Positions 1-59,821 of a stretch of DNA of 59,821 nt are shown one piece after another. Position 1 is the stretch's first letter. The number at the start of each line of letters is the position of its first letter. This stretch comes from Fibrobacter succinogenes (lineage in GTDB: Bacteria; Fibrobacterota; Fibrobacteria; Fibrobacterales; Fibrobacteraceae), in NCBI RefSeq assembly GCF_902779965.1, contig NZ_CACZDK010000015.1, positions 1 to 59,821 of the forward strand. The letters run 5' to 3'. Made by a program: the position numbers and the translations under genes. The notes beneath the pieces were generated by a model. That model did no database searches and had not been told where the DNA came from. It saw nothing but the letters and a program-made list of their open reading frames with translations.

Positions 1-306
1 CTCCCGGTGATCGACGCCCTCGGTGGTGTTGCTATCATCACGGCTGACCACGGTAACGCCGACGAAATGTACGAAATCGACAAGAAGACCGGCATGCCGA
101 AGGTTAACAAGGACGGTACGTTCAAGGCCAAGACCAGCCACACCTTGAACAAGGTTCCTTGCATCCTTTACGATAACGTGACCGGCGGCAAGCTCGGCCT
201 CAAGGAAGGCGACTGGGGTCTGTCGAACATCGCTGCTACGACGGCCAACCTCCTCGGCTTGGAAAAGCACGAGGCGTGGGACGACTCGATGCTCATCATC
301 AAGTAA
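1..306 (+). CDS. gpmI: 2,3-bisphosphoglycerate-independent phosphoglycerate mutase, C-terminal part
   Basis: The window opens inside this gene; the frame is open from base 1 and ends with TAA at 304-306, leaving 101 codons. The enzyme interconverts 3- and 2-phosphoglycerate in glycolysis and needs two Mn ions, not 2,3-bisphosphoglycerate. The segment TADHGNADEM is the hallmark metal-binding motif near the C-terminus of GpmI, and SHTLNKVPCILYD followed by GLSNIAATTANLLG is the usual family ending. The true start lies outside the window. The gene is followed by a hairpin element and a strong terminator. Confidence 0.95.
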   Translation, partial: LPVIDALGGVAIITADHGNADEMYEIDKKTGMPKVNKDGTFKAKTSHTLNKVPCILYDNVTGGKLGLKEGDWGLSNIAATTANLLGLEKHEAWDDSMLIIK

Positions 307-312
307 TCATTG

Positions 313-447
313 TAACTGGATTGCCACGCCACTCCGTGGCTCGCAATGACGTTTAAGGCGAGAGCAGCAAAAATGAGTTCACTCATTTTTATTGCCGAGC
401 CGCAATGTCGTGCACCCGCGCAATGACATTCAAAGCGAGAGCAATCC
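313..447. repeat. REP-like intergenic element with nested hairpins
   Basis: The gap after gpmI holds a composite repeat. Bases 317-349 read as the reverse complement of a GTCATTGCGAGC...GCAATCC element, whose relatives occur at 42880-42963. Bases 354-401 form a hairpin with a 10-bp perfect stem (AAAAATGAGT/ACTCATTTTT) framed by TAAGGCGAGAG and CCGAGCC. The same frame with a different stem recurs after pheS at 10146-10189. It is non-coding and probably transcribed as the 3' UTR of gpmI. Confidence 0.6.
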
Positions 448-457
448 ACAAGAATTC

Positions 458-487
458 AAAAAAGGAACCCTTCGGGGTTCCTTTTTT
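458..487 (+). terminator. Rho-independent terminator after gpmI
   Basis: A 13-bp perfect stem (AAAAAAGGAACCC / GGGTTCCTTTTTT) closes on a TTCG tetraloop and ends in a T run. The A/T symmetry would let it work in both directions, but only gpmI lies upstream on the plus strand. Confidence 0.9.
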
Positions 488-593
488 GGTGATACCAGCC
501 ACGTTGAAAAAATATTTTTTCATTTTACCCTCAAAAAACGTATCTTTAATAGTAAAAAAGATGTGATGATGAGGTTAATCCTAGGTGGTAAGT

Positions 594-1121
594 ATGCAGA
601 AGGCGTGTAGAGAAACATTAGGCAATTCCATTCCGCAAAAAAGCAAACGCGGCTTTGGCATAGTCGAGGTTTTAGTGGCAGCGGCAGTACTTGGATTTAT
701 GTACATGGCCATAATGAACATGCATGGCGGAAACCACGATTCCCTGCTCCGTATTCGCAGTCGCGATGGCGCCACCGAAGTCGCCCAAAACCTCATCGAT
801 TCGCTGGGCGCCCTTGGACTTGCAAGCCTTTATGACGAGAAGCTCGAAAAAGATGCCGAAGGCCACGTCAAACCTATAATAATCGACCCCATCGTGCGAA
901 CCTGGGAAGGCCAACCCGGAGCTGTATCTAACACTATAAAAGTGAACTACAGAGCCGAGATTACGGTATCAAGCGATGATGAATACAAAACAAAGACTTC
1001 AACAAGGCTCCTCGGTTCAGACAGCATTGAGCATGTGTACGCCAAAAGACTAGATGTCAAAATCAGCTGGACATTCAAGAATTCCACGCAATCTATAACT
1101 GTTTCGGGGGTTGTCAGATGA
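594..1121 (+). CDS. Type IV pilus/type II secretion prepilin-like protein (PilV/GspI type)
   Basis: A 175-residue protein with a class III prepilin signal: basic KSKRG, then the cleavage site G|FGIVEVLVAAAVLGF and a hydrophobic helix. A prepilin peptidase would cut after Gly, leaving methylated Phe+1 with the conserved Glu+5. The rest is a small periplasmic head without a recognisable fold. ATG at 594 is preferred over the in-frame GTG at 585 because AGGTGG (583-588) sits 5 nt before it. The gene overlaps the next by four bases (ATGA), so it is co-translated with a second pilin-like gene and, further on, a giant PilX-like protein. It is probably a minor pilin of the cell-surface pilus; PilV versus GspI identity is not resolved. 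Confidence 0.8.
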   Translation: MQKACRETLGNSIPQKSKRGFGIVEVLVAAAVLGFMYMAIMNMHGGNHDSLLRIRSRDGATEVAQNLIDSLGALGLASLYDEKLEKDAEGHVKPIIIDPIVRTWEGQPGAVSNTIKVNYRAEITVSSDDEYKTKTSTRLLGSDSIEHVYAKRLDVKISWTFKNSTQSITVSGVVR

Positions 1122-2599
1122 TTCTTTTTAGACGTAAGACGAAAGACGAGAGACAAAAGGCAATTGACTTGCGTCCCCCCGTTCAAGCACCTAAAGCGGG
1201 CTTCACGTTGATGGAACTCATGGTTTACATGGGGATTGTTGGTATTGTGGTGATTATCGCAGGTGAAGCATTCAGCAACTCCACCAGGTTCCGCATACGC
1301 ACCGACAACATGGTTAAGGCCAACCAAGATGCCGAAAACGTAGCTACACTCATTAAAGAAGACGTGGAGCAGCTAGGAACCAAAAGCGCCAAAGGAGCTG
1401 GTAACGAGTTCACCAAATCTGGCAAACGCATCTACATGGATCCGGAAAATGCAAGCGCCGACAAAAAAGACTCCTCGTCATTCCGAATAGAAGAAGATGA
1501 CGACGGTTTCAGCAGATTGACCTTCAAACGCACGCGCTACGACGATAACGGGCTTTATCAGGCAATAGACTCCGTCCGCTGGTACGTGGAAGACAATACA
1601 CTCAAACGTAGCTGCTTTGTACTAGAACCGGTCACCGGCTTTACCTTACCCGCTGACGATCCCTGCGTTGCAGAAAAAGCGGACCCCAATCCCATAGAAA
1701 TGGTTTCCAACATTTCTGCATTTAAAGTCGAAGCGGCTAGACCAGGCGCCATGGAAGACGCCACACAAATATTCCCGGCAAGCGGCTCAAGCAATTTCAT
1801 TCTGATTCCACGACTGGGTTCTGGTGGCGAGTACGACAGAAACTTTGTCAACTTCTACGCAGAAAACGCAACTGATCCAGAAAGTATGTCTGGCAACACG
1901 TTTAATCTTTACGGTTTTTCAACGAACTATGTGAACCAAGAAGACAACCTCGACAATGCCATTCTCGCTGATGGAGATCAAAAAGTAAACCAGGCGATTG
2001 CCATAAATGCAACAGATTTTCTAGACGGCGACTCTTGGCAAACACTTTGCTTAAACTTTGGCGCAATGAGCTTTGGCACCGATACGGTCTATGAAATTTC
2101 ATTTGAAGTAGCATCGCAATCTTCCAAGGATAGAAGCGTGAACTTTGTCCCGGGCAAAGACCACATGTCCATAGGTTTCAGGCAACCGAGTACAGGAACC
2201 TACGTAAAATCCAACGGCCATGTTATCTTACCTGACTTTTTATTTTATCCCCCTCTAGACTACAATTCAGGAGCTGGAGCCGGCAAACGCAGCATGCGAT
2301 TTACAGTACCAGTACATGTAGAAAATGTGTGCCTTGCAATCACATTCGCGTTCTTCTCGCCACTGGCAAATGATGGTAAAGTAACTATAAAAGATTTGAA
2401 AGTTTCGCAGGTCGCATCTGCCAACTATAAATTCAACGGATTTGCCCCCGAATCAGGCAGCAACGTCAAGGAAAAAAAGAACGTAAGAGCATTAAAGCTC
2501 AAGCTGCAAGTGAGCCGAGGCGCCAGAAACGGCGGCAAAGGCGAAACAGGAGATGTGAACTTGGTAATCCCTATTCCGAGCAACGGAACGGGAGACTAA
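1118..2599 (+). CDS. Prepilin-type protein with large head domain (PilW/GspJ type)
   Basis: A 493-residue protein with the prepilin motif AG|FTLMELMVYMGIVGIVVIIAG at about residues 28-48, including Glu+5 as required for pilin assembly. The start ATG overlaps the stop of the upstream pilin gene and is preceded by a G-rich ribosome site. At nearly 500 residues it is much longer than a typical PilW or GspJ head. The C-terminal 250 residues include a segment on predicted strands (NFGAMSFGTDTVYEISFEVAS) that resembles a jelly-roll carbohydrate-binding fold; this is inference only. It lies in the middle of a three-gene minor-pilin operon, so it probably sits at the pilus tip complex. Confidence 0.75.
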   Translation: MILFRRKTKDERQKAIDLRPPVQAPKAGFTLMELMVYMGIVGIVVIIAGEAFSNSTRFRIRTDNMVKANQDAENVATLIKEDVEQLGTKSAKGAGNEFTKSGKRIYMDPENASADKKDSSSFRIEEDDDGFSRLTFKRTRYDDNGLYQAIDSVRWYVEDNTLKRSCFVLEPVTGFTLPADDPCVAEKADPNPIEMVSNISAFKVEAARPGAMEDATQIFPASGSSNFILIPRLGSGGEYDRNFVNFYAENATDPESMSGNTFNLYGFSTNYVNQEDNLDNAILADGDQKVNQAIAINATDFLDGDSWQTLCLNFGAMSFGTDTVYEISFEVASQSSKDRSVNFVPGKDHMSIGFRQPSTGTYVKSNGHVILPDFLFYPPLDYNSGAGAGKRSMRFTVPVHVENVCLAITFAFFSPLANDGKVTIKDLKVSQVASANYKFNGFAPESGSNVKEKKNVRALKLKLQVSRGARNGGKGETGDVNLVIPIPSNGTGD

Positions 2600-2627
2600 T
2601 TTTTGTGTGAGAAATGAGGTTTTAAGT

Positions 2628-5600
2628 ATGAGAAAGAATTATTTAAAAACCAAGACCGGTGTATCCCTTATCACCGTACTTATGTTCATGCTCGTTGCAA
2701 CAATCGCAGCGACAGCCACTTGGAAATTTATCACAAGTGAAGGTTTTTCTAGCAAGAGCCGCATGCTCAAACGCGATGCTTACCAAAGCGCACAAGCCGG
2801 TATCGAAAACGCCCGTAGCTGGATGACATTCCACGCTAACGACGTAGGCGCTCTCATCAGGCAGTTCCAAGATAAAGGAAAACCGATTAATCTGGACAAC
2901 CAGCTGCGCGCCTTGCAAAAAGCGGGCCAAAACTACCACGTATGGCTTACCGGTGTCAACACCGAAAACAGCACCTACAAATTGAAAATTCTTTCTTCAG
3001 GTGAAGCAAGAAACGACACCCGCCATACCGAAGTGGCCATTTTGAACATTGATGGTCTATATCGCGTCAAATTGCCCGTTACGCAGTCATCATCTAATTT
3101 TGCAGAAGCATTCCACGGAAACTTGAACACCATTGACGTCCTTGACATTGACAAGGGGCTTCTCACGCAGACACCGGAAGTAAAGAACGGCGGTGGACAA
3201 GCCTTAAACAAGCTAAACGTCATGGAATATCTTATTATGGATGGTTCCTTTTACGCTAACAGCTCAAACACCGTAAAGGACCTCTATGCAACAGGAGACG
3301 TTGGAACATGCTCAGGCGTTAACGTTTCAAACAACATGTACGTCGGCGGTGTTTTTTATCCAGGCAACGTCAAATCCGAAATTGCAGGTTCGCTTTACAC
3401 AGAAGGCGGAATCAACCTGAGAGACACTTACCCCTACACAGCCCTTACGGGAGGATGCGGCAGCAACACCGTTGGAAGTGCCGAAATTAAAGGAAACATT
3501 ACATCGAATGGTCCCTTTATTTATTACGATGCCAATAGCGGAAATGGCGGATCCAACACCTTTACCGGAAAAGGTAGCATGGTCGTGAATAGCAAAATCG
3601 TATTCCCGACCAATAGCGTCAGTGGCCACGTTCAAGATAAAATAAGAATAGAACACAATGTTTACGTAAAAGACGACTCCGATGGAAAAATGGGCTCACC
3701 CACAAATAAAGTATTATGCACTGGAAGAGGCTATGTCGTTGATGGGCGTGATGCTATTCCAAGAACAAAATTCGGAACAGATGATGACGATAGATTTTGG
3801 CTGAAAGGATTTGAGGCTTACCAACACGGTTCTACATCGACCTCATTTTCTGTTTGCGACGACAACAATACAACCAGTTGCGAATACGATGGTTTCACCT
3901 GTGCAAGAACCATTGGTTTTAATAAATGGATTGGTTTTAAGGGAGAATTTCTGCTTTCGGAACCTACAGAAGCAGATATGGTTGGCTGGAACGCCGACAA
4001 GATGGAAAAGTATAAAGACAAACTGCAAGATAGGGACCCGTCATGCAATAATGCCGTAAAAACGCCTGTTCAGATAAACAAGAAAATTTTCGACCTCGGA
4101 CTCACGCATAGCAAGGATTCCAGAAAAGGCTGCTCTGAAAACATCTGGAAAGACTGGTCCAACTCGACAGCATTAATGAACGAATGCTATAACATCGCAA
4201 AAGAAAACGGAAACCTTTACAATGACAGCTGGCTCATATTGGAATTCGGTCAAGCCGTAAAATGGGCCTCCGGTTCCATGGGCGGCGAGTTGAACGGAAG
4301 CTTTATTCTAAAATTCGATGGTTCCGTAGTTTCTAACCAGTTACCCCTTCCCGCAACATCATTGGATTCGAAAGTTCTTCTGTATCTCCCCAATGGATGG
4401 GTGACCGATCAACAAGGCTCAAACATCGAATTTACATCCACAAGCGGACAACACCGTTATTTCGTGTATAGCGAAGGAGACATCTCTCGTTTTGACATGC
4501 AAAACCTTCAAAATCCGATGAGCGGATCCATTGTCATGGCGAATTGTTCCAAATTCAACTTGCTTGTTGGTGGCAACAACACCTTGAAAGCCCGCTTTGA
4601 CCAAGATTTGACTAACGAACTCGCAGAATCATCCATCGTGTGCGACAACGACGGAACAAACACATGCTCAGGAACAACATCGCCCAGCAGCAGCGCAAGC
4701 TCCAGTGCCTCATCAAGCGAAGAAGACGAAGGAATGGACCGTTATTATATATCGATGGCTCCGCAGTTAGGCGTATCGCTAGAATCGCAAAGCAAGAGTT
4801 ACGAAGAGGTGGGAACCAGCGAAAACCTCTCGCCATCATTTATGATTCTCCCCCGAATTGTTTCTTTACCAAGCGACCCCTATGGCACGCTCGGAGACTA
4901 CATCAATGTTATTACTCTAAATAAACCGCAAGGCGCAGCAGCCCTGACCAAAAACAATTTGGACCTTGCTAGTGCCTGCACTAAAGTCGGTGGATACACG
5001 ACTTTGGATATCAGCAGCCTCAATTCAAAGCTTTTCCACCCAGAAGGAAGTAAACTTCCTAAGGGTACTTTCAGATGCGATATTTCTGCGGATGGTTACA
5101 GCGGTACCGTCCCGGTGTGGGTCATCGTTGACAGCAAGGAACTGCGCGACCTACACCAAGTTTCGTTTGTCGAACCTAGCCAAGAAATCAAATCTTCCGA
5201 GACCAAGGATATCTATGTGCGTTTACAGCCCAAGATTCCAGAAATCGACTTAAAGATCTATTGCCCAACGGCTCCAAGCAATTGGCAATATGTCCCTAGC
5301 AACATCGCATCTTCTGATGAAACTTGCACAATCCATGTATCGAACCCGCTAACCACAGAAAAACTGGTAAAGCTATTCTCGATCAAAACAACTAGTGCCA
5401 CTAGCGGTACCATGGTATTCCAGATTCTCGAAGGAAACGACTACATAGCGACCGAGCCATCAATCACAGGCTTATACATATCTACCATTGCATCGCTTTC
5501 GCGTGACCCCGTCTCATTCGATCAAATGAACGCTTTCTGTAACGCTAACGAAGACCTCTGCCCCACAGAAGACGAACGTTACAACTGGCCGGACTGCCCG

Positions 5601-8600
5601 AACGTAACTGAAAAATGGGTTGAACCCGAAGGAGCGGGATTCCAACAAGAAATTCAAAACTATTCTTGGATTATCACGACCAACGAAGGTACCCCTGTAA
5701 CGCTTGCAGACGTATCAAGCACGAACTTAATGAAAAATTGCGTCATCATTGTTCCTGAAAATGATGAAGATGAAAAGTGCACTTTCTCAGAAATGAAAAA
5801 GACCTGTATTTTGCACGCCTCCATCAAGGAAAAAATACACAAGATTAAAATCAAATTCAAAAACGTAGAACCAGGTCAGAACCCATTCGTTACCGTTACA
5901 AGAGGTCATGAACCCAAGCTTTGTTACTACAATGACAACCCTGAACACGAATGTATTGTAAACGTGTACGGCGATACTTACGTGTCCACGGACGTGGACA
6001 CGAGTTATTCTGACAACGAGACCTTCGTTTATTGGCAATGTGAAGGCGCCAGCTGCCCAGACCATATCAAGCTAAAAAATACACACTATGGTGATTTTGT
6101 CGTAAACGATAATGAAACAGTCCTCACCGCTAAGTTTAACGAAGTGGACAAGCACTGTTTCTTCGATACATTCAAGTACAGTTCCGCAGATTGTAAAGAC
6201 CTCGATACCAGAAGAAAAGAATACTGCATCGACTATTGTAGCCCAGCAGACCATTGTATATCGGCAGCTACCGAAACAGGCTACAAGGATGCCAAGTGGC
6301 ATTTGGTCAAAGGATCTTTCGACAATGTCGATTATAGCACCGGAAAAATAACCGTCCAAAAGAATGCGGATATCACCATAATGAGTACCATCAACGCAGA
6401 CGCCGGTACCCACGGAACATTGAAAGCTTTGGCTCGTTTGCCCAAAGACAACTCTCAATCCGGGTTCTTGTTAGGCTCCAATGCAACTGCAACAAACTAC
6501 TTAGCCCTCAACATGTTCATAAAGGACGGTTACGTTCAGGCTAAATTATGTAACGAAACATCGTTGGTATGCAATCAAAAGACCTTCGCAGTTTCTGCAA
6601 CCGAAGACGACATGATCATGATTGAAGCAGAAATTACGGCATCTGAAATAAACGTTCATGTGTCCAAAGATAATGAAGCCGACAAATCCAGTGTCACATT
6701 CGACCTCGGTTCTTGGGGAGACGACCACCAAGGATCTTATGTAGGCTTCCGCTTAGCAAGCCACAAGTTCATGATTTACGGTATTGGTTGGAAGAGTACG
6801 AACTACGAATGTTTCGATACGTACCCCACCATCAAATGCTCTTTCTCAGCAGTAGCTCAAAATGGCGTGATACCGAAAGAAACGTTCATAAAGCCCTGGA
6901 TCGGTTATTCAGGATGGGAAGGATGGAATACCAGCTCTTGTAGAGAAAAATACTACTACATTGGTAACGATGGCTGTAATGGCAACAACTACGGCTATAC
7001 CACATGTAGCGACGAAGGCTACTACTTTAGCGCAGCAAGTAACGGAAAACACGGCTACTCCGATAAAGACGGGAATGATATCAGAACCGCCAAGGTGGGC
7101 CTTGACTGCCAAGGTAGCATTTCAAACAACTCAGAAGAATCCATGTGGGCAAACGATAGCGCTCATTGCGGCGTATTCTGGATTGGCTCACAAAATTCCT
7201 GCACCACGGTCGAAAAAATAGACGACCAAGCGACACTTTCTGGAGGAATGAGCCAGTCCTTCGCCTTTAGAAATACCGTGAACCTACGTGACGCTCAAGT
7301 AAAAGTTGACGCAGAGAACAATAGCGAAGTATGGATAAAGCTATATAGTATAGGCCAAGATAACGAAATTTACGAAAGTGAATACGTTGTTTTAACCGAG
7401 AACTCACAAACCTATAAAATCGAAGAATTTGTGACAGAAAGGAGCGGTTTCGACCCAGGAAAGGTGACCGGCATCTACTTCGAGAACAAGGGCAATGGTA
7501 TGGCAATCATAAAGGGAGTTTCAACACTTTGTGAAACTGCCGTTAGAGTAAAGTCCTGCAAGGTCGAAGAAAAGACCATTACAAACACAGGTCTTTGGAC
7601 GTTCTTGCCATGGTTTAGACCAACAGCAACAAGATATTTCGAAGTTACAGCCACTGTAAACAACAGATTTGACGTAGAAAAGTATCAAGTAATTGGTCAA
7701 AAGAAAGACAACACAAGCAAAACTTATGACTTAAGCATAAATGAAGTTTCTACAAGTGGTAGAGAAAAAGCGATTATTCCGCTACGCAGAAACTCCAGCG
7801 ACTTTGCAGGTACAATTCTCGATTGGGATTTCTATGTAAGCGTAAAAGCCGCAGAAACAGATTATAGTGATACCATTCTATGCACAAAGAATACAGGAAA
7901 TGCGCCACGTTGCGGCATAACAAGCCCAACAAGCAATAATGACTTAGAGCCCAAAGACATCAGTTTTAAAGGCTTCTTGGAATATTGTGAAAACTGCAGC
8001 TATGTCGTCACACTCGACGGCTCTCAAAAAGCCGACGATAATTGTACAAACGTATCTGGATTAAATCAAAAATGCGACATAACGATAAACAATAATAAAT
8101 TAACACCTTTAAGCGCAGGCGAACATACAATCAAGATATCTAGCCCCGAAGGTTACTTTGACGACTGTGAACGTTCATTTACCGTCAAGGATGACGCTGC
8201 GCCGGAATTACAATGCTCTTTAAAATCGGTTAGCAATACAGCCGTAACAATCAACGTAGACGTAAAAAAATGCCCTGGCGCCGATGAATGCACATACTAC
8301 ATATCACCGGCTGCGACAGACGGGAACGGCTATATCAGAGATTCAGATAAGGAGTTAACATTCTTCTACCCAGGCTCTGGCCTCATGACGCACACATTAA
8401 TTGTAACTAAGGGTAGTAAATCTGCAAATTGTTCATTCGATGTGAATTATACTTCATCTGAGGAATCTAGCTCTAGTTCCGAAGTGGTTGTTAGCAGCAG
8501 CTCGGAAGAACCGGAAGAATCCAGCAGTTCTGAAGAAGAATCTAGCAGCTCGGAAGAGCCGGAAGAATCCAGCAGCAGTTCTGCACCTCCAAGCAGCAGT

Positions 8601-8939
8601 GCTGTTGCAAGCTCGGCTTCTACAAGCAATAATGTTGTTAAGACAATCACGAACAATGACATTCCGAAAGACCAAGAATTCATCGAATCTGGAGAATGCT
8701 TCGCGCTGAAGGGTACATGGACAAATGCAGGCTGGCTCCCGCCGATACTTATACAGTGCTACGTCAATGACGGAAGCATTACGGTCACATACAACGGAAC
8801 TTCAATATCTAACGATTACTATATTGCCGTAAGCTTCGGAAACATTGTTTACTACACGACCGAAGAACGAACGTTTATATCGAATATCTGTGTTACATCC
8901 GAAGGTAAGAATTTGAGATGTAACTTCACTAACCAATAA
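2628..8939 (+). CDS. Giant PilX-like minor pilin / surface adhesin
   Basis: A 2103-residue protein whose first 75 residues look like PilX/GspK: basic MRKNYLKTKTG, then VSLITVLMFMLVATIAATATW and the helix that follows the membrane segment (AYQSAQAGIENARSW). ATG 2628 has GAGGT 8 nt upstream and is better than GTG 2607. The rest is a modular, cysteine-rich extracellular region. It contains a serine linker near residues 685-705, an InlB B-repeat-like stretch around 1080-1170 (VTVTRGHEP...FVYWQCEGASC...LTAKFNEVD), and a Ser/Glu-rich linker near 1943-2001 before a final 100-residue module. The linkers are Fibrobacter-like. Third gene of the pilin operon; ends at a terminator (8960). Likely presented on a pilus tip for adhesion, which is inferred from architecture. 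Confidence 0.75.
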   Translation: MRKNYLKTKTGVSLITVLMFMLVATIAATATWKFITSEGFSSKSRMLKRDAYQSAQAGIENARSWMTFHANDVGALIRQFQDKGKPINLDNQLRALQKAGQNYHVWLTGVNTENSTYKLKILSSGEARNDTRHTEVAILNIDGLYRVKLPVTQSSSNFAEAFHGNLNTIDVLDIDKGLLTQTPEVKNGGGQALNKLNVMEYLIMDGSFYANSSNTVKDLYATGDVGTCSGVNVSNNMYVGGVFYPGNVKSEIAGSLYTEGGINLRDTYPYTALTGGCGSNTVGSAEIKGNITSNGPFIYYDANSGNGGSNTFTGKGSMVVNSKIVFPTNSVSGHVQDKIRIEHNVYVKDDSDGKMGSPTNKVLCTGRGYVVDGRDAIPRTKFGTDDDDRFWLKGFEAYQHGSTSTSFSVCDDNNTTSCEYDGFTCARTIGFNKWIGFKGEFLLSEPTEADMVGWNADKMEKYKDKLQDRDPSCNNAVKTPVQINKKIFDLGLTHSKDSRKGCSENIWKDWSNSTALMNECYNIAKENGNLYNDSWLILEFGQAVKWASGSMGGELNGSFILKFDGSVVSNQLPLPATSLDSKVLLYLPNGWVTDQQGSNIEFTSTSGQHRYFVYSEGDISRFDMQNLQNPMSGSIVMANCSKFNLLVGGNNTLKARFDQDLTNELAESSIVCDNDGTNTCSGTTSPSSSASSSASSSEEDEGMDRYYISMAPQLGVSLESQSKSYEEVGTSENLSPSFMILPRIVSLPSDPYGTLGDYINVITLNKPQGAAALTKNNLDLASACTKVGGYTTLDISSLNSKLFHPEGSKLPKGTFRCDISADGYSGTVPVWVIVDSKELRDLHQVSFVEPSQEIKSSETKDIYVRLQPKIPEIDLKIYCPTAPSNWQYVPSNIASSDETCTIHVSNPLTTEKLVKLFSIKTTSATSGTMVFQILEGNDYIATEPSITGLYISTIASLSRDPVSFDQMNAFCNANEDLCPTEDERYNWPDCPNVTEKWVEPEGAGFQQEIQNYSWIITTNEGTPVTLADVSSTNLMKNCVIIVPENDEDEKCTFSEMKKTCILHASIKEKIHKIKIKFKNVEPGQNPFVTVTRGHEPKLCYYNDNPEHECIVNVYGDTYVSTDVDTSYSDNETFVYWQCEGASCPDHIKLKNTHYGDFVVNDNETVLTAKFNEVDKHCFFDTFKYSSADCKDLDTRRKEYCIDYCSPADHCISAATETGYKDAKWHLVKGSFDNVDYSTGKITVQKNADITIMSTINADAGTHGTLKALARLPKDNSQSGFLLGSNATATNYLALNMFIKDGYVQAKLCNETSLVCNQKTFAVSATEDDMIMIEAEITASEINVHVSKDNEADKSSVTFDLGSWGDDHQGSYVGFRLASHKFMIYGIGWKSTNYECFDTYPTIKCSFSAVAQNGVIPKETFIKPWIGYSGWEGWNTSSCREKYYYIGNDGCNGNNYGYTTCSDEGYYFSAASNGKHGYSDKDGNDIRTAKVGLDCQGSISNNSEESMWANDSAHCGVFWIGSQNSCTTVEKIDDQATLSGGMSQSFAFRNTVNLRDAQVKVDAENNSEVWIKLYSIGQDNEIYESEYVVLTENSQTYKIEEFVTERSGFDPGKVTGIYFENKGNGMAIIKGVSTLCETAVRVKSCKVEEKTITNTGLWTFLPWFRPTATRYFEVTATVNNRFDVEKYQVIGQKKDNTSKTYDLSINEVSTSGREKAIIPLRRNSSDFAGTILDWDFYVSVKAAETDYSDTILCTKNTGNAPRCGITSPTSNNDLEPKDISFKGFLEYCENCSYVVTLDGSQKADDNCTNVSGLNQKCDITINNNKLTPLSAGEHTIKISSPEGYFDDCERSFTVKDDAAPELQCSLKSVSNTAVTINVDVKKCPGADECTYYISPAATDGNGYIRDSDKELTFFYPGSGLMTHTLIVTKGSKSANCSFDVNYTSSEESSSSSEVVVSSSSEEPEESSSSEEESSSSEEPEESSSSSAPPSSSAVASSASTSNNVVKTITNNDIPKDQEFIESGECFALKGTWTNAGWLPPILIQCYVNDGSITVTYNGTSISNDYYIAVSFGNIVYYTTEERTFISNICVTSEGKNLRCNFTNQ

Positions 8940-8959
8940 TAAAGGTCATTGAACATTTT

Positions 8960-8987
8960 AAAAGCTCCCCCACCGGGGAGCTTTTTT
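8960..8987 (+). terminator. Rho-independent terminator of the pilin operon
   Basis: AAAGCTCCCC and GGGGAGCTTT pair around a short CAC loop, followed by a T run. It lies 20 bases after the stop of the giant pilin gene. Confidence 0.88.
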
Positions 8988-9077
8988 GATGCCCGCGGGC
9001 GACAATGGCGGCTGAAGTCAATTTTTTAGGCAAAACTCGTGCAAAGAGTCCGCGTTTTTTCTAAATTTCGCCGTACT

Positions 9078-10100
9078 ATGAGTGAAGCTATTAACAATGT
9101 CAAGCAGGCCTTTGATGCAGAACTTGCACAAACGGACCTCACCAATCAAGAAGCGGTCAACAATCTCCGCGTAAAGTACCTCGGCAAGAAGGGCGCCGTC
9201 ACCGACCTCATGAAGCAGATGGGTTCGCTCAGCGCCGAAGAACGCCCCGCTTACGGCAAGCTCGTGAACGAACTGAAGGTTGCTGTTTCCGAAGCTATCG
9301 ACAAGGCGATTGAAACCGCGAACGAAGCCGCTCTCCAGAAGAAACTCGCCAGCGGCGCCGTCGATATCACGCTCCCAGGCGCAGGCATTGCCGCCGGTTC
9401 TACGCACCCGCTGTACGACGTTCGCGAAGAAATCATCGACTTCTTTGCGCAAATGGGTTTTGATGTGGACTTCGGTCGCGACATCGAAACGGATTGGTAC
9501 AACTTTGAAGCGCTCAACACTCCGCCTGACCATCCGAGCCGCGACATGCAGGACACGTTCTACGTGGACAACAAGGTCATGCTCCGCACGCACACATCGG
9601 GCACCCAGATTCACTACATGGAAACGCACAAGCCGCCATTCCGCATGATTGCTCCAGGCCACGTGTTTCGCGTCGATAACGATGCCACCCACGCTCCGAT
9701 GTTCCAACAGTGCGAAGGCCTTGTCGTTGATGAAAACATTAGCTTCGCCGACCTCAAGGGCGTGCTCCAAGTGTTCATGAACAAACTCTTTGGCGCTGGC
9801 GTCAAGACCCGTTTCCGTCCGAGCTTCTTCCCGTTCACGGAACCGTCCGCAGAAATGGACGTGAGCTGCGTGTTCTGCGGTGGCAAGGGCTGCCGTCGTT
9901 GCAAGGGCACGGGCTGGATGGAAATCGGTGGTTGCGGCTCTGTGGACCCGAACGTGTTCAAGAACTGCGGCATCGACTCCGAAAAGTACACCGGCTTTGC
10001 ATTCGGCTTCGGTCTCGACCGTATCGCCATGCTCCGCCACGAGATTCCGGAAATCGGACTCCTGACCGCCAACGACCAAAGATTCCTGAGCCAGTTCTAG
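9078..10100 (+). CDS. pheS: Phenylalanine--tRNA ligase alpha subunit
   Basis: A 340-residue catalytic alpha subunit that charges tRNA-Phe in an alpha2-beta2 enzyme. Class II motifs are complete: HPLYDVREEIIDFFAQMGFD, the substrate loop with TPPDHPSRDMQDTFY, motif 2 around FRPSFFPFTEPSAEMD, and motif 3 GFGLDRIAML. The CVFCGGKGCRRCKGTGW segment carries four cysteines that could bind zinc; this insertion is seen in many bacterial PheS proteins. ATG 9078 gives the normal family length; a GTG at 9039 would add 13 unconserved residues. No clear Shine-Dalgarno is visible. The beta-subunit gene pheT does not follow, so the two subunits are encoded apart in this genome. Confidence 0.96.
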   Translation: MSEAINNVKQAFDAELAQTDLTNQEAVNNLRVKYLGKKGAVTDLMKQMGSLSAEERPAYGKLVNELKVAVSEAIDKAIETANEAALQKKLASGAVDITLPGAGIAAGSTHPLYDVREEIIDFFAQMGFDVDFGRDIETDWYNFEALNTPPDHPSRDMQDTFYVDNKVMLRTHTSGTQIHYMETHKPPFRMIAPGHVFRVDNDATHAPMFQQCEGLVVDENISFADLKGVLQVFMNKLFGAGVKTRFRPSFFPFTEPSAEMDVSCVFCGGKGCRRCKGTGWMEIGGCGSVDPNVFKNCGIDSEKYTGFAFGFGLDRIAMLRHEIPEIGLLTANDQRFLSQF

Positions 10101-10145
10101 TTTAGACGAAAGAACGCCGCTTTGCGGCTTCAGACGACAAATGCG

Positions 10146-10189
10146 TAAGGCGAGAGAAGCGCCAATGCGAGCATTGGCATTTCCGAGCC
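10146..10189. repeat. Hairpin element, second copy (after pheS)
   Basis: The same frame as the element after gpmI (TAAGGCGAGAG ... CCGAGCC) surrounds a hairpin of different sequence, GCCAATGC/GCATTGGC, in the same position. As after gpmI, a terminator follows within about 60 bases. Confidence 0.6.
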
Positions 10190-10223
10190 AAGCATTTGGG
10201 GCTTGTCCCAAAGACAAAAGATT

Positions 10224-10254
10224 AAAAAAGCGAACCACAATGGTTCGCTTTTTT
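10224..10254 (+). terminator. Rho-independent terminator after pheS
   Basis: AAAAAAGCGAACCA pairs with TGGTTCGCTTTTTT around a two-base loop, with a T tract. It closes the pheS transcript. Confidence 0.88.
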
Positions 10255-10322
10255 GTTTTATAAATGGCGATCCCGGCACAGAGGCCGGGATGACAAGCCA
10301 AAGAACATCGGGCAAACTACGC

Positions 10323-10349
10323 AAAAAAATAGCGGGCTAAAAGCCCGCC
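10323..10349 (-). terminator. Rho-independent terminator of the polysaccharide cluster
   Basis: On the minus strand GGCGGGCTTTTAGCCCGC forms a GC stem followed by a T run (plus-strand A7 at 10323-10329). It is 43 bases after the manC stop. Confidence 0.8.
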
Positions 10350-10358
10350 TTTCTTAAG

Positions 10359-10393
10359 ACTTCTAACTGTCTACTTCCTACAGTCCACTCTCT
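10359..10393. repeat. Heptamer tandem repeat (ACTTCCT type)
   Basis: Five consecutive 7-base units can be read: ACTTCTA, ACTGTCT, ACTTCCT, ACAGTCC, ACTCTCT. The units are degenerate, but the 7-bp phase is kept. The last base reaches into the manC stop codon. Related arrays with other unit sequences lie at eight more gene borders in the window. Confidence 0.5.
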
Positions 10394-11772
10394 TAAGAGC
10401 GCTTGTAGTCGTCCTGCACGCGGATGATGTCGTCTTCGCCGGTGTATTCGCCGACCTGAACTTCAACAATCACGAGCGGGAGTTTGCCTTCGTTCTGCAA
10501 GCGATGAATCGTGCCCGACGGAATGTAAGTCGATTCATTCGGACGCACATAGAACACCTTATCGCCAACCGTCACCGTAGCAGTGCCGCTGACAACAACC
10601 CAGTGTTCCGAACGGTGCAAATGCTTCTGCAACGAGAGGCGTTCACCCGGACGGACAACAATGCGCTTCATCTTGTAACGGTCGGTCGATTCGAGCACAG
10701 AGTACGTACCCCATGGGCGGTTAACTGTCTGAGGAACCGTCGGCAAGTCTGATCCGCGAGCTTTAAGTTCATCGACAACCTTCTTTACCTTCTGGCTACT
10801 TGCAAGCGGAGCGACCAAGAGTGCATCAGGCGTATCGACAATCAACATGTTGTCCAAATCAATCGTGCAAATCTGACGCTGACCGCCAAGCACGAGCGAG
10901 TTCTTGGAACCAATGCCCAAATGCTTTGCATTTATGTTATTGCCGTTTTCATCATGATCAAATTCACCATAGAGCGAATCGAACGCACCAAGATCAGACC
11001 AACCGATATCACTCGGAACAACCTTCACCTTCGAAGATTTTTCCATCACGGCATAGTCAATAGAATTCGAAGGAATGTTCATCATGTCATCGTGATTGAC
11101 GCGGATAAGCGAATCCTTGTTTTCTTTTTTGGCGTTGGCAAAGGCAATCTTTGCCGCATTCAGAATATCTGGAGAGAACACTTCGAGTTCACTCAAGAAC
11201 GTAGAAGCCTTGAAGCAGAAGATACCGCTATTCCAGAAGAACCTTCCAGAAGCGACATACTTCTTTGCCGTTTCCAAATCCGGCTTTTCAACAAAACGCT
11301 TGACATCTTCGCCATTAGCTTCGATATAACCATAACCAGTTTCCGGGCCCGTGGGCGTGATTCCAAACGTCACCAAGAATCCCTTTTCTGCAAATTCTTG
11401 AGCCTTGCGCAAACATTCTTCGTAAGCATCGGCCTTGCGAATCACGTGATCCGAAGGAGATACAAGAACGATATCATCTGGATTAAGGCCAAGACAGGCA
11501 AGCGCAATTGCCGGAGCCGTATTGCGACCCACCGGTTCAAGGAGGAAGCGAGCCTTATCAGCGCCCACTTCTTCGAGCTGGTCCTTGGCCAAGAAATACT
11601 GGTCCGCATTGCTGACAATGTACTGAGCTTCACAAATGCTAGAATTGGTTTTTACCGTACGCTGGAACAAGGATGCACCGTCAAAAAGACGGGCGAACTG
11701 TTTTGGCATAAGAGAGCGGCTAATCGGCCAAAGGCGCGTTCCGCTACCACCGCATAAAATCAAGTTAATCAT
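10393..11772 (-). CDS. manC: Mannose-1-phosphate guanylyltransferase / mannose-6-phosphate isomerase
   Basis: A 459-residue bifunctional type II enzyme making GDP-mannose for surface glycans. The N-terminal nucleotidyltransferase starts with INLILCGGSGTRLWPISR, with the metal/sugar motif FVEKPD near residue 155. The C-terminal cupin isomerase contains RPWGTYSVL, GERLSLQKHLHRSEHW and the IPSGTIHRL segment. Length is normal for the family. It is the last gene of the minus-strand operon, 20 bases after the Wza-like exporter gene, and is followed by its own terminator. The GDP-mannose product fits a capsule or exopolysaccharide made together with dTDP-rhamnose from the rfb genes upstream. Confidence 0.95.
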   Translation of the reverse strand: MINLILCGGSGTRLWPISRSLMPKQFARLFDGASLFQRTVKTNSSICEAQYIVSNADQYFLAKDQLEEVGADKARFLLEPVGRNTAPAIALACLGLNPDDIVLVSPSDHVIRKADAYEECLRKAQEFAEKGFLVTFGITPTGPETGYGYIEANGEDVKRFVEKPDLETAKKYVASGRFFWNSGIFCFKASTFLSELEVFSPDILNAAKIAFANAKKENKDSLIRVNHDDMMNIPSNSIDYAVMEKSSKVKVVPSDIGWSDLGAFDSLYGEFDHDENGNNINAKHLGIGSKNSLVLGGQRQICTIDLDNMLIVDTPDALLVAPLASSQKVKKVVDELKARGSDLPTVPQTVNRPWGTYSVLESTDRYKMKRIVVRPGERLSLQKHLHRSEHWVVVSGTATVTVGDKVFYVRPNESTYIPSGTIHRLQNEGKLPLVIVEVQVGEYTGEDDIIRVQDDYKRS

Positions 11773-11792
11773 ATTGCTAGCCTATATTCCTA

Positions 11793-13031
11793 TCACTTAC
11801 CAGTTGTAGTACCAGTTTGAGTACCGGTTTGAGTATTAGAAGGAGTTGTTGTGCCACTATTCGCACTTTTGGTACTAGAACTAGCACTACTGGAAGTCGA
11901 GTTCCTAGTTTTCCAACCTGTGTTATTAATCAACTGCGTTTCATAGACAATCTCAGAAACAGTCTTAACAGCGCTGATTGTCGGCGTAATCAAGCTAAGA
12001 AGGCGGTTCCAGGTAGCAATGCCAGAAGCATCAACGTAAACGATATCGCGCGGATTCAATTCAAAGCGGTCTGCCATAGCAAGTGCCATGGCATTCTTCG
12101 CATCCAACTGATAAATATCAATTTTTTCTTGGGACGTATTTCTTATAACATAAATATCTTTCGGCGATGCATTTAACGCATTCACACCACCAGCGGCAGC
12201 AAGAGCTTCGGCCAACGTCAAGTAGTTATCCATGCGAACAACACTGGTTCTGTTCACTTCGCCAAGGACATAGACCTTTCTATCCCTTTCCATATCGGCC
12301 TTCATCGGAACGAAAAGCTGATCACCCGGTCTCACAAGAATGCGGTCAATGGCAATGTTCTCCTTGAACGCACGGACATAGTCAATATTATAGACCTTCT
12401 CTCCGCGACGGAGTTGCACAAAAGAAGGATCAGCCTTTTCGTTAAAGCCACCCACATTCGCAATCATATCGGAAATCGTCATCGGGTTTTCATCGAACCT
12501 CACGATACCCGGTCTGTTCACAGCACCCGTCACAAAAGCCTTACGACTATGATAGCCCGTCACACGGACATCCACCTGCGGGTCGTTAAGAATCTTGTCC
12601 GAAAGGCGCTTGGTAATTTCGGTGCGAAGTTCCTGAGCGGTAAGGCCAGCAGCCTGAATCTCACCCGCATACGGATAAAAAAGCTTGCCATCGGTCGTAA
12701 CCTTTTGACCTGCCGGTTGGTATTGACCCATCGGAGAAGTCAGTTCCGGATGCTCCCAAACAACCACCTGCACCATATCCAGAGGTCCAATTCTATATTC
12801 CAAGTCAGGGAGGGAATCCACCATCAAATCAGCCAAATCGCCTTCGGACGGATTCGGGGCGACCTGCACCGGTTCACCCATGTCACCCTTTTCAATAGAA
12901 TGCAACTTGAAAGCAATTCCATTATAGGTCGTGGAGTCTGTGGGAATGTCCATTCGCATCTGCGGAGCGGCAAAGCAACCACTCAAGATAGCGCCGGCTA
13001 CACCACAAAGAGCAATACCAATTTTATTCAT
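11793..13031 (-). CDS. Outer-membrane polysaccharide export lipoprotein (Wza/OPX family)
   Basis: A 412-residue outer-membrane polysaccharide exporter. The signal peptide ends in the lipobox ILSGC (Cys about residue 19). The polysaccharide export domain follows (YRIGPLDMVQVVVWEHPEL, residues about 80-170), then two SLBB domains (KAFVTGAVNRPGIVRF and KVYVLGEVNRTSVVRM). The C-terminal 35 residues are Ser/Thr-rich low complexity, unlike the amphipathic helix of E. coli Wza, and the DNA there has short repeats of AGTACCGGTTTG type. The start has AGGAAA 5 nt upstream. It lies between a Wzb-like phosphatase and manC. No Wzc-type tyrosine kinase is present in the window. Confidence 0.9.
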   Translation of the reverse strand: MNKIGIALCGVAGAILSGCFAAPQMRMDIPTDSTTYNGIAFKLHSIEKGDMGEPVQVAPNPSEGDLADLMVDSLPDLEYRIGPLDMVQVVVWEHPELTSPMGQYQPAGQKVTTDGKLFYPYAGEIQAAGLTAQELRTEITKRLSDKILNDPQVDVRVTGYHSRKAFVTGAVNRPGIVRFDENPMTISDMIANVGGFNEKADPSFVQLRRGEKVYNIDYVRAFKENIAIDRILVRPGDQLFVPMKADMERDRKVYVLGEVNRTSVVRMDNYLTLAEALAAAGGVNALNASPKDIYVIRNTSQEKIDIYQLDAKNAMALAMADRFELNPRDIVYVDASGIATWNRLLSLITPTISAVKTVSEIVYETQLINNTGWKTRNSTSSSASSSTKSANSGTTTPSNTQTGTQTGTTTGK

Positions 13032-13048
13032 ACGTTTCCTTTTTAAAA

Positions 13049-13495
13049 TTATTTTGCGGCTTCACTTTGCCTAATCTTTTCAACCCAATACGGAGTCAGC
13101 TTGGAAATAAAGTTCCACGCCAAGACAAATGCATTTTCCGGCCTCCTGTACGGGTCAGGAATATCGACCTGGTGAGATTCACCATAGCGGAACACCTTAC
13201 CTTCGAGCCACGGATATCTGTGCAAAAGTTCCTTTTTATGTCCGTTTTCCATCACTAAAATCAAATCAGCCCATTTGAGGATATCCAAGTTAATTTGGCG
13301 AGCTCTATGAGCACTCATGTCAATGCCATGTTGCAAGGCAATTTTCTGAGAAATTTCATGAGCGGGATTATCAACCAAAGCACCAAGCCCCGCACTCATG
13401 ACATTGAAGCCAGGTCCGAGTTCTTTTTTCAAAAGGTATTCCCCAGTTGGGCTGCGGCAGATATTCCCAGTACAAACGACAAGAATGTTTTTCAT
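13049..13495 (-). CDS. Low-molecular-weight protein tyrosine phosphatase (Wzb-like)
   Basis: A 148-residue phosphatase with the P-loop C8-x5-R14 in VCTGNICRSP at the N-terminus and the general-acid loop DIPDPYRR near residue 114. Members of this family dephosphorylate the tyrosine kinase that controls capsule polymerisation and export. Position directly before the Wza-like gene (17 bases) supports that role. The partner kinase is not in this window. Start ATG at 13495. Confidence 0.9.
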   Translation of the reverse strand: MKNILVVCTGNICRSPTGEYLLKKELGPGFNVMSAGLGALVDNPAHEISQKIALQHGIDMSAHRARQINLDILKWADLILVMENGHKKELLHRYPWLEGKVFRYGESHQVDIPDPYRRPENAFVLAWNFISKLTPYWVEKIRQSEAAK

Positions 13496-13530
13496 GATAG
13501 CGTAATAATAGAAAAATAAGTTTTCAACAA

Positions 13531-14094
13531 CTAAAGATCAAAAGCGAAGCCAAGGTCCTTGAGGCACGGATTCTTCGTATCCTTTTCGGAGAGGAGCGGT
13601 TCAAAGCCCTCGCCCACCGGCCACTGGATTCCGATTTCTGGGTCGTTCCACATCAAGCCACCTTCGTCGCCCGGAGCATAAAAGCGCGTGCACTTGTAGA
13701 CAAACGATGCTGTTTCGGAAAGCACTACAAAGCCGTGAGCAAAACCTTCGGGAATGTAGAACTGCTTCTTGTTTTCAGCGGAGAGCGTGACGCCCACCCA
13801 CTTGCCAAACGTCTTGCTGTTTTTGCGGAGGTCCACAGCCACGTCAAAAACTTCGCCTTCAATCACGCGGACAAGCTTGCCCTGCGGATTCTGCTTCTGG
13901 AAATGGAGACCGCGGAGCACGCCCTTGCGGGAGCGGGATTCGTTATCTTGAACAAAATCCACATCAATGCCGCCTTCGGCAAAGTCGCGTTTGCTGTAAG
14001 TTTCCATGAAATAACCGCGGGCATCGCCAAACACGGTCGGCTCGATGATTTTCACACCTTCGATGGAGGTTTTAATGAAATTGAATTTGGACAT
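13531..14094 (-). CDS. rfbC: dTDP-4-dehydrorhamnose 3,5-epimerase
   Basis: A 187-residue cupin epimerase, third step of dTDP-L-rhamnose synthesis. Diagnostic segments are DARGYFMETYSKRDF, the catalytic His in VLRGLHFQ, DVAVDLRKNSKTFGKW and YIPEGFAHGFVVLSE. Length is standard. It lies 117 bases after rfbB, a gap filled by heptamer repeats, and 35 bases before the phosphatase gene. No rfbD (final reductase) is present in the window. Confidence 0.96.
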   Translation of the reverse strand: MSKFNFIKTSIEGVKIIEPTVFGDARGYFMETYSKRDFAEGGIDVDFVQDNESRSRKGVLRGLHFQKQNPQGKLVRVIEGEVFDVAVDLRKNSKTFGKWVGVTLSAENKKQFYIPEGFAHGFVVLSETASFVYKCTRFYAPGDEGGLMWNDPEIGIQWPVGEGFEPLLSEKDTKNPCLKDLGFAFDL

Positions 14095-14097
14095 AAA

Positions 14098-14129
14098 CTA
14101 GTGATTAGTGGTTAGTGGTTAGTGGTTAG
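14098..14129. repeat. Heptamer tandem repeat (TTAGTGG)
   Basis: CTAGTGA is followed by three perfect TTAGTGG units and a partial one. The array lies just upstream of the rfbC start on the minus strand. A second heptad-phased stretch built on the complement (ACTAACC) is at 14185-14209 in the same gap, so the two could pair into a stem. Confidence 0.65.
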
Positions 14130-14184
14130 GGCTCTAGCAGTTAGAAATCAGGTTCTCGGCGAAGCCGCATTTGTTTTTCCTGTT

Positions 14185-14209
14185 TACTAACCACTGCATA
14201 CTAACCACT
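14185..14209. repeat. Heptamer-phased repeat (ACTAACC)
   Basis: ACTAACC-ACTGCAT-ACTAACC-ACT keeps a 7-bp frame with a 14-bp repeat. It is complementary to the TTAGTGG units 70 bases away, giving an inverted pair that spans the rfbB-rfbC gap. Confidence 0.55.
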
Positions 14210-14211
14210 TT

Positions 14212-15348
14212 TTACCTATTCTTGTACATCGTTTCGTAATACTTTTCGTAATCGCCGCTCGTGATGTTGTCGAGCCATTCCTGGTTGTCGAGGTACCAGC
14301 GCACAGTCTTTTCGATGCCTTCTTCAAACTGCAACGATGGTTCCCAACCGAGTTCCTTCTGGAGCTTGGTGGAGTCAATGGCATAGCGAGCGTCGTGGCC
14401 CAGGCGGTCCGTCACGTAAGTGATGAGGTTCAGGTCTTCGCCTTCGGCGCGACCAAGGAGTTTATCGACGGTCTTGATCACGACCTTGATGATGTCGATG
14501 TTCTTCCATTCGTTGAAGCCGCCGATGTTGTACGTCTCGGCAATTTTTCCGTTATGGAAAATCACGTCAATCGCGCGGGCATGGTCTTCGACAAAGAGCC
14601 AGTCACGGACGTTTTCGCCCTTGCCGTAAACCGGGAGCGGCTTCTTGTGGCGAATGTTGTTGATGAAAAGCGGGATAAGCTTTTCGGGGAACTGGTACGG
14701 ACCGTAGTTGTTAGAGCAGTTCGTGACAATCGTCGGCATTCCGTAAGTATCATGGAAAGCGCGAACGAAATGGTCGGAGCCAGCCTTAGATGCGGAATAC
14801 GGGCTATGCGGCGTGTACTTCGTTGCCTCGTAGAAGAAGTCGTCGCCATAAGCCAAGTGGTGTTCCGAACTGGACGCCGTCGTGGTGAACGGAGGCGTGA
14901 TGCCTTCCGGGTGGTTCATCTTGAGGGCTCCGTAAACTTCATCCGTCGAAATGTGGTAGAAACGTTTGCCTTCGTACTTTTCGGGGAGCGATTCCCAATA
15001 GAGTTTGGCAGCCTGCAAAAGCGTAAGCGTGCCCATGATGTTCGTCTTCGCAAAGGTGAACGGATCCTTGATGGAGCGGTCCACGTGACTTTCGGCAGCG
15101 AGATGGATAATGCCATCGACATGTTCATCTTGCATAAGCTTGTAGAAAGCGTCAAAATCGCAAATATCCATCTTCACGAACTTGTAGTTCGGCTTATTTT
15201 CAACATCCTTGAGATTTGCGAGATTACCCGCGTAAGTAAGCTTATCGAGATTGATAATTTTATAATCCGGGTACTTGTTCACAAATAAGCGCACCACGTG
15301 GCTTCCGATAAAACCAGCGCCGCCTGTAATCACAATAGAACGTTTCAT
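14212..15348 (-). CDS. rfbB: dTDP-glucose 4,6-dehydratase
   Basis: A 378-residue extended short-chain dehydrogenase, second step of dTDP-rhamnose synthesis. The NAD-binding motif GGAGFIGSHVV opens the protein; STDEVYG and the catalytic YSASKAGSD (Tyr-x3-Lys) follow, with NCSNNYGPYQFPEKLIPL near residue 195. ATG 15348 is chosen over TTG 15360 because GGAGAA lies 3 nt upstream and the protein then begins directly with the beta strand. It is separated from rfbA by two small lipoprotein genes, an unusual interruption of an rfb cluster. Confidence 0.96.
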   Translation of the reverse strand: MKRSIVITGGAGFIGSHVVRLFVNKYPDYKIINLDKLTYAGNLANLKDVENKPNYKFVKMDICDFDAFYKLMQDEHVDGIIHLAAESHVDRSIKDPFTFAKTNIMGTLTLLQAAKLYWESLPEKYEGKRFYHISTDEVYGALKMNHPEGITPPFTTTASSSEHHLAYGDDFFYEATKYTPHSPYSASKAGSDHFVRAFHDTYGMPTIVTNCSNNYGPYQFPEKLIPLFINNIRHKKPLPVYGKGENVRDWLFVEDHARAIDVIFHNGKIAETYNIGGFNEWKNIDIIKVVIKTVDKLLGRAEGEDLNLITYVTDRLGHDARYAIDSTKLQKELGWEPSLQFEEGIEKTVRWYLDNQEWLDNITSGDYEKYYETMYKNR

Positions 15349-15396
15349 GAATTTCTCCAATTTACAGGGGAAATATAGTAAGGTACTCCGTAGACG

Positions 15397-15421
15397 GTAG
15401 GAAGTAAGAAGCAGGAAGTGG
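15397..15421. repeat. Heptamer tandem repeat (GTAGGAA)
   Basis: GTAGGAA-GTAAGAA-GCAGGAA-GTGG, three and a half 7-base units. GTAGGAA is the reverse complement of the TTCCTAC unit found upstream of polA and after manC. Confidence 0.55.
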
Positions 15422-15442
15422 GGTAAAATTTAGAATTTGATT

Positions 15443-15494
15443 GTCAACATTGGTCAATAGTCAATGGTTATTAGCCAGTAGTTATCGGTAAGGA
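15443..15494. repeat. Heptamer-phased degenerate repeat (GTCAATA)
   Basis: From 15453 seven-base units beginning with G follow one another: GTCAATA, GTCAATG, GTTATTA, GCCAGTA, GTTATCG, GTAAGGA. An outlying GTCAACA sits at 15443. Only the first two units are nearly identical, but the phase persists. Confidence 0.45.
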
Positions 15495-15520
15495 GTCATT
15501 TGTCTTTGTTTTTCCTACGC

Positions 15521-15553
15521 AAAAAAAAGAACCCGGCGAAGAGCCGAGTTCGT
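15521..15553 (-). terminator. Terminator after lipoprotein gene 15582-16229
   Basis: Minus-strand GAACTCGGCTC-TTCG-CCGGGTTC followed by eight T. Nearly the same sequence ends the neighbouring paralogue at 16403-16433, so gene and terminator were duplicated as a block. Confidence 0.82.
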
Positions 15554-15581
15554 TGTGATAATAGATATCTAGAAATCGATA

Positions 15582-16229
15582 CTATGGCATTTCATCAATG
15601 GGACGCCCATTATTAATATTGTATTGCGCCTGCATAAGGTACTTTCTATAAATAGCATCAGCCATATTATCCGGCAAATTGCCACCATAAGTTGCAGTAT
15701 AAAATTCGTTCATATTTCTCCTACCAAGGTTCCAAACGGCACCATAAGCAGCCATGACACCTACTTGATCATAAGAGACCGGCAATTCAGCCGTGAAGAC
15801 GTCAAAGCCCCTACTATTAAACTTCGCATCCCAATTGGCTCTATGATAATTGCAAGTCACATCACCATTGCGCCCCATGGAGCACCCCGCAACGGCAACG
15901 GTAATAACGGTAGCAACATCAGCAGCAACAGATGATTCTACCCAAAGAGTGGCACGACCACGCGGCTTCCAAGTGTAGTCATCGGGTCTCGAGTGCACTC
16001 TAACCGCAATTCCATCAGTTGGATATACATACCTCTTGTAACCAGAATGTTCCAATCCATCTTCGCCGCTCGAAAGAGTTTCTGGCGTCAATTTAGCCAA
16101 GAAATTATGAGTCTGTTCGCTCTTCACTTCACTTGCCGGAGCAGAAGCGACAGAGTTATCCAAGCCTGCATCAGAGCAGCCCATCATTGCCAATGCCAAA
16201 ATTGCGGCAGACAGAGTTACTTTTTTCAT
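15582..16229 (-). CDS. Small lipoprotein, paralogue 1
   Basis: A 215-residue protein with signal peptide MKKVTLSAAILALAMMGC (lipobox AMMGC, Cys18) followed by SDAGLDNSVAS. The mature part has no family that I recognise. Visible features are WVESSVAADVATVITVAVAG, a pair of cysteines (GCSMGRNGDVTC) that could form a disulphide, and a C-terminal helical tail. ATG 16229 is chosen because AAGGGG lies 5 nt upstream; a longer ORF from 16256 adds nine residues with no ribosome site. The first 28 residues are almost identical to the next gene, and both have a C-terminal YLAMLVAQ/YLMQAQ-like helix. Likely anchored in the envelope; function unknown. It sits inside the rfb cluster. Confidence 0.75.
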   Translation of the reverse strand: MKKVTLSAAILALAMMGCSDAGLDNSVASAPASEVKSEQTHNFLAKLTPETLSSGEDGLEHSGYKRYVYPTDGIAVRVHSRPDDYTWKPRGRATLWVESSVAADVATVITVAVAGCSMGRNGDVTCNYHRANWDAKFNSRGFDVFTAELPVSYDQVGVMAAYGAVWNLGRRNMNEFYTATYGGNLPDNMADAIYRKYLMQAQYNINNGRPIDEMP

Positions 16230-16402
16230 TTTATCCCCTTTAAAAAAAGTTAGCACGAATAAAATAATATAATTTTAAACAAAATTACACTTTTAAATAC
16301 AAAATTTAGTTATTTTATTTTAACAAAATATCATTTACATACAATAAAATTACAAAACAAGACATTCAGCCACAAAATTTTCACTTCATATTTTCCGCGC
16401 AT

Positions 16403-16433
16403 AAAAAAAAGAACCCGGCGCGAGGCCGAGTTC
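16403..16433 (-). terminator. Terminator after lipoprotein gene 16465-17118
   Basis: Minus-strand GGAACTCGGCC-TCGCG-CCGGGTTC followed by eight T, a near copy of the terminator at 15521-15553. Confidence 0.82.
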
Positions 16434-16464
16434 CTTGTGACAATTTTATGTAAAATTATCTCGA

Positions 16465-17118
16465 TTAATACTGGTGGCTGTTTTCAAATTCTGCAGCAGC
16501 CATCGGGATATACTTTTGAGCAACTAACATAGCCAAATATTTATTGTTAGTTCTTTCCAAGTATCCGTCATAGGTCGAGCCAGACATAATAACTTCGTTA
16601 CTACGACCCATATTCCATACACCAGCAAAAGTAGAAATGGTCGTAATACGATCTCTATCAATGAAATGCAAAGTATTGTCCGTTCTGTTAGTCACTGTAG
16701 CTCCAGACGGAACATTGAACCAACGGTCAGCATTCCAGATAACATATTTACATTTAGCACTCTGTCCATCAAGACGGCAATCAGCAACATTAAGCGTAAT
16801 ACCATTAATAACATCAATTTTGCTATTATTCGATGTATAAATGCGGAATTCGCCAATACCACGATTATCAATACTTTCTTCTACTTCCGAAGAGCCATAA
16901 AATGCAAAATTCACACCATAATGACTTGTACGATATTCGTAATGAATCAAGAAATCTTCTTCGTTATCAGAAGCTTTCATCAAAGCAGCTACAGCATTAG
17001 AAGCATTCTGTACGCTCTTTGCATCATTTGTAGAAGCAACAGAGTTATCAAGGCCTGCATCAGAGCAGCCCATCATAGCCAATGCCAAAACAGCGGCAGA
17101 TAAAGTAACTTTTTTCAT
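16465..17118 (-). CDS. Small lipoprotein, paralogue 2
   Basis: A 217-residue lipoprotein whose signal peptide and first mature residues (MKKVTLSAAVLALAMMGC, then SDAGLDNSVAS) are nearly identical to paralogue 1, while the mature domains have diverged strongly. A cysteine pair occurs at the equivalent place (DCRLDGQSAKC), and GVWNMGRSNE matches AVWNLGRRNM in paralogue 1. AGGAG lies 7 nt before the ATG. Each paralogue has its own terminator, so they are probably separate transcripts placed between rfbA and rfbB. Function unknown. Confidence 0.75.
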   Translation of the reverse strand: MKKVTLSAAVLALAMMGCSDAGLDNSVASTNDAKSVQNASNAVAALMKASDNEEDFLIHYEYRTSHYGVNFAFYGSSEVEESIDNRGIGEFRIYTSNNSKIDVINGITLNVADCRLDGQSAKCKYVIWNADRWFNVPSGATVTNRTDNTLHFIDRDRITTISTFAGVWNMGRSNEVIMSGSTYDGYLERTNNKYLAMLVAQKYIPMAAAEFENSHQY

Positions 17119-17593
17119 ATCAATCTCCTTTTGTAAAAAAAGTTGCTTACAAGATAAACTTTTATTTTTTTATTTGCAATACCAAAGTAACAAAAAACAT
17201 ATAAATTTTAGGAAATTTATTTTTACAAACTACAGTTTACATACAAAAGTCATTACAAAAAGCATACAAAACACATATTTCACCATAAATTAACACTTTA
17301 TACACCATTTTTAATTTAACACAAACGCCTAAAACTACTCGATTAAGCAAATCGAGTACTTTTTTCCCATAAAAACAATCAATTATTCAAAACAAATACC
17401 CAACCACCGTTTTTTCCTCCGTATCAAAACAGCGGCTAACAGAGTATTTCCCCCATTATTTTCTTCTTTTTTAAAGAAAATTTTGTACAAAATATAATAT
17501 TTTCAAACAAAGTTGTAAAAATAAAGTCATAAAAAATAACTTTACACAAGAGACTCATACCTTTTAGAGAGCGCGTTACAGGACCATAAACAT
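17119..17593. other. AT-rich gap, promoter region of lipoprotein paralogue 2
   Basis: About 475 bases of very AT-rich DNA with no convincing reading frame. It must carry the promoter of the minus-strand lipoprotein gene. At 17336-17358 a 9-bp perfect hairpin (TACTCGATT/AATCGAGTA) is followed on the plus strand by a C and six T, which looks like a terminator for which no plus-strand gene is visible; it could end a small RNA. Confidence 0.4.
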
Positions 17594-17620
17594 CAAAAAA
17601 GAGCGGAAATTTCCGCTCTT
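17594..17620 (-). terminator. Rho-independent terminator after rfbA
   Basis: Minus-strand AAGAGCGGAAATTTCCGCTCTT is a perfect palindrome followed by T residues. It sits 29 bases after the rfbA stop, so rfbA is probably transcribed apart from rfbB and rfbC. Confidence 0.85.
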
Positions 17621-17649
17621 ATACAGTTGGGCATACGCTTGACCAATCT

Positions 17650-18537
17650 CTAATAACGAATTTTTCCTTCGGCGACCTTCTTCAAGTGTTGCCCGTAAGG
17701 AGACTTTCCGTACTTGGCGGCCGATTCCAGCAATTTTTCCTTGTCAATCCAACCGTTGATGTAGGCGATTTCTTCGACTGCAGAAATTTGGATGCCTTGG
17801 CGGTTTTCAATCATTTTTACAAACTCGCCCGCTTCGATGAGGCTATCCATAGTACCGGTATCGAGCCATGCAAAACCGCGACCGAGGAGTTTCACGTCGA
17901 GTTCGCCTTTGTCAAGGTAAGTCTTGTTGAGGTCTGTAATTTCAAGTTCGCCACGAGCGCTCGGCTTCTGGCTCTTGGCAAAGCCGCTCACGCGGTTGTC
18001 ATAGAAATAAAGGCCTGTAATGGCGTAATTGCTCTTCGGTTCCTTCGGTTTTTCTTCCACCGAAATCACCTTGCCATCTTTATCGAATTCCACGACCCCA
18101 AAGCGTTCCGGGTCTTCGACATAATAGCCGAATACGCTCGCACGTCCATTCTGTTCGGCATTCTTGACGGCGGCTTTCAAGAGCGGGCTAAAGCCGTTTC
18201 CATAAAAAATGTTATCGCCAAGGACCATTGCGCAACAGTCATCGCCAATGAATTCTTCGCCAAGGATAAATGCCTGGGCAAGTCCGTCCGGGCTCGGTTG
18301 CACCTTGTAGCTCAAGTTGAGGCCCATGGCAGAGCCATCGCCAAGCAAACGTTCGAAGTTCGGCAAATCCGTCGGAGTCGAAATAATGAGAATGTCACGA
18401 ATGCCCGCCAACATGAGTGTCGAAAGCGGGTAATAAATCATCGGCTTGTCGTAAACCGGCAAAAGTTGCTTCGACGTGACCATCGTAAGCGGATACAGAC
18501 GCGTGCCGGAGCCTCCAGCGAGTACGATTCCTTTCAT
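17650..18537 (-). CDS. rfbA: Glucose-1-phosphate thymidylyltransferase
   Basis: A 295-residue enzyme, first step of dTDP-rhamnose synthesis (dTTP + glucose-1-phosphate). Motifs: [18 protein letters not shown] at the N-terminus, [25 protein letters not shown], and the C-terminal [15 protein letters not shown]. Length is exactly in the family range. AGGAG precedes the start on the minus strand. It diverges from the helicase gene at 18610 across a 72-base promoter gap. Confidence 0.97.
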
Positions 18538-18609
18538 AACAAATCTCCTTGATTTCGAAAATAGAAAACTTCCTACGAAATATTTTCAAAAAGTTATCTT
18601 TGCACCATT

Positions 18610-21228
18610 ATGGCAGAGCAAAACAAGCGTATTCTCAAAGATTTTTTGAACGAACTTCTCGAAAAAGTCAACGGACACCGCTCCAATATTTCGTCCGAAG
18701 ACGTTTTAGAACAATTTATGGCGTGGGCCGAAGCCCGTGGGACAACGTTATATCCCGCACAAGAAGAAGCGATTCTCGAACTTTTAGACGGCAAGAACGT
18801 TATCCTCAACACGCCGACCGGAAGTGGAAAATCCATGGTTGCGCTCGCGCTCCATTTCGATAGCCTCGTGCATGGTCGCCGAAGCGTTTACACCTGTCCC
18901 ATTAAGGCGCTCGTGAATGAAAAATGGATGGCGCTCTGCAAGGAATTCGGCGCCGAAAACGTAGGACTTTCGACCGGCGATGCAACAGTCAACCGCGACG
19001 CGCCCATAATCTGCTGCACAGCAGAAATTCTTTCGAACATGGCGCTTTGCGAAGGCGAAGCACTCACCATCACGGACATCGTGATGGACGAATTCCATTA
19101 CTACTCCGACCGCGAACGCGGTGTTGCCTGGCAAGTTCCGCTACTCACGCTCCCGCAATCGCGATTTCTCTTGATGAGCGCTACAGTCGGCGCTACGGAT
19201 TTTTTCGAACGCGACATGACAAAGCATACAGGTCGTGAATCTGTAACGGTCCGTTCAACGCAGCGCCCAGTGCCGCTCGATTTTAGCTACAGCACTACAG
19301 AAATTTCGACCGAAGTGCAAAAACTCGTGAACGAAGGCAAGGCTCCTGTTTACGTCGTTCACTTTACGCAGGCCGCCGCCGCCAGCAACGCTCAGAACTT
19401 CATGAGCCTGGACCTTTGCACCAAAGAAGAAAAAGTCAAGATTAACGAAGCGATTAAAGAAGTCCGCTTTTCAAGCCCGTACGGCCCCGATGTCAAGCGC
19501 TGGCTAAAGCAGGGCATCGGCATTCACCATGCAGGGCTCTTGCCCAAGTACCGCATCCTTTGCGAGAAGTTGGCGCAACAAGGATTGCTTAAAGTCATTT
19601 GCGGCACGGACACGCTTGGCGTGGGTGTGAACGTTCCGATCCGCACCGTCCTCTTTACGCAGCTCTGCAAATACAGCGGAGACAAGACCGCCATTTTGAC
19701 CGCCCGCGACTTCCACCAAATTGCAGGTCGCGCAGGCAGAAAAGGTTTTGACAATGTCGGCTACGTTGTCGCACAAGCGCCAGAGCACGTGATTGAAAAC
19801 CTCAAGCTCGAAGCCAAGTCCCGCACGACCGGCAAAAAATTCCAGAAGCGCAAACCGCCAGAACACGGTTACATTCCGTTCGACGAAAACACGTTCAAGC
19901 GTTTGATCGATGCCGCACCGGAACCGCTCACTTCAAGTTTCCAAGTGAACCACGGGATGCTCTTGAACATCCTGAGCCGCCCGACAGACGGTTGCCGCGC
20001 CATGCGCAATCTCTTGAAGGATTGCCACGAAAGCGCCGCAAGCAAAAAGCAATTGCAGCACCGCGCCTTCCTCCTGTTCAGGAGTCTCGTCGAAAAAAAG
20101 ATTATCGAATTCGTGCCTGCCGTAGCGCCGGGCTACAGTCACTTGCGCGTGAACATGGACTTGCAGGATGACTTCTCGATGAACCAGCCGCTTTCGCTGT
20201 ACCTGCTTGACACGCTCCCAAAACTTGACAGCGATAGTCCGGAGTACGCGCTTGACGTCATTACTTTATGTGAAAGCATCCTTGAAAATCCCGATGCCAT
20301 TTTGCGCATCCAGCAAAGCAAGGCGCGCGACGCCCGCATGAACGAGCTCAAAGCGCAAGGCATGGAATACAACCAACGCCTTGAAGAACTTGAAAAAGTC
20401 GAATACCCAAAACCGCTGCGCGATTTTATCTACGACACGTTCGATGCATTTGCCGATATCCACCCGTGGGTCGATGAAAACATTGAGCCCAAATCTATTG
20501 TGCGCGAGATGTTCGAAAACTTCAGCACGTTCAGCGGCTACGTGAAGCAGTACAATTTGCAACGCATGGAAGCGATTTTGTTGCGCCACTTGAACGGCGT
20601 TTACAAGGTACTTTCGCAGACCGTGCCCGACGGCTACAAAAACGAAGAGCTATTGGAAATGCAGGACTACCTGGGCGAAATGATCCGCCGCGTGGATTCC
20701 AGCTTGCTCGAAGAATGGGAAAAGATGGCGCACCCCGAAGATTACCAAAAACGTTTGGACGCAGGAACTGCCGAAGACGAAGCCGAAAAGGCATTTGGTG
20801 CAGACAAGGCCGCCGCCGACATCACCTACGACAAGAAGCGATTCCTCAACATGGTGCGTCAGCGCATTTTCCAGATTATGATGAGTTTGCAAAAGCAAGA
20901 CTTCACCGATGTTTTGGACAGCCTTGCCGACGATCTTGCCGAAGGCGAACTTTTAGCGGATACCGAAGGCACGCCATGGACCGAAAAGCGATTGCTAGAA
21001 ATCATGGCAGCCTACACGGCCGAACATCACAGATTCCGCATGGACGTGGAAGGACGTGCGCTAGCTCACACCATCGTCACTTACGACGGCAACATCATGC
21101 AAATCCAGCAAATGCTGCAAGACGAAGAAGGGTTTAACGATTGGAGCATTGATTTTACGGTGAATCTTGATGAAAGTCGCGAAGCGGGCATGCCGTTAAT
21201 AAAATTAGCACGCATCGGCGAAGTTTAG
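18610..21228 (+). CDS. Ski2-like DEAD/DEAH-box RNA helicase with C-terminal DUF3516-type region
   Basis: An 872-residue superfamily 2 helicase. Motif I TPTGSGKS is near residue 73, Ia [11 protein letters not shown], motif II DEFH near residue 160, motif III SAT, and in the second RecA domain [15 protein letters not shown] and the Q/R motif [11 protein letters not shown]. The 450-residue C-terminal part resembles the DUF3516 region of bacterial Ski2-type helicases, which are thought to unwind RNA; the exact substrate is unknown. No good Shine-Dalgarno precedes ATG 18610. It is divergent from rfbA and 27 bases before an outer-membrane protein gene with its own ribosome site. Confidence 0.85.
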
Positions 21229-21255
21229 ATTATATTACAAAAAGAGGATGTTGGT

Positions 21256-22248
21256 ATGAAAAATTCTCTTTTTTATTCTTTCTTCAAAGGTGCGACGCGC
21301 GCGACCACAATTTGCGCCGTTGCAGGCTCAGCCATTATATGTTCTGCTCATGCTGAAGAGGCAAAAGGTTTTTCGCACACGCTCACAGTCGATGCAGCCT
21401 ATTACCCTAAAAGCGACTACCAAAAAGGTGGTGACCACTTTGCCAAAATAACAGGCCCTATTGATGGGATTCTCGCTAAAGCTACATGGAAATCAACCTA
21501 CACGATACCTACGCCGCTCGGCCAAAGCGAACTCCTATCAGGAGCGAATATTGAACTGAACGGATCACTCGAAATTTCACCACTGAGCATTCGCCCCATT
21601 GCAAGCGTTTCATTTACACCGCTTCCGTTTCTCGTTTTTGACGCGGGTGCAAGTATAGGCTCCGGCTGGAACATGCTCGGTTTCGAAGGCTTCTGTAAAT
21701 ACAATGGCAACACCTATAAAAACCTAACGCCATTTGCTCATTACTATCATGAGCATTGGATCGGTGCCACATTCCAATTCGATACGGGTGAAATTTTTGA
21801 AGGCGACTGGACACATGTTTTAATGCTCGCCAATTACCAGATGATTTACAAAGGCATCACGGGCCTCAAGAAAGGGCAATTGTGGGCATGGCAGACAACC
21901 GAAGGATACGCCAACGGACTTGGCTACGAATTCATTGCCTTGCTCGGTTACCAGATGCCAAAATTTGTAGACTTGATCGGAGTCATGGCCGATATGTACG
22001 GGAACTATAGCAAAAAAGACTATGGAGATTACGCCGATACATTTGGCAAATTCATGACCGTCGAGCTAAGCGCTCTTGCAAGACTCGCGATAAACAAGAC
22101 AAACTCGCTCACCATTGCGGCTATCATCGGAAGCCGTAGAAGCTTTGCCACCGACCACGAAAAAGGCGAGGAAGAACCTCACCTTTTACAGACTGGACGC
22201 GAATGGTATTTTGATAGCATCGGCTTCAGCTGGGAACGAACTTTCTAG
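21256..22248 (+). CDS. Putative outer-membrane beta-barrel protein
   Basis: A 330-residue exported protein. A signal peptide (hydrophobic TICAVAGSAIICSAHA, cleavage about residue 33) is followed by alternating hydrophobic strands such as LEISPLSIRPIASVSFTPL and a C-terminal WERTF, the aromatic end recognised by the barrel-assembly machinery. No named family is recognised. AGAGGATG lies upstream of the ATG. Its TAG stop overlaps the TAG of the convergent permease gene within the palindrome CTAG, and no terminator lies between the two genes. Confidence 0.65.
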   Translation: MKNSLFYSFFKGATRATTICAVAGSAIICSAHAEEAKGFSHTLTVDAAYYPKSDYQKGGDHFAKITGPIDGILAKATWKSTYTIPTPLGQSELLSGANIELNGSLEISPLSIRPIASVSFTPLPFLVFDAGASIGSGWNMLGFEGFCKYNGNTYKNLTPFAHYYHEHWIGATFQFDTGEIFEGDWTHVLMLANYQMIYKGITGLKKGQLWAWQTTEGYANGLGYEFIALLGYQMPKFVDLIGVMADMYGNYSKKDYGDYADTFGKFMTVELSALARLAINKTNSLTIAAIIGSRRSFATDHEKGEEEPHLLQTGREWYFDSIGFSWERTF

Positions 22249-23744
22249 GCTTCACCGCCGAACTCAAAACCGGCTTCTTCAATCGCAGTTTTCAACGCAG
22301 ACTCGTCAACGGACCCCTCGATGACGAGTTCTTTTTTTGCGACATTCGCCACCGCAAAAACAACACCTTCTAACGCAAACGCAGCCTTTTCGACACACGA
22401 TTTGCAATGGCTGCAACTCATGCCGTTCACGCGGTAAGTTTTTGATGCCGGTTCAGAATGGTGTTCGTGATGGTCATGATCATGTTCTTCGTCATGCTCG
22501 TGACAGCAATGGCTATGTTCATGCTCTTCATCATGGTCGTGATCGCAATCGCAGTGGTCGTGTTCGTCGCAGCAACCGCAACCACAATGCCCGTCGCAAC
22601 CTTTGTGAGCAAACTTCGCATAAATCATGAATGCAGCAAGCAAGCCCGCACAAACGTAATCAAATACGCCTAAAGCACCATGTCCATGACATTCCGCAGA
22701 ACCATGCGGAAGCATCGCTGTAAGGAACGTATCCATAAAGAACGTATCGACGATAAATCCAAAGAACATCGCACCAAACGCAATCGAGAACAAGTAAGCC
22801 GCAAGCGTTCTCTTGCCAAACGCCTTACCCACCACAAGCATAGAAGCAATGCTCGTTGCAGGCCCAGCCATCAAAAGCACAAGAGCAGCACCCGGTGTAA
22901 TTCCCTTCGCCACAAGCGCAAGCGCAAGCGGAATAGAACCAGTCGCACACGTGTACATCGGCATGGCCAAGAGCAGTACGCAAATCATGCAAAGGATTGG
23001 ATATTCACGCAACGCAAGGAACAGTTCATTGGGAACAAATGCAGAAATCAACGCCCCAAGCAAAAGCCCGATCATAAGCCACTTGCTTACATCGCCGACC
23101 ATATTGACAAGGCCATATTCAATAGTTTCACCCACTTTTTGAACAAAAGATTTTTTCATGTTCGCAGAGTTCATCGAAACGTCGCAACCACAATGTTCAT
23201 GTTCACCACAACCGCAATGTTCATGATGGTGTTCGCGGTCATGGTCATGATCATGATGCTCATGTTCATGTTCATGTTCATGATGTTTATGCGAGTCCTT
23301 GTGTTTCGCGGTAGCAACTTCCGCAGATTCGCCACGTGAAACAAAGTTTGTCAAAACACCGCCAAACATGGCCGTTACAAAAGCGGCAATCGGACGCAAA
23401 ATTGCAAACGGAAGCCCAAGCAAAGAATACGTTGCCAAAATAGAATCCACACCCGTCGCAGGTGTCGAAATCAAAAAGCTCACACTCGCGCCCTTGCTCG
23501 CGCCTTCTCGCCTAAGCGCAATCGAAGTCGGAATCACGCCGCAACTGCAAATCGGAAGCGGGACACCAAACAGCGCCGCCCACAACACCGATTTAAAATT
23601 CGGCTTCGAAATTTTAGGCACATACACCTGATTAGGCACCCACACATGGAGAATGCCAGCAAGCAAAAAACCAAGCAAAAGGAATGGCGCCATTTCAGAA
23701 AACAGCGTGATAAATTCCTTGATAAACGTAATGATCGATTCCAT
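22245..23744 (-). CDS. Metal-efflux permease with histidine-rich loops and C-terminal HMA domain
   Basis: A 499-residue membrane protein of the two-domain permease family (SO_0444/ArsP-like, formerly DUF318). The two permease repeats hold the paired motifs PICSCGVIPTSIAL and MPMYTCATGSIPLALAL, with Cys-containing turns that probably carry the substrate. A His/Asp/Cys-rich linker sits near residues 145-190 and another near 385-430, both suited to binding Zn, Cu or Cd. The last 65 residues are a heavy-metal-associated domain with GMSCSHC. It is coupled to a zinc-type ArsR regulator two bases upstream. Export of a divalent soft metal is the best reading; the exact ion cannot be told from sequence. 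Confidence 0.82.
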   Translation of the reverse strand: MESIITFIKEFITLFSEMAPFLLLGFLLAGILHVWVPNQVYVPKISKPNFKSVLWAALFGVPLPICSCGVIPTSIALRREGASKGASVSFLISTPATGVDSILATYSLLGLPFAILRPIAAFVTAMFGGVLTNFVSRGESAEVATAKHKDSHKHHEHEHEHEHHDHDHDREHHHEHCGCGEHEHCGCDVSMNSANMKKSFVQKVGETIEYGLVNMVGDVSKWLMIGLLLGALISAFVPNELFLALREYPILCMICVLLLAMPMYTCATGSIPLALALVAKGITPGAALVLLMAGPATSIASMLVVGKAFGKRTLAAYLFSIAFGAMFFGFIVDTFFMDTFLTAMLPHGSAECHGHGALGVFDYVCAGLLAAFMIYAKFAHKGCDGHCGCGCCDEHDHCDCDHDHDEEHEHSHCCHEHDEEHDHDHHEHHSEPASKTYRVNGMSCSHCKSCVEKAAFALEGVVFAVANVAKKELVIEGSVDESALKTAIEEAGFEFGGEA

Positions 23745-23746
23745 CT

Positions 23747-24067
23747 TTAACCCTTCTTCTTATGCAAAATGTGAGCAAGACCTGTATTGAAAATTTCGCC
23801 GATGTGCCCATCATCGAGCGCGTAATAAATTTTGCGACCGTCACGAGTCGGCTTCACGAGATTCGCCGTACGCAGAATGCGCAACTGATGGCTCACCACA
23901 GATTGTTCCAAGTTCAATTTTTCGGCAATGGCACTCACCGACATCTCGCCCGAAAGCAACAGATGAATCACGCGAATGCGAGTTGTATCGCCAAAGAACT
24001 TGAAGAACTCAGATAGTTCAAATAGCGTATCGATAGAAATATTTTGCAAATTCGATGCTTTGCACAT
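23747..24067 (-). CDS. ArsR/SmtB-family metal-sensing repressor (CzrA-like)
   Basis: A 106-residue winged-helix repressor. The recognition helix region is SVVSHQLRILRTANLV. The last helix has D86-x-H88 and H99-x2-H102, the same spacing as the alpha-5 zinc site of CzrA (D84, H86, H97, H100), while the alpha-3 cysteine motif of ArsR/CadC is absent. A Zn/Co sensor is therefore more likely than an arsenic or cadmium sensor. It is the first gene of a two-gene operon with the permease (2 bases apart), and a perfect inverted repeat at 24093-24116 lies just upstream as probable operator. Confidence 0.88.
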   Translation of the reverse strand: MCKASNLQNISIDTLFELSEFFKFFGDTTRIRVIHLLLSGEMSVSAIAEKLNLEQSVVSHQLRILRTANLVKPTRDGRKIYYALDDGHIGEIFNTGLAHILHKKKG

Positions 24068-24092
24068 ACTCGTTCTCTTCTTAATAGTTTAA

Positions 24093-24116
24093 ATATATGA
24101 ACAACAATTCATATAT
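24093..24116 (-). promoter_or_regulatory. Probable ArsR/SmtB operator
   Basis: A perfect 9-bp inverted repeat, ATATATGAA-6 nt-TTCATATAT, 25 bases upstream of the repressor gene. TGAA-n6-TTCA is the core of known SmtB/CzrA operators. Placement over the promoter predicts autorepression relieved by metal. Confidence 0.75.
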
Positions 24117-24261
24117 ACATATTTTCATACAAATAGTCAAGAGAAGCACATCAATTTTTAGACCATTCGGAGTAAACGGAGTCAAAACAGATTATATGCT
24201 TTATTATATTTTCATTACAGTTAGGGGTCCGTTAAAAGGATCGCACAAAAAAGGAGTTTTT

Positions 24262-25194
24262 ATGAAGAAATTTGCAGCAGGTCTTTTGACCGCTCTTTGC
24301 GCCACAGCATTTTCATTCGCACAGGAATACAATCAGGCAACAGTCCAATACTCTCAAGACTATTCTCAAGCCGAATGGGATAACGCACAACCTGCAACAC
24401 AAACCGTAGACACATATAGCGCCCCCGCTCCAGAAGCAACACAGCCAACTGTAGCCGCTCCGCAAGCAGCTCCCGCAGCACCGCAAGAAACCGCTGTCGC
24501 ACCAGCCGCGGCTCCCACGCAAAGCGATGAAGCAATGCCCATCGATGAGCAGCCAACGATTATTCCGAAGAAAAAACAACCGATTAGTATAGGCGCACGT
24601 GCTTCATTCGTCTACGGCAACTTTTGGGGTTTCAAAAACTTGGATGATTTGGAGGAACCAAGCGGTTTCGGCGCCGATTTCGGCATCACCACTCGATTCA
24701 CCATTACAAAAGGTCTTTCTTTCTCGCCAGAAATCGCATTCCGCCTCCTTTATCTTGAACACGGAGACGAAGATTACACTAGAAACTTCGACATGACTTT
24801 CCTTGATTTCGCATTTTACATACAAGGCGAAATTTCAAAAGCATTCTACCTTGAAGTCGGTCCGCAGTTTTCCATTAACACTAGCGGTGATTACACTATA
24901 GAAAACGAAAGCGGAGCCTACGACAATTTTGAAAACATCGAACAAAGTACGGTCGAATTCGGAATCAACATCGGTCTCGGCTATCACATTTTGAATAATT
25001 TAACACTCGGTTTCCGTTGGTATATGGGCTTCAATGAAGTCTTCCCAGATGTAAAGTACTATGACGATCTAACTGCAGACGATTTCGATACCAATACCCA
25101 CAAAATAAAATCCAATGTCAAAACATCCGTTTCCAACTTGAAGGGTGCACACACGATGATGTTCAAGTTCGGCGTCACCTACTGGTTCATCTAA
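24262..25194 (+). CDS. Outer-membrane beta-barrel protein with Pro/Ala/Gln-rich N-terminal linker
   Basis: A 310-residue protein with signal peptide MKKFAAGLLTALCATAFSFA, a low-complexity Ala/Pro/Gln/Thr linker (about residues 45-100), and then a barrel of the OmpA-like porin type: ISIGARASFVYGNFWGF, GFGADFGITTRFTITKGLSFSP and a final strand MMFKFGVTYWFI with a C-terminal aromatic pattern. Start ATG 24262 has AAGGAG 6 nt upstream; an ORF that begins at 24097 would run through the ArsR operator and is rejected. Possibly a peptidoglycan- or surface-associated porin; ligand unknown. It is 14 bases before the NAD(P)HX repair gene. Confidence 0.72.
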   Translation: MKKFAAGLLTALCATAFSFAQEYNQATVQYSQDYSQAEWDNAQPATQTVDTYSAPAPEATQPTVAAPQAAPAAPQETAVAPAAAPTQSDEAMPIDEQPTIIPKKKQPISIGARASFVYGNFWGFKNLDDLEEPSGFGADFGITTRFTITKGLSFSPEIAFRLLYLEHGDEDYTRNFDMTFLDFAFYIQGEISKAFYLEVGPQFSINTSGDYTIENESGAYDNFENIEQSTVEFGINIGLGYHILNNLTLGFRWYMGFNEVFPDVKYYDDLTADDFDTNTHKIKSNVKTSVSNLKGAHTMMFKFGVTYWFI

Positions 25195-25208
25195 TACGGT
25201 AAAAAAAA

Positions 25209-27038
25209 ATGTGTTCGCTCCAGTCCTTGAATTTGCAACCAATCCTTTCAACAGAAGGCATGCGCGGCCTCGATTCCGCGTCAAAGAAATATTTTGCAAA
25301 AGAGGCTACGAGCGAACCGTCCGAAACAGACGTTATCCAAAGCGGATACACGTTGATGCAAGAAGCCGGACTTGCATTGTTCAAATTCGTTCAAACAAAA
25401 TCTCTTGAGCCAATCGCTGTATTTATTGGCGGAGGGAACAACGGCGGAGACGGGCTTGTACTCGCAAAGCATCTGTTGCAAGCAGGAATTAAAAGTACTG
25501 TTTTCAGCCTTGCCAATGAGAATAAATTCAAAAACGAAGCCAAGTTAGCGCTAGACGATTTTCTGCAAGCCGGCGGTTCTCTTTTTGATTTCAAGAAAAT
25601 TATCGAAGACCCCAAGCAAGCATCGCTCCTTTTGCACGATGGATTCAAGCTCATTGTCGATTGCATGCTCGGGAACGGTGCTAAAGGTGAATTGCGTTTA
25701 GAATTTGCAAGCGCGGTAGAGGCTATCAACAAAAGCGAACTCCCCGTCATCGCAGCCGATGCTCCCACGGGTTACGATTCAAGCGCACACATTTGCAACG
25801 AAGTTTGCGTTCACGCAAATGAAACCATGTTATTTGGATTCCCGCGGCTTGACGCCTACGCAAAAGAAGGGGGTCGAGCATTCGGTAAAGTTACGGTCGC
25901 TCCGCTTAAATACCCCGCTGAGCTTATCCCGCAATTCGACGAAAAAGTTTACCTCGTCACAGAAGATGTTATTCCGCAACTCACGCCCAAGCGCGACGAA
26001 TGGGGCGACAAGCGCGTTCAAGGAAGTCCGCTCATTATTGCGGGTTCCAAGGACATGCCAGGCGCAGCCGCACTTTGCACAGAAGCTGCACTCCGCAGCG
26101 GCGCAGGACTTGTGGCATTGGCGGTGCCGCAAGCAATTGCGCCGATTTTGCAAGCAAAGCTCTCGGAACCTGTATTTTGTGGACTCGAAGATAAAGCAGG
26201 CGAAAATTGCCGCGACGACGGAACAGCGGAAAGCCGCGCCACCGATACTGGGAAATGCAGCGAAAATCGCAATAATCTCCTCAACGAGAATCGCGGGGTA
26301 CTGCAACCGCAACACATTCCGACATTATTAAAGCGAGCAAAGCACGCCAGTGCCATCGCCATCGGGCCAGGACTTTCAACAAACACAGGTACAATCCAAA
26401 CCGTTTTGGATTTGCTCCCGCAGTTGAACGTTCCAACAGTCATCGATGCCGATGCATTGAACGCCATCGCGACTTTAAACGACTGCGCCACAGCAAATAA
26501 CAACGCTACAGCTAATGGCAACGCAACGCCAAACAGCGCCGTCAACAGAGCAACACTAGATTGCGCGGCTATAAGCGACCGCATGGCTATAAACGACTGC
26601 GCGGCAGTCCAGTATTTGCGCAATCTGCAAACATCCGCAATTTTAACGCCGCACATCCGCGAATTTGCAAGACTCTTTGGGAACCTTCCCGAAAATAGTT
26701 GCGAGATTCCTAGCCGATTAAGAGAAATCGCCGAAAGTACAAACAAAGTCATTCTTTTAAAAGGCGCCCCCACCTACATCGCCTCACCCGACGGAAATGT
26801 TTACGTCATCCCTGTTGCAAACTCAGGCATGGCAAAAGGCGGAAGTGGTGATGTACTCACGGGCATTATCGTCGCATTACTTTCGCAGGGGCTCGCCCCG
26901 ACAGAAGCCGCCGTACTCGGCGCACTTTTGCACCAGAAAGCAGGCCGCATCACACGCGAAGAACTCGGTGCATTCAGCATGCTTCCAAGCGATGTGATCA
27001 AGAATCTGTACAAATCATTTGTACTAAACCTCGCTTAA
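25209..27038 (+). CDS. nnr: Bifunctional NAD(P)H-hydrate epimerase / ADP-dependent NAD(P)H-hydrate dehydratase
   Basis: A 609-residue fused repair enzyme that epimerises and dehydrates damaged NADHX and NADPHX. The N-terminal YjeF domain has FIGGGNNGGDGLVLAKHL and DCMLGNGAKG. The C-terminal ribokinase-like dehydratase has SPLIIAGSKDMPGAAAL, AIGPGLS, VIDADALNAI, ILTPH, LLKGAPTYI and the catalytic NSGMAKGGSGDVLTGII. It is about 100 residues longer than usual because of two low-complexity insertions: around residues 325-370, and an Asn/Ala/Thr-rich stretch around 425-472 between DADALNAI and ILTPH. Both keep the frame open and fall in surface loops. No ribosome site is evident before ATG 25209. 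Confidence 0.9.
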   Translation: MCSLQSLNLQPILSTEGMRGLDSASKKYFAKEATSEPSETDVIQSGYTLMQEAGLALFKFVQTKSLEPIAVFIGGGNNGGDGLVLAKHLLQAGIKSTVFSLANENKFKNEAKLALDDFLQAGGSLFDFKKIIEDPKQASLLLHDGFKLIVDCMLGNGAKGELRLEFASAVEAINKSELPVIAADAPTGYDSSAHICNEVCVHANETMLFGFPRLDAYAKEGGRAFGKVTVAPLKYPAELIPQFDEKVYLVTEDVIPQLTPKRDEWGDKRVQGSPLIIAGSKDMPGAAALCTEAALRSGAGLVALAVPQAIAPILQAKLSEPVFCGLEDKAGENCRDDGTAESRATDTGKCSENRNNLLNENRGVLQPQHIPTLLKRAKHASAIAIGPGLSTNTGTIQTVLDLLPQLNVPTVIDADALNAIATLNDCATANNNATANGNATPNSAVNRATLDCAAISDRMAINDCAAVQYLRNLQTSAILTPHIREFARLFGNLPENSCEIPSRLREIAESTNKVILLKGAPTYIASPDGNVYVIPVANSGMAKGGSGDVLTGIIVALLSQGLAPTEAAVLGALLHQKAGRITREELGAFSMLPSDVIKNLYKSFVLNLA

Positions 27039-27430
27039 AATTCAAAAATTTTATTTTTCGCCGTTTTTTACGTAAAAAATGGGAAATTTTAACGGTTTCT
27101 TACGTAAAATTTCGTACAAATTATATAAATTTTTATTTTTAACACAGGATTTTCTTTTTTTGCGCCGGTTTTAAGGACCCAACAAAGCCTTTTTTCGAAC
27201 ATTTTTTTCAAAAAGACTCCAAAACCAGCGTTTTGATCAAAAACAATACAAACAACATCACAAAATTACGTAAAACAAGCGCAAACGAGGTACATTTTTA
27301 CGTAAATTTCGCCATTTTTTAGAAATCTGATTTTTTCACGGTCTTACTCAACACACACAAGCACTTTTCGCCCACACTTTACTTCCTACATCCTACTTCC
27401 TACTTCCTACTTATTTCTACATTCCCCAGC
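27039..27430. other. AT-rich polA upstream region with paired TTACGTAA palindromes
   Basis: A 392-base AT-rich gap without an ORF. It holds four TTACGTAA palindromes at 27068, 27100, 27266 and 27298. They form two pairs, each exactly 32 bp start to start. A heptamer array follows at 27381-27415, right before polA. TACATT at 27417-27422 ends 8 bases before the polA ATG and could be a -10 box for a nearly leaderless transcript; no good -35 is seen. Confidence 0.55.
27381..27415. repeat. Heptamer tandem repeat (ACTTCCT)
   Basis: ACTTCCT-ACATCCT-ACTTCCT-ACTTCCT-ACTTATT, five 7-base units ending 15 bases before the polA start codon. Confidence 0.7.
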
Positions 27431-30313
27431 ATGGCAGAAAAGACTTTACTCCTTCTTGATTCCTTCGCACTCGCATTCCGCATGTTCTACGCTTACAGCC
27501 AGAACCCACTCGTAAACAGCAAGGGCGAAGAAGTTTCCATGATGCACGGCTACTGGGGCGCAGTCCTCCGCATTTTGGCAAAGCACAAGCCCACGCATTT
27601 CGCAATTGCCCGCGATGTCGCGCACACAAAGACTTTCCGCCACGAACTTTACCCGGACTACAAGGCCAATCGCGGCCCGATGCCCGAAGAAATGGCTGCA
27701 CAGATGCCGCTCCTTTGCGAATCTTTGGAAGCAAGCGGCATTCCGCTTTTGTCGGAACCGGGCTACGAAGCCGACGACGTGATGGCAAGCGCCGCCGAAG
27801 CCGCTGTCAACGCAGGCTTCGACCATGTCGTGATCATCAGCAAAGACAAGGACATGTCGCAAATCGTGACCGACAAGATCCACCTTTTCCATTTGGAAAA
27901 AGGCGCCGATGGCATCGATTTTGGACCGCAGCAGGTCCTTGAAAAATACGGCATTCCACCTGAAAAAATCCGCGACTACCTCGCCCTCATGGGAGACTCG
28001 AGCGATAACGTTCCAGGCGTTCCAAAAGTCGGCCCGAAAACCGCCATCCAGTTGCTAACCGAATACGGCGACATGGACAACATTTACGCAAACCTCGACA
28101 ACATCAAGAAGAAAGGTTTGCACGACAATCTCGCGAACAACAAGGAACAGGCATTCCTCAGCCGCGAACTCGTGACGCTACAGACAAAGCGAGCCTACAA
28201 CGGCAACCTCGATGCGCTTGAATTCTGCGGCATCCACAGCGATACGCTCGAAGGAATTTTCAAGGAACACGAAATCAATAGCTTGATTCGCCTGCTCGAA
28301 AACGTTCCGAGCAAAACAGGCTTTGTGCGCAAAGGCGATTCCGACGACCCCGTGACAGGGGCCGAGAACAACAAGGTTGGTGAGCCTGCCGAACCACCCG
28401 CCGACCTCCCGCCCACTTACATCTGCGTCGATAGCGATGATGTTTTCGAACAGATGAAAAAAGAATTTGAGGTTGCAACCGAAATCGGTATCGACACTGA
28501 AACCGACGGGCTCGACCCGATGCAATGCAGCATCGTCGGGCTTTGCCTTGCCTCCGCAGCAAAAGACGGCAGCGTTCCGAAGGGCTATTACATTCCGCTT
28601 GGGCATACCGACGATATCGGATTCCCGTACCCCGCCGGCAAGGGCGGCAACTTCGACTTTAACGCCACAAAGAAGTGGTTCATTGATTTTTGGAACGATT
28701 CTTGCACATTCCCCGCCAGCGGTTCCAAGCAACGCGGAGGCACTTCCGACGAGTCCAAGCGCTCCCTCATTTTCCACAACGCCAAATTCGACTTGCACGT
28801 TCTTGCCCGCACGTTCGGCCTCACGCAAAAGCAAATCGATTCCGCAAACATCATCGACACGCTCATCGCCGCATGGATGCTCTCGCCCGGACAAACCGGG
28901 CTCGGCCTCGACAATCAGGTGATGCAGCTTTTGCAGCACGAGATGATTCCGATCGAAAACCTCATCGGACGCGGCAAAAATCAAATCACGTTCAACCGCA
29001 CACCCATCAAGGACGCGACCGAATACGGCGCCGAAGACGCCGTCTACACGCTTCGCCTCTGGGCTCCGCTCCGCGCCAAACTCCAAAAGTACGACTACGA
29101 AAAGTACTTCTTCAGCCAAGAAATGCCGCTTCTCAAGGTGCTTTACCAGATGGAAGGCGTCGGCGCATTCGTCGATACCAAGATTCTAAAGGACTTGCAA
29201 GCCGATTTGCAGCACCGCATCGAAAAGCTGGAAAAAGAAATCTGCGACATGGCCGGTTGCGAATTCAACATCGGCTCTCCCAAGCAGCTCGGCGAAGTGC
29301 TCTTTGACACGCTCGGACTGCCCGAAATCAAAAAGCGCAGCACGGACGCCGCCGTCCTCGAAGAACTCAGCTTCCGCGCCGCCCACCCGATCGTCTTTGC
29401 AGTCATCGAATACCGCGAACTCAAGAAAATGCAGAGCACGTACGTTTCTGTGCTCCCCACACTCGTGAATCCGGACACCAAGCGCATCCACACGAGCTTT
29501 ATCCAGTGGGGCACCGCGACAGGCCGCCTTTCGAGCCGCGATCCGAACTTGCAGAACATCCCCGTCCGTAGCGAACTCGGCAAGCAAATCCGCGCAGCAT
29601 TCGTGCCGCAGAACCCGAACAATGTGATTCTCGCGGTGGACTACTCGCAGATTGAGCTCCGCATGCTCGCACACCTCAGTGGCGACGAAGCGCTTATCGA
29701 AAGCTATAAGGAAGGCATTGACATTCACGCCCGCACCGCAGCCGCCATCAACCGCGTAAGCCTCGAAGACGTGACCGCGGACATGCGCCGCGACGCGAAG
29801 GTCGTGAATTTTGGAGTGCTCTACGGCATGACAGCCTTCCGCCTCTCCCGCGACCTGAAAATTCCGATGGCACAGGCCAAGAGCTTTATCGACGGCTACT
29901 TCGAAATGTATCAGGGCGTGCAAAAATTCATCGATGACACCAAGGCCGCCGCCCACCGCGATGGCTACGTCGAAACGCTTTCCGGCCGCCGCCGCTACAT
30001 CGCAGGCATCGACAGTTCCGACCGCATGGAATCGCAAATGGCCGAACGCATGGCCGTGAACACCCCCGTGCAAGGCAGCGCCGCCGACCTCATCAAGATT
30101 GCCATGATCCGCATCCAAAAACGCATCAACGACGAGAACCTCCCACTCCGCATGATGCTACAAGTGCATGACGAACTCGTTTTCGAATGCCCCCGCGAGC
30201 AGGTTGAAGAGCTTTCCGCCATGGTCAAATCTGAAATGGAAGGCGCCATGGAACTCAAAGTTCCGCTCGTCGCCAGCGTCGGATTCGGCAAAAACTGGCT
30301 CGAAGCGCATTAA
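27431..30313 (+). CDS. polA: DNA polymerase I
   Basis: A 960-residue repair polymerase with all three activities. The 5'-nuclease domain (1 to about 300) has SLEASGIPLLSEPGYEADD and GDSSDNVPGVPKVGPKTA. The 3'-5' exonuclease domain keeps its acidic residues: IGIDTETDGLD, FHNAKFDLHVL and the Tyr/Asp motif near DATEYGAEDAVYTL, so proofreading should be active. Polymerase motif A is VDYSQIELRMLAHLSGD; motif B covers RRDAKVVNFGVLYGM; motif C is QVHDELVFE. There is no Shine-Dalgarno before ATG 27431. The upstream gap is unusual for its paired palindromes and heptamer repeat. Confidence 0.97.
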   Translation: MAEKTLLLLDSFALAFRMFYAYSQNPLVNSKGEEVSMMHGYWGAVLRILAKHKPTHFAIARDVAHTKTFRHELYPDYKANRGPMPEEMAAQMPLLCESLEASGIPLLSEPGYEADDVMASAAEAAVNAGFDHVVIISKDKDMSQIVTDKIHLFHLEKGADGIDFGPQQVLEKYGIPPEKIRDYLALMGDSSDNVPGVPKVGPKTAIQLLTEYGDMDNIYANLDNIKKKGLHDNLANNKEQAFLSRELVTLQTKRAYNGNLDALEFCGIHSDTLEGIFKEHEINSLIRLLENVPSKTGFVRKGDSDDPVTGAENNKVGEPAEPPADLPPTYICVDSDDVFEQMKKEFEVATEIGIDTETDGLDPMQCSIVGLCLASAAKDGSVPKGYYIPLGHTDDIGFPYPAGKGGNFDFNATKKWFIDFWNDSCTFPASGSKQRGGTSDESKRSLIFHNAKFDLHVLARTFGLTQKQIDSANIIDTLIAAWMLSPGQTGLGLDNQVMQLLQHEMIPIENLIGRGKNQITFNRTPIKDATEYGAEDAVYTLRLWAPLRAKLQKYDYEKYFFSQEMPLLKVLYQMEGVGAFVDTKILKDLQADLQHRIEKLEKEICDMAGCEFNIGSPKQLGEVLFDTLGLPEIKKRSTDAAVLEELSFRAAHPIVFAVIEYRELKKMQSTYVSVLPTLVNPDTKRIHTSFIQWGTATGRLSSRDPNLQNIPVRSELGKQIRAAFVPQNPNNVILAVDYSQIELRMLAHLSGDEALIESYKEGIDIHARTAAAINRVSLEDVTADMRRDAKVVNFGVLYGMTAFRLSRDLKIPMAQAKSFIDGYFEMYQGVQKFIDDTKAAAHRDGYVETLSGRRRYIAGIDSSDRMESQMAERMAVNTPVQGSAADLIKIAMIRIQKRINDENLPLRMMLQVHDELVFECPREQVEELSAMVKSEMEGAMELKVPLVASVGFGKNWLEAH

Positions 30314-30628
30314 CGGGGAGGCGCGACCTCCCGCGCTCTCCAATGTTCTCAAAAAAAGTTCTCAAAATTTTTAAGATTTTCATCACACCATAGCTTACAA
30401 ACTTACTATTTTTACGTAAATAAACAATTTCCCTGTTGCGAAATTCAGCATTTTCATATATATTACTAAGCAAAGAACGGGTGTATCCTCGAAAAGAATG
30501 ACAAAAGGGATGTTTGCGAGTACAAAAGCGCTGTAAATTTCGCGCCAAATGTTCTCAAAAAATTCTAAAAATCATCAAAATTTCAGAACAAAGACACCCA
30601 AAGCAAGTTTCAATAAGGAGTCTTAGCA
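30314..30628. other. Cellulase upstream region
   Basis: A 315-base AT-rich gap. It holds a fifth TTACGTAA site (30412-30419) and two copies of AATGTTCTCAAAAAA (30342-30356 and 30548-30562) about 206 bp apart. AAGGAG stands 8 nt before the cellulase start. No confident promoter or terminator was found. Confidence 0.4.
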
Positions 30629-32719
30629 ATGAGATTTAACACCTTCGGCATCACCGCTAGCTCAATCCTTTTGGCTACAGCATCGGCATTCGCCCTCCCC
30701 AAGGCAACAGAAATATTCCCAGACATGGGCCTCGGCTACAACATCGGCAATACGATGGAAGTTCCGGGCAACCCGACTGGCTGGGGAAACCCATTCCCGG
30801 ATGCCGCCTACGTCAAGGCCATCAAGGATGCCGGTTTCAATACCGTGCGTATTCCTTGCGCTTGGGACAGCCACGCATCCAACGGCACCATTAACGCCGG
30901 CTGGCTCGACTCCGTCAAAACGGTCGTTGACCTCGTCATCAACAACGGCATGTACGCCATTTTGAACAGCCACTGGGACAACGGCTGGCTCGAAGACCAC
31001 GTTTTCGACGGTGAAGGCTACGACAAATCCGGCCTCGTGAACAGCTCCGCTGCTACAGTCGCTGCCAAGCAGGAAAGCTACTGGAAACAGATTGCTACGA
31101 AGTTCGCCGCATACGACGAGCACTTGATTTTCGCATCCGCCAACGAGCCCGGCGTTAACGACCCGTGGAACGGTGGCGCCGACAACGGCCAATGGGCTTT
31201 TGACTCCAAGCGCATGACCGTCCTCAAGCAATTCCACGAAGCTTGCCTCAAGGCCGTGCGCGCTACTGGCGGCAACAACGCCACCCGTATCGTAGTCGTG
31301 CAATCCCCGCGTACCGAAATTGACAAGGCCCCGCTCCTTTCCGAACAGTATCCGACCGACCCGGCAGGCGAAGGCTACACCATGGCTGAAGTCCACTTCT
31401 ACCCGTATCAGTTCTCGCTCATGAAAGACGGCGATGAAGACTGGGGCAAGATGTTCTATTACTGGGAAGACAAGACTCCGGGCAACGACGCCGCACATAC
31501 CTGCTCCGGCTCTGCTCTCGGTTCCAAGAAATCCATCGACAATCTATTCGGCGGACTCAAGACCCGCTTCTACGACAAGGGCATTCCGGTTGTGATCGGC
31601 GAAATGGGCGCCATCAAGCGTCTCGACCTCCTCTCCGGCGACAACCTCAAAAAGCACCTCGAAGCACGCGCTGCTTGGTACGGTTACACCGTCGCATCCG
31701 CAAAGAAGAACGGCCTCGTTCCTTGCGTTTGGGACACCGGTGACGAAGGCGATGGCAACTTTACGATTATCCGCCGTCAGGTAAACAAGTTCGGCGGCAA
31801 AGTCGGCGACATCACCGACGTCGAAACGCTCAACGCCATGCGCGAAGCTTACGGCCAGGCCGCAGTTCCAGGCAATTCTATCGACTCCACCGTCAAGGAA
31901 AACACAACTATTCTCGATGGCGACATGGCCCTCCACATTACCTACAAGACCGTCCAATCCGACACCAGCGAAGCAGGCACCATGCGCATCGACCTCAGCA
32001 AAGACTGGAGCCAGTACGTTGCCATATCCTTCGACTTGCGCGCCGCTGGCGAAACCGCAGGCCCTTGCATGGACAAAACCCGCGACGGCTGTGGCGATTA
32101 CGGCTGGGCAAGCGTCTCTCTCTTCAACATGAGCGGCGAATGGAAATGGAACGAAGTCTCTCTCGGCAACGTCGAGGACCTCGGCACCCTCAAGAACTAC
32201 AAGATTGAATTCGGCGACGGCGAAGGCAAACTCGCTTTCGAAAACGCGGCCAAGATGAACGCCATCGGCATCAACCTTTACGGCACACAGTTTACCGGCG
32301 ACATGTACCTCAACAACATGCTTCTCTGGAAGGCCGACGGCACCGCAGATACGCTGCAGAGCTTTGACACCAAGAAGCCCAAACTCGAAGGCATCGCCAC
32401 CGGCGAACTCATCAAGGCAAACGCCACCGGCGACTGGGGCAAATCCGCCATCGCCATCGCTCCGACTCGCATCGCTGCAAATTCCAAGATGCTTGTGAAT
32501 GTCCAGCCGGGCATGGTTAGCGCCACATTCAATGCAACCAAGGCAACTCGCGGCACAGCCACGCTCATGAATTCCATGGGCCAGGTGATTGCACAGCAAG
32601 CATTCGAAGCCAAGGCTGGCGCAAACGAAGTCCAGTTGAACACAAACCTCCGCGGCCCGGCAATCCTCATCGTAAAGCAGGGCAGCCAGAAGAACGTTCA
32701 GAAGATTACACTGCGTTAA
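30629..32719 (+). CDS. Secreted GH5 endoglucanase with C-terminal carbohydrate-binding-like and sorting regions
   Basis: A 696-residue cellulase. A signal peptide ends near ATASAFA. The GH5 barrel covers about residues 25-410: GLGYNIGNTMEV, GFNTVRIPCAW, the acid/base Glu in FASANEPGVN and the nucleophile Glu in VVIGEMGAI. A second module (about 420-580) has the jelly-roll character of CBM11-like domains (MALHITYKTVQ, YVAISFDLRAAGE). The last 65 residues (GTATLMNSMGQVIAQQ ... KNVQKITLR) resemble type 9 secretion sorting tails, consistent with surface display. The Shine-Dalgarno is strong. It acts on beta-1,4-glucan outside the cell, the main energy source of fibrobacters. Confidence 0.9.
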   Translation: MRFNTFGITASSILLATASAFALPKATEIFPDMGLGYNIGNTMEVPGNPTGWGNPFPDAAYVKAIKDAGFNTVRIPCAWDSHASNGTINAGWLDSVKTVVDLVINNGMYAILNSHWDNGWLEDHVFDGEGYDKSGLVNSSAATVAAKQESYWKQIATKFAAYDEHLIFASANEPGVNDPWNGGADNGQWAFDSKRMTVLKQFHEACLKAVRATGGNNATRIVVVQSPRTEIDKAPLLSEQYPTDPAGEGYTMAEVHFYPYQFSLMKDGDEDWGKMFYYWEDKTPGNDAAHTCSGSALGSKKSIDNLFGGLKTRFYDKGIPVVIGEMGAIKRLDLLSGDNLKKHLEARAAWYGYTVASAKKNGLVPCVWDTGDEGDGNFTIIRRQVNKFGGKVGDITDVETLNAMREAYGQAAVPGNSIDSTVKENTTILDGDMALHITYKTVQSDTSEAGTMRIDLSKDWSQYVAISFDLRAAGETAGPCMDKTRDGCGDYGWASVSLFNMSGEWKWNEVSLGNVEDLGTLKNYKIEFGDGEGKLAFENAAKMNAIGINLYGTQFTGDMYLNNMLLWKADGTADTLQSFDTKKPKLEGIATGELIKANATGDWGKSAIAIAPTRIAANSKMLVNVQPGMVSATFNATKATRGTATLMNSMGQVIAQQAFEAKAGANEVQLNTNLRGPAILIVKQGSQKNVQKITLR

Positions 32720-32798
32720 CGAAGCACCGCTGCCCTGAAACAACAATGACGACATATTGAAAAAATCCTTGCAGGTTTAGGAGTGTACATGCAAGGAG

Positions 32799-32827
32799 AA
32801 AGGGCCCGGCAGATGCCGGGTCCTTTT
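32799..32827 (+). terminator. Terminator after the GH5 gene
   Basis: AGGGCCCGGC-AGAT-GCCGGGTCCT stem with T5 after and A run before. It may serve the converging lipoprotein gene as well. Confidence 0.82.
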
Positions 32828-32866
32828 TCGCAATTTTATCCAACAAGGTTTTTAAAGATTCACGAC

Positions 32867-33808
32867 CTAGTCGAGATTCGTTCCTATAGCCTCAATTTCG
32901 AAATCATATTCACCAGGCCACGCTTGTATTTTGAACTTTACAGCGACAAGCTGCTTCGCTGCCCTTTCGCCTACATTGGGTTCATCAACCCAATCTTCAG
33001 GTATTTTGCTAAGCCAAGACGGAAACTTAAACCGGCTCCATTCCAAGCACCTAGCCTCTCCTTTTGATTTGGGCAAAGTAACAAAAGGCAAAGCGTAATC
33101 AATATGAGCATTTACAGAATCCCCCAAATCCAATTCCAATGTAAAAGCCGTTTTTGATTGGTACGCAAAACAAATGCCATTCCAATTCGAAACGTCAACT
33201 GGAATCGACTTTCCCGTACTATCCTTCGCCAGTGTAAAACCTATCGATACAAATGGGGGATACGTTAAAGAACCTTTTTCCAAAACAGCCGTTCCACAAA
33301 GGGTATAACAACTTTTAACGACAGGCACCAACGAAAAAGCATTGCTATCATCACCTAATTCCACAGGCCAAAGAATATTCGACTCGCCACCATCAGCACT
33401 ATCCGTTTCAACAAACCATTCGCCGCTAGCCATATTTTTCCACGATGAATCCGCATAAAGCCCAACGTTAACGTTCATCGGATCTCCATCTGCAACATCA
33501 ATACTAGTCCACAAATCGCCTCGGCTGCCACCGCTAGCACAGCTCCCAGCATAATCCGCCTTGCACAAAACGGGATTACGCGAAGAACTGCTCAAACGCT
33601 TAGAACTACTCGACGACAACATCTGCGAACTGCTATAAGGCTCCATACGGCTCGACGAAAGCCCGAACAACGAACTCGATGAATTCTCAAGAACCGAGCT
33701 CGACGACAAACCACGCGCCGTCAACACATTTGGGTCGTCCGACGAACCTGATACGTTATAGTCCGAGCATCCAAGTACCGCAAGCGAAAACGCACCAGCA
33801 CAAGCCAT
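32867..33808 (-). CDS. Ser-rich lipoprotein coupled to TIGR02147 regulator; N-terminus out of frame
   Basis: The open frame gives 313 residues: end of a signal peptide (FSLAVLGC, lipobox), a Ser-rich linker of about 70 residues, and one copy of the roughly 200-residue domain shared with the three lipoproteins at 34885-37976 (DGGESNILWPVEL, TLCGTAVLEKGSLTYPPFVSIGF, PVDVSNWNGICFAYQS). Its ATG at 33808 has no ribosome site. A GGAGGAG stands right before another ATG at 33825, one base after the upstream stop, exactly where the paralogue starts. From there the frame runs into +1 after ATGGAT-A6-TTT. One extra A would give MDKKIYMACAGAF, matching paralogue MNNKLYAACGAMA. So the native start is probably 33825, with an indel, slippage or frameshifting at the A run. 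Confidence 0.8.
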   Translation of the reverse strand: MACAGAFSLAVLGCSDYNVSGSSDDPNVLTARGLSSSSVLENSSSSLFGLSSSRMEPYSSSQMLSSSSSKRLSSSSRNPVLCKADYAGSCASGGSRGDLWTSIDVADGDPMNVNVGLYADSSWKNMASGEWFVETDSADGGESNILWPVELGDDSNAFSLVPVVKSCYTLCGTAVLEKGSLTYPPFVSIGFTLAKDSTGKSIPVDVSNWNGICFAYQSKTAFTLELDLGDSVNAHIDYALPFVTLPKSKGEARCLEWSRFKFPSWLSKIPEDWVDEPNVGERAAKQLVAVKFKIQAWPGEYDFEIEAIGTNLD

Positions 33809-33826
33809 ATAAATTTTTTATCCATA

Positions 33827-34660
33827 CTACTCCTCCGATTCTCTCTCGACTCTTTGAGTCAAAGGGAAAAACTGTAAATTCAATCTGCAAACTTGATCGA
33901 GTTTGCCGCACTTCGCCGCAATCGAAATCACCTTCTTGCGGCAAGCATCAAGCTCTTTCACAATTTCGTCATAGCCTTCACGGTTTACACCCAAAGTAAC
34001 ACCAGTAACGTTACGATTTTCGGGACCAAACTGATCAATAGATTCTATACCAAGACGCCCCATTTCTCGATGCATCATGCGAATAGCAAGCGTCAAACCT
34101 TCCTTGGACCCCGCAACAGCTTTATCCGTTTGTTCGTAAACATTCTCGCCAACCTGTTTCAAGAATCCCGCTTTTTCCAAAAAGGCAAGCGACTTGCGGA
34201 CTTCAAGCGCAGAGATTTCCTGGCAGCATACCTTCGCCATGTCACCCGGCATCGCGCCAGGCATCATCGGTGCAAGTTCACGCACGACCTGATTTTTCCA
34301 GCTGTCGTAATACCCAAACGCATCCTTGTCAATTACACGAACCTGATTTGCGGCCGAAATCGCCATCATCTTATCAAAGTAAACCTTCTTGACATTGTCC
34401 TTTTGTGCATTGACAAAATTCACCATCGCTTCGAAATATTCAATTTCATAACCGACAAGTCCCATCGCAACCGCCACACGATTCATTTTCGTGCGACTCA
34501 AGCTGCTTTTGCCATCACAAACAAGTTTCAAGTACGAGGGCGACGTAAACCCCGCAATTTTCGCAAACTCGCGCCAAGTAAAAGCAGAAGTTCTCTTACG
34601 CTCTTCGTAAAAGTCCGCCATATAAGCACGATAATCTTTGTATTCCACAATCGACTTCAT
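33827..34660 (-). CDS. TIGR02147-family (DUF4423-like) predicted regulator, copy 1
   Basis: A 277-residue protein of the Fibrobacter-expanded TIGR02147 family. The N-terminal 70 residues look like a helix-turn-helix (FTWREFAKIAGFTSPSYLKLVCDGKSSLS); the rest is helical, with the family signature VRELAPMMPGAMPGDMAKVC and NRNVTGVTLGVNREGYDEIV. A DNA-binding role is an inference from this; the family has no established function known to me. ATG 34660 gives the same length and start (MKSIVEYKDY) as the two other copies; a longer ORF from 34711 runs across its promoter. The stop is one base before the lipoprotein ATG at 33825, implying translational coupling. Confidence 0.85.
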   Translation of the reverse strand: MKSIVEYKDYRAYMADFYEERKRTSAFTWREFAKIAGFTSPSYLKLVCDGKSSLSRTKMNRVAVAMGLVGYEIEYFEAMVNFVNAQKDNVKKVYFDKMMAISAANQVRVIDKDAFGYYDSWKNQVVRELAPMMPGAMPGDMAKVCCQEISALEVRKSLAFLEKAGFLKQVGENVYEQTDKAVAGSKEGLTLAIRMMHREMGRLGIESIDQFGPENRNVTGVTLGVNREGYDEIVKELDACRKKVISIAAKCGKLDQVCRLNLQFFPLTQRVERESEE

Positions 34661-34696
34661 ACGAACTAATATACACTCGCAAAAACAGATAGTCAA
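34661..34696 (-). promoter_or_regulatory. Sigma-70-type promoter giving leaderless TIGR02147 mRNA (copy 1)
   Basis: On the minus strand TTGACT (34696-34691), a 17-base spacer and TATATT (34673-34668) are followed by only 7 bases before the ATG. Transcription would start at about the A of the start codon, and no Shine-Dalgarno is present. Confidence 0.75.
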
Positions 34697-34773
34697 TACA
34701 AAATGATACAAAAATTAATAAATTTATCAAATTACAATAGATTTCATGTATTTAAAAACGAAGCAACAATCAA

Positions 34774-34795
34774 TAATGATACAAACGTATCATTA
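34774..34795. promoter_or_regulatory. Candidate operator palindrome upstream of TIGR02147 copy 1
   Basis: TAATGATAC-AAAC-GTATCATTA has 9-bp perfect arms. Half-sites TGATACA also occur at 34704-34710 and 34822-34828. It lies about 80 bases upstream of the -35 box, between that promoter and the terminator of the next operon. The same palindrome was not found upstream of the other two TIGR02147 copies, so its binding protein is unknown. Confidence 0.45.
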
Positions 34796-34828
34796 ACAAA
34801 AAAATCAAGGCCATTTCACCCTGATACA

Positions 34829-34857
34829 AGAAGAGCCCAGCTTTCGCCGGGCCCCAC
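34829..34857 (-). terminator. Terminator of the lipoprotein operon
   Basis: Minus-strand GGGCCCGGC-GAAAG-CTGGGCTC stem followed by TTCTT. It separates the 38811-34885 unit from the next TIGR02147 gene. Confidence 0.72.
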
Positions 34858-34884
34858 TTTTCCTCCTAACAATAAACCATCACT

Positions 34885-35631
34885 TTACTCCATATCATCA
34901 ACCGTTCCAATATACTTGACATTGAATTTATACCTTCCTTCCTTAGCCTGAATCTGAAGCCGAACCGCCACAAGTTCCTTTGCCGCCTTTATTCCGGCAT
35001 CAGTCTTCCAATATTCATCTTCCGTCTTAACCCAATTAGGAAGCTTAAATTCACTCCATCTAACACATTTCGACACAACGGTATCCGTCGCGGGCAGCTC
35101 AAAGAACGGCACTCCAAAACTCAGCAACACATCCACTTCATTGCTCAAATCCAACAGCAACCTAGCCTCTACTTCCGAAGAATAGGAAATGCATAAGCCA
35201 CCCCAGTTCGAAACATCTACCGGCATTTCTTCGTCAGAGTCACTCTTCGCCACCGTGAATCCCACTGATATAAACGGATCATAAGCCAGTACCCCTTTTC
35301 CCAAAACAGCCGTTCCACAGATACCGCCGCACGCATCCACCACAGCAGTCAAAGAATCACCGCCTTCAGAAAAGTCCACCGGCCATTCTATATACGATCC
35401 GCCTCCATCAAGCGAGTCATTCTGCATTTCCCAGAACCAGCGGCCATCTTCTACGGCATGATCCGGCCAAGACGTCGCATAACGAGCCGTATTAACAGAC
35501 AAGTCGCCAGCAAGCGGATTCCACAACGGGCTACCTTCCACATTCATTGTATTCGGTTCTACCGACGTTCCGGAACACGCTACAAAAGCTAAAGCCATTG
35601 CACCACACGCCGCATAAAGTTTATTATTCAT
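34885..35631 (-). CDS. Paralogous lipoprotein, single domain (third in unit)
   Basis: A 248-residue lipoprotein. Signal peptide MNNKLYAACGAMALAFVAC, lipobox FVAC, then GTSVEPN. The mature protein is one copy of the domain shared by the cluster: DGRWFWEMQNDSLDGGGSYI, GGICGTAVLGKGVLAYDPFI, MPVDVSNWGGLCISYSS, AAKELVAVRLQIQ and a C-terminal KFNVKYIGTVDD. Such a strand-rich domain with conserved Trp and a C-x3-C pair could be a galactose-binding-like carbohydrate module, but this is unproven. GGGAGA precedes the ATG. It lies 62 bases after the 263-residue paralogue; a stretch of nearly 50 bases is identical between the two, pointing to recent duplication or gene conversion. Confidence 0.75.
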   Translation of the reverse strand: MNNKLYAACGAMALAFVACSGTSVEPNTMNVEGSPLWNPLAGDLSVNTARYATSWPDHAVEDGRWFWEMQNDSLDGGGSYIEWPVDFSEGGDSLTAVVDACGGICGTAVLGKGVLAYDPFISVGFTVAKSDSDEEMPVDVSNWGGLCISYSSEVEARLLLDLSNEVDVLLSFGVPFFELPATDTVVSKCVRWSEFKLPNWVKTEDEYWKTDAGIKAAKELVAVRLQIQAKEGRYKFNVKYIGTVDDME

Positions 35632-35693
35632 CTTCAGTCTCCCTCTAGTACAAACAAACTTGATGAACTTTTCGTTTCAGCACAACTTGAAAA

Positions 35694-36485
35694 TTAAGGT
35701 CTATCAACTCCCGACTCATAATCCTCTGTCGTTCCAACATACTTGATACTGAACGCATACTGACCAGACACACTTTGTAACACGAACATCAGTCCAACCA
35801 GCTGTTTTGAAGCTTTCCATCCGGTTTCTTCTCTCCAAGATTCAGGAGGATTGCGCTGCCAAGAAGGTATCTTAAACTCGTCCCAACTAAAGCATTTAGA
35901 GTTTTCACTAGTCGCTTTCGGCAAATACACTTCTGGGAAACTCGCACCATCATCGAATACTTTTCTTAACGAATCGCCCAAATCAAGTACTAGCCTAAGC
36001 ATTATTTCTGATGCATATGTAACGCAAACTCCGCCCCAACCAGAGACATCAACTGGCATCGGGTTACCAGCCGAATCCCTTGCGATTACAAAACCAACGC
36101 GAACATACGGTTGGTAAGCCAACGAGCCCATATTCAAATTCGCAACACCACAAATGCCCTGGCACTCTTCAATAACAGTCGACAAGGGGTCTTCACCTCT
36201 TTCCAACGCTACTGGCCATACAATAAAAGACAGTCCACCATCGTTATTATCCGTTTCTCCAGCATTCCAAAACCAATGACCGTCCGCATTCACATTCTCA
36301 GGCAACAAAGCTGCATAACGAGCCGTATTAACAGACAAGTCGCCAGCAAGCGGATTCCACAACCAGTAGTTTTCCGCATACACCGTATTCGGTTCCACCG
36401 ATGTACCACCAACACCGCTGTTTTCTGAACACGCTACAAAAGCTAAAGCCATTGCACAACACGCCGCATAAAGTTTACTATTCAT
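35694..36485 (-). CDS. Paralogous lipoprotein, single domain (second in unit)
   Basis: A 263-residue lipoprotein with signal peptide MNSKLYAACCAMALAFVAC followed by SENSGVGGTSVEPNTVYAE and the same domain: GLSFIVWPVALERGEDPLST, QGICGVANLNMGSLAYQPYV, PVDVSGWGGVCVTYAS, QYAFSIKYVGTTED. Its ATG follows the TAG of the upstream gene with no base between, so translation is coupled. LWNPLAGDLSVNTARYA is identical to the next paralogue. Function unknown; outer-membrane or periplasmic anchoring by the lipid is expected. Confidence 0.75.
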   Translation of the reverse strand: MNSKLYAACCAMALAFVACSENSGVGGTSVEPNTVYAENYWLWNPLAGDLSVNTARYAALLPENVNADGHWFWNAGETDNNDGGLSFIVWPVALERGEDPLSTVIEECQGICGVANLNMGSLAYQPYVRVGFVIARDSAGNPMPVDVSGWGGVCVTYASEIMLRLVLDLGDSLRKVFDDGASFPEVYLPKATSENSKCFSWDEFKIPSWQRNPPESWREETGWKASKQLVGLMFVLQSVSGQYAFSIKYVGTTEDYESGVDRP

Positions 36486-37976
36486 CTAAAATATCCTCAT
36501 CATCTCGGCCATATGGCGCCTATCAAGAACACTAATGGCCCCGACTCCAAACTTGTAATCGCCATCATCGGCTTGAACCGTAAACCGAACGGATATCATT
36601 TTCTCGGAAAAACTCTCTACCAATTTATCCTTTGTAACATTCCGTTCCTTAGATACTTCGTCAACACCGTTCGGCATATTAAATTCGCCCCAAGAAAAAC
36701 AAAGGCTTTCCGCTAGCATCTTTTTGGGTAATTCAACAAATGGCAAGCCATCAGCAGAATCCTCTACAACCAGCTCCATTTTCAATGGCGTTTGAGAATA
36801 GTACTCAATGCAAAAACCGTTCCAGTCCGAAACATCAGCCGGCACAGTATTGCCCGCAGAATCTTTCGCAATATTAAAACCAAAAGACACGCTTGGGTCC
36901 GTCTGCAGAGAACCTTTCTTCAAGGAAGCAACACCGCTGACCCCAAAGTATTTTCTCACAACCGGTTCCAAGGAATTATCAGTCCCTAACGCCTCCGGCC
37001 ACTCAATAGAAGACTTACCGCCATCATTTTCGTCCGTATTCCAATACCAACGGCCATCTTCTTCAACATTTTCCGGCCAAACATCTTTTGAATATAACGA
37101 TGTCGAAACGCGGTCACCATCGTTAGCAGGGGTCCACATATTTCCATTTCCACCATTTAAGGTATAATATTTCGCCTGTTTCCACGGCTCTGGTGAATAC
37201 TCAAAATCACTTATTCCAGCAGGATTCTCTTCAACCGTTCCAATATACTTGATATTGAATTTGTACTCTCCTACAGGAGCCTGAATTACAAACCTCATCG
37301 CCACAAGTTGTTCTGCAGCTAGCATTCCATCAATTTTCCAATCATGATCATCCTTAGTCCACGCAGGACGCTTAAACTCAAGCCATCTAACACACTTCGA
37401 CACAACCGTATCCGTCGCAGTCAATTCAAAGCCCGGTAAACCAAATCGCAAATTTTCATTCATCGAATCACCCAAATCCATTTCCAAACGCAAAGCAACA
37501 TCCGAAGAGTACGAAACGCAAACACCGCCCCAATTAGAAACATTAACAGGCAAAGGGTTACCAGTACTATCTTTCGCCACGGAGAATCCCACCGACACAA
37601 ACGGCGTGTAAGTCAAAGAACCTTTTCCCAAGACCGCCGTTCCACAAATTCCATGACAAGCATCCACAATAGGAGCCAAAGGATCATCGTCATCGCCCAG
37701 TTTCGCCGGCCATTCTATATACGACATTCCCCCATCTTCGGTGTCATTTTGTATTTCCCAGAACCAGCGGCCATCCTCTATCGCGCCCTTCGGCCAACTC
37801 AAAGCAAAACGCGCCGTATTGACGTGAAAATCACCCACCAAGGGCTCCCATAGCGCACGCTCATCCGCATATACGGTATTCGGTTCCGTCGAGGTTCCTC
37901 CTACGCCATTGTCTTTTGAGCACGCCATAAAAGCGAGCGCAACCGCACCAGACATTAAACAAAAGTTCCGCTCCAT
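36486..37976 (-). CDS. Paralogous lipoprotein with tandem duplicated domain (first in unit)
   Basis: A 496-residue lipoprotein: signal peptide MERNFCLMSGAVALAFMAC, tag GVGGTSTEPNTVYAD, then two copies of the cluster domain. Copy 1 spans about residues 35-245 (GICGTAVLGKGSLTYTPFVS, LPVNVSNWGGVCVSYSSD, YKFNIKYIGTVEE). Copy 2 spans about 265-490 (GVSGVASLKKGSLQTDPSVS, VPADVSDWNGFCIEYYSQ, YKFGVGAISVLD). ATG 37976 begins one base after the TGA of the TIGR02147 gene, the same spacing as in the second unit; the longer ORF from 38000 overlaps the regulator and is less likely. The internal duplication shows that this domain multiplies as a unit. Confidence 0.77.
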   Translation of the reverse strand: MERNFCLMSGAVALAFMACSKDNGVGGTSTEPNTVYADERALWEPLVGDFHVNTARFALSWPKGAIEDGRWFWEIQNDTEDGGMSYIEWPAKLGDDDDPLAPIVDACHGICGTAVLGKGSLTYTPFVSVGFSVAKDSTGNPLPVNVSNWGGVCVSYSSDVALRLEMDLGDSMNENLRFGLPGFELTATDTVVSKCVRWLEFKRPAWTKDDHDWKIDGMLAAEQLVAMRFVIQAPVGEYKFNIKYIGTVEENPAGISDFEYSPEPWKQAKYYTLNGGNGNMWTPANDGDRVSTSLYSKDVWPENVEEDGRWYWNTDENDGGKSSIEWPEALGTDNSLEPVVRKYFGVSGVASLKKGSLQTDPSVSFGFNIAKDSAGNTVPADVSDWNGFCIEYYSQTPLKMELVVEDSADGLPFVELPKKMLAESLCFSWGEFNMPNGVDEVSKERNVTKDKLVESFSEKMISVRFTVQADDGDYKFGVGAISVLDRRHMAEMMRIF

Positions 37977-37977
37977 C

Positions 37978-38811
37978 TCAAGTCTCCTCTTTTCCCTCAA
38001 CCTCTTTAGAAAGAGGGAACAACTGCAAATTCAATCTGTAAACTTGTCTGATAACATTGCACTCTTCCGCTATGGCGGTAATTTTTTTGCGGCATTCGTC
38101 CAGTTCATGAACAATGCGTTCGTATGTTTTTCGGTCTATGCCCATCGTAACGCCAGTGACATTGCGTTCGTTTGCTGTAAAACGGTCCAGCGAATCCACC
38201 GCCAAATTACCCATTTCACGATGCATCGAGCGAATCGCAAGCGGGAGTCCTTCCTTGGATCCTTCCACGGACTTTTCCGTTTGCACATAAATGTTTTCGC
38301 CAATTTGCTTGAGGAATCCAGCGCGTTCCAAAAAAGCAAGCGACTTGCGGACTTCGAGCGCCGAAACTTCTTGCGTACACATCTTAGCGATTTCGCCCGG
38401 CATCGCCCCAGGCATCAGCGGAGCCAGTTCGCGCACCACCGGATTTTTCCAACTGTCGTAATATTCAAACGCATCTTTATCGACAACGCGGACTTTGTGG
38501 TCAAAAGCAATGGAACACATTTGTTCCAAGAACTTTTTCTTCAATTCGTCAGTTTTTGCATTGCCAAACTGGACCATAGCTTCAAAGTAAGCAACCTCGT
38601 GCCCAACAAGTCCAATCGCTTTCGCAACGCGTCCCATGGCCACTTTGCTGAGGTTCGTTTTTCCGCTGCAAACATCCTTGAGATACGACGGAGAAACAAA
38701 GCCCGCAATTTTCGAAAACTCACGCCACGAAAACGCCGAAGTACGTTTGCGTTCTTCGTAATAGTCGCCTAAAAAAGCGTGATAGTCCTGATATTCAACA
38801 ATCGGTTTCAC
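37978..38811 (-). CDS. TIGR02147-family predicted regulator, copy 2
   Basis: A 277-residue paralogue of the regulator at 33827-34660, with FSWREFSKIAGFVSPSYLKDV as putative helix-turn-helix and VRELAPLMPGAMPGEIAKMC as family signature. Translation starts at GTG 38811, aligned with the starts of the other copies. The -10 box ends 7 bases before it, so the mRNA would be leaderless. It is the first gene of a four-gene unit (regulator and three lipoproteins) with gaps of 1, 0 and 62 bases. A role as transcription factor is inferred from the N-terminal fold only. Confidence 0.85.
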   Translation of the reverse strand: MKPIVEYQDYHAFLGDYYEERKRTSAFSWREFSKIAGFVSPSYLKDVCSGKTNLSKVAMGRVAKAIGLVGHEVAYFEAMVQFGNAKTDELKKKFLEQMCSIAFDHKVRVVDKDAFEYYDSWKNPVVRELAPLMPGAMPGEIAKMCTQEVSALEVRKSLAFLERAGFLKQIGENIYVQTEKSVEGSKEGLPLAIRSMHREMGNLAVDSLDRFTANERNVTGVTMGIDRKTYERIVHELDECRKKITAIAEECNVIRQVYRLNLQLFPLSKEVEGKEET

Positions 38812-38847
38812 ACAAACAAATATACGCTTGTAGAATCACAAAGTCAA
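38812..38847 (-). promoter_or_regulatory. Sigma-70-type promoter giving leaderless TIGR02147 mRNA (copy 2)
   Basis: Minus-strand TTGACT (38847-38842), 17-base spacer, TATATT (38824-38819), then 7 bases to the GTG start. Both hexamers, the spacer length and the start distance are the same as for copy 1. A GTACAT-CC-ATGTAC palindrome lies upstream at 38929-38942. Confidence 0.75.
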
Positions 38848-38949
38848 TAGTTTAAAGTACAATTTCTTTAAATTTTATCTATTTTTAACATTTTTACAAT
38901 TTTTCAAAACGTATTTTCATTCTATATAGTACATCCATGTACGGTATAC

Positions 38950-38984
38950 GAAAATCGCCGCAGTTTTTACCTGCGGCGACTTTT
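38950..38984 (-). terminator. Bidirectional terminator after maeB
   Basis: AAAATCGCCGCAG and CTGCGGCGACTTTT pair around a TTTTTAC loop. It serves the minus-strand malic enzyme. Confidence 0.85.
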
Positions 38985-39021
38985 AAAAAGCGACTAGAAT
39001 CGCGGGCGCGAAATGCGCCGA

Positions 39022-41343
39022 TTACCACATTTTGTCGAACTTCTTGCGGTTCTTTTCTTCGTCCTTCTTTTCCTGAACGATAGCGTCGATAACGGCAGCC
39101 ACCGTGAGGTTGAAGATATCGTGCACGGAGGCGTCAGAGTCGGTGAAATGCACCGGCTTGTTCAGGCCCATCTGCACAGGACCGATCGATTCGCCCACGC
39201 CCATTTCGAGGAGCATTTTGCAAGTGGTATTTGCAGAAGAGAGGCACGGGAAGATGAGTGTATTGACGGTCTGGCCCTTGAGCTTGTTGAACGGATACTT
39301 GGTATCGCGAAGATCCTTGTCGAGAGCCACGTTCACCTGCATTTCGCCATCGAGAGCATAATCCGGATACTGTTCGTGAATCGTCTTCACGGCAGCGCGA
39401 ACCTTATTCACAGTGCCACGAGCGGCTTCCTTGTCAGAACCGAAGTTCGCGTAGCTAAGCATCGCCATCACCGGTTCGTGAGCGAAGAAGCGGACTGCGT
39501 CGTGCGTGAGCTTCACGATATCGACGAGCGTATCAGCATCCGGGTCGCGGTTCACGAGCGTATCGGCAAGGAAGAACGTTCCCTTCTTGGTGCTGAGGAT
39601 ATGCATGGCACCGAAGTGCTTGTATTCCGGACGGATACCGATAATTTCCTTCGCAAGTTCAATCGTTTCGGAGTACTTGGAGTAGCCACCCGAAATCAAC
39701 GCATCGGCATCGCCGACCTTCACCATCATCATACCGAAGTGGTTCGGTTCGAACATGTCGTCGCGGGCTTCTTCGAAGGTCACGCCGTTACGACCATTTT
39801 CTTCGGCATAGATTTCAGCATACTTGCGACGGCGTTCGAATTCTTCCGGAGAACGCGGGTTCACTATCTTGATGCCCGTAAGGTCGAGCTGTTCGCGCTG
39901 GGCGATAATTTGGATGCGTTCCGGGTTGCCAAGCATAATCGGGTGAGCAACGCCTTCGGCCTTGGCCTGCACGGCAGCCTTGAGCATGTTGAGGTTGCTT
40001 TCGGCAAACACGACACGCTTCGGATTGCTACGGGCGGTATCGCTGAACTGACGGATGAGCTTATTGTCATAGCCCATCATGTCGCGAAGGCGATCGTAGT
40101 AAGCATCCCAATCCGTAATCGGCTTGCGGGCCACGCCACTTTCGATAGCGGCCTTAGCCACAGCGATAGAAACTTCCGTGAGGAGGCGCGGGTCGAGCGG
40201 CTTCGGAATCAAGTATTCCTTGCCGAACGTGAAGCGCTGTGCGTTGTAGGCAATGTTCACCACATCCGGAACCGGCTTGTGAGCGAGAGCGGCGATAGCG
40301 CGCACTGCAGCATGCTTCATGTGTTCGTTGATCGTCGTTGCACGAACGTCAAGAGCGCCACGGAAAATGTACGGGAAACCGATAACGTTGTTCACCTGGT
40401 TCGGATAGTCACTGCGGCCCGTTGCAAAAATCAGGTCGCCACGACTTGCCATGGCTTCTTCGTAGCTGATTTCGGGGTTCGGGTTAGCAAGAGCGAAAAC
40501 GATTGGCTGGTCGGCCATGCTGCGGACCATCTCGCGAGTAAGGACGTTAGCCTTGGAGAGGCCGACGAACACATCTGCGCCCTTCATGGCATCTTCAAGC
40601 GTTTCGATGTCGGTGCGGTCGGTTGCAAAGAAAGCCTTAGCTTCAGTGAGGCCCTTGCGGTCCTTGCGAATAACGCCCTTGCTATCGCACATCACAAGAT
40701 TTTCTTTCTTGAGACCGAGAGACAAGTAGAGGCGCGTGCAAGCGCAAGCGGCAGCGCCAGCGCCATTCACGACCATCTTCACGTTGCGAATGCTCTTGCC
40801 AGCAACTTCGATAGCGTTCAAGAGACCTGCGGAAGAAATGATTGCCGTACCATGTTGGTCATCGTGCATCACAGGGATATCGAGTTCGGCCTTGAGAGCG
40901 TCTTCAATTTCGAAGCATTCCGGAGCCTTGATATCTTCGAGGTTGATGCCGCCAAACGTCGGGGCAATACCCTTCACGATTTCGATGAACTTCTTCGGGT
41001 CCTTTTCGTTGATTTCAATGTCGAACACATCAATGCCCGCATAAATCTTGAAAAGCAAAGCCTTGCCTTCCATCACCGGTTTACCAGCGAGCGCACCAAT
41101 GTCGCCGAGGCCAAGCACTGCCGTACCGTTACTGATCACAGCGACGAGGTTTCCCTTGCCCGTGTATTCATAAGCGAGGTTCTGGTCTTTTTCGATTTCA
41201 AGACACGGTGAAGCCACGCCCGGCGTGTATGCAAGGCCCAAGTCCGTCTGCGTGCTGTGCGGCTTGGTGGGCACGATTTCGATCTTGCCCGGCTTGCCCA
41301 TGGAATGGTATTGGAGAGCCATTTCCTTTAAGTCTTTTCCCAT
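39022..41343 (-). CDS. maeB: NADP-dependent malic enzyme with phosphotransacetylase-like C-terminal domain
   Basis: A 773-residue MaeB-type enzyme that decarboxylates malate to pyruvate. The N-terminal part has [32 protein letters not shown], the metal-binding [13 protein letters not shown] and NAD(P)-binding [15 protein letters not shown]. From about residue 430 on it resembles phosphotransacetylase ([42 protein letters not shown]), the regulatory domain of large malic enzymes. ATG 41343 with AGGAG 7 nt upstream is preferred over 41382, which adds 13 residues. It fits a succinate-producing carbon metabolism in which malate is a branch point. Confidence 0.95.
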
Positions 41344-41564
41344 TTCGTTCTCCTGTGAGTCATAACTTTTTTCAAAACGCAAATTTAGAAAAATTTACAT
41401 AACAATAAAAGGGTGTTTTTTGACGTAAAAAAGCCTGTTTAGTCTATTTATTACTATCGTTGTAGCTTGAAAATCAAATCAAAGAATTAAAAAACGCGAA
41501 GTAAGCGAAAAATAAAGGTAGCGCACCAAAAATATATATAATTGGCGCACTAGATTTACAAAAA

Positions 41565-42836
41565 ATGAAACAGACGATTGAACAAACAGTACTCGAAAAC
41601 GGAATCACCATTTTAACCGATTACATGCCGCACGCCTACTCCGCAGCCGTGGGCGTCTGGATTCCGCGAGGGAGCCGCCACGAAGCCAAAGACGAATTCG
41701 GGCTCAGCCATTTTTACGAGCATCTCGTTTTTAAAGGAACAGAAAACCGCACCGCACTCGAAATCGCGCACGCCATCGAAGACCGCGGTGGGAATCTCGA
41801 AGCGTACACCACACGCCAAGAAACGGGCTTTTACGCGCAAGTCGAAAGCGGCGACGTGCCGCTCGCTATAGACGTCATCTCGGACATGCTCATGCATCCG
41901 CGCTTCGACAAAAAAGAAATGGAAAAAGAGCGCCATGTCATCATCGAGGAAGTCCATAGTTACGACGACATTCCCGAGGAACTCGTAGGCGACATTTTCA
42001 ACGCCATCCATTTCAAGGGTTGTGGCATCGCACATTCCATCACCGGAAACGTGAAGCAGGTGCAATCACTCACGCGCAAGCAAATGCTCAAGTACGGGCA
42101 CCAAGTCACCGACGAAATTCCGCTATACGTTTTTGCATCAGGCAAAGTGAACCACAATGAGCTAGTAGAACTTTGTGCACAAAAATTCGAACAAAAAAAG
42201 ATTAACGGTTTTACGCCCGACGATATTTACACTTCCAAAAGCAGGGTAAAAATCGTACAGAAAAGCGACATCACGCAATCGAACCTTTTCTGGGGACTTA
42301 GCTTTGACCGTTCCCTCATGAGCGACCGTGACCGCTGCGCATTTTCAATTTTCAACGTGGCGATGGGAGCCGGCATGGCAAGCAGGCTCTTCCAGAAAAT
42401 CCGCGAAGACAAAGGCCTCGCCTACTCCGTCTATTCCACAGCCGACCTTTACAAAGACTGCGTGGACTGGGGTGTCGCCCTTGCAACCGAACCGCACCAG
42501 CTCAAGACCGCCCTTGCGCTCTCCGTCGCCGAAGTCAAGAAATTCCTGCGCCACGGGTTCATCAAAGACGAGTTCGAACGCACCAAGACGAACATCCTCG
42601 GCGGGCTCCACCTCGGCGCCGACAGCCCCGAAAAGCGTATCATCCGCATGGCAGAGCAAACGCTCCACCTTGGAGAATTCCACACGATGGACGATGTCGA
42701 AAAGAAAATCCACGCCATCACCGAAGACGAAGTCCTCGCCACCATCAACCGTCTTTTCAGCACAGCGAAATACTCCATCGCCGTTGTCGAACCCAAGAGC
42801 AAAAAGAAGACCGTGTTGGACGTGGATTTGTTTTAG
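41565..42836 (+). CDS. M16-family zinc metallopeptidase (processing-peptidase-like)
   Basis: A 423-residue peptidase of the pitrilysin clan. The inverted zinc motif HxxEH is H49-F-Y-E52-H53, and the third ligand region is EERHVIIEE-like (KERHVIIEEVHSYDD). The C-terminal half-domain carries GMASRLFQKIREDKGLAYSVY, the substrate-binding R/Y pair of the family. Length matches single-gene M16B peptidases such as YmxG/PqqL-like proteins. A TATAAT at 41538-41543 is a possible -10 box. No clear Shine-Dalgarno. Substrate unknown. Confidence 0.88.
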   Translation: MKQTIEQTVLENGITILTDYMPHAYSAAVGVWIPRGSRHEAKDEFGLSHFYEHLVFKGTENRTALEIAHAIEDRGGNLEAYTTRQETGFYAQVESGDVPLAIDVISDMLMHPRFDKKEMEKERHVIIEEVHSYDDIPEELVGDIFNAIHFKGCGIAHSITGNVKQVQSLTRKQMLKYGHQVTDEIPLYVFASGKVNHNELVELCAQKFEQKKINGFTPDDIYTSKSRVKIVQKSDITQSNLFWGLSFDRSLMSDRDRCAFSIFNVAMGAGMASRLFQKIREDKGLAYSVYSTADLYKDCVDWGVALATEPHQLKTALALSVAEVKKFLRHGFIKDEFERTKTNILGGLHLGADSPEKRIIRMAEQTLHLGEFHTMDDVEKKIHAITEDEVLATINRLFSTAKYSIAVVEPKSKKKTVLDVDLF

Positions 42837-42838
42837 GG

Positions 42839-42852
42839 GGTAGTGGTTAGGA
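42839..42852. repeat. Short heptamer repeat (GTAGTGG-TTAGGAC)
   Basis: Two 7-base units directly after the M16 stop codon, related to the TTAGTGG array at 14098. Confidence 0.35.
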
Positions 42853-42879
42853 CAAAAGATGCCACCACGCAACCTTGTA

Positions 42880-42963
42880 CGTCATTGCGAGCCGATATGT
42901 TTACGTTATCGCTAGCCAACGCGTTCACGTCATTGCGAGGAGGGTTCCGACGAAGCAATCTAT
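42880..42963. repeat. REP-like element (GTCATTGCGAG ... GAAGCAATC)
   Basis: Two GTCATTGCGAG boxes (42881 and 42929) and a terminal GACGAAGCAATC flank a variable part. A reverse-oriented relative lies after gpmI at 317-349. Such GTCATTGCGAGG...AAGCAATCC elements are dispersed palindromic repeats in many genomes. Confidence 0.55.
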
Positions 42964-42983
42964 GCATTCGTCGTTCATTCGCA

Positions 42984-43016
42984 CAAAAAAGCGCCCCGCC
43001 TTTTCGGGCGGAGCGC
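42984..43016 (-). terminator. Terminator of the infC-rpmI-rplT operon
   Basis: Minus-strand GCGCTCCGCC-CGAAAA-GGCGGGGCGC stem followed by six T, 31 bases after the rplT stop. Confidence 0.88.
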
Positions 43017-43046
43017 AATTTCTCGCGTTTTTTGCTTAGTCAGGAC

Positions 43047-43397
43047 TTAAGCAGCCTTCACGATTTCGACGACCTTAGCAAAAGCTGCCGGATCGGCGAC
43101 GGCCAAGTCAGCGAGAACCTTGCGGTTCATGTTGATGTTAGCCTTGGAAAGCTTGTAAATGAACTGGCTATAGCTGATGCCGAATTCACGAACAGCAGCG
43201 TTCAAGCGAGTGATCCACAGAGAGCGGAAATCACCCTTCTTGTCGCGGCGGTGTGCATAGGCATACTGACCAGCGTGGGCAACGGCGTCAATAGCAAGGC
43301 GAAGGTTCGACTTGCGGCGGCCATAGTAACCCTTGGCGGCCTTGAGGATTTTTTTGCGGCGTTCGCGGGAAGGAACTCTAGTTTTTGCGCGTGGCAT
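43047..43397 (-). CDS. rplT: 50S ribosomal protein L20
   Basis: A 116-residue early-assembly protein of the large subunit, binding 23S rRNA. Typical N-terminal basic tail [18 protein letters not shown] and [14 protein letters not shown], and conserved [16 protein letters not shown]. Third gene of the classical infC-rpmI-rplT operon, 11 bases after rpmI, followed by a terminator. In other bacteria L20 represses its own operon by binding an mRNA pseudoknot; no such site was identified here. Confidence 0.98.
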
Positions 43398-43408
43398 TCT
43401 TACTCTCC

Positions 43409-43606
43409 TTATGCTACTACAAGCAGACGCTTGACGTGATAGGTATCGACTTTCTTAACGAGAGCGCCCTTACGAAGGTTACGCTTACGCTTAGTGTTCA
43501 TCTTAGCTTGAATGTGGCGCATACCAGCGCGCTTGAACTTGACATGGCCGGAACCAGTCACGCGGAAGCGCTTCTTAGCACCGCTGTGAGTTTTCATTTT
43601 AGGCAT
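43409..43606 (-). CDS. rpmI: 50S ribosomal protein L35
   Basis: A 65-residue basic protein with [20 protein letters not shown], the usual L35 start, and the RNA-binding [18 protein letters not shown]. It lies between infC (21 bases) and rplT (11 bases). Confidence 0.98.
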
Positions 43607-43627
43607 TTTTACCTCGTAGGTTTAAAG

Positions 43628-44239
43628 TTAAGCCTCACCTGCTGCCTTTGGCTCGGTTACGGGCTTCGGTGCCTGGTCTTGTTTCTTACCGGCACCACGT
43701 TTCGGACCGTAGATAGAAAGCATCGTGTTGCCTTCCACCCGCGAATCCATTTCCAAATCGCCAAACGGGGCCAAGTCTTCCTTGGCGCGTTCCATCAGGC
43801 GCTTGCCGTAGTCCATGTGCGCCATTTCGCGTCCACGGAACTGCATGATAAGTTTCACCTTCATACCGTCCTGCAAGAACTCGCCAGCCTGCTTGATACG
43901 GTACTGGTAGTCGTTCTCGGCAGTCTTCGGGTGCATCTTGATTTCCTTGAGCTTCACCACGTGCTGCTTAGCCTTAGCAGCCTTAGCCTTCTTCAGTTGT
44001 TCGAACTTGTACTTGCCGTAGTTGATGATGCGGCAGACAGGCGGCTTAGCGTTCGGGGAGACTTCCACAAGGTCCAGTCCGGCGTCTTTCGCCATCTGCA
44101 ATGCCTTGCTCGTCTCGATGATGATAGCTTCGCCATCTTCTTTCACGAGACGGATCGGAGAGATATGGATATCTTCGTTGGTACGGGTCCCATCGCTGGG
44201 ACGGTTGGGCATGCGACGATCGCGCGGATTAGGGAACAA
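43628..44239 (-). CDS. infC: Translation initiation factor IF-3 (UUG start)
   Basis: A 203-residue initiation factor that keeps subunits apart and rejects wrong start codons. The N-terminal domain has SPIRLVKEDGEA and DLVEVSPNAKPPVCRIINYGKYKFE; the C-terminal domain has KMHPKTAENDYQYRIKQ and KVKLIMQFRGREMAH. The last 20 residues form an Ala/Lys/Pro tail. The best start is TTG 44239, with GAGG 8 nt upstream; the next ATG (44212) has none. Rare start codons are the rule for infC because IF-3 discriminates against them and so limits its own synthesis. First gene of the operon. Confidence 0.95.
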   Translation of the reverse strand: MFPNPRDRRMPNRPSDGTRTNEDIHISPIRLVKEDGEAIIIETSKALQMAKDAGLDLVEVSPNAKPPVCRIINYGKYKFEQLKKAKAAKAKQHVVKLKEIKMHPKTAENDYQYRIKQAGEFLQDGMKVKLIMQFRGREMAHMDYGKRLMERAKEDLAPFGDLEMDSRVEGNTMLSIYGPKRGAGKKQDQAPKPVTEPKAAGEA

Positions 44240-44351
44240 GTATGCTACCTCTGATATGATTGTTTTGTTTATGCGAGCGTAAATTTAGAATTTTTTTCAT
44301 ATTTTTCCAACAACTTTTTTTATAACCCCTTTAAAAACTGCAATATTTTTG

Positions 44352-44357
44352 TATAAT
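44352..44357 (+). promoter_or_regulatory. -10 box of the tRNA-Gly promoter
   Basis: A perfect TATAAT ends 10 bases before the tRNA, fitting a start just before the mature 5' end. A -35 box is not clear. Confidence 0.5.
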
Positions 44358-44367
44358 TGTCATGCTC

Positions 44368-44439
44368 GCGGCGGTAGCTCAATGGTAGAGCCTTAGCCTT
44401 CCAAGCTAATGGTTGCCGGTTCGATCCCGGTCCGCCGCT
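44368..44439 (+). tRNA. tRNA-Gly (anticodon UCC)
   Basis: A full cloverleaf can be drawn: acceptor GCGGCGG/CCGCCGC, D-arm GCTC-AATGGTA-GAGC, anticodon loop CTTCCAA with anticodon TCC, T-arm GCCGG-TTCGATC-CCGGT. The discriminator is U and no CCA is encoded. A TATAAT ends 10 bases upstream and two terminators follow. It is divergent from infC. Confidence 0.95.
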
Positions 44440-44442
44440 CTT

Positions 44443-44470
44443 AGACCTCTCTTTCGAGAGGTCTTTTTTT
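44443..44470 (+). terminator. Terminator after tRNA-Gly
   Basis: AGACCTCTC-TTTC-GAGAGGTCT followed by T6. A second hairpin, CCTCCC-TTTC-GGGAGG, follows at 44478-44493. Confidence 0.9.
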
Positions 44471-44499
44471 GTTCCAACCTCCCTTTCGGGAGGCCTTTC

Positions 44500-44715
44500 T
44501 TATTTCCACGTGATCTTCAACTTGCGTTTAGCGTTCGCACAATCGGTCAAATACGAATCCATCAGCACCTGATACGGAATGCCAAGTTCTTCGGCCATAT
44601 TCTTGAAATAGTCGATCGTTTCAACGTTCAGCCTTATTGTAATTTGTTTCTTAAGAACTTTGGCATACGGGTTCTTCACCGCCTTCATTTTTGAAAAATC
44701 ATATTCTTTCTTCAT
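44500..44715 (-). CDS. brnA: BrnA-type antitoxin
   Basis: A 71-residue antitoxin. MKKEYDFSKMKAVKNPYAK is the N-terminal toxin-wrapping region and KKQITIRLNVETIDYFK the ribbon-helix-helix DNA-binding strand and helix, ending in QVLMDSYL. ATG 44715 has AGGAG 7 nt upstream and overlaps the toxin stop by four bases; the longer frame from 44823 lies inside the toxin gene. BrnA binds BrnT and represses the operon. Confidence 0.88.
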   Translation of the reverse strand: MKKEYDFSKMKAVKNPYAKVLKKQITIRLNVETIDYFKNMAEELGIPYQVLMDSYLTDCANAKRKLKITWK

Positions 44716-45026
44716 AAGCAATCTCCTTTTCTCGCGTTCCAATAATATTGAAATTCCTTTTTCGTTGCTTTCCGGGCACTGATTATACGATTCACCAACA
44801 CATCGGGATTCAAGCCATTCCATTCAGTAAAGATGACAACTAGTGTTCTTAAACAAGACGACAACCCAATAAGAATAGACCTATCTTCCTGAGCTGAATG
44901 CTCCACATCAAAGAACACCCTCGCATATTCATCTTCAAAGCAAGTTTTAGCCTCCTCAAACGAAACATCATGCTTCTTTTGATTAATCGCATTTTTCTTT
45001 TCATCCCACGCGAATTCTATTTGCAT
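44712..45026 (-). CDS. brnT: BrnT-type ribonuclease toxin
   Basis: A 104-residue toxin of the BrnT family, RelE-like mRNA-cleaving. Family segments: MQIEFAWDEKKNAINQKKHD, VSFEEAKTCFED and VNRIISARKATKKE. About ten residues around LSSCLRTLVVIFTEWNGLNP replace the usual short strand, slightly longer than typical (about 90), so activity is not certain. First gene of the toxin-antitoxin pair; GGAG is 6 nt upstream. Confidence 0.88.
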   Translation of the reverse strand: MQIEFAWDEKKNAINQKKHDVSFEEAKTCFEDEYARVFFDVEHSAQEDRSILIGLSSCLRTLVVIFTEWNGLNPDVLVNRIISARKATKKEFQYYWNARKGDCL

Positions 45027-45041
45027 ATAGTACTCCGCGCT

Positions 45042-45060
45042 ATAATTATAATATAATTAT
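45042..45060 (-). promoter_or_regulatory. Candidate BrnA operator over the brnTA promoter
   Basis: Two palindromic ATAATTAT boxes (45042-45049 and 45053-45060) lie 11 bp apart, one helical turn, and overlap TATAAT-like -10 sequence 20 bases before brnT. Ribbon-helix-helix antitoxins bind such repeats, so autoregulation is likely. Confidence 0.5.
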
Positions 45061-45233
45061 TAAATTTTAAATAAGCAACTTTAGCTTTATCACAAGCACA
45101 AACTTTAATCATTAGAAAGTTCCCTTTTTACGGACCGCGCCGTAACGCAGCAGAGAACACACTTCTCCACCACTTTATATACACGCTTTTTCGTGCTATT
45201 TGGCCCGCTATTTTTTTGTAAAATTTTTCACAG

Positions 45234-45273
45234 AAAAAAAAACTCCAGCTTCACGAGCCAGAGTTTTTTTTTC
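45234..45273 (-). terminator. Terminator after the FISUMP lipoprotein gene
   Basis: AACTC...GAGTT with an inner GCT/AGC pairing, flanked by A9 and T9. The minus-strand gene ends 43 bases away. Confidence 0.75.
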
Positions 45274-45315
45274 AATTCAACAGTATCCTTAGCAAGTCAC
45301 TTTTTCAAATTTCAA

Positions 45316-46185
45316 TTATTCATCATCCTTGACGCAACGGACAAAAGCACTCTGATACTTCAACCATCTACCAATGTACACACTTTTGCTATAGTAATTC
45401 AATTCCATAGAATAAGCAAACTCTTCTGACGGAATGGGATACCTACGGTCATAAGCCGTAACCTCACAGGAATCCGAGCTCCAAAAAATAGCAGATTCCG
45501 TACTATTCAAGTTTTTTCTCAAATCAAGCACGGAATCAACATTCGAAGCCCCGCCCACAGCATCCATCAACGTTTCAAACTCTCTTACCGAAGGAAGATG
45601 CCAACCGGAAGGGCAAGAATTCAGAGCAGAAGACCAACCATAGAAACCGTCATCGCGTTCATAAGTGAGATTTTCAGCCATCCACCATTGACTTCCAATT
45701 TCTACGGTTTTATACGTTTTTCCGTCGCGATCATCCGTCAAAGATACATATGGGATCGATGAAGAAACAGATGAGCACACCTTCGTCGTTCTGTCATTAC
45801 CACCGCCGTCCTTACAGGTAGCCTTTGCCGCACTGTATGCCATTTCCACACCGGCATCAGATTCCATATTGTACATGAAATAAGTCTTGGAGTTAACAGA
45901 ACCATCCCCATTTTTGATGGTCAGAATCAGATCCCGGCCATCGGCCTTGTAAGTGTATTCAACATCTTTGCCAAACGCATCCTTGCGCACAAAGTGCCAG
46001 GTATTAATATTTTGCAAGACCATTGCATCGCAAGCAGGCAGAAGAACACAAGTCCGACCGGCCTCCACCGTTTCTTGCGACGGTGAAAAATCATCCACCT
46101 GCGAAGCAGAATTACCGTCATCACAAGCGATAAAAACCATTGTCGAGAAGATTGCGGATAAAACAAGCAAACGAGTATAATTCAT
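45316..46185 (-). CDS. FISUMP-domain lipoprotein
   Basis: A 289-residue lipoprotein with signal peptide ending VFIAC (lipobox) and a C-terminal Fibrobacter succinogenes major paralogous domain (TIGR02145). Signature segments are GKTYKTVEIGSQWWMAENL, YGWSSALNSCPSGWHLPSV and the C-terminal FVRCVKD. ATG 46185 has GGAG 8 nt upstream. A Ser-containing spacer (VCSSVSSSIPYVSLTDD) links to the domain. This domain is amplified in Fibrobacter and found in surface proteins; its binding partner is not known. Confidence 0.9.
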   Translation of the reverse strand: MNYTRLLVLSAIFSTMVFIACDDGNSASQVDDFSPSQETVEAGRTCVLLPACDAMVLQNINTWHFVRKDAFGKDVEYTYKADGRDLILTIKNGDGSVNSKTYFMYNMESDAGVEMAYSAAKATCKDGGGNDRTTKVCSSVSSSIPYVSLTDDRDGKTYKTVEIGSQWWMAENLTYERDDGFYGWSSALNSCPSGWHLPSVREFETLMDAVGGASNVDSVLDLRKNLNSTESAIFWSSDSCEVTAYDRRYPIPSEEFAYSMELNYYSKSVYIGRWLKYQSAFVRCVKDDE

Positions 46186-46260
46186 AAAGTCACTCCAACT
46201 CAAAACTTTTGTCAACAAATGTACAAAATAGCGAAGTGCCAGAAAAGTATTTCAAGATTT

Positions 46261-46281
46261 TTAGTCATTAGTCATTGGTTC
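46261..46281. repeat. Heptamer tandem repeat (TTAGTCA)
   Basis: TTAGTCA-TTAGTCA-TTGGTTC in a 7-bp frame, in the divergent gap between the FISUMP gene and the methyltransferase gene. Confidence 0.45.
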
Positions 46282-46480
46282 ATACAATCACCAACTACAA
46301 GACATTACTGTATCCTATTACAAACGTAGATACAGGAAATAATAGTTTCCCTCCCTTCGGTCGAGAATGACGAGATCAGACCAAAAACAACAAACCACAG
46401 TATACAGCCATTTAGCATAAAAATAGACTTTAAACTTTCCGGGAACTTTTTAAATTTGGAATTGAAAAGAAAGGGTTAAT

Positions 46481-47641
46481 ATGTTTTTTGAACAAGCCAT
46501 CGCTCACAACCTCCCGAATTACACGAAGGAATCCGATTCCGCTTACGGCGAGACTCTTGCCCCGCTCGACTACAAAGACGAGCTCAAGGTCAAGAACGCC
46601 GCTATCCGCGAATTCTGGGAAGTGAACCGCCTTGCCCGTGGCCCGCAGCCGATTGTGGCTAGCCCGATGCCACGCAATTACCGCACCACGTCCAAGCGCC
46701 AAGTCGAAATGAAGCCGGGCGATTTGCGTTTTAACGAATACGATAGCATCTTGGAGCCCGAAGAACACAACGCCATTTACCGTTTGCTGTTCGACAAGCT
46801 CATCACGCCGGCGTACAAGCCGCTCGCCTACGCGCTCAACTGGATTATCATCCGTGGCACGTACAAGTATCGCGTCGTGATTTTCAACGTGAAAAAGCTG
46901 GACGCAAGTATCGTCCGCAAGCTGAAGCAAATTGCTGAAGTTTTGCAGCAGAGCCCGTACCACGTGACGGCAGCACACACTTACGTCGATACCACGGAAT
47001 CGAACTACTATCTCGAAGCGAAGCGCCCGACGGACACGCTCAATTTCAAGCAGCTTTACGGTCCGCGTGAACTTTCGCTCGACCTCGGCCATTTTAGGCT
47101 CAAGTACCCGGTGACGGGATTCAGCCAGATCAACGAAAGCCAAATCCACAACCTCATCAAGTCCGCAAGCCGCCTTCTCGGTCTCGAAAAGGGCGACCAT
47201 TTCTTGGACCTTTATTGTGGTTACGGTTTGTTCAGCTTTGCGCTCGGCGAAGCCGCCAAATCCGTGCTCGGCGTAGAATGGGAAGGCCCGTCCATCGATT
47301 GTGCCAAGGCTTCCGCAAGATTCTTGAAGAAGAACTACAAGTTCATCGCAGGTAAGATCGACGAAACATTTGTGCAAATGCGACTCCCGCGGCCAATCCC
47401 AGGCGAACCGGAACGCATCCTTTTGGACCCGCCGCGCAAGGGAACCGAACCAGGTGTCATCCGCGCTCTCGCCATGCGCAAGCCAGTCCGTGTTTTGCAC
47501 ATTTTCTGCGGTACCGACGAAATTCCGGATGCACTTGCTGAATGGGAACGTTTTGGCTACCGCGTCAAGGAAGTGTTGCCACTCGACCTGTTCCCGGGTA
47601 CGCCTCACCTCGAAACGCTCGTGGCACTTGAGAGAAAGTGA
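46481..47641 (+). CDS. RNA uridine-5-methyltransferase-like protein (TrmA/RlmCD family)
   Basis: A 386-residue SAM-dependent methyltransferase. The SAM site is FLDLYCGYGLFSFAL near residue 245; the family motif ILLDPPRKGTEPGV is near 310; the catalytic-Cys region is VLHIFCGTDEIPDAL (normally SCNP). The altered context around the Cys and the lack of an N-terminal iron-sulphur motif and TRAM domain set it apart from RlmD, so the modified base is uncertain. AAAGGG lies 6 nt before ATG 46481. An N-terminal substrate-binding portion of about 200 residues is present. Confidence 0.75.
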   Translation: MFFEQAIAHNLPNYTKESDSAYGETLAPLDYKDELKVKNAAIREFWEVNRLARGPQPIVASPMPRNYRTTSKRQVEMKPGDLRFNEYDSILEPEEHNAIYRLLFDKLITPAYKPLAYALNWIIIRGTYKYRVVIFNVKKLDASIVRKLKQIAEVLQQSPYHVTAAHTYVDTTESNYYLEAKRPTDTLNFKQLYGPRELSLDLGHFRLKYPVTGFSQINESQIHNLIKSASRLLGLEKGDHFLDLYCGYGLFSFALGEAAKSVLGVEWEGPSIDCAKASARFLKKNYKFIAGKIDETFVQMRLPRPIPGEPERILLDPPRKGTEPGVIRALAMRKPVRVLHIFCGTDEIPDALAEWERFGYRVKEVLPLDLFPGTPHLETLVALERK

Positions 47642-47714
47642 CACTCTGTGTCATCCTCGAAGCGAAGCGTAGGGGATCCATAATTTCTCGATAGTCACTT
47701 GTCAAAGAATCTAG

Positions 47715-47849
47715 TTAATCAAGCGTTTTCAAGAAGGCGTCAAGCCTTGCAGTGAACTGAGCCGCCCCAAGATAGCTCAAGTGATTGGGATTATAGGCCA
47801 TCGCGTCGGTATAGTCGTGATGGCCATCTTTGTATTCATCGATTTCCAT
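47715..47849 (-). pseudogene. Remnant of an SGNH/GDSL-type hydrolase C-terminus
   Basis: A 44-codon minus-strand frame reads like a domain end: DGHHDYTDAMAYNPNHLSYLGAAQF followed by TARLDAFLKTLD. The D-x-x-x-N-H-L-S...GA pattern is the C-terminal catalytic His block of SGNH hydrolases. Upstream the frame is closed by a TGA within about 6 codons, and no other part of such an enzyme is nearby. The fragment lies in the gap between the methyltransferase and MFS genes. Reading it as the leftover of a deleted gene is inference. Confidence 0.4.
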
Positions 47850-47925
47850 TGGAATAATTACGCCTCAAAAACGCTTCCATAATTATCCACGAAAGATTCT
47901 ATCTTTTAAGGGGGGTATATTAAAT

Positions 47926-49110
47926 ATGGCAACATCAAACGAAAAACCGGCACTTTGGACAAGAAATTTTACGACATGCGCCGCAGCAAATTTCTTGCTT
48001 TTCTTTAGTTTTTACCAATTATTACCGATTCTCCCGCTGTACATCATCGAAAAGTTCCAAACCGACAACGCCACCGCGGGCATCATCATTTCGCTTTACA
48101 CGATTGGCGCACTCGCTTGCAGGCCTTTCGCCGGATTTCTCGTGGATACATTCAGCCGTAAGCCGTTATACTTTTGGACATTTTTTGCATTCACGTTGTG
48201 CTTTCTCGGCTACAAGACTGTAGGACTTTTACCCATTCTCGCTGTAGTACGTTTTGCACACGGGCTTTTCTTTGGTATTTCTACAACAGCAAGCAATACC
48301 GTTGCCATTGACGCACTGCCCGCTAGTCGCCGAGGCGAAGGCATCGGGTACTTCGGGATTAGCGTGAATTTAGCCTTCGCCACCGGTCCCATGACCGGCA
48401 TGTTTCTTTACGAAGCATTCGGCGACGGAATCGTTTTCGCAATTTCTACCGCTCTTTGCATTATCGGGCTTGTGCTTGTGCAAACACTCAAAGTGAAGCC
48501 CCGCGAAAAAAAACAATGCGCACCGCTTTCGCTTGACCGATTTTTCCTTACCCGCGCGGTTCCGCAATTTGCAAACTTCATTTTCGTTGGATTCGCCTAC
48601 GGGCCCGTCACAAACTACATCGCCATTTACGCAAACGAGCTAGGCATCAGCGGCACAGGATGGTTTTATGCGCTTATTGCTACAGGGCTCATCATGAACC
48701 GCATCATGACCGGACGACTCATCGATCGCGGCTATTTGATCCACCTTGTCGGCATAGGCATGACGCTGAACGTTATCGCCTACTTCATCCTTGCCTTTAG
48801 CCACGGTCCCATAACATTTTTCTTGTCCGCATTCCTTATCGGTACAAGCCTCGGGCTCATCTTCCCTGGTTATCAGACCATGTGCGTAAATCTCGCCCGC
48901 CACGACCAACGCGGTACCGCAAACAGCACGTACCTTAGCGGCTGGGACATCGGCATTGGAGCCGGAATTCTCGTGGGAGGCGCCATGGCAAACCACTTCG
49001 GCATGCACCAGCAAGTGTTTTTCACCTGCGGCATCGCTCTCGTCATTGCCGACATCATGTACCTCGCGTACACGGCAAAGCACTACTTAAAGAATAAACT
49101 TGAGGGGTGA
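47926..49110 (+). CDS. MFS transporter
   Basis: A 394-residue major facilitator with 12 predicted membrane helices. The loop motif after helix 2 is RPFAGFLVDTFSRKPLY (motif A variant), and a related GRLIDRGYLI follows helix 8. The A-S-R-R-G-E-G-I-G-Y segment after helix 4 is common in drug and sugar/arabinose efflux members. ATG 47926 is chosen because AAGGGGGG lies 8 nt upstream; an ORF from 47830 adds 32 residues with no membrane character. The substrate cannot be told. Confidence 0.85.
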   Translation: MATSNEKPALWTRNFTTCAAANFLLFFSFYQLLPILPLYIIEKFQTDNATAGIIISLYTIGALACRPFAGFLVDTFSRKPLYFWTFFAFTLCFLGYKTVGLLPILAVVRFAHGLFFGISTTASNTVAIDALPASRRGEGIGYFGISVNLAFATGPMTGMFLYEAFGDGIVFAISTALCIIGLVLVQTLKVKPREKKQCAPLSLDRFFLTRAVPQFANFIFVGFAYGPVTNYIAIYANELGISGTGWFYALIATGLIMNRIMTGRLIDRGYLIHLVGIGMTLNVIAYFILAFSHGPITFFLSAFLIGTSLGLIFPGYQTMCVNLARHDQRGTANSTYLSGWDIGIGAGILVGGAMANHFGMHQQVFFTCGIALVIADIMYLAYTAKHYLKNKLEG

Positions 49111-49113
49111 TTT

Positions 49114-49134
49114 TTAGAACTTAGAACTTAGTTA
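49114..49134. repeat. Heptamer tandem repeat (TTAGAAC)
   Basis: TTAGAAC-TTAGAAC-TTAGTTA in a 7-bp frame just after the MFS stop. A downstream CTAAGTTCTAA (49147-49157) can pair with it as a hairpin. Confidence 0.55.
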
Positions 49135-49197
49135 TTTGCAGTCATTCTAAGTTCTAAGAGCGTAGCGAGCTAAACTCTGCCAACTGCACCGAAGGTG

Positions 49198-50331
49198 CTA
49201 CGCCAGGCGTTTGTCTTCGTACATCTTTTTATCGGCGTTGACCATGCTTTCCTTAAAGCTATCGGGGCGCCCATCCCATCGGGCAAAACCCATGCTAGCC
49301 TCAATCGTGTACGAACGGGAACCATTCTCTTTTTCCACTTCTTCTTGCAGACAATCCTTAATCTTTTTCACAACTTCATCCGGAACATCCGTTTGAGCGA
49401 TCATCAAAAATTCATCGCCACCATAGCGGCAAAGGAACATCGAATAACTCAACTGTTCGCATGCTTTCTTTAACGCCTGCGAAACAAGAACTAGCGCACG
49501 GTCGCCTTCGGCATGGCCATAAGTATCGTTAATCTGCTTAAAGTGGTCCACATCCACCATAATCACAAAGGAATCTTTTTCCTCGCGCTGCTGGAGCAAA
49601 AAATCATGCAAGCGATTGCGGTTGTTGAGCATTGTCAACGAGTCCGTCGATATCAACTGGTTCTGCAAATGCAGGTAGACAAACAAAATAATGAATGTAC
49701 ACCAGAAGCAGAACAACGGCGTAGTCAAGGCAAAGAACACTTGCGCGCCACCAGCAATCAAAACGCCCGGCGTGTAAGAAGCCACAATCAAATAAGTCCG
49801 AAAATTTGGCTGATTCTGCACCTCTCGTGCACGGATAACTCCGCGAATAGTCGCCGTTATCCAATAAAGCATCGGCATAATGGCCAAAAGCATATAATAA
49901 AGGTCACATGGTTCCAGTTTATCATTCAACCAAAAATCTGGAGCCACAATAAACGAGACAAGCAAAATAAGAGCCTGTGCAATAATTGGGATTAGCAATT
50001 TTACTTGGAGGTGTTCAATTTGTTTGCGAGTCATATCCGGCCGCGTACTGATTTCGGCAAACAAGAAACAACTATACGCAACCACCGGCAATATAACGAC
50101 ATTACTGTAATTTACCAACAAAACACTAAACGTATTTTTCGGCAAAACACCATCGTTCACAAACGCCCACATGGAATCGCTAATAAAATAGATAATATGC
50201 CAAAGTATCAATTTTTGGAAAAGAGGGTATTTCAGTAACGGAGTCGGGAGTTTTTTGATGCTATAAAACAAGAGCATCAATACACTGACGCACCCAAAAT
50301 TGACTTCCGTATAAAAACCAAAAATACTCAT
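49198..50331 (-). CDS. Membrane-bound diguanylate cyclase (GGDEF)
   Basis: A 377-residue protein. The first 210 residues hold about seven predicted membrane helices, a sensor unit. The GGDEF domain follows, with DVDHFKQINDTYGHAEGDRA and an intact YGGDEF near residue 302, so c-di-GMP synthesis is likely. No RxxD inhibitory site is visible five residues before it. ATG 50331 is chosen; a TTG at 50358 would add nine residues. It ends near MYEDKRLA, the normal domain end. Expected to affect adhesion, relevant to the pilins and polysaccharide genes in the window. Confidence 0.88.
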   Translation of the reverse strand: MSIFGFYTEVNFGCVSVLMLLFYSIKKLPTPLLKYPLFQKLILWHIIYFISDSMWAFVNDGVLPKNTFSVLLVNYSNVVILPVVAYSCFLFAEISTRPDMTRKQIEHLQVKLLIPIIAQALILLVSFIVAPDFWLNDKLEPCDLYYMLLAIMPMLYWITATIRGVIRAREVQNQPNFRTYLIVASYTPGVLIAGGAQVFFALTTPLFCFWCTFIILFVYLHLQNQLISTDSLTMLNNRNRLHDFLLQQREEKDSFVIMVDVDHFKQINDTYGHAEGDRALVLVSQALKKACEQLSYSMFLCRYGGDEFLMIAQTDVPDEVVKKIKDCLQEEVEKENGSRSYTIEASMGFARWDGRPDSFKESMVNADKKMYEDKRLA

Positions 50332-50518
50332 AACTAGTAAAATACTCTTTTTCCTCAAAAGTGTTCAAAAATTCGCTATTTATTCTACAATAATAAGAAT
50401 TTGGTCACAACTCCGCACCGCACGTCCTAAACGTTGCATATACAATCAAAACAAATCAAAATTTAATTTAAAACACCAAAATTTTTCTATTTTACATAAT
50501 TTTTGTTGCATAAAGATA

Positions 50519-50547
50519 TTGCTTTTTCGCAAAATTCAGCTTATATT
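50519..50547 (+). promoter_or_regulatory. Sigma-70-type promoter giving leaderless TIGR02147 mRNA (copy 3)
   Basis: TTGCTT (50519-50524), 17-base spacer, TATATT (50542-50547), then 8 bases to ATG 50556. The -10 box, spacer and start distance repeat those of copies 1 and 2. Confidence 0.7.
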
Positions 50548-50555
50548 TAGTTAAA

Positions 50556-51386
50556 ATGAAAGCTATTATTGAATACTCCGACTTTCGCAAATACATGCGC
50601 GATTTCTACGAAGAACGCAAACTTCGCCATGTTTTTTCGTGGAGAGAATTTTCCAAAGCCGCCGGTTTTACATCGTCATCATACATGAAAGTCGTCTGCG
50701 ACGGGAAAAGCAAATTGAGTCGAATCGGCGTCGAACGCACCGGTCAAGCCATGGGACTTGTCGGTTTCGAAATGGACTACTTCAGGGCAATGGTCAACTT
50801 CGGGCAAGAAACCGATGAAGCCAAAAAGAAAGCCGCCTACGAAGAAATGCTTTCCATTGCAAAGATTCACAAAGTCAGAGTCATCGAAGGTGAACTTTTC
50901 AAGTTCTACGAAACTTGGAAAAATCCTGTTTTGAGGGAGCTAGCCCCGTTAATGCCGGGAGCAACTCCAGGCGAAATCGCCAAAAAATGCTACATGGACA
51001 TTTCCGCCAACGATGTCAAAGAAGCCCTCGATTTCTTGACAAAAGCGGGATTCATCAAAAAGACCAGCGAGAACACGTTCGTTCAAACGGAAACTTCCAT
51101 CAAGGGGTCACCCGAAGCGACCAAGCTAGCCATCCGCGATATGCACCGCGAAATGGCGAAAATTGCAGCAAGCTCGCTCGACCTCGCCAAAACAGAAAGG
51201 AACTTCAGCGGAGTCACCATGGGCATTTCCAAGGACTCTTATGAACAGATCGTAAAGGAACTTGACGAATGCCGCCGAAAAATCATAAGCATTGCTGCCG
51301 GGGACAAAAACATCGACCAAGTTTATAGATTAAATTTACAGTTATTCCCTCTCACGCGGAAAGTCAAGGAGAATGGCAATGATTAA
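50556..51386 (+). CDS. TIGR02147-family predicted regulator, copy 3
   Basis: A 276-residue member with the same opening (MKAIIEYSDFRKYMRDFYEE), helix-turn-helix-like FSWREFSKAAGFTSSSYMKV, signature VLRELAPLMPGATPGEIAKKC and NFSGVTMGISKDSYEQIVKEL. No Shine-Dalgarno precedes the ATG, in keeping with a leaderless transcript. Its last codons contain the ribosome site (AAGGAG) of the next gene, whose ATG overlaps it by 8 bases. It stands apart from the other two copies by 12 kb on the opposite strand, with an unrelated lipoprotein domain behind it. Confidence 0.85.
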   Translation: MKAIIEYSDFRKYMRDFYEERKLRHVFSWREFSKAAGFTSSSYMKVVCDGKSKLSRIGVERTGQAMGLVGFEMDYFRAMVNFGQETDEAKKKAAYEEMLSIAKIHKVRVIEGELFKFYETWKNPVLRELAPLMPGATPGEIAKKCYMDISANDVKEALDFLTKAGFIKKTSENTFVQTETSIKGSPEATKLAIRDMHREMAKIAASSLDLAKTERNFSGVTMGISKDSYEQIVKELDECRRKIISIAAGDKNIDQVYRLNLQLFPLTRKVKENGND

Positions 51387-52305
51387 TCTATTCAAAAAAA
51401 TTTCGACCATAGGTACAACCGCTATCGCGGTATTTTGCTCATTTGCCTGCTCCGACAAAGTTGCCGGAACCGCCGAAGAACCAAACCAGTTCGCCTACGG
51501 GAATTCCTCTTCGTCCGAAGAAATCGATGCACCAAACGACAACCCATCACCCTCAAGTAGTTCAGGATTCCCAGTTCCAATCACCCAAAGTTCCTCATCA
51601 ACAAAAGAAGGCAATGGAACATTAGATCCTATTCCAATAACATTCTCCTCAAGTAGCGCCTTGGACTCAGCAAATGGAAGAGGTGGATTAGGGCATGATG
51701 GTCAAACCGGCACATGCACCTCTGCCGATGGACAAACCAATCTTTGCAATGAAACCGAAACATCAAAGCGTTCTCTCGAAGACTATCTCAAAATGTACGG
51801 CGTAACGGAGGCTGTATTCGACACAAGCGTACTTGCATACAACAAGACTTTTATTTCTAGTCGAGATACCGCCGAAAACGCCAATATCGCAGAACTCAGA
51901 ACTCTCGGGCTACACAAAATCACTAACGAAAACGCCGTTGGCCTAACCCATCTTTTCTACGAAACGACCTGGTTCATGGGCGGAAAAGTTTACGGAAAAG
52001 ACGGTTCAGTTTCATTCCAAACTGACGGTTGTCCGCTTTACATATTGAACATCGTCGATACATCGCCTGCTATACACGTGCTCACCAGCATTACAAAAGA
52101 CACGATTACCATCGCGGACTTTTACGACAACTGCGATTACGAGCGTCGTCCATTTGACATGCATGTAGGATACCTGTTCGAATACTGCGGCGAGCTTTCC
52201 GAAAGCCCCAACATTGAAAGGACATTCACGCTCAAAGAATCCATGAAATGCGGTTCAGTCGAGTACGATGAATTCATCAATAAAAAGCCGACAATCCGGC
52301 AATGA
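51379..52305 (+). CDS. Ser-rich lipoprotein coupled to TIGR02147 copy 3
   Basis: A 308-residue lipoprotein. The signal peptide ends AVFCSFAC (lipobox), followed by SDKVAGTAEEPNQFAYG, the same tag position as EPN in the 34885-37976 lipoproteins. A Ser/Pro-rich linker of about 75 residues follows, then a 190-residue domain with several cysteines (CTSADGQTNLC, DGCPLYI, CDYERRP, EYCGE) that does not resemble the other cluster domain. ATG 51379 is preferred over 51373 because AAGGAG is then 7 nt upstream. Its stop abuts the stop of the convergent gene in TGATCA. Function unknown; envelope-anchored. Confidence 0.75.
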   Translation: MINLFKKISTIGTTAIAVFCSFACSDKVAGTAEEPNQFAYGNSSSSEEIDAPNDNPSPSSSSGFPVPITQSSSSTKEGNGTLDPIPITFSSSSALDSANGRGGLGHDGQTGTCTSADGQTNLCNETETSKRSLEDYLKMYGVTEAVFDTSVLAYNKTFISSRDTAENANIAELRTLGLHKITNENAVGLTHLFYETTWFMGGKVYGKDGSVSFQTDGCPLYILNIVDTSPAIHVLTSITKDTITIADFYDNCDYERRPFDMHVGYLFEYCGELSESPNIERTFTLKESMKCGSVEYDEFINKKPTIRQ

Positions 52306-53526
52306 TCAGTCGCTAAAGTAACCGCGGAGATTGTAAATCAAGTTAACCGAAATTCGGCCTGCTTCGGAAAAGGACTCGTTCAAAGTCCAGTCGTAGCGCA
52401 ACATCAAGGATAGCCAATGAGCCTTGGAATCAGATGCAACTAAGTTGTATCCGATATCACCACCCATATACCAACCTTCATACGTCCTATCATGGCCCCA
52501 GCCCCAGACAACATCCACAAAGACACCCTTTTTCTGCGAGAATCTGTGTATAGATTCAAACGACCACCGAGACTGCGTTTTGCCCATCGTCCCCGCATAA
52601 TCTAGGCCCACAAGCCAAGAGTGATAATCAGAAAAGCCCCACACAAGATCGAAGCGGAAATTCGGATACCACTTGTCGTAAAGATCCTTGCTGCCTGCAG
52701 CTACTTCCAATCCACCATAATCCGAAAGATAACACAAAATATCAAATGTAAGACCGATAAAAAAGCCAGCGACAGAGTTCGCTTCTCTTGTTGCACGGCA
52801 CCTCGCTTCGTGGGTATCGGCGTAATTCACCACTTCGGTATTTGAATCTATGGGCTCCACACCCATTTCCATAACCTTGCTCGTCACCATATAAACCATG
52901 GATCGCAAATTTTCGTCAGACGAGAACTTTTTATGAGCCGCCTTGATAACCTTGGAGCCCTCCATGCGAATCATCCCCAGCCAATAAGCATCTTTCAACT
53001 TCACTAGGAACATTTTAAGATTCACCTTACCGTAATCATCGGAAAGTCTATATCCAAGTTGTTCAATTGCTAATTCCGCTCTTTGGGAGGCAATACTTGC
53101 GACATGGTCATCTATATCGACAAACACGGGATTCAAAAAAATTACTTCGGACGGATTTTCGCTTTTATAAATTTTGGAGGCGTATCCAAAAGATTTCGTA
53201 AGCATCGTTTCCACAGCATCGTCGACATCATCCACTTCCGCCACTGTAACAGAATCAGTTTCGATTTGACCATCCGGCAAAAACTTTTTCATCCGAATAA
53301 AATGCATTACAGGCCCAGATGACGAAAAAGAAACACCTACATTTTGAATATCCAAACGAGGAACATACCCCAATTCCGCCAAATAGACCGAAGCCATCGC
53401 CTTGAGCTTTTTCGCCGAAAGGTCGCGCAGACCGCGGCTATCGCCTTCAATCACCTGAACTTCCGTCGCACATGCATACGCGACGAAGAGTATAAGCAAA
53501 GTAAAAATACGAGAAAAAAAAGACAT
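52306..53526 (-). CDS. Exported protein of unknown function
   Basis: A 406-residue protein with a signal peptide (SRIFTLLILFVAYACA). The first half has GLRDLSAKKLKAMASVYLAE and repeated alpha/beta segments; the last 130 residues alternate like barrel strands (FRFDLVWGFSDYHSWLVGLDY, WLSLMLRYDWTLNESF) and end NLIYNLRGYF-SD. This suggests a periplasmic domain joined to an outer-membrane part, but I recognise no family. The start at ATG 53526 is chosen since the ORF upstream (to 53730) runs through the repeat array. No Shine-Dalgarno is clear. Confidence 0.6.
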   Translation of the reverse strand: MSFFSRIFTLLILFVAYACATEVQVIEGDSRGLRDLSAKKLKAMASVYLAELGYVPRLDIQNVGVSFSSSGPVMHFIRMKKFLPDGQIETDSVTVAEVDDVDDAVETMLTKSFGYASKIYKSENPSEVIFLNPVFVDIDDHVASIASQRAELAIEQLGYRLSDDYGKVNLKMFLVKLKDAYWLGMIRMEGSKVIKAAHKKFSSDENLRSMVYMVTSKVMEMGVEPIDSNTEVVNYADTHEARCRATREANSVAGFFIGLTFDILCYLSDYGGLEVAAGSKDLYDKWYPNFRFDLVWGFSDYHSWLVGLDYAGTMGKTQSRWSFESIHRFSQKKGVFVDVVWGWGHDRTYEGWYMGGDIGYNLVASDSKAHWLSLMLRYDWTLNESFSEAGRISVNLIYNLRGYFSD

Positions 53527-53559
53527 GGGGCAAATGTAGAAAAAGAGATTGGAGAAGAC

Positions 53560-53579
53560 GCTCACTTCGTTTCGCTTGC
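53560..53579. repeat. 20-bp direct repeat, left copy
   Basis: GCTCACTTCGTTTCGCTTGC occurs here and again, unchanged, at 53810-53829. The two copies frame the tandem hairpin array. Confidence 0.8.
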
Positions 53580-53590
53580 TCATCATCTTC

Positions 53591-53797
53591 CCTCTCTCAA
53601 TACAAAAGAAGCTTTCTCTCTCAATACGAGAGAGACTTTTTCCTCTCTCAAGGAGAGAGACTTTCCCTCTCTCAATACGAGAGAGAGTTTTTTCCTCTCT
53701 CAAGGAGAGAGAGTTTTTTCCCTCTCTCAATACGAGAGAGAGTTTTTTCCTCTCTCAAGGAGAGAGAGTTTTTTCCCTCTCTCAATACGAGAGAGGG
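53591..53797. repeat. Tandem array of 55-bp units, each with two hairpins
   Basis: Alternating hairpins CTCTCTC-AATAC-GAGAGAG (type A) and CCTCTCTCAAGGAGAGAGAG (type B) are separated by T-rich spacers. Type A is at 53616, 53665, 53720 and 53775, type B at 53642, 53694 and 53749. The last three A copies are exactly 55 bp apart. A degenerate A half-site begins at 53591. All frames across it stay open, but the translations are simple repeats and not likely proteins. There are no unique spacers, so it is not a CRISPR array. Confidence 0.85.
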
Positions 53798-53803
53798 ATT
53801 AGA

Positions 53804-53919
53804 CTGCAAGCTCACTTCGTTTCGCTTGCAGCCCTTCGGGTTGCGGCTACGCCGCAATCTCAAACTCGCCTGTGTTCGCTTCGCTCTCGGCGAGTTTGTC
53901 GAACCCTCTGCGAGGGTTC
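53804..53919. repeat. Run of consecutive perfect hairpins
   Basis: Four hairpins follow one another: CTGCAAG/CTTGCAG (53804-53831), TTGCGGC/GCCGCAA (53841-53857), CAAACTCGCC/GGCGAGTTTG (53861-53898) and GAACCCTC/GAGGGTTC (53901-53919). The first contains the right copy of the 20-bp direct repeat. Confidence 0.75.
53810..53829. repeat. 20-bp direct repeat, right copy
   Basis: Identical to 53560-53579; 250 bp between the two starts. Confidence 0.8.
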
Positions 53920-53939
53920 TCATCCACCCATTATTACAC

Positions 53940-53983
53940 TTGAAACAAAAAGCGAAGCCTTACGGCTTCGCTTTTTGTTTCAA
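53940..53983 (-). terminator. Long terminator after tRNA-Ser
   Basis: A 20-bp perfect stem begins TTGAAACAAAAAGCG and closes on loop TTAC. T-rich arms on both strands allow termination in both directions. It abuts the tRNA 3' end. Confidence 0.85.
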
Positions 53984-53984
53984 A

Positions 53985-54068
53985 GGAGAGAGAGGGATTC
54001 GAACCCTCGGTCCTGTGACAGACTCCGGATTTCGAGACCGGCCCATTCGACCACTCTGGCATCTCTCC
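53985..54068 (-). tRNA. tRNA-Ser (anticodon CGA)
   Basis: Minus-strand cloverleaf: acceptor GGAGAGA/TCTCTCC, D-arm with AGTGGTCGAATGG, anticodon loop CTCGAAA (anticodon CGA, reading UCG), a long variable arm as in all bacterial tRNA-Ser, and T-arm GAGGG-TTCGAAT-CCCTC. No CCA is encoded, and the base after the acceptor would be U, not the G usual for tRNA-Ser. The acceptor/T-stem sequence GGAGAGAGAGGGATT resembles the hairpin arms of the array 200 bases downstream. Confidence 0.93.
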
Positions 54069-54442
54069 GAGGTTTGCATAATATAGTATAATTCATTCAA
54101 ACTGTCTATGTATAACTAATATTTCCAATAATCTTTTACCTCTTCTGTATTTTATCCCTTTTATACTTGCTACAAAACCTCCTTTTTTAGCATGTCGCCC
54201 CCAATTTTTTACCATATCGGTAACAAACGAACTATTCTTTTTCTTATTTCATCACGATACCTTTCAAAAACCTTTGATTTCAAATCTTTATTTTCTACAT
54301 TTGGCGCACATTTCTAGGGGACCCAACAGACTTCAGGTTTATAAGTGCGAGTGCACTTCGGGGCTTATTGAATGCTCGGTAAGAGCTATGTGATGACGCG
54401 GCAAACGCCGCAGATGAAGTTTACGGATCCCGAAGGCGACTT
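54069..54442. other. Upstream region and probable long leader of the DEAD-box helicase gene
   Basis: A 374-base gap without a convincing ORF. The last 130 bases hold small hairpins (GTGC-GAGT-GCAC at about 54346 and GCGGC-AAAC-GCCGC at about 54398). This suggests a structured 5' leader, as known for cold-induced DEAD-box genes. No promoter could be fixed. Confidence 0.35.
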
Positions 54443-56926
54443 ATGGCAGAATATATTTCTAGCAATACGGAAGATCTGTACCCAGACAACAATTCCAACA
54501 TGAAACTCGAAGCCGATGCGTTCCTGAACGCCATTGCAGGCGGCGCAGACGAAGACCAAGCTGACGAAGCGGCTTTCCTCGCGACAAATCCAGACGGAAT
54601 CATCGTTGACGACAACGGCGAAGTTCTCAAGGCTGGTGCAGAATCCAAAATTTGCGAAGGCGAAAAGGTCGAATTTATCGACGATGACGATGAAGCGAGC
54701 GTTGCCGAAAAGGAGATGCCCGCTCATACTTCGACCAAGCTCAGCACAGAAGCCGGGCATGACACAACAGTGGCTGCAACTAGCTCAGCAAATTTAAATG
54801 AAGACTCTACAGACGAAGAAATCGGCGACGAATCCTTGGTAACATTCGATGATCTCGGTCTTTCTCCGGAAGTTCTCGAAGCGGTCAAGCTCGCCGGTTA
54901 CGAAACACCCTCGCCCATCCAGGCCAAGGCCATTCCGGTTCTCTTGCAAGGCGTGAACCTCCTCGGTACTGCACAAACCGGTACTGGCAAGACGGCTGCA
55001 TTCTCGCTCCCGCTCCTTTCGCGAATCAATTTCAACGGGCGCGAAACGTCCATGCTCGTACTCACGCCGACACGCGAACTTGCCATCCAAGTTTCCGATG
55101 CCATCCAGCAATACGCGGTCAAAATGTCGAACGTGACCGTTGTTCCGGTCTATGGTGGTCAAGACATATCCATCCAGCTGCGCGCCCTCAAGCGCAAGGC
55201 AAGTATCGTCGTTGCCACTCCGGGTCGCCTCATCGACCACATCAAGCGCGGTTCTATTTCGCTCGGAGCTGTCAAAGCCATTGTCCTCGACGAAGCTGAC
55301 GAAATGCTCGACATGGGCTTTATGGAAGACGTGGAGACCATCCTCAAGGAAATCCCCGCCGACGCCCAGCGCGCCCTCTTTAGCGCCACCATGCCCGACA
55401 GCGTCAAGAAGATTATCGACCAGCACTTGGGCGAATACGAAGAAGCTCGCATCGAAGGCAAAACAACTACCGTCGAAAACATCCGCCAGCGTTTCTTGGC
55501 CGTGAAAAACGAACACAAAATCGAAGCGCTCGCCCGCGTTCTCGAAGGCGAAGAATTTGACGGCGTTTTGATTTTCGTGCGCACCAAGCAGAACACCACC
55601 GAAGTCGCAGAAAAGCTCGAAAGCCGCGGTTTCAATGTGGCCCCGCTCAACGGCGACCTCGCACAATCCATGCGCGAACGCACCATCAACCGTCTCAAGA
55701 TGGGCAAGCTCGATATCGTCGTCGCAACAGACGTCGCCGCCCGCGGCATTGACGTAGACCGCATTTCGCTCGTGGTGAACTACGACATTCCTTACGACAC
55801 CGAATCTTACGTGCACCGCATTGGCCGTACAGGCCGCGCAGGCCGTAGCGGAAATGCAATTCTCTTCGTGACACCGCGTGAACGTCGCATGCTCAAGATT
55901 ATCGAGAAGGCAACCCGCCAGCCGATCGAAGCCATGGAAATGCCGACCTCAGAACAGATCAGCAAAAAACGCGTCGATGCATTCAAGGCTAAAGTGAAGA
56001 GTGTTGTGAGCTACGGTGAACTCGACCAGTTCAAGGAACTCGTACGCGCACTCGTTGCCGACGGTTCGATTAATTCGACAGGCTCATCAACCAGCTCACC
56101 GACCGACAACAGCAAGGTCACTGAGCATGCCGAAGTGACCGAAGAGAATGTTGCAATTCCGTTGACCGCCGAAGACATTGCCGCAGCCGTCATCAAGATG
56201 TACCAGAAAAAGCAGCCGCTCTTCCCGAACCTTCCGCCGCTCGAAGCCCCGAAGGAACGCCGCGAAAAAGTCCGCAGCGGCAGAGACTTCCTCGGCAATG
56301 GCGAAGATTTCGGCCTCAACAGCGAAGAACAAAAGCGCATGCGTAAGGAACGCAAGGAAGGCCTGAACGGCGTGGAAGAAGGATTCTTGCGCTATTACTT
56401 GGGCGTTGGCCGCATTGACCACGTCACCCCGCGCGACATTGTAGGTGCAATTGCCGGCGAAGCAAACATCAACAGCAGCAATATCGGCCGCATCAAGCTC
56501 TTCGACAAATTCAGCACCGTTGAATTGCCAGAAACGCTTCCGCAAGACGTTCTCGACATTTTGTCCGAAATGACCATTCGCGGGAACGACGCCCGCTTCC
56601 GCGTAATGACCGACGAACCGCCCGAGGGCCCCGCACCGGGAACAAGACCGCACGCGAGCCGCGAAGAACGCCGCAGCTTCCACAGAGACCGCAAGGGAGG
56701 CTTCCGCGACGAAGAACGCCGTGGCGGTTTCCGCAAAGACCGTGGAGAACGAGGCGAACGCAGCTTTGGCGACAAGCCTTTCGAAAACCGCAAAGCCCGC
56801 CGCGAACGCGAATTTGCCGACCGCAAACCGGGCAAATTCGAAGACAGGCCTTTCCGCAAAGATCACGACGAACGCAATTTCGGCGACAAGCCATTCCGCA
56901 AGACCCGCCGCTTCGGAAGACACTAA
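54443..56926 (+). CDS. deaD: DEAD-box RNA helicase (DeaD/CsdA-like)
   Basis: An 827-residue helicase. An acidic N-terminal extension of about 130 residues precedes the Q motif (VTFDDLGLSPEVLEAVKLAG). Walker A AQTGTGKT is near residue 178, DEAD near 283, SAT near 313, and HRIGRTGRAGR near 460. The RNA-binding DbpA-like domain follows (FLRYYLGVGRIDHVTPRDIVG, about 640-720), then an Arg/Gly/Asp/Phe-rich tail of about 90 residues with repeats such as FGDKPF. Both the acidic N-terminus and the RGG-like tail exceed the E. coli DeaD architecture. Involved in ribosome assembly and mRNA turnover, often at low temperature. Confidence 0.93.
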   Translation: MAEYISSNTEDLYPDNNSNMKLEADAFLNAIAGGADEDQADEAAFLATNPDGIIVDDNGEVLKAGAESKICEGEKVEFIDDDDEASVAEKEMPAHTSTKLSTEAGHDTTVAATSSANLNEDSTDEEIGDESLVTFDDLGLSPEVLEAVKLAGYETPSPIQAKAIPVLLQGVNLLGTAQTGTGKTAAFSLPLLSRINFNGRETSMLVLTPTRELAIQVSDAIQQYAVKMSNVTVVPVYGGQDISIQLRALKRKASIVVATPGRLIDHIKRGSISLGAVKAIVLDEADEMLDMGFMEDVETILKEIPADAQRALFSATMPDSVKKIIDQHLGEYEEARIEGKTTTVENIRQRFLAVKNEHKIEALARVLEGEEFDGVLIFVRTKQNTTEVAEKLESRGFNVAPLNGDLAQSMRERTINRLKMGKLDIVVATDVAARGIDVDRISLVVNYDIPYDTESYVHRIGRTGRAGRSGNAILFVTPRERRMLKIIEKATRQPIEAMEMPTSEQISKKRVDAFKAKVKSVVSYGELDQFKELVRALVADGSINSTGSSTSSPTDNSKVTEHAEVTEENVAIPLTAEDIAAAVIKMYQKKQPLFPNLPPLEAPKERREKVRSGRDFLGNGEDFGLNSEEQKRMRKERKEGLNGVEEGFLRYYLGVGRIDHVTPRDIVGAIAGEANINSSNIGRIKLFDKFSTVELPETLPQDVLDILSEMTIRGNDARFRVMTDEPPEGPAPGTRPHASREERRSFHRDRKGGFRDEERRGGFRKDRGERGERSFGDKPFENRKARREREFADRKPGKFEDRPFRKDHDERNFGDKPFRKTRRFGRH

Positions 56927-56948
56927 AATAAACTAAAACAAGTAAACG

Positions 56949-56977
56949 AACGGAATTCAGAACGAATACCGTTTTTT
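56949..56977 (+). terminator. Terminator after deaD
   Basis: AACGGAATTC-AGAAC-GAATACCGTT stem with one mismatch, then TTTT. Confidence 0.7.
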
Positions 56978-57073
56978 GTCTTTTGTAAAAAAATAATTTA
57001 TTTATCATTTTTTTCTCTTCTATTATATATTCATATATAATCAAATAACATGTATTTTATACAAGGAGAAAAC

Positions 57074-58090
57074 ATGGCTACAAAAAAAACTAAAGAAGCA
57101 ACTGTCGTTGACTTCAAAAGCTTCCAAAAAACAATTATAGGATATGTTTACGACGAAGAAACAAAAACGTATGAACGTTTAAAAAAATACCTAAAACAGC
57201 TTCAAGGCGATAAAGAATATCAAAATAGTCATTGGACAATAGGAGAACTAACTAAAGAAAGAGATAAAGAAGCGGGTATAAGAATAACCTCTGTAGTCAC
57301 AGAAGCAATGTCGCTATTATTCAAGGAAAATCTTCCAGATTACTATAGCACGGCAAGAGACCTTTTTAGAGAAATTTCTCAAAGATACGCTCAACGAAGA
57401 GAACCCAAGCCTGGTGAAATTTATGAAGGTGATATAGTCAAATATTCACAACTATTATTAGAAAATAGTGTTAGGTATATCGCTAAAAAAACACTAGACA
57501 ATAATTTAAGTATTCAAAAAAAAACAAAGGCAAATCTTCTTAATAAATTACAGGAACCAATTTCTGAAGAAAGTTGTGTAGCCATTTCAAACGCATTTAT
57601 CAACTACATCGATACTATTGAAAAGGGACAATTAACTCTTGCAAAAGAAATTAGCAAAATCATGCCTGAAGGCATTGAACTCACCCCGATTAAAATCGAG
57701 AAAGTCGTCCCGCCTTATGTCGATGTCAAGATTCCAGTGCCGGAACCAAGAATTCCTCTTGATCCGAAAATTCCTATACCAGATCCGAGAATTCCGCTTG
57801 ACCCGAAGATTCCTCTGCCAGATCCGAAGATTCCAATTCCAAGACCAGAAATCAAAATTCCTGGTCCATACTACAAGATTAAGGATCTCGAAATCAAGCT
57901 TGCCGAAGTGGAACGTATCCGCAAGTCTCTTCCCAAGAATGCCACCAAGGCCGAAAAAAAGGCTGCAGCAAATGCCGAACAGCAGATTAAGAACTTGCTG
58001 AAGGCTGCCAAGAGAGCAGAACCCAAAGCAGCCAAAAAAGCTGTTGCAAAAAAGGCAACCGTCAAAAAAACAGCAACGAAAAAAAAGTAA
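57074..58090 (+). CDS. Proline-repeat protein with histone-like lysine tail, partner of the radical SAM gene
   Basis: A 338-residue protein that I do not recognise. Residues 1-195 are helical and charged. Residues about 217-265 are a proline repeat built on I-P-x-D/E-P-K/R: KIPVPEPR, IPLDPK, IPIPDPR, IPLDPK, IPLPDPK, IPIPRPE. A predicted coiled coil follows, and the last 30 residues are Ala/Lys-rich like histone H1 (AAKKAVAKKATVKKTATKKK). GGAG is 6 nt before ATG 57074. The first 580 bases are clearly more AT-rich and use AGA/TTA codons unlike the neighbours; from about 57660 the codon use turns host-like, so the gene looks mosaic. Its TAA is directly followed by the ATG of the radical SAM gene. 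A role as substrate or scaffold of that enzyme is inferred from coupling only. Confidence 0.7.
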   Translation: MATKKTKEATVVDFKSFQKTIIGYVYDEETKTYERLKKYLKQLQGDKEYQNSHWTIGELTKERDKEAGIRITSVVTEAMSLLFKENLPDYYSTARDLFREISQRYAQRREPKPGEIYEGDIVKYSQLLLENSVRYIAKKTLDNNLSIQKKTKANLLNKLQEPISEESCVAISNAFINYIDTIEKGQLTLAKEISKIMPEGIELTPIKIEKVVPPYVDVKIPVPEPRIPLDPKIPIPDPRIPLDPKIPLPDPKIPIPRPEIKIPGPYYKIKDLEIKLAEVERIRKSLPKNATKAEKKAAANAEQQIKNLLKAAKRAEPKAAKKAVAKKATVKKTATKKK

Positions 58091-59152
58091 ATGAGCATTA
58101 CTCCGTTAAAAAACGGGTGTTTTAGCATTGTTACAACAGATGGGTGCACCGCAAGGTGTTCCCATTGTTTAATGAATTGCACCCCGCGCAAAAAGAACAA
58201 AGTACAATTTGAACAAATACAAAAATGCATTGATCAAATTGTGAAAAACTATAACACAAAACTCATTGTTTTTACAGGTGGCGAATCCACTTTACTCGGC
58301 GAAGACCTTATCCGCGCGATTCGTTATTGTACTCTTAATTTTTTAAGAACACGACTCGTCACGAATGCGCACTGGGCTACAAGTCTCGAAAGAGCCAAGC
58401 GCTACATCGAAAAATTCCGCAGCGTAGGCCTTTGCGAACTAGACATTAGTGTTGATGACTACCATGAACCATTTGTTCCATTGGAAAATATCCGCAATGT
58501 TTGGCAAGCGAGCAAAGGAGCCGGTTTCGATTCTGTTGTTCTAGCCAACAGCCACGGCAAGAATGACAAGATTACGCCTTCTTTTATCCAAGAGTTTCTA
58601 GGTGAAGAGATTCACGTTTCGACACCAAATTCAAGAGCTTATGGAAAAGAAGACGAAATAAAAACCCAAAATAAAACCATCTATCAAATTTATGAAAATA
58701 CGCTCCAAAAAAGCGGTCGTGCAGAAACGCTCGACAAAAGTAAATTTGATGTCTTTGCCAACCGGGAAACTTTATCTTGCTGTTGTACCTGGGCCGTCAA
58801 CGACCCTGTACTCTCGCCAATGGGGCATATATGGGCTTGCTGTGGCATTCCGTCAGACAACAATCCCATTCTAGATCTAGGAGATGCAAACAAGGAAAAA
58901 ATTAAAACAATCTTTAACAGAGCTTCTAAAAACGTTTTCCTCAATGCAATTCATTATCTGGGTCCTTTATGGCTATGCAAATTTGTCGAAGAACATAGCA
59001 AAATCCGATTCAGCAAAGAGTTATGCGGAGTCTGTGAAATTTGCAGCGCTTTAACAAATAACAAAAAGGCAATTCAAGTTCTTCATGATAACGAAAAGGC
59101 CATAGCAGCCATAGTTCGTGCCAAAAAACTTGAAAAAAAAGAGAATTCTTAA
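58091..59152 (+). CDS. Radical SAM enzyme with Cys-rich C-terminal (SPASM-like) region
   Basis: A 353-residue radical SAM protein. The [4Fe-4S]-SAM motif is C19-TAR-C23-SH-C26; FTGGEST is the SAM-binding GGE motif; LDISVDDYHE fits strand 4-5 of the barrel. The C-terminal third has many cysteines, CCCTW, WACCGIP, LCKFVEEH and CGVCEIC, consistent with an auxiliary iron-sulphur cluster as in SPASM/twitch peptide-modifying enzymes. The ATG follows the upstream stop without a gap, so it depends on translation of the proline-repeat gene. The most likely job is modification of a peptide or protein, but no known RiPP precursor is visible. A terminator follows at 59196. Confidence 0.82.
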   Translation: MSITPLKNGCFSIVTTDGCTARCSHCLMNCTPRKKNKVQFEQIQKCIDQIVKNYNTKLIVFTGGESTLLGEDLIRAIRYCTLNFLRTRLVTNAHWATSLERAKRYIEKFRSVGLCELDISVDDYHEPFVPLENIRNVWQASKGAGFDSVVLANSHGKNDKITPSFIQEFLGEEIHVSTPNSRAYGKEDEIKTQNKTIYQIYENTLQKSGRAETLDKSKFDVFANRETLSCCCTWAVNDPVLSPMGHIWACCGIPSDNNPILDLGDANKEKIKTIFNRASKNVFLNAIHYLGPLWLCKFVEEHSKIRFSKELCGVCEICSALTNNKKAIQVLHDNEKAIAAIVRAKKLEKKENS

Positions 59153-59195
59153 ATAAGAATTCCTAATAAAATTTCCCAAACTGTAGCCATACAAT

Positions 59196-59223
59196 AAGGG
59201 CGACCCCAAAGGGCCGCCCTTTT
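59196..59223. terminator. Bidirectional terminator
   Basis: AAGGGCGACCCC and GGGCCGCCCTT pair around AAA, with T-rich flanks. It ends the radical SAM operon and, from the other side, the small minus-strand ORF. Confidence 0.8.
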
Positions 59224-59238
59224 CGTGTAACTAAAAGA

Positions 59239-59346
59239 TCAACAACCAATAAAGAATAATGCAAAACTAGACAACAAAAGGAGAACGCCCCAGACCGTTT
59301 CCACAATCGGCCCCAATTTCTTGACTTCAATTTCTTTATTTTCCAT
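59239..59346 (-). CDS. Small single-pass membrane protein (35 residues)
   Basis: A 35-codon ORF: charged MENKEIEVKKLGPIVE, then the hydrophobic helix TVWGVLLLLSSFALFFIG and a final Cys. GAGGA stands 7 nt before the ATG, and a terminator lies 16 bases after the stop. Charge distribution, ribosome site and terminator support a real small protein, but there is no homologue known to me. It lies between the radical SAM operon and the rRNA genes. Confidence 0.5.
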   Translation of the reverse strand: MENKEIEVKKLGPIVETVWGVLLLLSSFALFFIGC

Positions 59347-59489
59347 GTTTCTATCCTCACAACCCGGGGCTTGCTAGTTCACCCGGCTACGTCCTATAAT
59401 GTATAAATCCTATCATACTGAATAAACTACAAAAGACACTATTTCATGGACAAGTTATCAATGTAATAAATTGGAATATTTTAGAGATG

Positions 59490-59680
59490 CGCGGGGACGC
59501 GCGCGCCACCGGCACGTCAGTGCCGCCGCGACATCGCGCGGGCTGCACAGGATCGCGCCGGCGGCACAAAAAAAGAAAGGGCCCCCCGAGCGTTCCGCTC
59601 AGGGGGCTGCGAGCCATGGGCGGCCGGTACTGACCGGCCGTAATGGCGAGAGCGCAGCCGCCAGGCGGAGCGGTACGCAT
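59490..59680. other. GC-rich hairpin region downstream of the rRNA genes
   Basis: This stretch is far richer in G and C than the rest of the window. It holds GGCAC-GTCA-GTGCC, a long GC stem ending the tandem terminator at 59568-59607, and a two-tier hairpin at 59613-59647 (GCCAT/ATGGC outside, CGGCCGGT/ACCGGCCG inside). A 78-codon minus-strand frame exists but has neither ribosome site nor domain. Probably the transcribed tail of the rRNA operon or a structured RNA. Confidence 0.45.
59568..59607 (-). terminator. Second rRNA-operon terminator
   Basis: Minus-strand GCCCCCTGAGCG-GAA-CGCTCGGGGGGC followed by CCTTTCTTTTTTT. It lies in tandem behind the terminator at 59682-59720. Confidence 0.8.
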
Positions 59681-59681
59681 A

Positions 59682-59720
59682 AAAACGAAGAGGCCCCCTG
59701 CCGTCTTGGCAGGGGGCCTC
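59682..59720 (-). terminator. First rRNA-operon terminator
   Basis: Minus-strand GAGGCCCCCTGCC-AAGAC-GGCAGGGGGCCTC, a 13-bp perfect stem followed by TTCGTTTTT, directly after the 5S rRNA. Confidence 0.9.
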
Positions 59721-59726
59721 GAGAAT

Positions 59727-59821
<95 letters not shown>

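Follow-up and report, generated by a model that had tools for sequence, protein, structure and literature searches.

A predicted EpeE-like radical SAM epimerase encoded directly after an Ile/Pro-repeat protein in Fibrobacter succinogenes

Analysis of a 59,821-nt stretch of Fibrobacter succinogenes DNA (contig NZ_CACZDK010000015.1, hereafter the window) reveals two adjoining genes that we read, with a probability of about two in three, as a radical SAM epimerase system pared down to an enzyme and its substrate, in which D-residues would be set in the repeat core of a large leader-core-follower precursor (Table 1). The enzyme is homologous to EpeE and has the conserved catalytic cysteine; the partner protein is encoded next to it in all seven genomes that have the enzyme, joins, by way of a relative, a family whose leaders are homologous to those of NHLP-like precursors, and has a core that evolves faster than the conserved regions on either side. 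Enzymes of this type are known, but a proline-repeat target of this kind is undescribed, and no description of such an enzyme-partner pair was found in open-access papers.

Table 1. Features of the two-gene locus and its flanks, in window coordinates
Feature	Position	Strand	Basis
DEAD-box RNA helicase gene, 5′ flank of the pair	54443-56926		name taken from its sequence
Ribosome-binding-site-like AAGGAG of the partner gene	57063-57068	+	sequence reading
Partner gene, predicted precursor and substrate, 338 aa	57074-58090	+	ORF; a homologue directly precedes the enzyme gene in 7/7 genomes
N-terminal extension, partner residues 1-138	57074-57487	+	no relative found; helical by prediction
Leader module, partner residues 139-217	57488-57724	+	related via G022 to other Fibrobacter partner leaders
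Core, Ile/Pro repeat, partner residues 218-265 (48 aa), three 13-aa units	57725-57868	+	predicted modification sites
Follower with Lys-rich tail; conserved helical hairpin RIRKSLPKNATKAEKKAAANAEQQIKNLLKAAKRAEPK	57869-58087	+	alignment, repeat analysis, model
EpeE/YydG-like radical SAM enzyme gene, 353 aa	58091-59152	+	ORF; family-model, PDB and fold matches
Radical SAM cluster motif C19-x3-C23-x2-C26	58145-58168	+	sequence, alignment
C232, putative auxiliary-cluster ligand	58784-58786	+	invariant in 24 relatives
C250-C251, putative auxiliary-cluster ligand and H-atom donor (EpeE C222 and C223)	58838-58843	+	alignment with 8ai1/8ai3
C315-x2-C318, putative auxiliary-cluster ligands	59033-59044	+	alignment
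Terminator-like stem-loop and T run, end of the two-gene unit	59196-59225	+	folding, -19.6 kcal/mol
5S rRNA gene, 3′ flank of the pair	59725-59821	minus	

Gene order and pairing across Fibrobacter genomes

The stop codon of the partner gene (TAA, 58088-58090) is followed directly by the ATG of the enzyme gene (58091), bearing out the zero gap claimed in a first-pass annotation of the window; this TAA/ATG junction, which has no Shine-Dalgarno sequence of its own, suggests translational coupling. The partner starts at an ATG 5 bases after its AAGGAG, and a longer in-frame reading would begin at the ATG at 57050. The two-gene unit is closed by a terminator-like stem-loop followed by TTTT (z -4.1), and no peptidase, transporter or immunity gene was found adjoining the pair. 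Farther upstream, an array of 26-28 nt repeats (55-nt dimer; CTCTCTCAATACGAGAGAG / CTCTCTCAAGGAGAGAGAG) occupies positions 53587-53800, a region that appears intergenic and in which every unit is a small inverted repeat, and a perfect 20-nt inverted repeat with a 4-nt loop (53940-53983) adjoins a tRNA gene (53984-54068, minus strand).

Among 111 Fibrobacteraceae genomes, seven encode the enzyme, and in all seven the partner lies directly upstream, in two different genomic settings and with a gap of 0 (G000, G086, G064 and G025) or 15 nt (G036, G087 and G082). The first-pass annotation had held that enzyme homologues occurring mostly without the partner would speak against the pair; in the genomes within reach, this is not the pattern seen. 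The seven genomes are related, so they do not represent seven independent events. Among good-quality genomes the pair is found in 7 of 56, which indicates that the system is accessory.

The radical SAM enzyme

The best NCBIfam match of the enzyme is the YydG epimerase model TIGR04078, which it matches over its full length with an E-value of 5.7e-34 and a score of 118 bits. Because this score lies far under the curated cut-off of 300 bits, which no protein in 168 Fibrobacterota genomes exceeds, membership of the equivalog (YydG proper) is not claimed. Full-length PDB matches are the EpeE entries 8ai1-8ai6 only (E 5e-21 when the enzyme sequence alone is the query, 7e-34 when a profile built from 13 relatives is used), and in a fold search with a weak model of the enzyme the top nine matches are all EpeE. 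Viperin matches were rejected, as they reflect the common radical SAM core. Judged by its sequence, the enzyme is a predicted EpeE-like epimerase at the superfamily level, outside the YydG equivalog, and in all respects open to computational testing this predicted enzyme resembles an epimerase.

In an alignment of 24 relatives spanning Fibrobacterota, Pseudomonadota, Actinomycetota, Bacillota, Deinococcota and Halobacteria, residues C19/C23/C26, C232, C250, C251, C315, C318 and H125 are invariant, and C230 and C312 vary. Their invariance across relatives makes C232, C250, C315 and C318 the likely ligands of an auxiliary cluster. C251 aligns with EpeE C223, the residue altered in the C223A structures (8ai3 among them) and the proposed H-atom donor in the epimerisation of Val36 and Ile44 (PMC8326336). 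The C-terminus, earlier described as Cys-rich and SPASM-like, is indeed Cys-rich; it is EpeE/YydG-like and not a classical two-cluster SPASM domain. No relatives of the enzyme were found in viral contigs or phages.

The partner protein and its relatives

The partner has no usable match in Pfam, NCBIfam, PHROGs, PADLOC or the PDB, and a search against plasmids found no relative. Its sequence is organised like a large RiPP precursor, with a putative leader, a fast-changing Ile/Val-Pro core and a conserved Lys-rich follower. An AlphaFold model predicts helices at residues 14-211 and 269-336 and leaves the core non-helical; the models of both proteins are weak (pLDDT 56 and 51) and therefore serve as support only. 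Profile comparison did not support a further copy of the leader within residues 1-112.

The core is built of 39-nt units (13 aa) at 57728, 57767 and 57806 (KIPVPEPRIPLDP / KIPIPDPRIPLDP / KIPLPDPKIPIPR), each a 7+6 alternation. The motif [KR]IP[ILV] occurs six times in the partner, against at most three times (mean 0.13) in 20,000 shuffles of the same protein, and in the 4.1-Mb genome only these three units match a degenerate nucleotide pattern encoding KIP[ILV]P[DE]P. The six or more near-identical proline-repeat units annotated earlier are confirmed as six [KR]IP[ILV] motifs, in a repeat found nowhere else in the genome, and corrected in their detail: only two copies read exactly I-P-x-D-P-K, and the remaining half-units have an extra proline (IPxPDP) in keeping with the 7+6 alternation. 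The lysine tail is present as annotated, as a Lys/Ala-rich C-terminus. Units 1 and 2 differ at nine nucleotides, six of them in synonymous codons, a small count that hints at selection keeping the repeat peptide.

Alignment of the seven partners reveals a helical leader, a highly variable Pro/Ile/Val-rich core, and a follower whose sequence, ending in a Lys-rich tail, is strongly conserved. The core variants include IPxPDP, PPIPPIPKP, KPEIKPKV and NPIIPI, and Ile/Val (23-40%) and Pro (26-50%) are abundant in all cores. The G064 and G025 systems, for instance, show a single-residue difference in each of enzyme, leader and follower, but seven changes plus a 4-residue indel in the core. At the corresponding position, the enzyme-less genome G022 encodes a relative of the partner that lacks both the IP-repeat core and the follower. 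This protein (L030, 1217-2233, minus strand) contains two copies of a leader-like module and two WPCGTPW segments. In G016, an incomplete MAG of another genus, a leader is followed by KPQIPI repeats, with no follower and no adjacent enzyme; this is counter-evidence to the pairing, weakened by the incompleteness of the MAG.

Other phyla were sampled through plasmid records, in which relatives of the enzyme adjoin proteins with a leader-core-follower layout in Klebsiella (NALALANANAVANANALANANIMANVN), Collinsella (LNANAVTNANIILNANGMANANANA) and Thermus (NVNTNLNVSTNANFNYNANYNYN); in Halocatena, Streptomyces and Enterococcus such proteins have cores rich in Val and Ala. In the enzyme tree, the window clade groups with the Klebsiella, Rhizobium and Collinsella enzymes (98/95). 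BLASTP of two single precursors detected no leader homology, and a profile against a single sequence gave a marginal result; the question was settled by a decoy test and multi-sequence profiles. Specifically, an HMM built from Fibrobacter leaders only, run on known precursors together with 574 decoy ORFs, placed ahead of all true decoys a 219-aa Rhizobium ORF (E 0.0011) that had been filed beforehand as a decoy and that has the core NANANANA / ANVNAGANANAGANANALANANANANANANTNG and lies in an epimerase cluster. The reverse HMM, built from three NANA leaders, recovered five Fibrobacter-type leaders at E-values of 3e-6 to 3e-3, with the first decoy at 0.45, and a profile-profile comparison of Fibrobacter and NANA leaders gave an E-value of 2.5e-6. 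This homology was seen for the other F1 partners and for G016; the leader of the window partner is the most divergent and joins the family only via G022 (49% over residues 142-211), the G022 and window leaders together matching the other leaders at an E-value of 9e-4.

The Rhizobium leader matches NHLP-related RiPP models at an E-value of 2e-4, under their curated cut-offs, and the follower of the Rhizobium precursor is Pfam DUF5969 (E 2e-23), a domain that is also the follower in Collinsella and that no open-access paper found in our search names. Homology of the Fibrobacter F1 follower to DUF5969 was rejected by profile comparison. The clusters with NANANA cores in Rhizobium leguminosarum (plasmid; L043, 1335-7183), Klebsiella sp. 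PL-2018 (pmk4; L042, 3859-10972) and Collinsella (L044, 4231-7167) combine an EpeE-like epimerase with a HemK-like methyltransferase, to which Rhizobium adds a B12-rSAM enzyme and Klebsiella adds type I export and an SdpI-like protein. The gene set is polytheonamide-like, but its epimerase is EpeE-type and not PoyD-type.

Proposed reaction, alternatives and a second family

The pair resembles the EpeE (YydG)/epipeptide (EpeX) system of Bacillus subtilis in whole-length enzyme homology, one auxiliary cluster and the H-donor cysteine, and EpeE acts on Val/Ile, residues abundant in the partner core. It differs in its precursor, which has 338 aa, proline repeats and a follower where EpeX is short and carries two D-residues, and in its gene content, two genes only against the peptidase and ABC transporter genes that accompany EpeX. 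The traits of an epipeptide (EpeX/YydF) cluster, namely a precursor of ~50 aa, a peptidase and an ABC transporter, are absent at the seven Fibrobacter loci, and the locus falls outside this class; a YydF-type cluster was viewed for comparison. The NANANA/DUF5969 clusters share with the pair sister enzymes, leaders homologous to those of the partner family and the leader-core-follower layout, and differ in their Asn/Ala alternating core, their methyltransferase (and, in Rhizobium, B12-rSAM enzyme) and their follower. Proteusins (polytheonamide, PoyD epimerase) have a large leader and many epimerised sites per core, as predicted here; PoyD-type epimerases have one cluster and an RRE and no significant homology to EpeE (PMC8326336), and in Pfam and NCBIfam neither protein of the pair matches proteusin traits (nitrile-hydratase-like leader, PoyD-type epimerase with RRE). 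Leader similarity to NHLP-related precursors (TIGR04509, Os1348/NF038399) is weak and runs through Rhizobium, with its match below the curated cut-off, and the second Fibrobacter family; the F1 partners themselves reach no NHLP-related model.

Epimerisation itself, its exact target residues, its effects on structure and the translational coupling are our inferences. The enzyme, with its radical SAM cluster and one auxiliary [4Fe-4S] cluster, would take the C-alpha hydrogen from core residues, with the invariant Ile in each [KR]-I-P as the most likely target, and C251 would quench the radical from the opposite face, giving D-Ile or D-Val/Leu. Translational coupling would allow the enzyme to be made while its substrate is made. 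A D-residue before L-Pro favours tight turns, and repeated D-Ile-L-Pro would fold an otherwise extended polyproline segment into successive turns of this kind. If cut out and exported, the core could perhaps be an antagonistic peptide. The first-pass annotation had objected that a partner of 338 residues is not a short precursor; the objection fails, because precursors beside related enzymes run to 120-300 aa and the length therefore does not count against a precursor role. Epimerisation is mass-neutral, so a search of repeat peptides for mass shifts would give a false negative. Having only two genes, the system is easy to test.

An enzyme plus its repetitive substrate is the best reading of the pair. 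Known EpeE and PoyD cores, unlike that of the partner, are not proline-rich, which counts against the epimerase-precursor reading, as do the divergent leader and 138-residue extension of the window partner and the lack of an adjoining peptidase, transporter or immunity gene. The enzyme might instead act on the repeat core by another radical chemistry, forming cyclopropanes on Ile/Val side chains or C-C cross-links. A precedent is TvgA/TvgB of Halomonas (poly-cyclopropylglycine), in which a radical SAM enzyme acts on a repeated short motif, TvgB targeting Val in a repeated TVGG core (PMC9062424), and repeated Ile would suit as a target; TvgB is of another enzyme family, its product is lighter (-2 Da) and its Gly/Thr/Val core lacks proline (PMC9062424). 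We consider such chemistry unlikely, given that the full-length relatives of the enzyme are EpeE and not SPASM cross-linkers and that the EpeE H-donor cysteine is invariant.

That the two genes are mere neighbours, with no enzyme-substrate relation, is highly improbable: the partner-like proteins without adjacent enzyme in G022 and G016 would fit, but strict adjacency in all seven genomes, across both settings and with a junction of 0 or 15 nt, and the homology of the leaders to precursors of sister enzymes argue against it. The enzyme-substrate relation proposed in the first-pass annotation accordingly gains from the conserved pairing and from the link, by way of G022, between the partner leader and a RiPP-precursor leader family, and loses its SPASM label. 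A substrate need not be a precursor of a secreted peptide. The partner could be an uncut cytoplasmic protein whose shape the enzyme tunes through D-residues, a reading to which we give a low probability, and an equally low one to its specific form, in which the partner is a rigid polyproline spacer whose histone-like tail binds nucleic acid. In favour of an uncut protein are the lack of a peptidase or transporter gene beside any of the seven pairs and the Lys-rich follower, which is the best-conserved part of the partner. Against it, the leader family is shared with NHLP-like RiPP precursors, related clusters have SdpI-like or type I export genes, and the patchy presence among good-quality genomes fits an accessory product.

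If the epimerase-precursor reading is correct, radical SAM peptide epimerases reach beyond short antimicrobial peptides to long proline-repeat proteins; should the partner stay uncut, radical epimerisation would be a structural protein modification, placing D-residues in a full-length polyproline protein. Leader homology and enzyme phylogeny tie Ile/Pro-repeat and Asn/Ala alternating cores to one EpeE-like lineage across phyla, and NANANA cores with a methyltransferase and an EpeE-type epimerase would, if so modified, represent an independent route to a polytheonamide-like architecture.

A second EpeE-like enzyme occurs in the same genus, including the window genome (contig C14), with short precursors of 120-197 aa directly upstream. 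Some of these precursors have 'NPPIPFPRP' or 'PTPTPIPIP' cores, so that Ile/Pro cores beside EpeE-like enzymes occur twice. The second-family loci (L070, 4193-6584, corresponding to C14 62692-65083 of the window genome, and L071-L077) consist of precursor, enzyme and a third gene of ~280 aa; the precursor-enzyme gap is 0 in the window genome, and the third-gene product has a weak SPASM-like match only. In genome G009, the gene for a radical SAM protein of a different kind is closely preceded by one for a short Cys-rich peptide, CDPWCGPAEACNPQCVPSCSPSCPPCYPFGRC (L081, 4093-4326, minus strand).
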